From: Lentisphaerota bacterium
GTDB lineage: Bacteria > Verrucomicrobiota > Kiritimatiellia > PWTM01
NCBI GenBank assembly: GCA_016873715.1
Contig: VGWF01000023.1
Span: forward strand, 1 to 42,675
Reading direction: 5' to 3'
Length of the DNA: 42,675 nt
This document shows positions 1 to 42,675 of the stretch, piece by piece. The notes under the pieces were generated by a model. The model did no database searches and was not told the origin of the DNA. It was given only the letters and a program-made list of their open reading frames with translations. The translations under genes were made by a program, and so were the position numbers. Numbering within the stretch: position 1 is the stretch's first letter; the number at the start of each line of letters is the position of its first letter.

Positions 1-1
1 G

Positions 2-1225
2 GGATTCCACATCGTGCCCGGCCGCGTGATGGGGCAGGACGCGCCGAGCCGGAAGATCGTTATGGGCATGCTCGGCGTCGGCGGCATGGGCGGCGGCAAC
101 ATGGGCAGTTTCCTCGGGATGCCGGATGTCGTCATCCGCGCCGTGTGCGACGTCAACGCCAAGAAGGCCGAGGGGGCGAAGGCGAGCGTGGATGCCCACT
201 ACAAGAACGCCGACTGCGCCGCCTACCGCGACTTCCGCGAGATGATCGCGCGCGGCGATCTCGACGCCGTGATGATCGCGACGCCGGACCACTGGCACGC
301 GACGGCCGGCATCGCGTGCGCGCGGGCGGGGCTGGACGTCTACGGCGAGAAGCCCTTCACGCACGACCTGCGCGAGGGGCGTGCGCTGGTGACGGCGCTG
401 GCGCAGCACGGCCGCGTCTGGCAGACCGGGAGCTGGCAGCGGTCCGTCGGCAACTTCCACAAGGCCGCGACGCTGGTTCGCAACGGGCGGCTCGGACGGG
501 TGCACCTCGTCGAGGTCGGTCTTCCCGGCGGCGGGGGCGGGGCGAAGGACTTCACCCCGCGGCCGCCGCCCCCGGAGCTCGACTGGGACCTCTGGCTGGG
601 ACCCGCGCCGTTCCGCGAGTACCAGGGCGTCTTCGATTGGGACTGGCGCTGGGTGCTCGACTGGGGCGGCGGGCAGATGATGGACTGGATCGGCCATCAC
701 GGCGACATCGCGCAGTGGGGGCTCGGAAGCGACCTCACGGGCCCGGTGGAGTTCGAGGGCCGGGGGGACTTCCGTCCGCGCGGGATCTTCGACTCCCCGG
801 TGAGCTACCGGATCCAGTGCCGCTACGCGAACGGCGTCGCGATGGTCGTCGCCGACGCGGGCCAGCAGCCGAAGGGCATGGGCACGCGCTGGGTGGGCGA
901 CAAGGGGTGGATCTGGGTCGACCGGGGCGGCATCGATGCGGATCCGAAGTCGCTCCTGACCGAGACGGTCGGCGCGGAGGAGCATCGTCTCGAATTCGTC
1001 GGCCACCACCAGGTGAACTTCATCGAGAGCGTGAAGTCGCGGCGGACGACCGTGACGCCGGCCGAGGTGGCGCACCGGTCGGCGAGCATCGGGCACCTCT
1101 GCCAGATCGCGATGCTGACGGGCCGGAAGATCCGGTGGAACCCGGATACGGAGCAGGTTGTGGGCGACTCGGCCGCGGCGGCGCTGCTGGGCCGCGCGCC
1201 CCGCGCGCCGTGGTCCCTGATGTAG
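2..1225 (+). CDS. Gfo/Idh/MocA family oxidoreductase, 5' end cut off by the window
   Basis: NAD(P)-dependent sugar or cyclitol oxidoreductase family. The frame is open to the window edge, and the first residues (GFHIVPGRVMGQDAPS) look like the end of a twin-arginine signal region, as in the intact homologue at 25576-26871. The true start, probably some 25 residues earlier, is therefore outside the window; the GTG at 14 is not a credible start. Visible motifs are the Rossmann loop GVGGMGGGNMG, the aspartate of AVCDVN that would select the cofactor, TPDHWHA, and YGEKPFT with the family's catalytic lysine. The C-terminal half (DWDLWLGPAP, GGGQMMDWIGHHGDI) is the alpha/beta substrate domain; HHGD carries the usual active-site histidine. 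The gene converges on a minus-strand gene with only 9 nt between stop codons. The family is certain; the substrate is not. Confidence 0.93.
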   Translation, partial: GFHIVPGRVMGQDAPSRKIVMGMLGVGGMGGGNMGSFLGMPDVVIRAVCDVNAKKAEGAKASVDAHYKNADCAAYRDFREMIARGDLDAVMIATPDHWHATAGIACARAGLDVYGEKPFTHDLREGRALVTALAQHGRVWQTGSWQRSVGNFHKAATLVRNGRLGRVHLVEVGLPGGGGGAKDFTPRPPPPELDWDLWLGPAPFREYQGVFDWDWRWVLDWGGGQMMDWIGHHGDIAQWGLGSDLTGPVEFEGRGDFRPRGIFDSPVSYRIQCRYANGVAMVVADAGQQPKGMGTRWVGDKGWIWVDRGGIDADPKSLLTETVGAEEHRLEFVGHHQVNFIESVKSRRTTVTPAEVAHRSASIGHLCQIAMLTGRKIRWNPDTEQVVGDSAAAALLGRAPRAPWSLM

Positions 1226-1234
1226 CGGCGGGGG

Positions 1235-1957
1235 TCAGAACTTGTAGCGCAGCGAGCCGACCCACGTGGTGTCATCGAGGATCTCGGCGCCCAGGCCCAG
1301 CAGGACGTTGTGCGCGATGCTCAGTTCGAGCCCGGCGACGACGCCGAGCTGGTCGTTCGATTCGAAGTCGTCGGTGATCCCGAGAAGCTCGACCTTGCCG
1401 TCGAGCACCGACACCATCGGGCCGGCGAAGAGCGCGAGGCTGTAGGGCATCTTCTGCGTGGCCTCGACCGTGTCGGCGAAGATCTCGTACTGGAGCCGGA
1501 GGGAGCCCGAGAGATCCTGCCACTCGCCGGAGGTCAGGTCCGCGGCGGCGAACTCGCCGTGGACGCGCACGGACCAGCGGCCGGTGAGGAACTCGGGGTC
1601 GGTCATGTCGTACTGCCAGACCGTCGCGTTCGCGCCGAGGGCCCAGTAGAAGCCGTCGTCGAGGTTGTCGATGCCGATCTCCGCGTCGCCCTGTCCGAGC
1701 ACGCCGTAGAGCGTCAGCCACGGCAGCCCGCGCCAGCCGACGAAGCCGCCGAAATAGCTCGCCTCGAGGCGGTCGGGGAATCCCTCGATGTTCACGGCGC
1801 GGCGGATGCTGGCGCCGTCGATGCCGATGGACCAGTTCTCGATTCCGTCCGAGACGAAGAGCGCGTCGCGGCTTCCGGAGGTGACGGGACTGGCCGCGAG
1901 GGCCGGCAGGGCGGCGGCGGCGATCATCGCAACGGCGTACGGCAGAGCTTTCTTCAT
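1235..1957 (-). CDS. Predicted outer-membrane beta-barrel protein (hypothetical)
   Basis: A 240-residue exported protein of unknown function. The chosen start, MKKALPYAV, gives a clear Sec signal peptide ending near ALAAS and is preceded by AGGAG about 8 nt upstream; a longer frame to 2005 adds 16 non-signal-like residues. The mature part alternates polar and hydrophobic residues in short strands (for example WSIGIDGASIRR, LEASYFGGFVGWRG, SVRVHGEFAAADL, GSLRLQYEIFA) and ends in SLRYKF. A terminal phenylalanine after an alternating strand is the usual BAM-recognition signature of outer-membrane barrels. The length fits an 8-10 strand barrel. It lies 79 nt downstream of the W/DP-repeat gene on the same strand. 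No enzymatic motif is seen. Confidence 0.8.
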   Translation of the reverse strand: MKKALPYAVAMIAAAALPALAASPVTSGSRDALFVSDGIENWSIGIDGASIRRAVNIEGFPDRLEASYFGGFVGWRGLPWLTLYGVLGQGDAEIGIDNLDDGFYWALGANATVWQYDMTDPEFLTGRWSVRVHGEFAAADLTSGEWQDLSGSLRLQYEIFADTVEATQKMPYSLALFAGPMVSVLDGKVELLGITDDFESNDQLGVVAGLELSIAHNVLLGLGAEILDDTTWVGSLRYKF

Positions 1958-2006
1958 GCGCGGGACTCCTGACGCATACACTGGACGATCCGCGGGCGAA
2001 GTCAAT

Positions 2007-2023
2007 GCCGTTGTGAAAACGGC
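2007..2023 (-). terminator. Small hairpin after the W/DP-repeat gene
   Basis: GCCGTT and AACGGC form a 6-bp inverted repeat around a 5-nt loop, 13 nt past the stop of the minus-strand gene at 2037. No T-run follows, so termination is only a guess. On the same strand, TTGACT at 2005-2000 could be a -35 element for the barrel gene, but I find no good -10 at the right distance. Confidence 0.3.
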
Positions 2024-2036
2024 GGCGGCCGGTGCG

Positions 2037-3434
2037 TCACTTCTTCGCCTGGGCGGCGCGGGCGTCGTGCTGCGCCCGTTCGGCGAAGCGGCGGCGGGAG
2101 GACTCGGACAGGGTGCTCTGGTTCAGCACGTAGTCGACGGCGGCGGTGCGGTCGCGCCGGTACCATTCCCATGCGACATGCTCCTCGGTCGCGGCGCGGC
2201 GCTTGGTGTCGCTGATGGTCCCGGCCCAGAGCATCGCCTCGACGGGATCGCGGCCGGCGAGCCGCCGGGCGCGGTCGGTGCGGGGGTTGTCGAGCGCCGG
2301 GCTGACGGGCTGCGAGCGGAGCCAGTCGATGCCGGTCTCCGGCTCGTACTGGAGCCAGCGTCCGACGATGCGGTCGAGGATCTTCGCGCTCTGCTGGTCG
2401 GAGGGCAGCTGCGTGTACCACTGCACGGCGGCGCGGGGGTCGACGCGGGCCCAGGACTCGCCCAGCTCGATCTGGGCGGTCAGGCGGTTGTCGGGCATCG
2501 TGTGGGTCTCCATCCACGCCTTGGCGGCGACGGGGTCGTAGCGAGCCCAGTGGTCGATGACGCGGTCGACGGACATGCGGCGCAGGTCGCCGTCGGGCAG
2601 GCTGTCGATCTTGGCCAGGACGGACTCGCGGTCGCGGCCGAAGTGCGTCCACACGATGTCGGCGGCGGCCTCGCCGTACTTCGACGTGTCGAGCTGGTCG
2701 AGGAAGGCCATCGCGGTTTCCGTGTCGGCGGACTTCACCCCTTCGAAGACGTCGCGGATCCGGTAGTCCCCGAGGAATCCGTCGGGATTCATCTCGGCGT
2801 AGACGAGCGCCTGCATCGGCTCCGCCGCGGCCCAGCCGCGGATGGCCTCGTGCTTCAAATCGTGGCGACGCAGCGGTTCGGCGACGGAGCCGATCCACTC
2901 GAGCGCCTTGAGCGGTTCCATCTGGGCCCAGCGGCGCGTGAGGATCGCCTCCGCGCCGGCGCGGGCCGGGCCGGGCTCGAGTTCGCGGATCCGGTCGAGC
3001 GCGGCGCGCACCTCCTCCGCGTTCATGCCGGAGGCTGTCTCGGCGGCGCGGTCGCCGTCGACGGACGCGGGGTCCGCGAATTGCTCGAGGAACTGGTCGA
3101 CCTGGGACCGGGACCGCCCGGTGCGGGGCGTGTAGCGGAGGGGCTGCCCGTCGGATCCGGCGGCGGCCTTGCCGTCGCCCGCGGGGGTGACGACCTTGGA
3201 GGTCGGCGCATCCCAGGTTTCGCCCGCGGCTCCCGGGGCGGCCGTCCCGCCGATGCCCCCTCCGTTCGACGGGCCGTGCCCGTTCCAGCGCCCGAGCGCG
3301 TAGCCGGCGGCCACGCCGACGAGCGATGCCACGATGCCCGTGATCCACGGCGGCGCGGCGCGGGGGGTTCGGGGGCGGGGCGCGGGCGCGGGACCGCGGG
3401 ATCCGGGGCCGGCGGATGTCTGAAGCACGGGCAT
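2037..3434 (-). CDS. Membrane-anchored protein with repeated W-x3-DP-x2-A-x2-W units (hypothetical)
   Basis: A 465-residue protein with no recognised enzyme domain. A basic, proline-rich N-terminus (about residues 1-28) precedes one transmembrane helix (WITGIVASLVGVAAGYALG, about 30-48), then a low-complexity Gly/Pro linker, then a helical region. From about residue 165 to 435 a degenerate motif recurs: RRWAQMEPLKALEW, RGWAAAEPMQALVY, DHWARYDPVAAKAW, ESWARVDPRAAVQW, GRWLQYEPETGIDW, RRLAGRDPVEAMLW and WEWYRRDRTAAVDY. Most copies are 30-35 residues apart, which suggests a TPR-like helical solenoid. The predicted topology is a short cytoplasmic N-terminus with the solenoid in the periplasm. The ATG is preceded by a promoter-like element 6 nt away and by no Shine-Dalgarno, suggesting a leaderless transcript. 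Similar proteins are known to me from Verrucomicrobia-type genomes but have no assigned role. Confidence 0.82.
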   Translation of the reverse strand: MPVLQTSAGPGSRGPAPAPRPRTPRAAPPWITGIVASLVGVAAGYALGRWNGHGPSNGGGIGGTAAPGAAGETWDAPTSKVVTPAGDGKAAAGSDGQPLRYTPRTGRSRSQVDQFLEQFADPASVDGDRAAETASGMNAEEVRAALDRIRELEPGPARAGAEAILTRRWAQMEPLKALEWIGSVAEPLRRHDLKHEAIRGWAAAEPMQALVYAEMNPDGFLGDYRIRDVFEGVKSADTETAMAFLDQLDTSKYGEAAADIVWTHFGRDRESVLAKIDSLPDGDLRRMSVDRVIDHWARYDPVAAKAWMETHTMPDNRLTAQIELGESWARVDPRAAVQWYTQLPSDQQSAKILDRIVGRWLQYEPETGIDWLRSQPVSPALDNPRTDRARRLAGRDPVEAMLWAGTISDTKRRAATEEHVAWEWYRRDRTAAVDYVLNQSTLSESSRRRFAERAQHDARAAQAKK

Positions 3435-3440
3435 GGGCGG

Positions 3441-3468
3441 ATTCTACGCTCCGGCCGCCGGCGCGCAA
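3441..3468 (-). promoter_or_regulatory. Putative sigma70-type promoter of the W/DP-repeat gene
   Basis: Read on the minus strand: TTGCGC (3468-3463), a 16-nt spacer, TAGAAT (3446-3441), then exactly 6 nt to the ATG at 3434. The expected transcription start coincides with the A of the ATG, and no ribosome-binding site is present. Confidence 0.6.
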
Positions 3469-3513
3469 CAGCGGAGTTGGCGTCCCGGATCCCCGGCTAC
3501 GCCCTCGGTATCT

Positions 3514-3934
3514 GAGGACGGGACTGGCGATACGGCCGCGACCACGCGCCGCTTCGCGTCGAGTGGCAGGCAAGGCGCGGCCCTCCAAGTCCGTTCACTG
3601 GAGGAGTCTGGAGGGCGCCGCTCCGTCGGCGCCGTGGTCTAGGTCCATTCCACGGAAATGCGGGAGGACGGGACTGGCGATACGGCCGCGACCACGCGCC
3701 GCTTCGCGTCGAGTGGCAGGCAAGGCGCGGCCCTCCAGGTTTGTTCCTGGAGGAGCCTGGAGGGCGCCGCTCCGTCGGCGCCGTGATCCGGGTTCGTTCC
3801 ATGGAGAGGCGAGAGGACGGGACTGGTGATACGGCCGCGACCACGCGCCGCTTCGCGTCGAGTGGCAGGCAAGGCGCGGCCCTCCAGGTCCGTTCCATGG
3901 AGGAGTCTGGAGGGCGCCGCTCCGTCGGCGCCGT
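3514..3934. repeat. Three tandem copies of a ~121-bp repeat (period 149-150 bp)
   Basis: Core copies lie at 3514-3635, 3664-3784 and 3813-3934. All begin GAGGACGGGACTGG and end CGTCGGCGCCGT, and they are nearly identical over the first 75 bases or so. The 28-bp linkers between cores are less conserved. Each core holds a perfect 7-bp hairpin, GGCGCCG-CTCCGT-CGGCGCC (3614-3633, 3763-3782 and 3913-3932). Each also holds an inverted pair GCCCTCCAG/CTGGAGGGC, which is one base shorter in the first copy. The array fills most of the 585-bp gap between the histidine kinase stop and the W/DP-repeat promoter. A short frame is open across the copies, but only because the repeat lacks stops. It has neither the short uniform repeat nor the unique spacers of a CRISPR. 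The rest of the gap (3469-3513, 3935-4019) shows nothing further. Confidence 0.93.
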
Positions 3935-4019
3935 TCGGGAGGCACCGTAGCATCGTTCGTTCCTGATCGACCGTTCTTGGCCGAGGATTCAGATGGCGTG
4001 CGGGACGGGCCCCGGTCGG

Positions 4020-7367
<3,348 letters not shown>

Positions 7368-7405
7368 GCCCTGCCCGACCTTCCGGGCACCTCGATGCGG
7401 TGACT

Positions 7406-8992
7406 CTACTCCACTTTGGCCTTCTTCTCCACGGCCTTCTTCTCCATGGCCTTCCGCTCGGCGGCCGGCGGGGAGGCGGGGCGCTCGATGACCACCGTCC
7501 GGTCGTTCTTCGCCGCGACGCCCGGGGTGCTGCGGCCGCGGTCGACAAGATCCTGGAGGCGCTTCGTCAACCGCGCGACGATCTCGGGGTTGTCGGCGGA
7601 CACGTTGCGCGTCTCGCCGATGTCGGCCTGCAGGTCGAACAGCTGCGCCGGCGGGAGATCCCGCGCCTGGGGGCTGTTGGGGCGCGGGGCCGACCAGCCG
7701 CCGGAGTCGCTGCACAGGGCCAGCTTCCATCGCCCCTCGCGGATCGCGAAGGACCCGTTGATGGAGTGATGGACGGTGGCATCACGGCGGTGGCCGGCGT
7801 CGTCGCCGCGCAGGCAGGGCACGAGGCTGAAACTGTCCTCGCCCGCGCCGTCCGGCACCGCGGCGCCGCTGATCTCCGCGGCGGTGGCGAGCAGGTCGGT
7901 CAGGCAGACGGTCCGATCGCACCGGCTGCCGGGCCGGACGGTGCCGGGCCAGCGGACGAGGAAGGGCACGCGGTGGCCGCCCTCGAAGATGTCGGCCTTC
8001 GTGCCGCGGAAGACGTGGCTCGGGTTGTGCCCCTTCGCGAGAAGGGCCGGGAAATCGGCGGAGGGGGAGCATCCGTTGTCGCTGGTGAAGAGCACCAGCG
8101 TCGAGCCGGCGAGGCCGGTCTCGTCGAGCGCGCGCAGCACCTCGCCGACCGCCGCGTCGGTCTGCGCGGTGAAATCGCCGTAGGGACCGAGGCCGGACTT
8201 CCCCCCGCAATCCGGCGTCGGCACGATCGGCGTGTGCGGGGAGTTGAGCGGCATGTAGAGGAAGAAGGGGCCGCCGGCCCGGGCGCGCTCGCGGATGTGG
8301 GTCACGGCGCGCGTCGTGAGGGCGGGCAGCACGTCGACGGCCTCGAAGTCCGGCGCGGCGGGGCCCGCGCGGATCCACTTCTTCGTCGCGGTCGGCAGCG
8401 CGGTGGGGCGGTCGTTCTCGATGAACACGTAGGGCGGCATGTCGAGCGAGGCGCTGATGCCGTAGTAGAGGTCGAAGCCGGCGGCGTTCGGGCCGTTGCG
8501 GATCGGCGCGGAGTAGTCGACCGATCGCGGGTCGACCTTGGAGTCGATGGCATCGCCGGGGTCGCCGCCGTCGCGGACGGCCCAGGTCATGCCGAGGTGC
8601 CACTTGCCGAAGCACGCCGTGTGATAGCCCCGCGCTTTGAGCAGCGAGGCGACGGTCGCCCGGCCCGGCGCGATCAGCGGGGGGGAGTAGCCACCGAGGA
8701 CCCCGCTGGCGAGGCGCGTGCGCCAGGCGTAGCGGCCGGTGAGGAGCCCGTAGCGCGTTGGGGTGCAGACCGCCGAACCGGAGTGCGCGTCGGTGAAGGC
8801 CATCCCCTGCGCCGCGAGGCGGTCGAGGTTCGGCGTGCGGATCTTCCCGTCCGGGTTGAGCGCCCCGACGTCGCCATAGCCGAGGTCGTCGGCGAGGATG
8901 CAGATGATGTTCGGCGGCGCGGCGCCGTCCGCCGCCGACCCGAGACCACCGGTTGCGATCGCCAGCGCCGCCGCCCACGTCCGTCGGTTCAT
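7406..8992 (-). CDS. Secreted sulfatase of the formylglycine (arylsulfatase) family
   Basis: Hydrolyses sulfate esters, in this setting probably on a polysaccharide, in the periplasm or outside the cell. The 528-residue protein starts with a signal peptide (MNRRTWAAALAIATGG ...) after a strong GGAGGAG site. Metal-binding Asp35-Asp36 are in ILADDLGYGD. The C-T-P-T-R motif at 76-80 holds the cysteine converted to formylglycine (Cys-type). KWHLG, the SPHTP histidine and SDNG supply the remaining active-site residues of the family. The C-terminus is short and lysine/alanine-rich (AMEKKAVEKKAKVE). Cys-type sulfatases need a formylglycine-generating enzyme, which is not in this window. The gene is transcribed divergently from the radical SAM gene, with its own promoter, and is followed by the histidine kinase. 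Confidence 0.95.
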   Translation of the reverse strand: MNRRTWAAALAIATGGLGSAADGAAPPNIICILADDLGYGDVGALNPDGKIRTPNLDRLAAQGMAFTDAHSGSAVCTPTRYGLLTGRYAWRTRLASGVLGGYSPPLIAPGRATVASLLKARGYHTACFGKWHLGMTWAVRDGGDPGDAIDSKVDPRSVDYSAPIRNGPNAAGFDLYYGISASLDMPPYVFIENDRPTALPTATKKWIRAGPAAPDFEAVDVLPALTTRAVTHIRERARAGGPFFLYMPLNSPHTPIVPTPDCGGKSGLGPYGDFTAQTDAAVGEVLRALDETGLAGSTLVLFTSDNGCSPSADFPALLAKGHNPSHVFRGTKADIFEGGHRVPFLVRWPGTVRPGSRCDRTVCLTDLLATAAEISGAAVPDGAGEDSFSLVPCLRGDDAGHRRDATVHHSINGSFAIREGRWKLALCSDSGGWSAPRPNSPQARDLPPAQLFDLQADIGETRNVSADNPEIVARLTKRLQDLVDRGRSTPGVAAKNDRTVVIERPASPPAAERKAMEKKAVEKKAKVE

Positions 8993-9017
8993 GCCGTGTC
9001 TCCTCCGCGCCACCGGG

Positions 9018-9046
9018 ATGCTAGCGGCCCGGTCCGGGGTTGCCAA
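9018..9046 (-). promoter_or_regulatory. Putative promoter of the sulfatase-kinase transcription unit
   Basis: On the minus strand, TTGGCA (9046-9041), a 17-nt spacer and TAGCAT (9023-9018). Transcription would begin near 9011, leaving a short leader that contains the GGAGGAG ribosome-binding site of the sulfatase. Confidence 0.6.
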
Positions 9047-9069
9047 CCCGTTCCGCCGCCGATCCGCCG

Positions 9070-9098
9070 GTGACCCGGGCGCGCATCCGGCGTATACT
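9070..9098 (+). promoter_or_regulatory. Putative promoter of the radical SAM gene, leaderless geometry
   Basis: GTGACC (9070-9075), a 17-nt spacer and TATACT (9093-9098), then 6 nt to the GTG start at 9105. The -10 is a 5/6 match to consensus. The predicted transcription start equals the start codon. Confidence 0.6.
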
Positions 9099-9104
9099 CC
9101 GGGC

Positions 9105-10322
9105 GTGGATGTCGAACGCAAGATCGAGGTGCTGGCGGGCGCCGCGAAGTACGACGTCTCCTGCGCGTCGAGCGGGAGCCGCCGCGCCGGCGAGGGAACC
9201 GGCAACGCGTCGGTCGGCGGGATCTGCCACAGCTGGTCGGACGACGGCCGGTGCATCTCGCTGCTCAAGATCCTCTTCTCGAATCACTGCATCTACGACT
9301 GCGCCTACTGCGCGAACCGCGCGAGCAACCCGGTCCCGCGCGCGAGCTTCACGGTCGACGAGGTCGTCCGCCTGACGATGGAGTTCTACCGCCGCAACTA
9401 CATCGAGGGGCTCTTCCTCAGTTCGGGGGTCGTCCGCAGCCCGGACCACACGATGGAGGAACTCGTCCGCGTCGTCGAACGGCTGCGGGTCGACGAGCGG
9501 TTCCACGGCTACATCCATCTGAAGGCGATCCCCGGCGCGAGCCCCGACCTGGTCCGCCGCGCGGGGCTGGCGGTGGACCGCCTCAGCGTCAACATCGAGC
9601 TGCCGTCCGAGGTCTCGCTCCGGCGGCTGGCGCCGGAGAAGTCGAAGGACGACATCCTCCGCCCGATGGCCTCGATCGCGGGCGGCATCGTCGAGAGCCG
9701 GGCGGAGCGCCGCCGCCACCGCTCGGCGCCGGCCTATGCGCCCGCCGGCCAGAGCACTCAGCTGATCGTCGGCGCATCGCCCGAGGACGACCGCCGCATC
9801 CTCGACCTCGCGCACGGCCTCTACCGGAAGTTCGGCCTCAAGCGCGTCTACTACTCCGCGTACGTGCCCGTGAACCCGGACCCGCTCCTGCCGCCGCCCG
9901 AGGGCCCGCCCGACATCCTGCGCGAGCACCGGCTCTACCAGGCCGACTGGCTCGTCCGCCTCTACGGCTTCGCGCCGGCCGAGATCGTCGACGACGCCCG
10001 CCCGAACCTCGACCGCGCCGTCGACCCCAAGACCGCCTGGGCGCTCCGCCATCCCGAGCGGTTCCCGGTCGAGGTCAACCGGGCGGACCGCGACACGCTC
10101 CTCCGCGTGCCCGGCATCGGCTTCAAGTCCGCCGCGCGCATCCTCGCCACGCGCCGCTTCGCCGCGCTTCGCGCCGAGGACCTGGCCCCGCTGGGGATCG
10201 TGCTGCGCCGCGCCCATGCCTTCCTCACCTGCGGAGGACGCCGCGTCCTGCCGCCGCCCCCGCGCGCGGTGGCCGTCGACGACCGGCAGCCGGAGCTCTT
10301 CGCCGCCGGGTGCTGCCCGTAG
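9105..10322 (+). CDS. Putative DNA modification/repair radical SAM protein (TIGR03916-type)
   Basis: A 405-residue radical SAM protein of the family annotated as 'putative DNA modification/repair radical SAM protein'; it is distantly related to spore photoproduct lyase. The [4Fe-4S]-binding cysteines are Cys62, Cys66 and Cys69 in HCIYDCAYC. The N-terminal signature KYDVSCASSG and GICHSW ... GRCISLLKIL are typical of the family. A helix-hairpin-helix (DTLLRVPGIGFKSAARIL) near the C-terminus supports DNA binding. The GTG at 9105 is chosen because the family N-terminus begins just there (DVERKIEVLAGAAKYD); upstream in-frame sequence is not family-like. Only 22 nt separate it from the DUF4130 gene, its usual genomic partner. 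The reaction is unknown. Confidence 0.93.
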   Translation: MDVERKIEVLAGAAKYDVSCASSGSRRAGEGTGNASVGGICHSWSDDGRCISLLKILFSNHCIYDCAYCANRASNPVPRASFTVDEVVRLTMEFYRRNYIEGLFLSSGVVRSPDHTMEELVRVVERLRVDERFHGYIHLKAIPGASPDLVRRAGLAVDRLSVNIELPSEVSLRRLAPEKSKDDILRPMASIAGGIVESRAERRRHRSAPAYAPAGQSTQLIVGASPEDDRRILDLAHGLYRKFGLKRVYYSAYVPVNPDPLLPPPEGPPDILREHRLYQADWLVRLYGFAPAEIVDDARPNLDRAVDPKTAWALRHPERFPVEVNRADRDTLLRVPGIGFKSAARILATRRFAALRAEDLAPLGIVLRRAHAFLTCGGRRVLPPPPRAVAVDDRQPELFAAGCCP

Positions 10323-10344
10323 GCCCTCGCGGCGGACATCCCCC

Positions 10345-11139
10345 ATGGGCGCCACGGTTCCCCAGCGGTTCCTCCACGACGGATCGACCGACTCGATGCT
10401 GGCCGCCATCGCCCGCGCGATCGCGTCGGGGCGCCCCGCCGCCGTCGCCCCGGCCGCGGAGGGCTCGCTCTTTGCGGAGGACGGGGAGCCGGTGCCGGCC
10501 GACCCGGCGGCGGCCGACGCGCTGCTCGGACGGATCGGCCGGGACCTGGGCGGCGACTGGGTGCGGCGGATCTTGCGCCTGCTGTGTTCGGAGGAGGACG
10601 GGGCGGAGGACGTGGCCTTCCGAGCCCTCGCGCTGGCCTTCGCGCGCGGGGCCGGGGTCATGGGTTTCCACGCCAACCCCGACGTCCGCCGGGCGAATGC
10701 CATCGATCGTCGCGTGGCCGGCGAGGTTCACCGGCTGAAGGGTCTGCTGCGCTTCCGCCGTCTCGCCTCCGGCCGCCTGTGGGGGCCGGTCGAGCCCCGT
10801 CACAACGTGGTCGCCATGGTGGCGCCCCATTTCGGCCGGCGGCTGGGCGCCGAGCGGTGGCTGATCCACGACGCCGTCCGCGGCTTCGGCGCGGCCGGGG
10901 AGCCGGGGGGCGCCGTGCGGCCCTGCGATGCCGCCGCGGTCGAGGCGGAACTCCGGGGCGGGCTCGATGCGTCCGAGACCGACTACCAGGGGCTCTGGCG
11001 CACGTACTTCGACGCCATCGCCATCCGGACCCGGTCCAACCCGCGGGCGCAGCGCCGCGCCATGCCCGCGCGCTACTGGGCCTGCCTCGTCGAGCGCCCC
11101 GGCGGCCCCGGCGGGGCGCCCCGTCCGGCCTCGAAATAG
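10345..11139 (+). CDS. DUF4130 / TIGR03915-type putative DNA metabolism protein
   Basis: A 264-residue cytoplasmic protein of the family that is almost always encoded beside the radical SAM protein above. Family features seen are the early FLHDGSTDSMLAAIARAI, the central EVHRLKGLLRFRRL, the PRHNVVAMVAPHFGRRL stretch with ERWLIHDAVR after it, and the C-terminal NPRAQRRAMPARYW. From general knowledge, in other bacteria this domain is often fused to a UdgX-type uracil-DNA glycosylase; that domain is absent here, so the protein is the stand-alone form. No enzymatic residues are established. Co-transcription with the preceding gene is likely. The family call is firm; the function is not known. Confidence 0.88.
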   Translation: MGATVPQRFLHDGSTDSMLAAIARAIASGRPAAVAPAAEGSLFAEDGEPVPADPAAADALLGRIGRDLGGDWVRRILRLLCSEEDGAEDVAFRALALAFARGAGVMGFHANPDVRRANAIDRRVAGEVHRLKGLLRFRRLASGRLWGPVEPRHNVVAMVAPHFGRRLGAERWLIHDAVRGFGAAGEPGGAVRPCDAAAVEAELRGGLDASETDYQGLWRTYFDAIAIRTRSNPRAQRRAMPARYWACLVERPGGPGGAPRPASK

Positions 11140-11142
11140 GGA

Positions 11143-11171
11143 TTGCGCGAGTCCGTCCGGGACGCTACGGT
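11143..11171 (+). promoter_or_regulatory. Putative promoter of the EF-G-like/yebC/ruvC/folD cluster
   Basis: TTGCGC (11143-11148), a 17-nt spacer and TACGGT (11166-11171). Transcription would start near 11178, giving a leader of about 70 nt with GAGGAG 5 nt before the ATG at 11250. Confidence 0.5.
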
Positions 11172-11249
11172 GTGCGTTTTGCGGCCGCGGACGAGCCGCG
11201 GACGGCCGTTGCGAATCGCCGGTGCGGACGTGATTGTTGAGGAGTGCAA

Positions 11250-13289
11250 ATGAAGGACATGCCGGTTGCCAATGTTCGGAATCTTGCGTTCTTGGGACAT
11301 ACGGGAAGCGGGAAGACGGCCCTGCTGGATGCGCTCCTGTTCAAGGCGGGCCTGAACGACCGGAAGGGGTCGCCCGAGAACGGCACGAGCATGGCCGACT
11401 GGACCGACGAGGAGAAGGACCGCAAGATCTCCGTCTGGGCCAAGCCCTTCGACCTGGCCTTCAAGGTTGCCTCCGGCGCCCGGCACCGCCTGGTGGTCAC
11501 CGACACCCCCGGGTACGCGGACTTCGTCGGCCAGATGCTCTGCGCGCTCTCGGTCGCCGACGCCGGCCTGGTCTTCGTCGATGCGACCTCCGGCCTCCAG
11601 GTGGGCGCGACCCGCGCGTGGCGCCAGTGCGAGAAGGCCTCGATACCGCGCGGCATCGTGATCTCCGGCATCGACAAGGACAATGCCGACTTCGACGGCG
11701 TGCTGACCGCGATCCAGTCCGTGTGGGGCGCGCGGTGCGTTCCGGTGACCGTGCCCGTGCCGGGAAACGCATCGGTCGTCGACGTGCTCGGGCCGGCCGC
11801 GGTGCCGGGCGATCTCGCCGCGACGGTGGAGCAGCTCAAGACGCAGCTCGTCGAAGCCGCCGCGGAAAGCAACGACGCCCTGATGGAGAAGTACCTCGGG
11901 GGCGAGGCGCTGACGGCGGAGGAGATCGCCGGCGGCCTGCGCGAGTCCGTGCGCGCGGCGAAGCTCGTCCCCGTGTTCGCCGCCTCGGCGAAGACCGACG
12001 CCGGCCTGCCCGAACTGCTGGAGGGGATCGTCCGGCTCCTCCCGTCGCCCGCCGACCGCAAGGTCCGCGCCGCCGACGGCGCGGAGGTCGATCCGTCCCC
12101 GACCGCCCCGTTCGCGGGGTACGTCTGGCGCACGATCTCCGATCCGTTCGTCGGCCAGCTCAGCCTCTGCCGCGTCTTCGGCGGGACGATGAAGGGCGAG
12201 GGCGAGATCTACAACGTCACGAAGGGCGCCAAGGAGCGCATCGGCGGCCTGATCGTCCTCAACGGCAAGAAGCAGGAGACCGTGACCGAGGCGCATGCCG
12301 GCGACATCGTCGCGCTGGCGAAGCTGAAGAGCACGGGCTTCAACGACACGCTCGGCGCCGCGGGGGCCACGGTGACGTTCCCGCCCGTCGCGCTGCCGAA
12401 CCCGGTCATGGCCTACGCCGTGACGCCCAAGACGCAGGGCGACGACGACAAGATGATGGGCGGCCTGCACCGCGTGGCGGAGGAGGATCCGACCCTCCGG
12501 CTCGAGCGCAACGCCGAGACCCACGAGGTGATCCTGTCGGGCATGGGCGACGCGGAGATCAACGTCGCCGTCGACAAGATGCGCAAGCACAGCAAGGTCG
12601 AGGTGAACCTCACGACGCCGAAGGTCGCCTACAAGGAGACCGTGACGGGCCGCGGCGAGGGGCACTACAAGCACAAGAAGCAGACCGGTGGCCGCGGCCA
12701 GTACGGCGAGGTCTACCTGCGCGTCGAGCCGAAGCAGCCCGACGAGCCGGACTGGTTCGTCAACGCGGTGGTCGGCGGCACGATCCCCGGGAACTTCATC
12801 CCCGCCGTGCAGAAGGGCCTGGTCGAGGGCATGACGCGCGGCCCGCTGGCCGGTTCGCCGGTCGTCAACGTGAAGGTCGTCGTCTACGACGGCTCCTACC
12901 ACGATGTCGATTCGTCGGAGATCGCGTTCAAGATCGCCGGCGCCCGGGCGCTCAAGGAGGGCATGCTCAAGAGCAAGCCCGTGCTGCTCGAGCCGATCAT
13001 GAAGGTGCGCGTGATGATCCCCGACCAGTGCATGGGCGACGTCACCGGCGACCTGAACCACCGTCGCGGCCGGATCCTGGGCATGGACACCGAGGACGGC
13101 ATGCAGGTGCTCACCGCGGACATCCCGCAGGCGGAGCTGTTCCAGTATTCGTCGCAACTGCGCAGCATGACCGGCGGCCGCGGCACGTTCGAGATGGAGT
13201 TCTCCCGCCTGGAGGTCGTCCCCTCGAATATCGCGCAGAAGATCGTCGCCGAGGCGCAGAAGAACAAGCAGGACGAGCACGAAGAGTAA
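11250..13289 (+). CDS. Elongation factor G-like GTPase (EF-G2 type, fusA paralogue)
   Basis: A 679-residue translational GTPase with the full EF-G domain order: G domain, beta-barrel domain II, then domains III-V (GRGEGHYKHKKQTGGRGQYGEV ... MTGGRGTFEMEFSRLE). The P-loop is intact (GHTGSGKT, residues 16-23) and so is G3 (DTPGY, 85-89). Switch I has RKISVW where classical EF-G has RGITI, so the conserved threonine is missing. G4 reads SGIDKD instead of NKMDR, losing Asn and Lys. Both changes fit the EF-G2/EF-G-like subgroup rather than canonical EF-G, so a specialised or altered translocation role is likely, and another gene probably encodes the housekeeping factor. Start chosen at 11250 on the basis of GAGGAG; an in-frame GTG lies 6 nt upstream. 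First gene of the cluster reaching 16706. Confidence 0.88.
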   Translation: MKDMPVANVRNLAFLGHTGSGKTALLDALLFKAGLNDRKGSPENGTSMADWTDEEKDRKISVWAKPFDLAFKVASGARHRLVVTDTPGYADFVGQMLCALSVADAGLVFVDATSGLQVGATRAWRQCEKASIPRGIVISGIDKDNADFDGVLTAIQSVWGARCVPVTVPVPGNASVVDVLGPAAVPGDLAATVEQLKTQLVEAAAESNDALMEKYLGGEALTAEEIAGGLRESVRAAKLVPVFAASAKTDAGLPELLEGIVRLLPSPADRKVRAADGAEVDPSPTAPFAGYVWRTISDPFVGQLSLCRVFGGTMKGEGEIYNVTKGAKERIGGLIVLNGKKQETVTEAHAGDIVALAKLKSTGFNDTLGAAGATVTFPPVALPNPVMAYAVTPKTQGDDDKMMGGLHRVAEEDPTLRLERNAETHEVILSGMGDAEINVAVDKMRKHSKVEVNLTTPKVAYKETVTGRGEGHYKHKKQTGGRGQYGEVYLRVEPKQPDEPDWFVNAVVGGTIPGNFIPAVQKGLVEGMTRGPLAGSPVVNVKVVVYDGSYHDVDSSEIAFKIAGARALKEGMLKSKPVLLEPIMKVRVMIPDQCMGDVTGDLNHRRGRILGMDTEDGMQVLTADIPQAELFQYSSQLRSMTGGRGTFEMEFSRLEVVPSNIAQKIVAEAQKNKQDEHEE

Positions 13290-13364
13290 TCTCAACGCGC
13301 CTCGTGGAAGGTGTGGGTCCGGCGGGACGGCGCAGGGGCGCCTCCCCCCGGCGAAAGGAGTGAC

Positions 13365-14117
13365 ATGAGCGGGCACAGCAAGTGGGCAACCATCAAGCAC
13401 AAGAAGGCGGCGACCGACGCCAAGCGCGGCAAGATCTTCAGCAAGATCGCCCGCGAGATCACCATCTGCGTCAAGCAGGGCGGCGGGGATCCGTCGGCGA
13501 ACATCACGTTGCGGGCCCTGATCCAGAAGGGCAAGGCCGCGAACATGCCGGCCGACAACATCGACCGCGCGATCAAGAAGGGCACCGGCGAACTCGATGA
13601 CGGGGTCCAGCTCGAGGAGATCGTCTACGAGGGGTTCGCGGGCGGCGGCATCGGCGTCATCGTGCAGGTCCTGACCGACAACAAGAACCGGTCGGCCGCC
13701 GAGGTCCGGCACATCTTCACGCGCAACAACGTCAACCTGGGCGCCCAGGGCAGCGTCAGCCGCGGCTTCAAGCGCAAGGGCGTGATCCGCGTCGACGCAT
13801 CGAAGGTCGCGGAGGACCGGCTGATGGAGGTCGCGCTCGACGCCGGCGCCGAGGACATGCAGCCCGAGGACGCGCAGTTCGTCGTCACGACCGATCCGCC
13901 GACCTACCCGAAGGTCGTCGAGGCGCTGGCGAAGGCGAACATCCCGGCCGAGGAGTCGGAGGTCACGCTCGTGCCCGACCTCTGGGTGAGCGTGTCCGAT
14001 CCGCATGTCGCGAAGGAAGTGATGCGCTTCGTCGAGGCGCTCGAGGACCTCGACGACGTCCAGAACGTCCACACGAACATGGACGTGGACGAGTCGATCC
14101 TCAAGGACCTGGAGTAG
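13365..14117 (+). CDS. yebC: YebC/PmpR family regulatory protein
   Basis: A 250-residue protein of the widespread YebC/TACO1 family, of full usual length. It begins with the diagnostic MSGHSKWATIKHKKAATDAK, and the three-domain architecture is complete (GKAANMPADNIDRAIKKGTG; YEGFAGGGIGVIVQ; the acidic C-terminal part). Members have been described as transcriptional regulators and, more recently, as factors that help ribosomes through difficult sequences such as proline runs. Its place directly after an EF-G-like gene would suit a translation role, but that is inference. AAAGGAG lies just upstream of the ATG. It is followed 14 nt later by ruvC, a common arrangement in bacteria. Confidence 0.97.
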   Translation: MSGHSKWATIKHKKAATDAKRGKIFSKIAREITICVKQGGGDPSANITLRALIQKGKAANMPADNIDRAIKKGTGELDDGVQLEEIVYEGFAGGGIGVIVQVLTDNKNRSAAEVRHIFTRNNVNLGAQGSVSRGFKRKGVIRVDASKVAEDRLMEVALDAGAEDMQPEDAQFVVTTDPPTYPKVVEALAKANIPAEESEVTLVPDLWVSVSDPHVAKEVMRFVEALEDLDDVQNVHTNMDVDESILKDLE

Positions 14118-14131
14118 GGGGGCATCGCCCC

Positions 14132-14677
14132 GTGCCGCGCGCGCCCGTGCGGATCCTCGGCATCGACGCGGCCCTCCGCGTGACGGGCCTCGGCGCGGTC
14201 GAATGCGCGGGCGGCGCCTGCCGCGCCCTCGAGAGCGGGGTGGTCGCCAACCCGGCCTCGCGCCCGATGGCGGACTGCCTCGTCCACCTGCGCCGCGGCG
14301 TCGCCGAGTGCCTCGCGCGCGTACGCCCGGGCGCCGTCGCCCTCGAGGGCATCTTCTACTGCCGCAATGTCCGCACCTCGATCGCGCTCGGCGCCGCCCG
14401 CGGCGCCGTGCTGATCGCCTGTGCGGAGGCCGGCGTCCCGGTGTATGAATACGCCCCGCGGGATGTGAAGCGGGCGGTCACCGGGCGGGGGGGCGCGGAG
14501 AAGGACCAGGTGGCCCGCATGGTGACCGCGATGCTCGGATTGACCGGCACCCCGGGCGACGACGAGACCGACGCGCTCGCGCTGGCCGTGTGCCACGCCC
14601 ACTCGGGAACCTCGCGCGCGCTCGGGCTGGCCCGCAGGCTGACGGCCGGGGCTCCAACGGAGGAGGAAGGGACATGA
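14132..14677 (+). CDS. ruvC: Holliday junction resolvase RuvC
   Basis: Homodimeric endonuclease that cuts four-way recombination junctions together with RuvAB. The 181-residue length is normal. The metal-binding acidic residues are all present: Asp12 (LGIDAALRVTG), Glu72 (ALEGIFYCRN), Asp144 and Asp147 (DDETDALALA). The GTG at 14132 is used because a G-rich run lies upstream; a GTG at 14147 (VRILGID), which fits the usual RuvC N-terminus better, is an alternative start. The stop overlaps the ATG of folD by 4 nt. ruvA and ruvB are not in the window. Confidence 0.95.
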   Translation: MPRAPVRILGIDAALRVTGLGAVECAGGACRALESGVVANPASRPMADCLVHLRRGVAECLARVRPGAVALEGIFYCRNVRTSIALGAARGAVLIACAEAGVPVYEYAPRDVKRAVTGRGGAEKDQVARMVTAMLGLTGTPGDDETDALALAVCHAHSGTSRALGLARRLTAGAPTEEEGT

Positions 14678-15561
14678 CGGCACGGATTCTCGACGGCAAG
14701 GCCATCGCGGAACAGGTCCGCTCGGAGTTGAAGGGGACGGTGGCCGGACTGACCGCGCGCGGCATCCAGCCGGGCCTCGGCGTCCTGCTCGTCGGCGACA
14801 ACCCCGCGTCGCGCTCGTACGTGACGGCCAAGGAGAGGGCCTGCGCCGAGACCGGCCTGCTCTCGGAGGAGATCCACCTGCCCGCGACCGCGACGCGCGA
14901 CCAGATCCTCGACGTCGTCCGGCGGATGAACGAGGACAACCGCATCGACGGCATCCTCGTCCAGCTCCCGCTTCCGGACTCCACGATCGAGCAGGAGGTC
15001 ATCGAGACGATCCGGCCGGACAAGGACGTCGACGGCTTCCACCCCGTCAACGTCGGCCGCATGATGCTCGGGCTTCCGGCCTTCCTCCCGTGCACCCCGC
15101 ACGGCGTGCTGCAGATCCTCCACCGCTCGGGCATCGCGGTCGACGGCGCCCACGTCTGCATCCTCGGCCGCAGCAACATCGTCGGGCGGCCGCTCGCGAA
15201 CCTCCTGACGCTGAAGAGCAAGCTGGGCAACGCGACCGTCACGATGTGTCACACGCGCACGCGCGACACCGCCCGGCACACGCTCGCGGCGGACATCGTC
15301 GTCGCCGCCGCCGGCCGGCCGTCGACGCTGACGGCGGACATGGTCCGCGAGGGCGCCGTCGTGATCGACGTCGGCGTGAACCGCGTGCCCGACGCGACGA
15401 GGAAATCGGGGTTCCGCCTGGTCGGCGACGCCGACTACGAGGCCCTGCTGCCGAAGGCCGGCGCGATCACGCCCGTGCCCGGCGGCGTCGGCCCCATGAC
15501 CATCGCCATGCTGCTGCACAACACCGTCGAGGCGGCCGTGCGACGGCGCGGCGGCCGCTGA
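14674..15561 (+). CDS. folD: Bifunctional methylenetetrahydrofolate dehydrogenase / cyclohydrolase
   Basis: Interconverts 5,10-methylene-, 5,10-methenyl- and 10-formyl-tetrahydrofolate for purine, thymidylate and formyl-methionine supply. The 295-residue protein is full length. Active-site motifs are SRSYVTAKERAC (catalytic Tyr and Lys), VQLPLP with the family Gln, DKDVDGFHPVN, the dinucleotide loop GRSNIVGRP, and the C-terminal PVPGGVGPMTIAML. The ATG overlaps the ruvC stop (ATGA) and follows AGGAGGAAGG, so translational coupling is likely. LptF/LptG follows after 17 nt. Confidence 0.98.
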   Translation: MTARILDGKAIAEQVRSELKGTVAGLTARGIQPGLGVLLVGDNPASRSYVTAKERACAETGLLSEEIHLPATATRDQILDVVRRMNEDNRIDGILVQLPLPDSTIEQEVIETIRPDKDVDGFHPVNVGRMMLGLPAFLPCTPHGVLQILHRSGIAVDGAHVCILGRSNIVGRPLANLLTLKSKLGNATVTMCHTRTRDTARHTLAADIVVAAAGRPSTLTADMVREGAVVIDVGVNRVPDATRKSGFRLVGDADYEALLPKAGAITPVPGGVGPMTIAMLLHNTVEAAVRRRGGR

Positions 15562-15578
15562 GCCGCGGAGCGCGGACC

Positions 15579-16706
15579 GTGACCATCCTCAACCGATACG
15601 TCGCCGGCGGCTTCCTGCTGATCTTCGGGATGGCCGTCGCGGTGTTCGCGTTCGTGATGGGCATCGGCTCCGTGATCAAGCTGGTCGACCTGGTCGCGCG
15701 CGGCGTGTCGGCGCCCGCGCTGCTCCGCTACTTCGCCCTCAGCTTCCCGTTCATCCTCCAGTACGCGATCCCGATGAGCGTGATGACCGCGACGCTGCTC
15801 CTCTTCACGCGGCTGTCGATGGACGGCGAGATCTCGGCGATGAAGGCGTGCGGCATGAGCCTGTGGCAGATCGTCGCCCCCGTCGTCATGGCGGCGGCCC
15901 TGATCTCGGGGGTGTCGCTCTACATCAGCAACTGGCTCTCGCCGGAGAGCCGCTTCGCCCAGCGCCGGATGGTCAACGAGTTCTCGAAGGAGGATCCGCT
16001 GCTGCTGGTCGAGCAGGGGCGGTGGATCCGCGGGGTCCCGAACCTGATGGTCTACATCGGCTCGAAGAAGGGGACCAACCTCTCGGACATCGTGATCTAC
16101 CAGTACGACGAGAACACGATGCGGACCAGCATCCGCGCGCGGGCCGGGACGGTCGGCGTCTCCGCCGACGGCCGGGAACTGGTGGTGGACATGGTCGACG
16201 TGCGCATGGAGCAGCCCGACCGCAAGGACCCGGCCAACCCGGCGAAGGCCCAGATCATGGTCGCCGAGTACTATCCGCAGCGGATCGACATCGCCGCGCG
16301 CCGGCAGGCCTCCACGCTCAACAAGCGGCCGCGGGACATGACGCTGCCGGAACTCATGGTGGCCTACCGGAACGCGGCCGCCCCGTACCTCGGGCTGGAA
16401 CTGCCGCCGGAGACGGTGCGCGACGACCGGATGAAGACGCTGGTCGAGATCAACAGCCGCATGGCGATGTCGTTCTCGTGCTTCGCCATGACCCTGATCG
16501 GCATCCCGCTCGGCATGCGGTCGAAGCGGCGCGAGTCGTCCATCGGCGTGCTCATGAGCCTGCTGGTGATCTTCTGCTTCTACCTGTTCGTCATGGTGGC
16601 GAAATCGATGGCCGGGAACCCGGCTCTCCATCCGGATCTCTTCGTCTGGATCCCGGTCGTCGCCGCCGAGGCGGGCGGCCTCTGGCTGATCCGCCGGATG
16701 AGCTGA
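15579..16706 (+). CDS. LptF/LptG family lipopolysaccharide export permease
   Basis: Inner-membrane permease of the LPS transport ABC complex (LptB2FG). The 375-residue protein has the family topology. There are three N-terminal helices (GGFLLIFGMAVAVFAFVMGI; YFALSFPFILQYAIPMSVM; IVAPVVMAAALISGVSLY), a large periplasmic beta-rich region (about 110-280), and three C-terminal helices (FAMTLIGIPLGM; VLMSLLVIFCFYLFVMV; LFVWIPVVAAEAGGLWL). The MDGEISAMKACGMS loop is the typical cytoplasmic coupling segment. I cannot tell LptF from LptG. The GTG at 15579 is chosen because GGAG lies 8 nt upstream and the protein then begins just before the first helix. Its presence supports a diderm, LPS-bearing organism. 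Last gene of the co-directional cluster. Confidence 0.92.
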   Translation: MTILNRYVAGGFLLIFGMAVAVFAFVMGIGSVIKLVDLVARGVSAPALLRYFALSFPFILQYAIPMSVMTATLLLFTRLSMDGEISAMKACGMSLWQIVAPVVMAAALISGVSLYISNWLSPESRFAQRRMVNEFSKEDPLLLVEQGRWIRGVPNLMVYIGSKKGTNLSDIVIYQYDENTMRTSIRARAGTVGVSADGRELVVDMVDVRMEQPDRKDPANPAKAQIMVAEYYPQRIDIAARRQASTLNKRPRDMTLPELMVAYRNAAAPYLGLELPPETVRDDRMKTLVEINSRMAMSFSCFAMTLIGIPLGMRSKRRESSIGVLMSLLVIFCFYLFVMVAKSMAGNPALHPDLFVWIPVVAAEAGGLWLIRRMS

Positions 16707-16758
16707 GCCGGGATCCGGAGGCCCGGCGCCCCGCGCGATCCGCGGGCCGCCGGACGGC

Positions 16759-16787
16759 TTGAGTTTGCGGGCGGACCGTCCGATGCT
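16759..16787 (+). promoter_or_regulatory. Putative promoter of the alpha/beta hydrolase, leaderless geometry
   Basis: TTGAGT (16759-16764), a 17-nt spacer and GATGCT (16782-16787), then 6 nt to the ATG at 16794. No ribosome-binding site is visible. Confidence 0.5.
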
Positions 16788-16793
16788 CACGCC

Positions 16794-18260
16794 ATGAGAA
16801 CACGGTCTCTCCACCTCGCGGGGCGCCGCCCCTTCACGCCCGCCCGGGCCGCCGTCGCGCTGCTCGCCGCGCTTCTCCCGGCCTGCGCCGCCGTCGCCCA
16901 GCAGACGCCGGGGCGCGCCCCGGGACGGTTTCCGGGCGGGGAGGGCATCGGCGCACCCTGGGTTCGGACGTTCATCCCGTCGGCGTCCGCCGGCGGGCGC
17001 GGCCTCGCGGTCGGCATCCTGCCGCCGCAGACGCCGCGCTACCGCGACGGCGCGCCGGTTGCGATCTTCGTTCCCGGCGGCGCCGACCGCGGCGCCGCGG
17101 ACGGCCGCCCGGAACACGCCGGATGCGGTTTCGTCGACATCCGCTTCGCTTTCCCGGGCGGCGGACGCGGCGACTGGACCAGCGGCGGTGCCTACGACCA
17201 CCGCGGCCCGGCCTGCATCCGCGCGCTGGCGGACGTGATCCGCTTCGCCTCCGGACGTCTCGTCGACACGCGCGGCCGGCGGATCGGCGACCTCGTTCCC
17301 GGCACGACCGTGCTGACCAACCTCGTCGGCCTCGAGGGTTCCAGCCACGGCGGGAATGCCTGCGGGCTTGCGATGGCCGTCCACGGCGCCGAGTTCCCGG
17401 ACCTCGCCTTCTACGCTTCGATGGAATCGCCCTACGGCGAGGGCGCCGTGAACGTGGAGCTCGGCGGACGCGACGACCGCGTCAATCCGGCCTACAACCC
17501 GGCGGCCGGCTCGCTCGACCTCTCGAAGCTCGCCTGGTCGCCGGACCTCCAGCCCGGGCCGGGCAAGCGGTGGCGCGGCGCCGGGGAGGACCTCCGCGGG
17601 TCGCTCTTCTTCGACATGAACGGCGACGGACGCTTCGCCGACCCGCCCGACTTCTCGCTCAACGCCTTCACCTTCGACCTCGGCGGCGGCATGAAGGTCT
17701 GGTACACGCCGAGGCTGCTGCGCGAGGCCCACGCGCGGAAGCTGTTCGGGGCGACGGCGCCGCCCCACATTCCGACCGTGGACGAGGCCGTCGAATGCTG
17801 GCGGTGGCGCGATGCCGCGTCGAGCATCCCCGCGGCGGTTCGGAACTGCACGAACCTCGCCGTGATCGTCTACGCCAACGAACGCGACCACGTCCAGGTC
17901 GCGCCGGACCACCCGCACATCCTCGTGCAGGTCGAGGGCTTCCGCCGCGCGGGCGCACGGTTCGTGCGCCTCAACCCGGACCGCGCCTACGTCGAGCGGG
18001 TCCTGTCCGGCGCGCTTCGCGGGCGGCCCGGTGCGCTGAAGATCCCCGACAACGACGCCGGCGCGGAATGGACGCGGTCGAACATCCGCGCGGGACTCGA
18101 GCCCGAGGCGTTCCCGATGATGCCCTACATGCAGGCGGCGGTCTGCGAACTGGCCGATCGCGCCCACGCGCGGAACTGGCGGAGGAACCTCGACGCGGTG
18201 CTCTACCCGGATGCGCCATCGGCCGGCCTGCCCGCCGCCCGTCCGCCCCGTCCGCGCTGA
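16794..18260 (+). CDS. Exported alpha/beta-hydrolase-like protein (esterase or peptidase)
   Basis: A 488-residue protein with an N-terminal signal (RAAVALLAALLPACAAVAQ). LPAC could be a lipobox, making it a lipoprotein, or cleavage could follow AVA. A nucleophile elbow G-S-S-H-G in LVGLEGSSHGGNACG, an upstream VAIFVPGG strand-loop, and a late VIVYANERDHVQVAPDHPH segment that could supply the acid and histidine suggest a serine hydrolase fold. A DMNGDGRF loop near residue 267 resembles a calcium-binding loop. The substrate cannot be told; the surroundings (sugar oxidoreductases) would suit a carbohydrate esterase. It stands as its own transcription unit, with the next gene 113 nt downstream behind a separate promoter. 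Confidence 0.7.
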   Translation: MRTRSLHLAGRRPFTPARAAVALLAALLPACAAVAQQTPGRAPGRFPGGEGIGAPWVRTFIPSASAGGRGLAVGILPPQTPRYRDGAPVAIFVPGGADRGAADGRPEHAGCGFVDIRFAFPGGGRGDWTSGGAYDHRGPACIRALADVIRFASGRLVDTRGRRIGDLVPGTTVLTNLVGLEGSSHGGNACGLAMAVHGAEFPDLAFYASMESPYGEGAVNVELGGRDDRVNPAYNPAAGSLDLSKLAWSPDLQPGPGKRWRGAGEDLRGSLFFDMNGDGRFADPPDFSLNAFTFDLGGGMKVWYTPRLLREAHARKLFGATAPPHIPTVDEAVECWRWRDAASSIPAAVRNCTNLAVIVYANERDHVQVAPDHPHILVQVEGFRRAGARFVRLNPDRAYVERVLSGALRGRPGALKIPDNDAGAEWTRSNIRAGLEPEAFPMMPYMQAAVCELADRAHARNWRRNLDAVLYPDAPSAGLPAARPPRPR

Positions 18261-18276
18261 GGACCTCGGCGCCGGC

Positions 18277-18305
18277 TTGCACTGCGGCCGGGCAGGCATT
18301 ATGGT
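18277..18305 (+). promoter_or_regulatory. Putative promoter of the Gfo/Idh/MocA gene at 18374
   Basis: TTGCAC (18277-18282), a 17-nt spacer and TATGGT (18300-18305). The leader would be about 60 nt and contains GGAGGAG before the ATG. Confidence 0.55.
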
Positions 18306-18373
18306 GGAGGCGCCGGCCGCACCGGTTCGGGCGCCCGCTCCGGGCGCGCGGGCGGTCCCGGGAGGAGAAGGCG

Positions 18374-19795
18374 ATGACAAGGCAGTCGGCGGTTTCGCGT
18401 CGGACGTTTCTTCGGGGCTCCGCGCTGGCGGCGGGCGCGCTCGCCATGTACGGGTGCGCGTCGACCGGGCCGTCCGCGCGGTTCCGCAAGGCCGGCGAGG
18501 TGCTGAACCTCGGCGTGATCGGGGTCGGCGGACAGGGGCGCACCAACTGGACCGCGATGCTGGAATGCGGCGGCACGCGCATCGCCGCCCTGTGCGACGT
18601 CGACGCGACCGCGCTCGCCGACGCCGCGGCGTGGTACGCGGAGAAGGGGCGCAAGGCCGACTTCGCGACCTACGCCGACTACCGGGCGATGCTGGAGACC
18701 GAGACGACCCTCGACGCCGTCGTCGTCTCCACCCCGGATCACACCCACGCCCGCGCCGCGATCCAGGCGATGCGGCGCGGCTGCCACGTCTACGTGGAGA
18801 AGCCGCTGGTGCGGACGATCGGCGAGGCGCGGCGCTTCGCCGGGGTCGCGCGCGAGGCCGGGGTCGTCACCCAGATGGGCAACCACGGCAGCGCGATGGA
18901 CGGCACCCGCCGCGGCATCGAGATCCTCCGCTCGGGCCTCCTCGGCAACGTGACCGAGGTCCACGTATGGACGAACCGCCCCGAGATCTCGCCGGGCAAT
19001 CCGTGGGGCTGGAAGCAGCCCCTGAAGCGCCCCGAGGGCTCCGACCCGGTTCCGCCGGAGCTCAGCTGGGACCTGTGGCTCGGCACGGCGCCCGCGCGGC
19101 CGTTCCGGAAGGGCGCCTACCACCGGATCGCCTGGCGCGCGTTCCACGACTTCGGCACCGGCGCGTTCGGCGACATGGCCTGCCACACGATGAATCTCGC
19201 GTTCCGCGGGCTCGACCTGGGCACGGTCCTCTCGGCCGAGGCCGTGGAGATCTCGGAGCGCTACGACGACACCTACCCGCAGTACAGCACGGTGCGCCTG
19301 ACCTACGCCGCGCGCGGCGCCCGCCCGCCGGTGGACCTCGTCTGGTACGACGGCTACCGCAAGCCGGCCGCGGAGATCATGCCGCAGGTCCTCGCCACGC
19401 TCGGCCAGGTTCCGACCACCGGGTGCTACATCGTCGGCGACCGGGGGGCGCTGGTGAACACCGACGACTACGGCCAGGTCAGCTACCTCGCGCTGAAGGG
19501 CGAGGCGAAGATGATGGCCCTCTCGAAGCACGCCGCGTGCGTCGCCGTCCCGGTCTCGCTTCCGCGCGCGGCGGACCAGAACCAGCGCCGCGAGTTCGTC
19601 GATGCGTGCTTCGGGCGCGTGCGCACGACGTCCGGCATCGACCATTCGATCCCGCTGGTCGAGAGCATGCTCGTCGGCTGCATCGCGCAGCGGGTGCCGG
19701 GCCGCCTCGCGTGGGACGCCGCGGCGGGCCGGTTCGACAACGCGCAGGCGAACGCGCTGCTCGATCCGCCGGCGCGGACGGGCTGGGAGTACTGA
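18374..19795 (+). CDS. Gfo/Idh/MocA family oxidoreductase with twin-arginine/lipoprotein-like signal
   Basis: A 473-residue NAD(P)-dependent oxidoreductase of the family acting on sugars, cyclitols and derivatives. The N-terminus carries SRRTFLRGS followed by a hydrophobic stretch ending in MYGCAS, consistent with Tat export of a pre-folded cofactor-bound enzyme and possibly lipidation at Cys. The Rossmann loop is GVIGVGGQGRTNW; then CDVDAT, STPDHTHA and YVEKPLV (catalytic lysine). ACHTMN supplies the active-site histidine of the C-terminal domain. It belongs to a different subgroup from the other three copies in this window. GGAGGAGAAGG precedes the ATG. The next gene follows after 57 nt. 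Confidence 0.93.
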   Translation: MTRQSAVSRRTFLRGSALAAGALAMYGCASTGPSARFRKAGEVLNLGVIGVGGQGRTNWTAMLECGGTRIAALCDVDATALADAAAWYAEKGRKADFATYADYRAMLETETTLDAVVVSTPDHTHARAAIQAMRRGCHVYVEKPLVRTIGEARRFAGVAREAGVVTQMGNHGSAMDGTRRGIEILRSGLLGNVTEVHVWTNRPEISPGNPWGWKQPLKRPEGSDPVPPELSWDLWLGTAPARPFRKGAYHRIAWRAFHDFGTGAFGDMACHTMNLAFRGLDLGTVLSAEAVEISERYDDTYPQYSTVRLTYAARGARPPVDLVWYDGYRKPAAEIMPQVLATLGQVPTTGCYIVGDRGALVNTDDYGQVSYLALKGEAKMMALSKHAACVAVPVSLPRAADQNQRREFVDACFGRVRTTSGIDHSIPLVESMLVGCIAQRVPGRLAWDAAAGRFDNAQANALLDPPARTGWEY

Positions 19796-19852
19796 GCCGC
19801 GGCGTTCCGGCCCGTGCGGCCGCCCGCGGCCTGCCACGATGAGGGTGGGAGC

Positions 19853-21235
19853 ATGAAGGCCACGGGGATGACGGTGATGGTGGCCGCGGCCCTGCTCGGG
19901 GCCGCGGCGCGGGCACAGGCGCCGGCCGCGGCGTCGTCGGCGACGAACGCGGCGGACGTCTACCGCCGCGCCTTTGCCGCGATGCCCGAACTGACGAAGG
20001 ACGAGGAGACGCTCCTGCAGGGGCAGTCCTCGCCGGCGGACGCCGCCGCGCTGAGCGAGAAGCTGGCGCCCGCGCTGGCCCTCTACCGCGAGGCCGCGCG
20101 CATGCCGCAGTGCTCCTGGGGCGTCAGCATGGAAAAGCAGACGATGACCTTCCGGGCGATGCTGCCGCACCTGCAGCCGCTCAACACGCTCGCGGGCGCC
20201 GCCGCGTGGGAGGGCGAGCGGGCGCGGAAGGACGACCCCGCCGCGTTCGTCGCGTGGCACGAGGACGCGCTCCGCTCCGCCGCGCACGCCGGCGACGGAT
20301 GGCCGCTCGTCTCGGGCCTGATCGAGGCGGCGATGCGCCACCGCTCGCTCGATGCGCTGAGCACGAACCTCGCCGCGCTGCCGCCCGACCTCCTCGCGGG
20401 CCTTCGCGCGCGGCTCGACGCGATCCCGCCCTGCGTCGACTTCCACCGCGCGATGGAGGCCGAGAAGGCGTTCGGCATCGACTGGTTCATCCGCCGGCTG
20501 GTCGACGTCGAGCGCGGGCAGAAATCGGCCGACGCCGCCGCGAACTTCGCGGCCAACCTGCGCATGAGCGCGATGGTCGAGGGGGGGCCGTCCGGCTTCT
20601 CCATCGGGCTCGAGGAGGCCGGCGGGGAGAGCTTCTGGATCGCCCTCGGCCAGCGGCGGCGCGGCATCGAACTGGTCTCGGCGGACATGCAGCGCGGGCA
20701 CGCGATCCTGCTCAAGGACGGCCAGGCCGCGCTGGTCTTCCTGCAGGAGAAACGCGTCGAGCCGATCCGCCTGAGCCTGATGACCAACGAGCTGGTCCGC
20801 GTGCTCGGCGAGAAGGATGCGAAGACCGTCATGGAGGGCGTCGGCACGAACTCCACCCGGCTGGTCGAGCAGTTGATGGAGGCCTCCGACATCCTTGCCG
20901 CCACCGCCGCGCGGGGGGGGCCCAGGGTCACCGATCCCGCCGCGTGGGGCATCGCCATCGCCGGCGAGGTGACGAACCGGAACGTGATCGCCGCGATGTA
21001 CTTCCCCTTCGCCGGCCATGCGCGGGCCATGATCGATTCCGCCGGCGCGCGCGAGCGGATGCTCCGGACGGCCCTCGACGTGATGCAGAAGGGGCCCGCG
21101 GCGGCCGCGCGCGCCCGCGATCCGTGGGGCGACGGCGCCTTCAAGTACCGGGCGACGAGCAACGGCTTCGAACTCGTCTCCGGCCTCGTTCGCGACAAGA
21201 AGCCCGTCACCCTGTCCGTCCCGCGCGCGCGGTGA
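19853..21235 (+). CDS. Exported protein of unknown function
   Basis: A 460-residue protein that I do not recognise by family. The start at MKATGMTVMVAAALLGAAARAQA gives a clean Sec signal peptide, and GGTGGGAG lies upstream. The mature part is rich in alanine-leucine helices, with ALALYREAARMPQCSWG and the MLPHLQPLNTLAGAAAWEGERARKDD helix pair. Similar Cys/Trp-containing helical segments occur in unannotated planctomycete/PVC exported proteins known to me. No catalytic motif is seen. It may be co-transcribed with the oxidoreductase upstream (57 nt gap). proS downstream has its own promoter. Confidence 0.75.
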   Translation: MKATGMTVMVAAALLGAAARAQAPAAASSATNAADVYRRAFAAMPELTKDEETLLQGQSSPADAAALSEKLAPALALYREAARMPQCSWGVSMEKQTMTFRAMLPHLQPLNTLAGAAAWEGERARKDDPAAFVAWHEDALRSAAHAGDGWPLVSGLIEAAMRHRSLDALSTNLAALPPDLLAGLRARLDAIPPCVDFHRAMEAEKAFGIDWFIRRLVDVERGQKSADAAANFAANLRMSAMVEGGPSGFSIGLEEAGGESFWIALGQRRRGIELVSADMQRGHAILLKDGQAALVFLQEKRVEPIRLSLMTNELVRVLGEKDAKTVMEGVGTNSTRLVEQLMEASDILAATAARGGPRVTDPAAWGIAIAGEVTNRNVIAAMYFPFAGHARAMIDSAGARERMLRTALDVMQKGPAAAARARDPWGDGAFKYRATSNGFELVSGLVRDKKPVTLSVPRAR

Positions 21236-21287
21236 CGCCCGGGCCCTCCTTGGATTCCCCGGGAACGGCGGGTGGGGCGGGGCCTGC

Positions 21288-21316
21288 TTGACCCGGCGAA
21301 AGGCCGGACCTATCCT
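21288..21316 (+). promoter_or_regulatory. Putative proS promoter
   Basis: TTGACC (21288-21293), a 17-nt spacer and TATCCT (21311-21316), one of the best sigma70-type matches in the window. Transcription would start near 21323; CAGGAG lies in the leader before the ATG at 21345. Confidence 0.7.
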
Positions 21317-21344
21317 GCGCGGCCGATTCAGGAGCACGACGACC

Positions 21345-22871
21345 ATGGCGAAACCCGACAAGACCGCGATCAACCCGACCCGCGTCCAGGACTACCCGGA
21401 GTGGTACCAGGAGGTCATCAAGGCCGCGGAGCTCGCGGAGAACAGCCCGGTGCGCGGGTGCATGGTCATCAAGCCGTGGGGCTGCGCGACATGGGAGAAC
21501 ATCCGGACGCACCTCGACCGGATGTTCAAGGAGACGGGCCACGTCAACGCCTACTTCCCGCTCTTCATCCCGCTGAGCTTCCTGCAGAAGGAGGCGGACC
21601 ACGTCCAGGGCTTCGCGAAGGAGTGCGCCGTGGTCACGCACCACCGCCTCGAGGCCGGGCCGGATGGCGCGCTCGTGCCCGCGGGCGAGCTGGAGGAGCC
21701 GCTGGTGGTCCGTCCGACCTCCGAGACGATCATCGGCGCGATGTTCGCGAAATGGATCGAGAGCTACCGCGACCTGCCGGTCCTCGTCAACCAGTGGGCG
21801 AACGTCGTGCGCTGGGAGCTGCGCACGCGCCTGTTCCTGCGCACGGCGGAGTTCCTGTGGCAGGAGGGGCACACCGCGCACGAGACGCGCGACGAGGCGT
21901 GGGCGGAGACGCTGAAGATCCTCGAGATCTACCGGCGGTTCGCCGAGGACTACCTCGCGATCCCGGTGCTGACCGGCGAGAAGACGGCCGCCGAGCGGTT
22001 CCCCGGCGCGGACACGACCTTCTGCATCGAGGCGATGATGCAGGATCGCAAGGCGCTCCAGGCCGGCACGAGCCACTTCCTGGGCCAGAACTTCGCGAAG
22101 GCCTCGGAGATCCTCTTCACGGCGCGGGACCAGAGCCGGCAGCACGCGTGGACGACGTCGTGGGGCGTCTCGACGCGCCTGATCGGCGGGCTCGTGATGG
22201 CGCACGCGGACGACGACGGCATGGTGATGCCGCCGCGGATCGCGCCGTCGCACGTGGTGATCCTCCCGATCATCCGCGCCGACGCCGACCGCGCCGCGAT
22301 CCTGGCCTACTGCGAGAGCCTGGCCGCCGAGCTTCGCGCACAGACCTACGACGGGCGGCCCGTCGAGGTGGTCTTCGACACGCGCGACGACAACGCCGGC
22401 GAGAAGAGCTGGCGCTGGATCAAGAAGGGGATCCCGGTTCGCGTCGAGGTCGGCCCGCGCGACATGGCCTCCGGGAGCGTCTTCGTCGGCCGCCGCGACC
22501 GCGGCCCGCGGGAGAAGTACGGCCAGAAGCGCGAGGAGTTCGTCGCCGGCATCGGCGCGCTGCTCGGGGAGATGCAGGCCGGCCTGCTGGCCAAGGCCCG
22601 CGCCTTCCGCGACGCGAACACCCGGCCGGTCGACACGTACGACGAATTCACGGCGTTCTTCACGCCCGCCAGCCGCGAGAAGCCGGAGATCCATGGCGGC
22701 TTCGCGCTTTCGCATTGGTGCGGCTCGCCGGAGTGCGAGGCGAAGGTGAACGACGCGCTCTCCGTGACGATCCGCTGCATCCCGACCGGCCACGAGGACT
22801 CGGGGCCGGGCGCCTGCATCGTCTGCGGCGCCCCGAGCCGCGGCCGCGTGGTCTTCGCGAAGGCCTACTGA
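21345..22871 (+). CDS. proS: Prolyl-tRNA synthetase, type 3 (archaeal/eukaryotic-like)
   Basis: Charges tRNA-Pro with proline. The 508-residue length, the lack of the INS editing insertion and the C-terminal zinc-type domain mark the ProS3 (archaeal/eukaryotic-like) class rather than the ~570-residue bacterial type. Motif 2 is VRWELRTRLFLRTAEFLWQEGHTAH; motif 3 is SWGVSTRLIGGLVMAHADDDG. The anticodon-binding domain (HVVILPII onward) is followed by cysteines in HWCGSPECE, IRCIP and CIVCG, and the protein ends in the conserved KAY, whose C-terminal tyrosine folds into the active site in this class. The start follows CAGGAG. A repeat element occupies the intergenic region downstream. Confidence 0.97.
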   Translation: MAKPDKTAINPTRVQDYPEWYQEVIKAAELAENSPVRGCMVIKPWGCATWENIRTHLDRMFKETGHVNAYFPLFIPLSFLQKEADHVQGFAKECAVVTHHRLEAGPDGALVPAGELEEPLVVRPTSETIIGAMFAKWIESYRDLPVLVNQWANVVRWELRTRLFLRTAEFLWQEGHTAHETRDEAWAETLKILEIYRRFAEDYLAIPVLTGEKTAAERFPGADTTFCIEAMMQDRKALQAGTSHFLGQNFAKASEILFTARDQSRQHAWTTSWGVSTRLIGGLVMAHADDDGMVMPPRIAPSHVVILPIIRADADRAAILAYCESLAAELRAQTYDGRPVEVVFDTRDDNAGEKSWRWIKKGIPVRVEVGPRDMASGSVFVGRRDRGPREKYGQKREEFVAGIGALLGEMQAGLLAKARAFRDANTRPVDTYDEFTAFFTPASREKPEIHGGFALSHWCGSPECEAKVNDALSVTIRCIPTGHEDSGPGACIVCGAPSRGRVVFAKAY

Positions 22872-22938
22872 GGCCGGCCCCACGTCCCCGGCCGGACCTC
22901 GGGGATCGGCGCAGGCGGCGGTGTCGATGGCGTTGCGC

Positions 22939-23028
22939 ACGGCGCCGACGGAACGGCGCCCTCCACGTCCTGACTCTCGCGTTTCCATGGATCCGGTCCG
23001 GAGGGCCGCGCGCCGTTGCGGCCGTATC
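22939..23028 (-). repeat. Eroded, inverted fourth copy of the 3514-3934 repeat
   Basis: Reading the top strand, ACGGCGCCGACGGAACGGCG matches the reverse complement of the array core with one difference. It continues with GCCCTCCA, a TCCATGGA block, GGAGGGCCGCG and TGCGGCCGTATC. About 40 bases of the core (the CTTGCCTGCCACTCGACGCG part) are missing. The 7-bp hairpin is perfect (22941-22947 with 22954-22960) although its loop sequence has changed. It sits 67 bp downstream of proS, in the 309-bp gap before the next gene. The remainder of that gap holds only the promoter and leader frame described separately. Confidence 0.8.
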
Positions 23029-23100
23029 CATGCGCACCGCGCGCTCGATCCCGTCCCGCGGGTCCGGCCCAGCCGATGATGCGGGCCCGGCGATCGCGTC

Positions 23101-23130
23101 TTGCCGCCGCGCCGGACGGCATGGTATGGG
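23101..23130 (+). promoter_or_regulatory. Putative promoter with extended -10, upstream of the Gfo/Idh/MocA gene at 23181
   Basis: TTGCCG (23101-23106), an 18-nt spacer and TATGGG (23125-23130) preceded by TGG, an extended -10. Six nt separate it from an ATG at 23137 that opens a 15-codon frame. Confidence 0.5.
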
Positions 23131-23136
23131 GAGCCC

Positions 23137-23184
23137 ATGAAGCGCAGCCCCGGGGGCGGCAGGTTCACTGCCGGAAAGCCATGA
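23137..23184 (+). CDS. Possible 15-residue leader peptide overlapping the next gene
   Basis: The frame encodes MKRSPGGGRFTAGKP and stops at TGA, overlapping the ATG of the downstream oxidoreductase by 4 nt (ATGA). Its ATG lies where transcription from the extended -10 promoter should begin, so it could be translated from a leaderless mRNA and hand ribosomes to the main gene, whose own ribosome-binding site (GGAAAG) is weak. The frame could equally be chance. Confidence 0.35.
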   Translation: MKRSPGGGRFTAGKP

Positions 23185-24533
23185 CCGTTCGCCGACGCGA
23201 GTTCCTTCGTTCCGCGGCCCTTTCCGTTGCGGCGTTCCGCACGCTCCGCGTCGTCGGCGCGGAGTCGCCCGCCAAGAAGTACCGGACCGCGCTGGTCGGG
23301 TGCGGCTGGTGGGGCAACAACATCCTGCGCGAGGCGATGGCGGCGGGCGCGTCGACGATCGTCGGCCTGTGCGACGTCGACCGCCGGGCGCTGGCCTCGA
23401 CGCGGGAGAAGGTGAAGAAGGACTGCGGCGACGAGCCGAAGACCTACGCGGACTACCGGGACCTGCTGGCGAAGGAGAGCCCGGAGATCGTGATCGTGGG
23501 CACGCCGGACCACTGGCACGCGCTGCCGACGATCGCCGCGGTCGCGGCGGGCGCTCACGTCTACGTCGAGAAGCCGGTCGGCCACACGATCGGCGAGGGC
23601 GCCGCCATGGTGAAGGCGGCCCGCGCGGCCAACCGCGTCGTCCAGGTCGGCACGCACCGGCGCATCTCGCCGCACAACGTCTCGGCGCGCGAGTTCGTCC
23701 AGACGGGGAAGCTCGGGAAGATCGGCATGGTGCGGACCTTCGTGCTCTACGGCGGCGGCGGACCCGAGAAGCCGCGGAAGAACGTCGAGCCGCCGGCGGA
23801 GGTGGACTGGGACTTCTGGTGCGGGCCCGCGCCGATGCGGCCGTTCAACGGCAGCCCGGACAACCCGTGGGGCGGGGGAATCCACCCGCGCGGGTTCCGC
23901 CAGTACCTCGACTACGCCAACGGCACGCTCGGCGACTGGGGCGTCCACTGGCTCGACCAGGTGCTCTGGATTACGGGCGAGAAATGGCCGCGGAAGGTCT
24001 TCTCGACCGGCGGGCGGCCGATCAAGGGGCCGCCGGTGCTGACGAAGGACGAGCAGACCTCCGACGCGCCGGACCACCAGGTGGCGACCTACGAATTCGA
24101 CGGGATGACCGTACAGTGGGAGCACCGGGGGTTCGCCGGGAACAACGCGGAGAAGGGCGAGAACGTCGGCTGCTACTTCTACGGCACCGAGGGCACCCTC
24201 CACGTCGGCTGGCAGAAGGGGTGGGTGTTCCATCCGTCCGACTCGAAGAAGCCCGAGGTCCGGTGCGAGGCGCAGCTCAACCTGCCCGACCACCAGAACA
24301 TCCGCGAGCTGTGGGCCGACTTCCTCGGCGCGATCCGCGAGGGCCGCCGCCCGGTGTGCGACATCGAGGAGATCCACCGGGCGACCAACCTGAGCCTGCT
24401 GGGCATGCTCTCGATGAAGCTCGGGCGCAGCGTCGCGTGGGACGGCGCGAAAGACCAGATCCTCAACGACCCCGACGCGAACCGGCTGCTCCGCCGGGAG
24501 TACCGGGGGCCCTGGAAGTACCCCGAGGTCTAG
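23181..24533 (+). CDS. Gfo/Idh/MocA family oxidoreductase
   Basis: A 450-residue NAD(P)-dependent oxidoreductase of the sugar/cyclitol family. The N-terminus VRRREFLRSAALSVAAF is a twin-arginine-type signal. The Rossmann loop GCGWWGNNIL, the cofactor aspartate in LCDVD, the TPDHWHALP loop and YVEKPVG with the catalytic lysine are present. GDWGVHWLDQV in the C-terminal domain carries the active-site histidine. DWDFWCGPAPM is the typical link to the substrate domain. The ATG overlaps a short upstream frame (ATGA). The downstream prepilin-like gene is about 170 nt away. Confidence 0.94.
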   Translation: MTVRRREFLRSAALSVAAFRTLRVVGAESPAKKYRTALVGCGWWGNNILREAMAAGASTIVGLCDVDRRALASTREKVKKDCGDEPKTYADYRDLLAKESPEIVIVGTPDHWHALPTIAAVAAGAHVYVEKPVGHTIGEGAAMVKAARAANRVVQVGTHRRISPHNVSAREFVQTGKLGKIGMVRTFVLYGGGGPEKPRKNVEPPAEVDWDFWCGPAPMRPFNGSPDNPWGGGIHPRGFRQYLDYANGTLGDWGVHWLDQVLWITGEKWPRKVFSTGGRPIKGPPVLTKDEQTSDAPDHQVATYEFDGMTVQWEHRGFAGNNAEKGENVGCYFYGTEGTLHVGWQKGWVFHPSDSKKPEVRCEAQLNLPDHQNIRELWADFLGAIREGRRPVCDIEEIHRATNLSLLGMLSMKLGRSVAWDGAKDQILNDPDANRLLRREYRGPWKYPEV

Positions 24534-24561
24534 GCGGTCGCCCCCCGGGGCGCATTCCTCC

Positions 24562-24590
24562 TTTTCCGCGGGCCGCGTTTGGTGCATCAT
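24562..24590 (+). promoter_or_regulatory. Weak promoter candidate before the prepilin-like gene
   Basis: TTTTCC (24562-24567), a 17-nt spacer and CATCAT (24585-24590). It lies 6 nt before an in-frame ATG at 24597. Both hexamers are poor matches, so this is tentative. Confidence 0.25.
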
Positions 24591-24701
24591 CCCTTCATGG
24601 GCACGGTGTCCGTTCGTCCGCGGGGTTCCGGGTCGGCGTGGCCCGCCGCCGTCCGGGCGCGGATGGGGATCGCCGGGCTCCACGATGGGATGGAACCGAC
24701 C

Positions 24702-25517
24702 ATGACTGCGACGATGATGTCCGCCGCCGCCGCCCGCGACCGTCTCCGCCGGGGATTCACGCTGATCGAGCTGCTCGTCGTGGTGGCCGTCATCGGCGTT
24801 CTCGTGGCGATGCTGATGCCGACGCTCGCCTCCGTCCGGAACAAGGCCGTCATGCTGCGGTGCAAGCAGAGCCTGGGGACGATCTCCGCCGCCGCCATGG
24901 TGTACGCGTCGGAGAACAAGGGCCAGTTCCCGAGCGCGAACGCGTGGGTGGGGTCGAACAACATGCCGTTCTGCTGGCAGGACATCCGCAACCTCACGAA
25001 CGGCACGATGTGGAAGTACCTCGGGCAGGAACCGCGGGTCTACCAGTGCGACGCGTTCGCCAAGATGGTCCGGGAGCGGCGCAAGACAGCCGTCACCATC
25101 GCGTCGAGCTACGTCATGAACCAGTACTTCACCTGGGGCGGCTGGAAGAGGACGACCGGCGACGACAGCGACGTATTCAAGGGCAGCCGGGGCCAGGTGC
25201 TGTTCCCGGCCAGGCTCGGGCTCTTCACCGAGCAGAACATCCGCGAGTTCGCCGGGTCGACCAAGTACTACAATCGGTACATGGAGGATCTGGCGCTGGG
25301 CGTCGGCAGCTACGCGAACCCCGCGAGCGATGCCGGCGACATCCTGGAGGCGCTGGGCTCGTTCCACGAGCCGCCGGGCGGGGACATCGCGGAGGGGTTC
25401 TGCAACGTTGCCTTTTGCGACGGTCACGTGGACCGTCATCACCCCAGGGAATCCAAGGAAATCATGACCCCGGAGGTCGTGAAGCGGAAGTACTTCCCCG
25501 CGCGGATCCCGAAATGA
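24702..25517 (+). CDS. Prepilin-type N-terminal methylation / H-X9-DG domain protein
   Basis: A 271-residue protein with a type IV pilin-like leader, RRGFTLIELLVVVAVIGVLV: cleavage after the Gly before FTLIE, and the usual Glu at +5, by a prepilin peptidase. The C-terminal FCNVAFCDGHVDRH matches the H-X9-DG motif of the large PVC/planctomycete family of pseudopilin-like proteins (DUF1559-related). These are thought to be surface or periplasmic and are not proven pilus subunits. The start is uncertain: 24702 gives an ordinary 18-residue basic leader, while in-frame ATGs at 24597, 24663 and 24690 would lengthen it. GGGATGGAA upstream of 24702 is a poor ribosome-binding site. No pilus-assembly genes are nearby. 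The next oxidoreductase starts 58 nt later and may be co-transcribed. Confidence 0.85.
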   Translation: MTATMMSAAAARDRLRRGFTLIELLVVVAVIGVLVAMLMPTLASVRNKAVMLRCKQSLGTISAAAMVYASENKGQFPSANAWVGSNNMPFCWQDIRNLTNGTMWKYLGQEPRVYQCDAFAKMVRERRKTAVTIASSYVMNQYFTWGGWKRTTGDDSDVFKGSRGQVLFPARLGLFTEQNIREFAGSTKYYNRYMEDLALGVGSYANPASDAGDILEALGSFHEPPGGDIAEGFCNVAFCDGHVDRHHPRESKEIMTPEVVKRKYFPARIPK

Positions 25518-25575
25518 CCGCGAGGGACGACAGCGCCGCGGGCCCGCGGGGTCCCGGCCGGATTCGGAGGATGCG

Positions 25576-26871
25576 ATGAACACCCAACGATGGAATCGAC
25601 GTGCGTTTCTGGGTGCCGCCGCGCGGGGCGCTGCCGCGGCCGCGTTCCCGGCGATCGTGCCGGCGTCGGTGCTCGGCCAGAACGCGCCGTCCAACCGGAT
25701 CACCATGGGCCTGATCGGCATGGGCCTGATGATGGGCGGGCACCTCCGGGGCATGTGCGGACGGCCCGACGTCCAGGTGCTGGCGGTCTGCGACGTCGAT
25801 CGCGGCCGGCGCGACCGCGCGCGAGGGGCGGTGGAATCGGCCTACGCCGAGGCGAAGGCCTCGGGCACGTGGAAGGGGTGCGAGGCGGCGCACGAGTTCG
25901 AGCGCGTGGTCGGCCGGGCCGACCTCGATGCCGTCCTGATCTGCACGCCCGACCACTGGCACGCGCCGATCACCTGCGCCGCGATCCGCGCCGGCAAGGA
26001 CGTCTACGTGCAGAAGCCGATGACGCTGACCATGCGCGAGGGCCGCGTGCTGAGCGACCTGGCCCGCGCGACGGGCGCCATCGTGCAGGTCGGTTCGCAG
26101 CAGCGGTCGGAACGGGCCTTCCGGCGCGCCTGCGAGATCGTCCGCAACGGGTGGATCGGCCGGGTGCACAAGATCTACGCCCGCCTCGGCGAGTTTTCAC
26201 CGCCCGCCTCGCTGCCGGAGCAGCCGGTTCCCGAGGGGTTCGACTACGACCGCTGGCTCGGGCCGACGCCGTGGTTCCCGTACAACGAGGAACGCGTGAA
26301 GGGCAACTACGGCGGAGGCTGGCGCCGCTTCTGGGAGTACGGGTCGCGCAAGAACGGCGACTGGGGCGCCCACCACTTCGACATCGTCCAGTGGGCGCTG
26401 GGCATGGACGCGTCGGGCCCCGTGCAGTTCATCCCGAAGGGATTCGACGGCGCGGAGCACCAGACCCACGTCTACGCGGACGGGACCAAGGTGCTGCGCG
26501 ACCATCCGACGCGCGACGGACACATGATCCAGTTCATCGGCACGGAGGGCGAGGTGTGCGTCAGCCGCGGCGACCGGCTGGACACCGTCCCCGCGGACCT
26601 GAAGGACCGCTCGCCGGGACCGGGGGACATCCGGCTCTACGAGTCGCGGAACCACGAGGAAGACTGGATCCAGTGCATCCGCACCCGCCGCGACCCGATC
26701 TGCGGACCGGAGATCGGCCATCGCACGGCGACGATCTGCTGCCTCTCGGGAATCGCCGAGCGCCTGGGCCGCCCCCTCCGGTGGGACCCGGCGAAGGAGG
26801 ACATCGTGGACGATCCGGCCGCCTCGCGCTGGCTGGACCGGCCGCGACGGGCGCCGTACGTGATGCTGTAG
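25576..26871 (+). CDS. Gfo/Idh/MocA family oxidoreductase with Tat signal
   Basis: A 431-residue oxidoreductase. The N-terminus NRRAFLGAAARGAAAAAFPAI is a twin-arginine-type signal, and VPASVLGQNAPSNRI marks the junction to the mature domain. Two deviations are visible. The cofactor loop reads GLIGMGLMMGGHL, so the third glycine of GxGxxG is displaced, and the signature is YVQKPMT with Gln in place of Glu beside the catalytic lysine. The Glu-to-Gln change is common in the Tat-exported PVC subgroup. NGDWGAHHFDIV carries the active-site histidines, and YDRWLGPTPW is the domain linker. GGAGG precedes the ATG. It resembles the truncated gene at 2-1225 most closely of the copies here. The HEAT-repeat gene follows 44 nt later. 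Confidence 0.95.
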   Translation: MNTQRWNRRAFLGAAARGAAAAAFPAIVPASVLGQNAPSNRITMGLIGMGLMMGGHLRGMCGRPDVQVLAVCDVDRGRRDRARGAVESAYAEAKASGTWKGCEAAHEFERVVGRADLDAVLICTPDHWHAPITCAAIRAGKDVYVQKPMTLTMREGRVLSDLARATGAIVQVGSQQRSERAFRRACEIVRNGWIGRVHKIYARLGEFSPPASLPEQPVPEGFDYDRWLGPTPWFPYNEERVKGNYGGGWRRFWEYGSRKNGDWGAHHFDIVQWALGMDASGPVQFIPKGFDGAEHQTHVYADGTKVLRDHPTRDGHMIQFIGTEGEVCVSRGDRLDTVPADLKDRSPGPGDIRLYESRNHEEDWIQCIRTRRDPICGPEIGHRTATICCLSGIAERLGRPLRWDPAKEDIVDDPAASRWLDRPRRAPYVML

Positions 26872-26915
26872 GCCGGGAACGGGCGACGGGCGATGCTAAC
26901 GGGGAGCGGACTTTC

Positions 26916-28916
26916 ATGAGACGATTCTGGATCGCGGTGGCCGTGGCGGCCTGCGCGGGTGCGGCGGCGAGGGCGGAGATCACGGCCGTGCAGGCGCAGG
27001 TGAACGGGATCATCCCGGCGCTGGGCGATGCGAATGCCGAGCTGCGCCACGAGCCGAGGATGAAGCTCCAGTCGATGGCCGCGGAGGCGTCGAAGCCCGG
27101 GGCCGAGGCCGCGCGCATCGAGTTGGAGCAGGCGATGGTCGCGCGGATCGCCGACGACAAGGTGTCGCAACCGGCCCGCGTGTGGATGGTGCGCCAACTC
27201 GAGACGATCGGCGGCGCGGGGTCCGTGCCGGTGCTGACCCGGCTGCTGGCGGACGCGGATCCCGAACTCCGCGAGACGGCGCGGCGCGCGCTCGAGGTCA
27301 ACCCGGCGAGCGCCGCGGCGCTCTCGCTCCGGAACGCGCTCAAGTCCGGCGGCGACGTCGCGTGGCGGATCGGCCTCGTTCATTCGATCGGACGTCGCGC
27401 CGATGCCGCGTCCGTCGAGATGCTCGTCCCTCTGCTGGGCGACGCCGACGTCGGTCCCGCCGCGGTGAACGCCCTCGCCCGCATGGCCACGCCCGCCGCG
27501 ACGGAGGCCCTGCTGGCCGCCTACGACGGAAAGTCCGTCCCGGTTGGCGCGGCCCTGCTGGATGCCGCCCTGCGGCAGGGCGAGGGCGGACGCGCGATTC
27601 TCGCGCGTCTCATTCCCCAGGGGAACCCGCCGTCGCTGCGCGCGGGCTCGGTCGCCGCGATGATCGGCCGCTCGGCCCCGGCCGAGGCCCCGCGGTGGAT
27701 CGCCGCGGGTCTGGCCGATCCGGATGCGCGGATCCGCTGCGCCGCGTCGCGCGCGGGTGCCGCCCACGCCGGGCCGGGCCTGACCGCGTCGCTGGCCGGA
27801 TCGTGGGAGAAGCTCGGCCCCGGCGGCCGGGCGCTGGCCCTGGACCTCATGGATGCGGGCGGACGCCAGCTCGCGGTGGATGCGCTCGGCGGCGCGGACC
27901 CCGACGTGGCGGAGGCCGGCGTGCGTTTGCTTGTCCGTCTCGGCGGCGCCGACGGGATCCCCGCGCTCCTTGGAGCGGCGGCATCGGACCGGCCCGTCCG
28001 CTCGGCCGCGGAACAGGGTCTGGCATTGCTGAAGGGGGACGGCGTGGCGACGGCGCTGCAGAAGGCGGCCGCGGAGGGCGAGTACAAGCGGCGCGCCGCG
28101 GCCATCGCCGTGCTGGCGATGCGCCGCGAGCCCGCCTCCATGGCGACACTGGTCGCATCGGCGACGGATCCGGATCCGGGCGTGGCCCGGGCCGCGCTGG
28201 TGGCCCTCCGCCAGGCCGGTGGCGACGCGGAGATCCCGGCGGTCGCCAAGGTGGCCGCGCAGGGGAAGGCCGACGCCCGCGCGGCGCTCAAGGCGATGGC
28301 GGCCCGTACGCGCGACCGGCGCGGGGTCTCGCAGACGTTGGTGAACGCGATCCGGGCGGCGGACGCCCCGGGGCGGGCGGCGCTGCTCGAGTCCCTGGCG
28401 GCCGTCGGCGGCCTGCCCGCGCTCGACATGACCGCGGAGTTCGCCGCATCCGCCGACGCCGCCCTCCGCGCCGCCGCGGTCCGCGCGCTTGCCGAATGGA
28501 TCGAGTTCGAGGCCGTGCGTCCCCTCCAGGCGATCGCCGCGGCCCCGGCCAGTTCGCTGTCGGAGAAGACCCTCGCGGTCCGGGGCATCGCCCGGCTCGT
28601 GACGTCGGGCCTCGGGGCCACGGTGGACCAGCGCATCACGGCGGCGACGGAAGCCATGCGGCTCGCCCCCGGCGACGACGAGCGCAAGTTGCTGCTTCCG
28701 GCGCTGGGGTCGATCCCGCACCCCCGTTCGCTGGCGGCCTTGGAACCCCTGCTGGAGGATCGCAAGTTGTCCCGCGAGGCCGCCTTTGCACTGGCCGCGC
28801 TGGCCGAGGCCTGCGCGAAGACCGACCGCAGGATGGCCGCCTCGATCGCCGAGCGTCTGGAGAAGTCCACCGCCCCCGACGCCGCGAAGAAGAAGGCGCG
28901 CGAGGCCGTGAAATAG
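26916..28916 (+). CDS. Exported HEAT-repeat protein
   Basis: A 666-residue protein with a Sec signal (MRRFWIAVAVAACAGAAARA). It is otherwise almost entirely alpha-helical repeats of 30-40 residues of HEAT/PBS-lyase type, for example VPVLTRLLADADPELRETARRAL, VEMLVPLLGDADVGPAAVNALARMA, MATLVASATDPDPGVARAALVALRQAG and SLAALEPLLEDRKLSREAAFALAAL. Such solenoids serve as protein-binding scaffolds; no catalytic site is present. In planctomycete/PVC genomes HEAT proteins often accompany exported oxidoreductases and glycan-degrading enzymes. It ends in a lysine-rich tail. It lies between an oxidoreductase (44 nt upstream) and the FAD enzyme (50 nt downstream), so the three are probably one operon. The start is the only ATG giving a full signal peptide. 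Confidence 0.87.
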   Translation: MRRFWIAVAVAACAGAAARAEITAVQAQVNGIIPALGDANAELRHEPRMKLQSMAAEASKPGAEAARIELEQAMVARIADDKVSQPARVWMVRQLETIGGAGSVPVLTRLLADADPELRETARRALEVNPASAAALSLRNALKSGGDVAWRIGLVHSIGRRADAASVEMLVPLLGDADVGPAAVNALARMATPAATEALLAAYDGKSVPVGAALLDAALRQGEGGRAILARLIPQGNPPSLRAGSVAAMIGRSAPAEAPRWIAAGLADPDARIRCAASRAGAAHAGPGLTASLAGSWEKLGPGGRALALDLMDAGGRQLAVDALGGADPDVAEAGVRLLVRLGGADGIPALLGAAASDRPVRSAAEQGLALLKGDGVATALQKAAAEGEYKRRAAAIAVLAMRREPASMATLVASATDPDPGVARAALVALRQAGGDAEIPAVAKVAAQGKADARAALKAMAARTRDRRGVSQTLVNAIRAADAPGRAALLESLAAVGGLPALDMTAEFAASADAALRAAAVRALAEWIEFEAVRPLQAIAAAPASSLSEKTLAVRGIARLVTSGLGATVDQRITAATEAMRLAPGDDERKLLLPALGSIPHPRSLAALEPLLEDRKLSREAAFALAALAEACAKTDRRMAASIAERLEKSTAPDAAKKKAREAVK

Positions 28917-28966
28917 GCGGTCCGGCGGGAACCCCGTGGCCGGCAGGCCTCGGAAGGAGGCAGTCC

Positions 28967-31900
28967 ATGACGGGGCACCGACACATCCTGCCGGCAGTCG
29001 CAGGGCTGTGGCTCGCGGTCGCGATGACGCTCGACTCGTTCGCGGCGGCCCTCGTCGAGCCCGCCCACTCCCTCCCGCTCATCCAGGACGTCGATGTCGT
29101 GGTTGTCGGCGGATCCTGCGGCGCCGTGGCGGCGGCCGGGGCCGCCGCGCGCGACGGGGCGACGGTGTTCCTCGTCACCGCGGGCCTCGCGCTGGGCGAC
29201 GACCTCGCCGGCACGCTGCGCGTGTGGGCGGAGCCGGAGGAGGCGGCGTCGTCGGACCTGATGCGCGCCATCTTCCCGGCGGACGCAGCCGCCAACGGCG
29301 GTCGCGTCTACACGACGCCGCTGCAGGCCAAGAAGGCGCTCGACGACGCGCTCCTGAAGGCCGGCGTGCGGTTCCTGACGGGTGCCTATGCCCGGGATGT
29401 GCTGGAGGACGCGCAGGGGAGGCCCGCGGGCGTGGTGATCTCCGACCGTAGCGGCAGCCAGGCGATCCGCGCGAAGGTCGTGATCGACGCCACCGACCGC
29501 GGCCACATCGCCCGGTGCGCGGGCGCGGCGTTCACGCCGTTCCCGGCCGGAACCTGCACGGTCTCGCGCGTTGTGATCGCCGGCGAGGAACCCCGGGGCG
29601 TGCGCGTGACCCGCCACGAAGGCTGGCGTCCCGGGCCGGACCTGGTGCAGATCAAGTCGACGAATTCGCTGACCCCGCGGATGTACGAGTGCGCCTTCGA
29701 GGTCGTCCTGCCCGACGGCTCGGCGCGCTCGTTCGCCGAGGCCGCGCAGGTCGCACGCGACCGGACGTTTGTTGAGAAGCAACTCGATGGCGCCGACCTG
29801 CTCCACTTCATCGCGCCGGACCGCGTGAAGGCCGCCGCGCCGCTGCAGGGCGCGTGGCCGGGTGCCGAGCGGATCGATCTCGGTGCGCTGCGCCCGGCGG
29901 GCGTCGAGGCTCTGTACGTCCTGGGTGCGATGGCCGATGTTCCGCGCGAGGCGGCGGAGGAGTGCGTCCGTCCGGCCAACGCCATCCTGCTCGGGACGCG
30001 GGTGGGGCGGCAGGTCGCGGAGGACGCGAAGCGGCGCGGCGCCGTCGAGGGGGTGCGGCTGCGCGCGGTCGCGGACGCGGCGGCGAAGCCGGCGGACATC
30101 CGCGAGGTGCGGGGCGTGCTGACGCAGCCCTACGTGGCCGCATCCGGGGAGATCGCCTGCGGCGCCAGCGCGCTGCCCGTGCTGGCCGAGGCCGACGTCG
30201 TCGTGGTCGGCGGCGGCACGACCGGGGCGCCGGCGGCGATCGGCGCCGTGCAGAACGGTCTCAAGACGATCCTGATCGAGCAGATCCACGAGCTCGGCGG
30301 CGTGCAGACCGCCGGACTCATCTGCGGCTACTACTACGGCAACGTGCGCGGCTTCACGAAGACGATCGACGAGGGCGTGGCCGCGACGGGCCGCGTCAAG
30401 GCGCAGGCGAAGGCCGAGTGGTACCGCGCGGCGGTCCGGCGCGGCGGCGGGGAGACCTGGTTCGGCAGCATGGCGGTCGGGGCGGTGCTCGAGGGTGCGA
30501 AGCTGCGCGGCATCGTCGTCGTCACGCCCGACGGGCGGCGCGGCGTGGTGCTCGCGCAGGCGGTCATCGACGCCTCCGGCAACGCGGACATCGCCGCCGC
30601 CGCCGGCGAGCCGACGGAGTTCCTCGAGCCGGGCGAGCTGATCGGACAGGGCGTCGGACAGGCCGTCGTCCGCCTCGGCAGTTCCTCGCACAACAACGAC
30701 TACGCGATGGTCGACGACACCGATGCGTCGGACCTCAGCTTCTTCGCGTTGCGCGCCCGGGGCATGACGGAGGGCGGCTGGGATCTTTCGCCCATCGTCA
30801 ACTCGCGCGAGCGACGGCGGTTGGTGGGCGTCGTCCGCATGACCGCGCTCGACTACCTGACCGGACGGACGTGGCCCGACACGATCGTCCAGCACCGCAG
30901 CCGCTTCGACCTACACGGCAACCCGAGCGGCGATTTCTTCCACACGAAGAACATCCGGACCGCCAACCACGTGACCCTCGACGCGAATGCGCCGTACCGC
31001 GCGCTGCTGCCGAAGACGACCGATGGGCTCCTCGTGGTCGGACTCGGCATGAGCGCCACGCGCGACGCGATGGCCATCCTGCGCATGCAGGCCGATCTCC
31101 AGAACCAGGGGTACGCGGCCGCCTACGCCGTGCGGCTGGCCCTGAAGAGCGGCTGCGAGCTGCGGGCCATCCCGGTGAAGGAACTGCAGCGGCACCTGGT
31201 GGAGAAGGGGATCGTCCCCGCGACGGTCCTCGGGGAGCAGGACTCGCACCCGGTGTCCGACATGATGCTGCGGATCGCGACGCACGACGCGATGTTCGGC
31301 TACGGCAGCGTCGCCTTCCTGTTCGCCGCCCCGGACCGTGCGCGGCCCCTGCTCGCCGACAAGTACCGCGAACTGTCGACGCACAGCAGCGGGCGGCGGG
31401 CGGAGGTCAGCCTGGTCTACGCGCATCTCCTGGCGATGCTGGGCGACCCCGTCGGCGAGGACGAGCTGATCGAGTGGGTGAAGGCCCGCGACTGGACGGA
31501 GCCGTGGCCCGAGTCGATGGGCTCCGGGCTCAACCGCATGGAGAGCTACATCATCGCCCTCGCGCGCGCCGGGTCGCGGAAGGCCGTGCCCGCGATCGCG
31601 GCGAAGGGCCTCGCGCTGGCGGGCGCGGGCCAGGCGCCGTCCGGCTCGCGCCTCCGCGCCCTCTGGATCGCGTCGATGGCGTTGCGCGATCCGGGGCTGG
31701 CGGACATGCTCGCGGGCCTGCTCGCGATGCCCGGCGTGGGCGGCCATGCGATCGCCTACGGCGCGGAGATCCCGCCCGTGCCCGGCTACACGAGCCGGAG
31801 CAGCTACAGCCAGGCGGAGAAGAGCGACACCGCTCGCGAGGTCAACCTCGCCGCGGCCCTGGTCCGCTGCGGCGACAAGGACGGCCGCGGCGCCGCCGTG

Positions 31901-31984
31901 CTGAAGGCCTACGCGGCCGACCCTCGCGGCTTCTACGCGACCTACGCGCGGAAGGTGCTGGCGGAGACGCTGGCAGGAAAGTGA
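28967..31984 (+). CDS. Exported protein with two tandem FAD-dependent oxidoreductase modules
   Basis: A 1005-residue protein. A Sec signal (about 1-28) is followed by a first FAD-binding Rossmann motif (DVVVVGGSCGAVAAAGAAA, about 43-61) and a second, canonical one (DVVVVGGGTTGAPAAIGA, from about residue 407, ending in LIEQ). Each is followed by its own ...VIDAT/VIDASG strand typical of FAD oxidoreductases, at VVIDATDRGHIA and AVIDASGNADIA, so two flavoprotein modules are joined. The second module continues into the FAD_oxidored (Pfam12831-like) part (RRRLVGVVRMTALDYLTGR). The last ~200 residues are helical and HEAT-like. AAGGAGG precedes the ATG, confirming the start although the frame is open far upstream. 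The substrate is unknown; sugar or polyol oxidation would fit the surroundings. Confidence 0.88.
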   Translation: MTGHRHILPAVAGLWLAVAMTLDSFAAALVEPAHSLPLIQDVDVVVVGGSCGAVAAAGAAARDGATVFLVTAGLALGDDLAGTLRVWAEPEEAASSDLMRAIFPADAAANGGRVYTTPLQAKKALDDALLKAGVRFLTGAYARDVLEDAQGRPAGVVISDRSGSQAIRAKVVIDATDRGHIARCAGAAFTPFPAGTCTVSRVVIAGEEPRGVRVTRHEGWRPGPDLVQIKSTNSLTPRMYECAFEVVLPDGSARSFAEAAQVARDRTFVEKQLDGADLLHFIAPDRVKAAAPLQGAWPGAERIDLGALRPAGVEALYVLGAMADVPREAAEECVRPANAILLGTRVGRQVAEDAKRRGAVEGVRLRAVADAAAKPADIREVRGVLTQPYVAASGEIACGASALPVLAEADVVVVGGGTTGAPAAIGAVQNGLKTILIEQIHELGGVQTAGLICGYYYGNVRGFTKTIDEGVAATGRVKAQAKAEWYRAAVRRGGGETWFGSMAVGAVLEGAKLRGIVVVTPDGRRGVVLAQAVIDASGNADIAAAAGEPTEFLEPGELIGQGVGQAVVRLGSSSHNNDYAMVDDTDASDLSFFALRARGMTEGGWDLSPIVNSRERRRLVGVVRMTALDYLTGRTWPDTIVQHRSRFDLHGNPSGDFFHTKNIRTANHVTLDANAPYRALLPKTTDGLLVVGLGMSATRDAMAILRMQADLQNQGYAAAYAVRLALKSGCELRAIPVKELQRHLVEKGIVPATVLGEQDSHPVSDMMLRIATHDAMFGYGSVAFLFAAPDRARPLLADKYRELSTHSSGRRAEVSLVYAHLLAMLGDPVGEDELIEWVKARDWTEPWPESMGSGLNRMESYIIALARAGSRKAVPAIAAKGLALAGAGQAPSGSRLRALWIASMALRDPGLADMLAGLLAMPGVGGHAIAYGAEIPPVPGYTSRSSYSQAEKSDTAREVNLAAALVRCGDKDGRGAAVLKAYAADPRGFYATYARKVLAETLAGK

Positions 31985-32000
31985 TCCACGCAGCGGCGGG

Positions 32001-32069
32001 GGCCGGACTTCCAGGGCTTGGAAGGCTGTGCCCGCCGTGCATCCAAGGGTTGGAAGCCCACGGCCGGAC
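32001..32069. repeat. Pair of small palindromes bracketed by GGCCGGAC direct repeats
   Basis: Within the 208-bp gap after the FAD gene, GGCCGGAC (32001-32008) is followed by the palindrome TTCCAGGGCTTGGAA (32009-32023). A second palindrome TCCAAGGGTTGGA (32042-32054) is followed by GGCCGGAC again (32062-32069). The palindromes share the TCCA/TGGA arms. This is not related to the 121-bp repeat. It could be a transcription-factor site pair, a terminator region for the FAD operon or a REP-like element; no T-run follows. Confidence 0.6.
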
Positions 32070-32177
32070 CTCCGGCAGTTCTTCGGGCGCATGAATCGGC
32101 GGAGGGGCAATCCGGGATCGTCCCGACGGGGCCCTTGCCGTGTGGACGCATTTCGCGCGTGCAATCGGCGCGGGGTC

Positions 32178-32186
32178 TGCTGAAAT
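32178..32186 (+). promoter_or_regulatory. Extended -10 element before the four-gene overlapping operon
   Basis: TGC (32178-32180) followed by TGAAAT (32181-32186), then 6 nt to the ATG at 32193. There is no clear -35; GTGCAA at 32159-32164 is weak. No ribosome-binding site is present, so the mRNA may be leaderless. Confidence 0.45.
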
Positions 32187-32192
32187 GGCGCA

Positions 32193-33623
32193 ATGAAGCC
32201 GGAGTGGTCCTGGTCGCGACGGAGATTCCTCGGCGCGGCGCCCGTCCTGGCGGCCGCGCTGCCGCGGTTCGCACGCGGCGCGGACACCGGGGCTCCGGTC
32301 GACCTCGGCTCCCGTCGCGAACTGTTCGTCGACGGCTTCCTGGTGGAGCGGATGGAGGATGCCGTGCTCCGGCTCCACACGCCGGAGCCCGCGGAGGTTG
32401 CCCTCGTCTGCGATGCGCCGTGGGAGGGCAACACGTCGGCCTACTTCGCGATCCTCCGCGACGGCGACCGCTTCCGCGCCTACTACCGCGGCTCGCATTT
32501 CGACGAGACGGCGAAGAAGGGCGCGCATCCCGAGGTCACCGCGATGGCCGAAAGCCGGGACGGCCGTGCGTGGACGAAGCCCGACCTGGGCGTCTGCGAG
32601 TTCGCAGGATCGCGGGGCAACAGCATCGTCTGGACCGGCGAGGGCTCGCACAATTTCACGCCGTTCCTCGACGCCAACCCGGCGTGCCGTCCCGACGCGC
32701 GGTACAAGGCGTTCGCCGGAGGCACCGTGTCCGCCGGCGGGAAGAGGAAACCGTGCCTCGACGCCCTGGCGTCCGCCGACGGCGTCCGCTGGTCGGTCAC
32801 GGCGCATGCCGTGATCACCGACGGTGCCTTCGACTCGCAGAACCTCGCGTTCTGGGACGCGCACCGCGGCGAGTACCGCGCCTACTGGCGCTTCTTCGAC
32901 AAGGGCGTGCGCGCGATCCGCACCGCGGTCTCGCGGGACTTCCTGCGCTGGGAGCGCCAGGCGGACCTCCGGTACGAGGATTCGCCCGCGGAACATCTCT
33001 ACACCAACGCCGTCATGCCCTACGCGCGCGCCCCGCACCTCTTCATCGGTTTCCCGACGCGGTACCAGCCGAAGACTCAGCAGGTGGAGCCGGTCTTCAT
33101 GTCGAGCCGCGACGGCGTCCTCTTCCGCCGGTGGGGTGGGGAACTGATCCCGATCACGGCCCCGAAGGACCGGGACGGAAACCGCAGCAACTACCTGGCG
33201 TGGGGCCTGCTCGAACTGCCGGGCCGGCCGGGCGAGATGTCGGTCTTCGCGACCGAGGCGTACTACAAGGGACCCGCGGGCCGCGTCCGCCGCTTCACCT
33301 TCCGGACGGACGGTTTCGTGTCGGTCGCCGCCGCGGGACGCGGCGAGCTGCGCACCCGGCCGCTTCGATTCGAGGGGCGGTCGCTGGAACTGAACGTGAA
33401 GACCGCGCCCGCCGGGCGGGTGGCGGTCGAACTGCAGGATGAAGCGGGCCGCGTCGTGCCCGGCTTCGCCGCCGAGGATTGCGTCCCGTTCGCCGGCGAC
33501 GCGATCGCGCACACCGTGGAGTGGAAGGGCCGCCCGGACCTCGCGCGGCTCGCCGGCCGCCCCGTGCGCATCCGTTTCATCCTTGAGGCCGCCGACCTGT
33601 TCTCGATGAAGTTCAACGCGTGA
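32193..33623 (+). CDS. Exported beta-propeller glycosidase-like protein (GH32/GH43-type fold)
   Basis: A 476-residue protein with a twin-arginine-type signal (WSRRRFLGAAPVLAAAL). After LGSRRELFVDGFLVERMEDAVLRLH, a signature of an unannotated planctomycete/PVC family, come repeated strands with the form of five-bladed propeller blades, including YFAILRDGDRFRAYYRG, MAESRDGRAWTKPDLG, FWDAHRGEYRAYWRFF and PVFMSSRDGVLFRRW. The final ~110 residues form a beta-sandwich (LELNVKTAPAGRVAVELQD ... VRIRFILEAADLFSMKF). The closest annotated relatives are GH32/GH43-type glycosidases, but I cannot assign the catalytic acids, so activity is unproven. First gene of a four-gene set; its TGA overlaps the next gene's GTG by 4 nt. 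Confidence 0.78.
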   Translation: MKPEWSWSRRRFLGAAPVLAAALPRFARGADTGAPVDLGSRRELFVDGFLVERMEDAVLRLHTPEPAEVALVCDAPWEGNTSAYFAILRDGDRFRAYYRGSHFDETAKKGAHPEVTAMAESRDGRAWTKPDLGVCEFAGSRGNSIVWTGEGSHNFTPFLDANPACRPDARYKAFAGGTVSAGGKRKPCLDALASADGVRWSVTAHAVITDGAFDSQNLAFWDAHRGEYRAYWRFFDKGVRAIRTAVSRDFLRWERQADLRYEDSPAEHLYTNAVMPYARAPHLFIGFPTRYQPKTQQVEPVFMSSRDGVLFRRWGGELIPITAPKDRDGNRSNYLAWGLLELPGRPGEMSVFATEAYYKGPAGRVRRFTFRTDGFVSVAAAGRGELRTRPLRFEGRSLELNVKTAPAGRVAVELQDEAGRVVPGFAAEDCVPFAGDAIAHTVEWKGRPDLARLAGRPVRIRFILEAADLFSMKFNA

Positions 33624-34570
33624 AGCACCTCCCGGCAGGCCTGCGCGGTGTGCTGCTGGCGGTGGTGCTCGTGTCCGCGCGGTCGGCGCCCGGTGCGGCG
33701 CGCGACCTGACCTTCTTCCATGTCTCGGACACCCACTACGGCCTGAGCGAGCCCGGCGACCTCGCCATGACGGCGCTCGTCGACGCGATGAACGCGCTTC
33801 CGGGCACGGCCTACCCGACGAACCTCGGCGGCGTGGTCGCCCGGCCGCGGGGCGTCATCCATACCGGGGACATGACGAACGACGGCTCCGCGGAGCCGTG
33901 GGCCGCCTTCGTGCGCGACTTCGGCCTGCTCGGCGGAGACGGGCGGCTGGCGTGGCCGGTCTACGAGACCTTCGGAAACCACGACGGCGGGTCGAACCGG
34001 CCGGTGCGCACCGCCATCCGTGAGCGCAACCCGCGGCGGCGCGAGGTGACGGCCATCTCGTCGAACGGCATCCACTGCGCCTGGACCTGGGAGGGCATCC
34101 GCTTCATCGGCTGCGGCATCTCGCCCGGAACGCGGGCGACAACGTACGACCCCGAGGAGAGCCTTGCATTCCTCGCCGGGGAACTGGCCCGCCCGGACCC
34201 CGCGGGATCCCCCATCGTCCTGCTCCACCATTTCGGCTTCGACGAGGGCCACAGCCTGCGATGGTGGCCGGAGGCGTGGCGCGCGGACCTGCGCAGGGCG
34301 CTGGCCGGCCGCAACGTCGTCGCGATCCTGCACGGGCATGCGCATCACCCGCTGATCTATCGGTGGGAGGGGATCGACGTCTACAATCCCCCGCATTTCC
34401 GTCAGAGTGAGCCCAAGGCCACGGGGACGGTGTCGCACGGCTTCTTCGTCTTCCGCGTCACCGACGATGAACTTACGGTGGCGGAGCGCCGCCTCGACGG
34501 CTCGTGGGGCATGACCGCGCGGAAGCCGATCGCCGGCGCGCCGAAGGCGCGGGGCATGGAGGGACGATGA
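33620..34570 (+). CDS. Exported calcineurin-type metallophosphoesterase (copy 1)
   Basis: A 316-residue predicted phosphoesterase with a signal peptide (GVLLAVVLVSARSAPGAA). The two-metal site is complete: Asp37/His39 (VSDTHYG), Asp84 (HTGDMTND), Asn120/His121 (FGNHDGG), LLHHFGFD, and ILHGHAHHP with the full GHxH motif. The GTG start overlaps the preceding TGA (GTGA), implying translational coupling. The substrate is unknown. From its place between glycosidase-like genes, phosphate groups on an exported glycan, or phosphate esters released from one, are possible, but many calcineurin-type enzymes act on nucleotides or lipids. Confidence 0.9.
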   Translation: MKHLPAGLRGVLLAVVLVSARSAPGAARDLTFFHVSDTHYGLSEPGDLAMTALVDAMNALPGTAYPTNLGGVVARPRGVIHTGDMTNDGSAEPWAAFVRDFGLLGGDGRLAWPVYETFGNHDGGSNRPVRTAIRERNPRRREVTAISSNGIHCAWTWEGIRFIGCGISPGTRATTYDPEESLAFLAGELARPDPAGSPIVLLHHFGFDEGHSLRWWPEAWRADLRRALAGRNVVAILHGHAHHPLIYRWEGIDVYNPPHFRQSEPKATGTVSHGFFVFRVTDDELTVAERRLDGSWGMTARKPIAGAPKARGMEGR

Positions 34571-35622
34571 ACATCCGGCGAATCCTGTCATTCGGCCTCG
34601 GTCTTCTCGCGCTCGTCGCGGCGGCCCCGGCGCGCGACGTGACCTTCATCGCCACGTCCGACACGCACTATCGCCAGCCCGACCACCGGCTGGGACACCA
34701 CAACGATCTCAACCGCGCGACGGTGGACGAGATCAACCGCATGTCCGACGCGGAGTGGCCCGCCGCCCCCGGCGGAGGCCCGGTCGGCCGCATCCGGGGT
34801 GTGGTTGTTCCCGGCGACCTGATCGATGACGGCGACATGGCCGGCCCCGGCGGGCGCGTGATCGCGCGCGAGCAGTTCGAACTCTTCGTCGCCGATTTCG
34901 GACTCGACGGCGCCGACGGCCGCATCCGTCTCCCCGTGTTCGAGGGGTGGGGGAACCACGACGGCCCGCCCGAGGGGCGGGAGAAGCACGGCTTCAGCCT
35001 GCAGGGGGAACTGAAGAAGCGGAACCGCATCCGCCTCCAGCGGGGGCTGATCGACTCCGTGTCGAGCAACGGCCTGCACTACGCGTGGACGTGGGACGAC
35101 GTCCGGTTCGTCATGCTCAATCTCTATCCGGCCGACCGCCAGCGCGAGGGACTCCGCTACTCGCCGGTCTGGCATGACCCGCAGGGCTCGCTCTCGTTCC
35201 TGAAGTCCGACCTCGCCGCGAAGGTCGGTTCCAGCGGACGACCGGTCGTGCTTCTCAGCCATTGCGGATTCGACACGGACTGGTGGACGAAGGACGACTG
35301 GCGCGATCTCTACGAGGCCATGCGGCCCTACCGCATCGCGCTCTTCCTGTACGGCCATTCGGGAACGGGTGTGCTGTCGTGGGCGCCCGAGGGGGAGCCT
35401 GCGCGGTGGGATTGCATCAACGACGGCCAGACCGAGAAGGGCTTCTTCCTGATCCGCATCACCGACGACCGCCTCCGCGCCGTCATGCGCGTGAAGAAGG
35501 GTGTGACCGCCACGAAGCTGCCGGACGGATCGTTCCGCAAGGAATGGTCCGGCGAATGGGAGTGGAAGTGGCCCGTGGACCGGCCACTGCGAACCCTCGC
35601 CGCCCCGGAGTCACGCCCGTGA
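34567..35622 (+). CDS. Exported calcineurin-type metallophosphoesterase (copy 2)
   Basis: A 351-residue paralogue of the preceding gene with a signal peptide (RRILSFGLGLLALVAAAPA). Motifs seen are Asp32/His34 (TSDTHYR), VPGDLIDDGD, GWGNHDGP and LLSHCGFD. The last motif reads LYGHSGTG, so the second histidine of GHxH is absent, unlike copy 1 (GHAHH). Loss of that ligand may alter metal binding or specificity. Shared blocks (SSNGLHYAWTWDDVRF versus SSNGIHCAWTWEGIRF) show that the two arose by duplication. The ATG overlaps the previous TGA (ATGA), and the next gene begins with GTGA at its own stop. Confidence 0.9.
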   Translation: MNIRRILSFGLGLLALVAAAPARDVTFIATSDTHYRQPDHRLGHHNDLNRATVDEINRMSDAEWPAAPGGGPVGRIRGVVVPGDLIDDGDMAGPGGRVIAREQFELFVADFGLDGADGRIRLPVFEGWGNHDGPPEGREKHGFSLQGELKKRNRIRLQRGLIDSVSSNGLHYAWTWDDVRFVMLNLYPADRQREGLRYSPVWHDPQGSLSFLKSDLAAKVGSSGRPVVLLSHCGFDTDWWTKDDWRDLYEAMRPYRIALFLYGHSGTGVLSWAPEGEPARWDCINDGQTEKGFFLIRITDDRLRAVMRVKKGVTATKLPDGSFRKEWSGEWEWKWPVDRPLRTLAAPESRP

Positions 35623-38600
35623 GGCGGGCGGTCGCATGGATCCTGGCGGCCTGCGCGGCGGCGACCGCGGTCAGGGGCGAGGGAACCGTCGTGCGAACGG
35701 CGGCATACGCGGTGGAGGTCGTGCAAGGATCCGTCGTCTCGTTGACCGACGCGCGCGGAACGGTCCTCGTGCAGCCGGCGGCCGCATCCGCCGCGGCGCG
35801 CGTGGAGTGCATCGGGACGGGCCTCGTGGCGCGGGCGACGGACGGCGGCGACGGAACCGCCTTGCCCCTGCCCGGAGGCGGGCGGCTGGCCTGCGGCCAC
35901 GCGCTCGACGCCGCATCGGGCGACCTGGTCCTCACGCAGCGCGTCGAGCGGTGTCCGCCCGGCGTGTGGGGGGTGACGTGGTCGGCCGGCGCCATTCCGC
36001 CCGGATACGCGATCATCGTTCCCGGCCGTTCCGGCGTGCGGTTGGATGCGGAGACGCCCGGCGACCGCCACGTCTTCGATTACCCGATGGGGTGGGAGGC
36101 ACAGCTGGTCATCGTCGAGGGCGCGGGCCGCGGGTTCTTCGTCTTCGCGGACGATGCCGCGGGCCGGTTCAAGCGTCTGACGGTGACGCGGGCCGGCGAC
36201 GGGTGGCGGCTGGACTTCACGACGATCAACGACGCGCCGTTCGATGCCCTCACCGGGTGCGAGTCGGTCGCGTGGCGGCTCAACACCTACGAGGGCGACT
36301 GGCGCGTGCCGGCGCGCCGCTACCGCGACTGGATGCGGGCGAATCTCAAGCCCGTGCCGCTGTCGGCCAAGTCCCCGGAGTGGGCGCGTGACATCCGCGG
36401 ATGCGTCATCACGGGGATGTCGCTGCCGCTGCTCGACGAACTGGCGCGCCACTTCGATCCGCCGCAGACCCTGCTCTATGTCCCGTCGTGGCGTGCGGCC
36501 GGCTACGACCGGGACTATCCCGACTACGCGGCACCTCTTCCGGAACTCGGTCCGTTCCTCGACCGCGCACACGCGCTCGGATTCCGCGTGATGCTCCACG
36601 TGAACTACTTCGGCGTCGATCCGCTGAACCCGCTCTACCGTGAGTTCCGGCGTCACCATGTGCGCAGCCCGTGGGGCGCGCACGACCCCGAGTGGTGGAC
36701 GTGGGATCGCTGCGATCCGCCGATCAAGTTCGCCTACATCAATCCGGCGTCCGCGGCGTGGCGGAGGCATTTCGTCGGCGCGATGACGGACCTGTGCCGG
36801 CGGTTTCCCGTCGACGCCCTGCACCTGGACCAGACGCTCTGCATCTTCAACGATCACAACGGGCGCATCGACGGCCTGAACATGATCCGCGGCAACGATG
36901 CGCTGCACGAGGAGCTGTGCGCCGCGCTCCCGCGGGTGGCGCTCAGCGGCGAGGGACTCAATGAGATCACCTGCCGCCGCGAGGCCTTCGCGCAGCGCCA
37001 CGCGTGGGGCCTGCACCATTCGGAGGGCACGTGGGACGAGGCGATGCTTCGCTGCGCGCACCCGGTCTCGTCCTACCTCTTCGCGCCCTTCACGACGGTG
37101 TACGGCTACCTCGGCATGGTGGCGCCCGAGCAGGCGCAGCTCTATGCGGCGTGGAACGAGGCCTACGAGCATTTCGGCGTGATCCCGACGCTGCGGCCCT
37201 CGGCCGCGTCACTCGCGGCTGCGCGGTCGCCAGGCTCGCGGGGCGCGGGCGCGTTCCTGAGGCAGTTCCTGGACGAGGTCCGGTTCTGGCAGCGTGAGCG
37301 TCTCGACCCGGACACGGAGGGTGCGTGGCCGGCGGACGTTGCGTTCCCGTTCCGGGGCGTCGGCGGGGGTCTCGCCGTGCGCACGGTGGACGGGCGCCTC
37401 CTCTCCGGCGGTCGCGTCATCAGCCGCACGGTGCATGGCCTGAACGGCATCGAGGCGCCGGGCCTCCATATGCCGGGCTGGGCCGGGCACGGCGGCGGGA
37501 GGATGTTCGGCCTCGACCCGGCGCGCCGGTACGCGCTGCTCCCCGGCGCGCCGGACACCCACGGCTTCCACGTGCGCGAACTGCCCGGGGGACTGGTGCT
37601 CGAGTCCGCCTTCGCGGGGCGGGATCTCGCCGTCGTGCGGACGCGCGAGATCCGAAAGCGAGTGGCCGATCCCGCGCGCCTGCTGTCCGGGGCCATCAGC
37701 GGATGGCGGATGCGGGACGGCGCCGCGACGGAGTCGAAGGGACCGCTGGAGTCGGGCAACGGTGCCAGTTTCGCCGCGGACGGGGGCGGGCTCACGGCCC
37801 ATCCGCCGTACCGCGGCGGAGCGGCGGGTGGCGAGGCCTTCGTGCGCTTCCGCGTTCAGGTCCCCGTCGCAGGGCAGCCGCGGTTCGCGTCGGGCGTGGC
37901 GCTGCGCAAGGGGGCGGTCGGCCCCGGTCGCTCGGACGGCGTGACCTTCCGCGTGTCGGCGACCGGGCAGGGGCGCGCGATGTCCAACGCCGTTCACGTG
38001 GCGACGGACACCGCGACGCCACTGGAGCTCGATCTGGCGTCGTTCGCGGGGCGGACCGTCGACCTCGAGATCGCGGTCCATCCAGGGCCGGCGGGGAATC
38101 CGTCGTTCGACTGGGCGGTATGGGTGGACCCGCACGTCGATGCCGGAACGGATGCTCGCGGCCGGCTGGCGGTGGGCGGAACGCAACGATGGGCGTGCCT
38201 CCTCGGCCCGGACGGCCGTCTGCCGTTGGATGGCGGCGCCGGCGTCGTCGATGGCGCGCCGGCGGGCACGGTCTTCCTCCTGTCGAAGCAGCCCGGGGAG
38301 ACCACGCTTCCGCTGGATCTGGTCACTGCGCCCCGCGAGGTGGAGGTGGTTGTCGACGGCGCGCCGGCCGTCTGCCGGTTCGCCGGCGCCCAGCCCGCGA
38401 CCTGCACCGTCGGGGGCGTGGAGAGGCGCGGGATCCTGGCCCATCCTCCGAACCGCGGTTCGACGACGGTCCATGTTCCCCTGCGGCTTCCGGCGACGCC
38501 GTCGCGCTTCGCGGTTCACGCCGGGATCGCCGACGGGTCGACGTCGGACGGCGTGGTTTTCATCGTTGCCGTGAACGGGACGGAGTCCGTGCGACGGCGG

Positions 38601-38780
38601 ATGCTGCCGGGCGCCTGGGCGCCGGTCGAGACCGACCTCGGCCGGTGGGCGGGGCGGGAGATCGTGCTCTCGCTGACGACCGATTCGGACGGCGCGTACG
38701 ACTGCGATTGGGCTGTATGGGGGGAGCCGCGCATCCTGCCGCCGCCGATGCCCCGTTCATCACCGGGCGATCCCGGATGA
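35619..38780 (+). CDS. Large exported glycoside-hydrolase-like protein (DUF6259-like) with two C-terminal NPCBM-like domains
   Basis: A 1053-residue protein. The GTG start (VRRAVAWILAACAAATAVRG) gives a signal peptide and overlaps the preceding stop by 4 nt. An N-terminal beta-sandwich (about 25-225) leads through ESVAWRLNTYEGDWRVPARRY into a TIM-barrel-like region (about 250-560). DALHLDQT and ALSGEGLNE lie at the ends of predicted adjacent strands and are good candidates for the nucleophile Asp and acid/base Glu. Two similar C-terminal beta domains (about 740-837 and 949-1039) both contain a DGV(T/V)F strand and end in DWAVWxxP, resembling NPCBM carbohydrate-binding domains. It is probably the polymer-cleaving enzyme of the four-gene set. 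The family name DUF6259 is from memory of the linker signature and is less certain than the architecture. Confidence 0.8.
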   Translation: MRRAVAWILAACAAATAVRGEGTVVRTAAYAVEVVQGSVVSLTDARGTVLVQPAAASAAARVECIGTGLVARATDGGDGTALPLPGGGRLACGHALDAASGDLVLTQRVERCPPGVWGVTWSAGAIPPGYAIIVPGRSGVRLDAETPGDRHVFDYPMGWEAQLVIVEGAGRGFFVFADDAAGRFKRLTVTRAGDGWRLDFTTINDAPFDALTGCESVAWRLNTYEGDWRVPARRYRDWMRANLKPVPLSAKSPEWARDIRGCVITGMSLPLLDELARHFDPPQTLLYVPSWRAAGYDRDYPDYAAPLPELGPFLDRAHALGFRVMLHVNYFGVDPLNPLYREFRRHHVRSPWGAHDPEWWTWDRCDPPIKFAYINPASAAWRRHFVGAMTDLCRRFPVDALHLDQTLCIFNDHNGRIDGLNMIRGNDALHEELCAALPRVALSGEGLNEITCRREAFAQRHAWGLHHSEGTWDEAMLRCAHPVSSYLFAPFTTVYGYLGMVAPEQAQLYAAWNEAYEHFGVIPTLRPSAASLAAARSPGSRGAGAFLRQFLDEVRFWQRERLDPDTEGAWPADVAFPFRGVGGGLAVRTVDGRLLSGGRVISRTVHGLNGIEAPGLHMPGWAGHGGGRMFGLDPARRYALLPGAPDTHGFHVRELPGGLVLESAFAGRDLAVVRTREIRKRVADPARLLSGAISGWRMRDGAATESKGPLESGNGASFAADGGGLTAHPPYRGGAAGGEAFVRFRVQVPVAGQPRFASGVALRKGAVGPGRSDGVTFRVSATGQGRAMSNAVHVATDTATPLELDLASFAGRTVDLEIAVHPGPAGNPSFDWAVWVDPHVDAGTDARGRLAVGGTQRWACLLGPDGRLPLDGGAGVVDGAPAGTVFLLSKQPGETTLPLDLVTAPREVEVVVDGAPAVCRFAGAQPATCTVGGVERRGILAHPPNRGSTTVHVPLRLPATPSRFAVHAGIADGSTSDGVVFIVAVNGTESVRRRMLPGAWAPVETDLGRWAGREIVLSLTTDSDGAYDCDWAVWGEPRILPPPMPRSSPGDPG

Positions 38781-38945
38781 ACATGAAAAGACGACGAAAC
38801 CGAGCGTGATTCAACGCGTGATTTCGTCCGGGCGAGATTGTAGATTGACCGTGTACGGACCGGGAACGCAGGTGAATGCGCGGGCAGGGTCGGGGGGGAG
38901 ACCGGATCGCAGGCTGTGTCCTTTCGCGTGCGGAACGTGGAGCCG

Positions 38946-39797
38946 ATGAGCGAACACGAAACGTGGCGGATGCGGAAGACGTCGGACCGGATCTTCGGTC
39001 CGGTCGCTCTGTCCACGCTCCGCGCATGGGCGTGCGATGGGCGCATCGCGCCGGACGACGAGGTCAGCGAAGGTGACGGCCCGTGGCGCCGGGCCTGCAA
39101 CGTGCCGGACCTCGGCATGGACTGGCTGCTGGAACTCCCGGGCGGCGACCTCTTCGGTCCGGTTCCTCTCTCGGCGTTCCTGGACATGCTTCGGGAGGGG
39201 ACGATCGGTCCCGATCTGAAGGTCCGCCGCCGGGACGACACCGACTTCCGAAGGCTGGGCGACGTGGCCGACGGGGGGTTGCCTGGGCCGCAGCCCGAGC
39301 CGGAGCCGGCACCGGCGCCCGAGCCGCCGGCCGCCCCGGTCGCCCCCGAGCCTCAGGCACCGCCTCCTGCGACGGGGCACGATGCGGACCGGCCGGTGGA
39401 GGCCGCTCCCGTTCCGGTGACGGAGGCCGTTGCGCGGGAATCGTCACTCCCCGAGCCGGTGGTTTCCGCCCCGCCCACCGACATCGTTCCGGCGGAGTCG
39501 CCGGCCGCTGCCGTGAGTCCGTCGGTATCGCCTCCGGCGGTGTCTGTCCCCGGTCCCGCGATCGCCGAAGAGGAGATCCCCATCCCCGCCGATGCTGGCG
39601 CGGATCACTTCTCGGCCGTCAAGGACACAAAGGAAGAGCCTGGGGTCGAAGCGCCCGATGCCGGGACGGAGCCCAGGCCTTCAAGCCGGATCAGCCCGCC
39701 CGACGAGGCGCGGATGCTCAGCGAACTCCAGTCCGCCCTGGGCGTCGGCCGTCGCTTTCGCGTTTTCGACCGACTCCGCCCCGGCCGCCCCAGCTAG
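38946..39797 (+). CDS. Protein with two GYF_2 domains and a proline-rich disordered tail
   Basis: A 283-residue protein. Two N-terminal GYF_2 (DUF4339) domains, WRMRKTSDRIFGPVALSTL ... and WLLELPGGDLFGPVPLSAF ..., share the RIFGPV/LFGPVP core and a repeated 'dGxigpd' strand. After about residue 105 the chain is Pro/Ala/Glu-rich low complexity (PEPEPAPAPEPPAAP) and predicted to be disordered, ending in a short helical segment (DEARMLSELQSALGVGRRFRVFDRL). There is no signal peptide or membrane helix, so it is probably cytoplasmic. GYF-type domains bind proline-rich peptides, so the tail could be bound by the domains of another copy. GTGGAG precedes the ATG. The 165-bp gap upstream shows no other gene; TTGACC at 38845 has no matching -10. 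Confidence 0.85.
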   Translation: MSEHETWRMRKTSDRIFGPVALSTLRAWACDGRIAPDDEVSEGDGPWRRACNVPDLGMDWLLELPGGDLFGPVPLSAFLDMLREGTIGPDLKVRRRDDTDFRRLGDVADGGLPGPQPEPEPAPAPEPPAAPVAPEPQAPPPATGHDADRPVEAAPVPVTEAVARESSLPEPVVSAPPTDIVPAESPAAAVSPSVSPPAVSVPGPAIAEEEIPIPADAGADHFSAVKDTKEEPGVEAPDAGTEPRPSSRISPPDEARMLSELQSALGVGRRFRVFDRLRPGRPS

Positions 39798-39829
39798 ACC
39801 GCTTCCACTTCAGACGGCACTGCTGTTAC

Positions 39830-39873
39830 GCGCCATTCTGACGCTATGGATTTCGAGTGCGCCAGGATGGCGC
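39830..39873. terminator. Imperfect hairpin between the GYF_2 gene and clpB
   Basis: GCGCCATTCTGACGC (39830-39844) and GCGCCAGGATGGCGC (39859-39873) are complementary at 13 of 15 positions around a 14-nt loop. There is no T-run after it, so it may be a processing or regulatory hairpin instead of an intrinsic terminator. The following 100 bases are the most AT-rich in this part of the window and probably hold the clpB promoter, which I cannot pin down; no CIRCE element is seen. Confidence 0.45.
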
Positions 39874-39978
39874 ATCGCTGATTTCTCTCAGTGATTCGTA
39901 TCTACTTCATCGAAAGGTGAATGCTGATCGTGCACCCGTTGGCACCGTCAGTGCTTCGCTGTGGCGCGAGGTGACGCG

Positions 39979-42606
<2,628 letters not shown>

Positions 42607-42675
42607 GGGGTGGTGTCCAGAACCCTTCGCAGCTTGCTACGGAGCAGCCTTTCACCAGGCAGGCGTCATCCTTCT

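Follow-up and report, generated by a model that had tools for sequence, protein, structure and literature searches.

GGAG-tagged hairpin repeats in a Lentisphaerota bacterium resemble a REP/BIME-RAYT system

The window – the whole 42,675-nucleotide stretch analysed, contig 23 of a 5.13 Mb Lentisphaerota genome in 289 contigs – contains three 121-bp cores (3514-3634, 3664-3784, and 3814-3934) that start 150 and 149 bp apart. They are 95% identical, with every pair matching at 116 of 122 aligned columns, and the linkers between them match at only 19 of 30. A preliminary description, made from the window sequence, reported this 149-150 bp period and the contrast between diverged linkers and conserved cores, together with a shortened, inverted fourth copy at 22939-23028, all of which we confirm. 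It also placed the array downstream of a histidine kinase gene; more precisely, the array sits between co-directional genes, facing the 3′ end of a CHASE/PAS/HisKA/HATPase/receiver histidine kinase gene (4020-7730, minus strand) and lying upstream of a 465-aa open reading frame with no Pfam match (2037-3434, minus strand). An Rfam scan of the window matched no family. Similar dispersed stretches with a TPDHWHA-like reading are also present in the window (243-379, 18729-18829, 23464-23600, and 25907-26043), and are probably several Gfo/Idh/MocA-type oxidoreductase paralogues.

Each core contains two GGAG-tagged hairpins in opposite orientation, and these hairpins, rather than the 121-bp core, are the natural unit. 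The earlier reading was right that the repeat is real, and missed both the tagged hairpins and a transposase gene that they flank elsewhere in the genome. The general form is 5′-GGAG, a 7-bp stem, a CTCCGT-type loop, and the 3′ side of the stem. The plus-strand hairpin (type B; GGAG GGCGCCG CTCCGT CGGCGCC) occurs at 3610-3633, 3759-3782, and 3909-3932, and the minus-strand hairpin (type A; GGAG GGCCGCG, a 35-nt loop, and CGCGGCC) at 3534-3586 (its tag seen as CTCC at 3583-3586), 3684-3736, and 3833-3885. The 35-nt loop is the usual 6-nt loop expanded by 29 nt, and the expanded-loop palindrome occurs 24 times in the genome. Expanded and short forms are both present in an array on contig 173, and this and a related array on contig 73 have a period of 120 bp, equal to 149 minus 29. 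The distant copy in the window is the same A/B dimer in inverted orientation, with type B on the minus strand (22941-22964; loop TTCCGT) and type A on the plus strand (23000-23023; loop CGCCGT and one stem mismatch); it is short because its type A hairpin lacks the 29-nt expansion, having a loop of 6 rather than 35 nt. The window therefore holds one three-unit BIME array, with units of approximately 149 bp (3514-3934), and one isolated dimer.

Pairing within the stems is maintained among copies that differ in sequence. Arms left free in the search pattern GGAGGG-N5-CTCCGT-N5-CC are almost perfectly self-complementary and vary by compensatory change: in a set of 57 distinct sites, drawn from the genome and its relatives, 93.2% of cells are paired compared with 65.0% in shuffled and 33-54% in slid controls, and double-sided changes number 103 against 31 in the shuffled set. 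Folded whole as single-stranded DNA, the 121-nt core is no better than its shuffles (z −0.36), so the argument rests on the hairpin covariation. The preliminary description had suggested that the core was either selected or recently copied. This is partly right, but recent copying alone falls short, because stem complementarity, loop, and tag are all kept across copies with different stems.

The tag is conserved even where the search leaves it free. In 1.0 Mb of the genome, 135 distinct perfect hairpins with a CTCYGT loop were found without using the tag; all begin with GG, 130 carry GGAG, and none carries GTAG. All hairpins with a 7-bp stem and 6-nt loop in 1.0 Mb of DNA, both strands counted, amount to 765 distributed over 388 loop sequences, and no loop other than CTCCGT, CTCTGT, and their complements occurs more than eight times. 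Two further candidate features were rejected. Pairing of the GGAG tag with the CTCC of the loop fits CTCCGT and is not general, since relatives keep GGAG with GCC, GCT, GTC, TACC, and TGCCAC loops. A CT dinucleotide preceding the tag, considered as a cleavage site, is frequent in this genome (115 of 177 sites, against a background of 4.5%) but present at only 14 of 104 sites in relatives, and so probably reflects shared descent.

The hairpins are numerous and predominantly extragenic. A BLASTN-type search of the genome gave 84 matches on many contigs, and the pattern above matches exactly at 197 sites, its reversed form at none, which, together with the covariation, accords with the definition of REPs as short hairpin-forming palindromes in more than 100 copies. 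Of 64 clusters, 51 lie outside predicted coding sequences, although these cover 72% of the bases (509 genes from a simple codon-usage caller, approximate and missing some genes). The guess of a dispersed REP/MITE-like family, which dozens of intergenic copies were to support, was correct in its REP-like part, with approximately 200 exact copies. Intergenic GC-rich hairpins, which in the window follow immediately on the histidine kinase gene, could instead be host elements for transcription termination or mRNA 3′-end protection, their number reflecting selection at gene ends rather than mobility. We consider this unlikely. By the same simple gene calls no preference for gene ends or terminators is seen, as gaps with sites (29 tandem, 9 convergent, and 5 divergent) follow the background of 181, 57, and 48; the copies listed have no T-run after the stem; and such a role leaves unexplained the strand-specific 5′ tag, the heterotypic inverted pairs, and the flanking of RAYT genes described below.

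Among neighbouring sites (within 250 bp), tags face inward in 46 pairs and outward in 33, and a further 31 pairs are in tandem; isolated inverted dimers have their tags inside in 12 of 14 instances. Inverted neighbours share a stem in only 2 of 79 pairs (permutation mean 24.9, with none of 2000 permutations as low), and tandem neighbours share it in 30 of 31. Because array units are copies of one another, the count per cluster is the fairer measure, and 27 of 29 clusters are fully heterotypic. Relatives show about 25 heterotypic and 3 homotypic inverted pairs within approximately 100 bp, counted by eye from the pairs listed. Dimers occur in several different stem combinations, and the alternating orientation and regular spacing of BIMEs are seen on contigs 20, 43, 63, 73, and 139, among others, as well as in the window.

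The near-identity of the window units, which are in register, and the presence of other arrays with periods of 120, 171, 184-195, 81, and 99 bp raise the question of whether a transposase made the array at all. Replication slippage or unequal recombination may have duplicated the unit locally, the dispersed hairpins still being REPs, and this ordinary origin is a serious contender, if not the account we favour. It covers array growth alone, accounting neither for the scatter of dimers across dozens of contigs nor for the flanking of RAYT genes, and is compatible with transposase-driven mobility as its last step. Contigs 73 and 173 both end inside similar BIME arrays, where the assembly was probably broken by the repeats, and the copy numbers are thus probably lower bounds.

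A candidate transposase is encoded on contig 147 (7059-7526). The 156-aa product is a RAYT of the HUH/Tyr type, with the motifs DHVHLF and YSEKWEYVRRNPVRAG / YSEKWEYVRRNPVRAGL providing the HUH motif and the catalytic tyrosine of the Y1 fold. It scores 81.4 bits against NCBIfam NF047646 (REP_Tyr_transpos; cut-off 80), and its only PDB match is TnpAREP 4er8 (E=6e-5), relative to which the catalytic region and W94, Q95, and R104 are kept and the position of H101 is occupied by T. The gene is bordered by inverted GGAG hairpins at 7011 (plus strand) and 7564 (minus strand), with stems GGCGCCG and GGGCACG and tags facing outward. Dispersed inverted-repeat units of 60-150 bp might also be MITEs dependent on a conventional (DDE) transposase, one since lost or not recognised. 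This is highly improbable: the unit consists of two tagged hairpins rather than long terminal inverted repeats, the stems of inverted partners differ in 77 of 79 pairs, and an HUH/Tyr transposase gene lies between two of these hairpins.

The genome contains seven RAYT-like matches in all, and a related one on contig 35 lies among GGAG hairpins with a different loop, TGCCAC, which form a second family of 35 exact sites. Stem GGCGCCG is found with both loops, so it is the loop and not the stem that separates the families; in this genome, loops CTCCGT and TGCCAC mark families tied to different RAYTs. Tandem arrays of TGCCAC-loop hairpins are present on contigs 101 (10051-10702) and 107 (12569-13390), with periods of approximately 125 and 88-89 bp. 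On contig 35 (8335-8755; L163), REPs have apparently captured between them two fragments resembling the 3′ part of the RAYT gene, an arrangement described for rayt-adjacent BIMEs by Nunvar et al. 2010. Contig 27 has a Y1_Tnp-like match (15577-15864; L009; 27.7 bits) in an open reading frame unlike those of RAYTs, and an overlapping frame gives a repeated ISGPTGTSPVGAR-type peptide, indicating that the surrounding DNA is repetitive.

The family is also present in relatives, in keeping with the earlier view of it as dispersed. Within the class, 141 of the 288 genomes analysed contain the hairpin pattern, with up to 170 sites in one relative and near-zero controls. Genomes with at least 10 sites (37 of 288) encode a RAYT in 33 cases, compared with 139 of the other 251 (Fisher p 5e-5), and RAYT genes flanked by GGAG hairpins are present in relatives. 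The named relatives are Kiritimatiellae, Lentisphaerae, Victivallis, Opitutus, and Chthoniobacter, as well as single MAGs assigned to Fermentibacteria and Latescibacterota. Loci L033 and L062, and likewise L040 and L066, agree in RAYT identity and flanks, from which the class is probably Kiritimatiellia.

Among 113 RAYT loci, 57 are clearly linked to GGAG and 15 to GTAG, the latter mostly being more distant Verrucomicrobia RAYTs; the reversed-tag control of this survey is invalid, as GGAGG contains GAGG. Residue 101 is H in 14 of the 15 RAYTs linked to GTAG, and 49 of the 52 linked to GGAG have T or R there. This possible covariation corresponds to only about two changes of tag on the RAYT tree, a quick tree with many open branches, too few for a statistical test. 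At one locus in a genome of the same family (L049, genome G046), a RAYT gene with an in-frame stop has GTAG-tagged hairpins with TT loops approximately 280 bp downstream, possibly representing a tag switch or a second REP family.

What was observed here – the anatomy of the hairpins and their covariation, the conserved tag and loop, the number of copies, the bias towards intergenic DNA, the RAYT genes flanked by REPs, and the spread among taxa – argues strongly that the repeats are a REP/BIME-RAYT system with a GGAG tag. Binding, cleavage, and mobilisation by the single-strand transposase are inferred. RAYT action is the best-supported mechanism, and could proceed as follows. Each REP is a 5′-GGAG tag followed by a hairpin with a 7-bp GC-rich stem and 6-nt CTCCGT or variant loop, and two REPs with different stems, opposite orientation, and facing tags form a dimer, which in the window is amplified in tandem to three units. 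Tagged hairpins exposed in single-stranded DNA, on the lagging-strand template or during repair, would be bound strand-specifically by the RAYT, with loop and tag as recognition features, a stem that need only pair, and the tag guiding the nick. Strand transfer after nicking would scatter dimers into intergenic DNA, and arrays may grow by RAYT-primed or slippage amplification. Several findings count against this reading: the GT(A/G)G head that defines published REP families is absent, the whole core folds no better than shuffles, and tags face inward in the dimers but outward around RAYT genes, which leaves the mobile unit ambiguous. Among the class genomes drawn, none of them of the same genus, neither an empty-site pair nor a transposition event was observed.

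A broader proposal is more tentative, and we give it slightly less than an even chance. These elements may constitute a separate large REP/RAYT branch with a GGAG guide, whose centre lies in Kiritimatiellia and other PVC bacteria and which extends to MAGs assigned to further phyla. Family identity would lie in the loop, with several loop types per genome each having its own RAYT; the stem would be free as long as inverted partners do not share it; and residue 101 of the transposase, H in GTAG-linked and T or R in GGAG-linked RAYTs, would take part in reading the tag. Descriptions of REPs rest mostly on GTAG-tagged proteobacterial hairpins, and a branch whose RAYTs use a different guide, and in whose natural families tag, loop, and stem can be told apart, would offer a ready comparison for how these transposases read a folded single strand and choose the nick. 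A repeat at which assemblies of such MAGs probably break, as at the ends of contigs 73 and 173, also gains a name.

The closest parallel is the REP/BIME-TnpAREP (RAYT) system of E. coli, which shares a 5′ tetranucleotide tag and hairpin, an alternation of distinct stem types in opposite orientation, variants with an expanded loop, intergenic tandem arrays, and a RAYT gene bordered by REPs. It differs in that the tag here is GGAG and not GTAG, the 7-bp stems are perfect and lack the E. coli bulge, the 6-nt loop CTCCGT is largely fixed, and the RAYT has 156 aa with T at the H101 position. The group 3 TnpAREP/REP systems of Stenotrophomonas and Marinomonas (PMC8266576) have similarly perfect stems and extra N-terminal transposase residues, and their loop bases are essential for recognition; the loop is conserved here and, in agreement with that work, separates the two families, and the GGAG tag and 6-nt loop are differences. 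The REPINs of Pseudomonas fluorescens (PMC3116915) likewise combine two inverted REPs in extragenic DNA and are linked to a RAYT, but their partners are copies of one sequence that fold on each other, whereas stems differ in 77 of 79 inverted pairs here; the heterotypic pairs fit E. coli-type BIMEs rather than inverted doublets of the same REP. The GTAG and CGTC super-families (PMC3733652) – known from the PVC superphylum, including GTAG-20 of Opitutus terrae (Verrucomicrobia) – share short hairpins that carry a tag, dimers whose tags may face inward or outward, and alternative complementary stems, and the GTAG super-family alone shares the association with a tyrosine transposase. With GGAG on 130 of 135 hairpins and a transposase link, the present family has neither the GT(A/G)G head of the former nor the CGTC terminal tag and lack of transposase linkage of the latter. 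Published heads are GT(A/G)G (PMC2817692), GT[AG]G (PMC6006769), and GTAG with degenerate variants or CGTC (PMC3733652); the main-text tags of the last (GTAG, GYAG, GYRG, GTRG, GTMG, GTGG, and CGTC) exclude GGAG, which was not found in the main texts of the REP/RAYT literature searched, so that priority is not certain. Relative to the described families, the differences are the GGAG tag, and inverted partners that share tag and loop but, unlike those of REPINs, almost never the stem.
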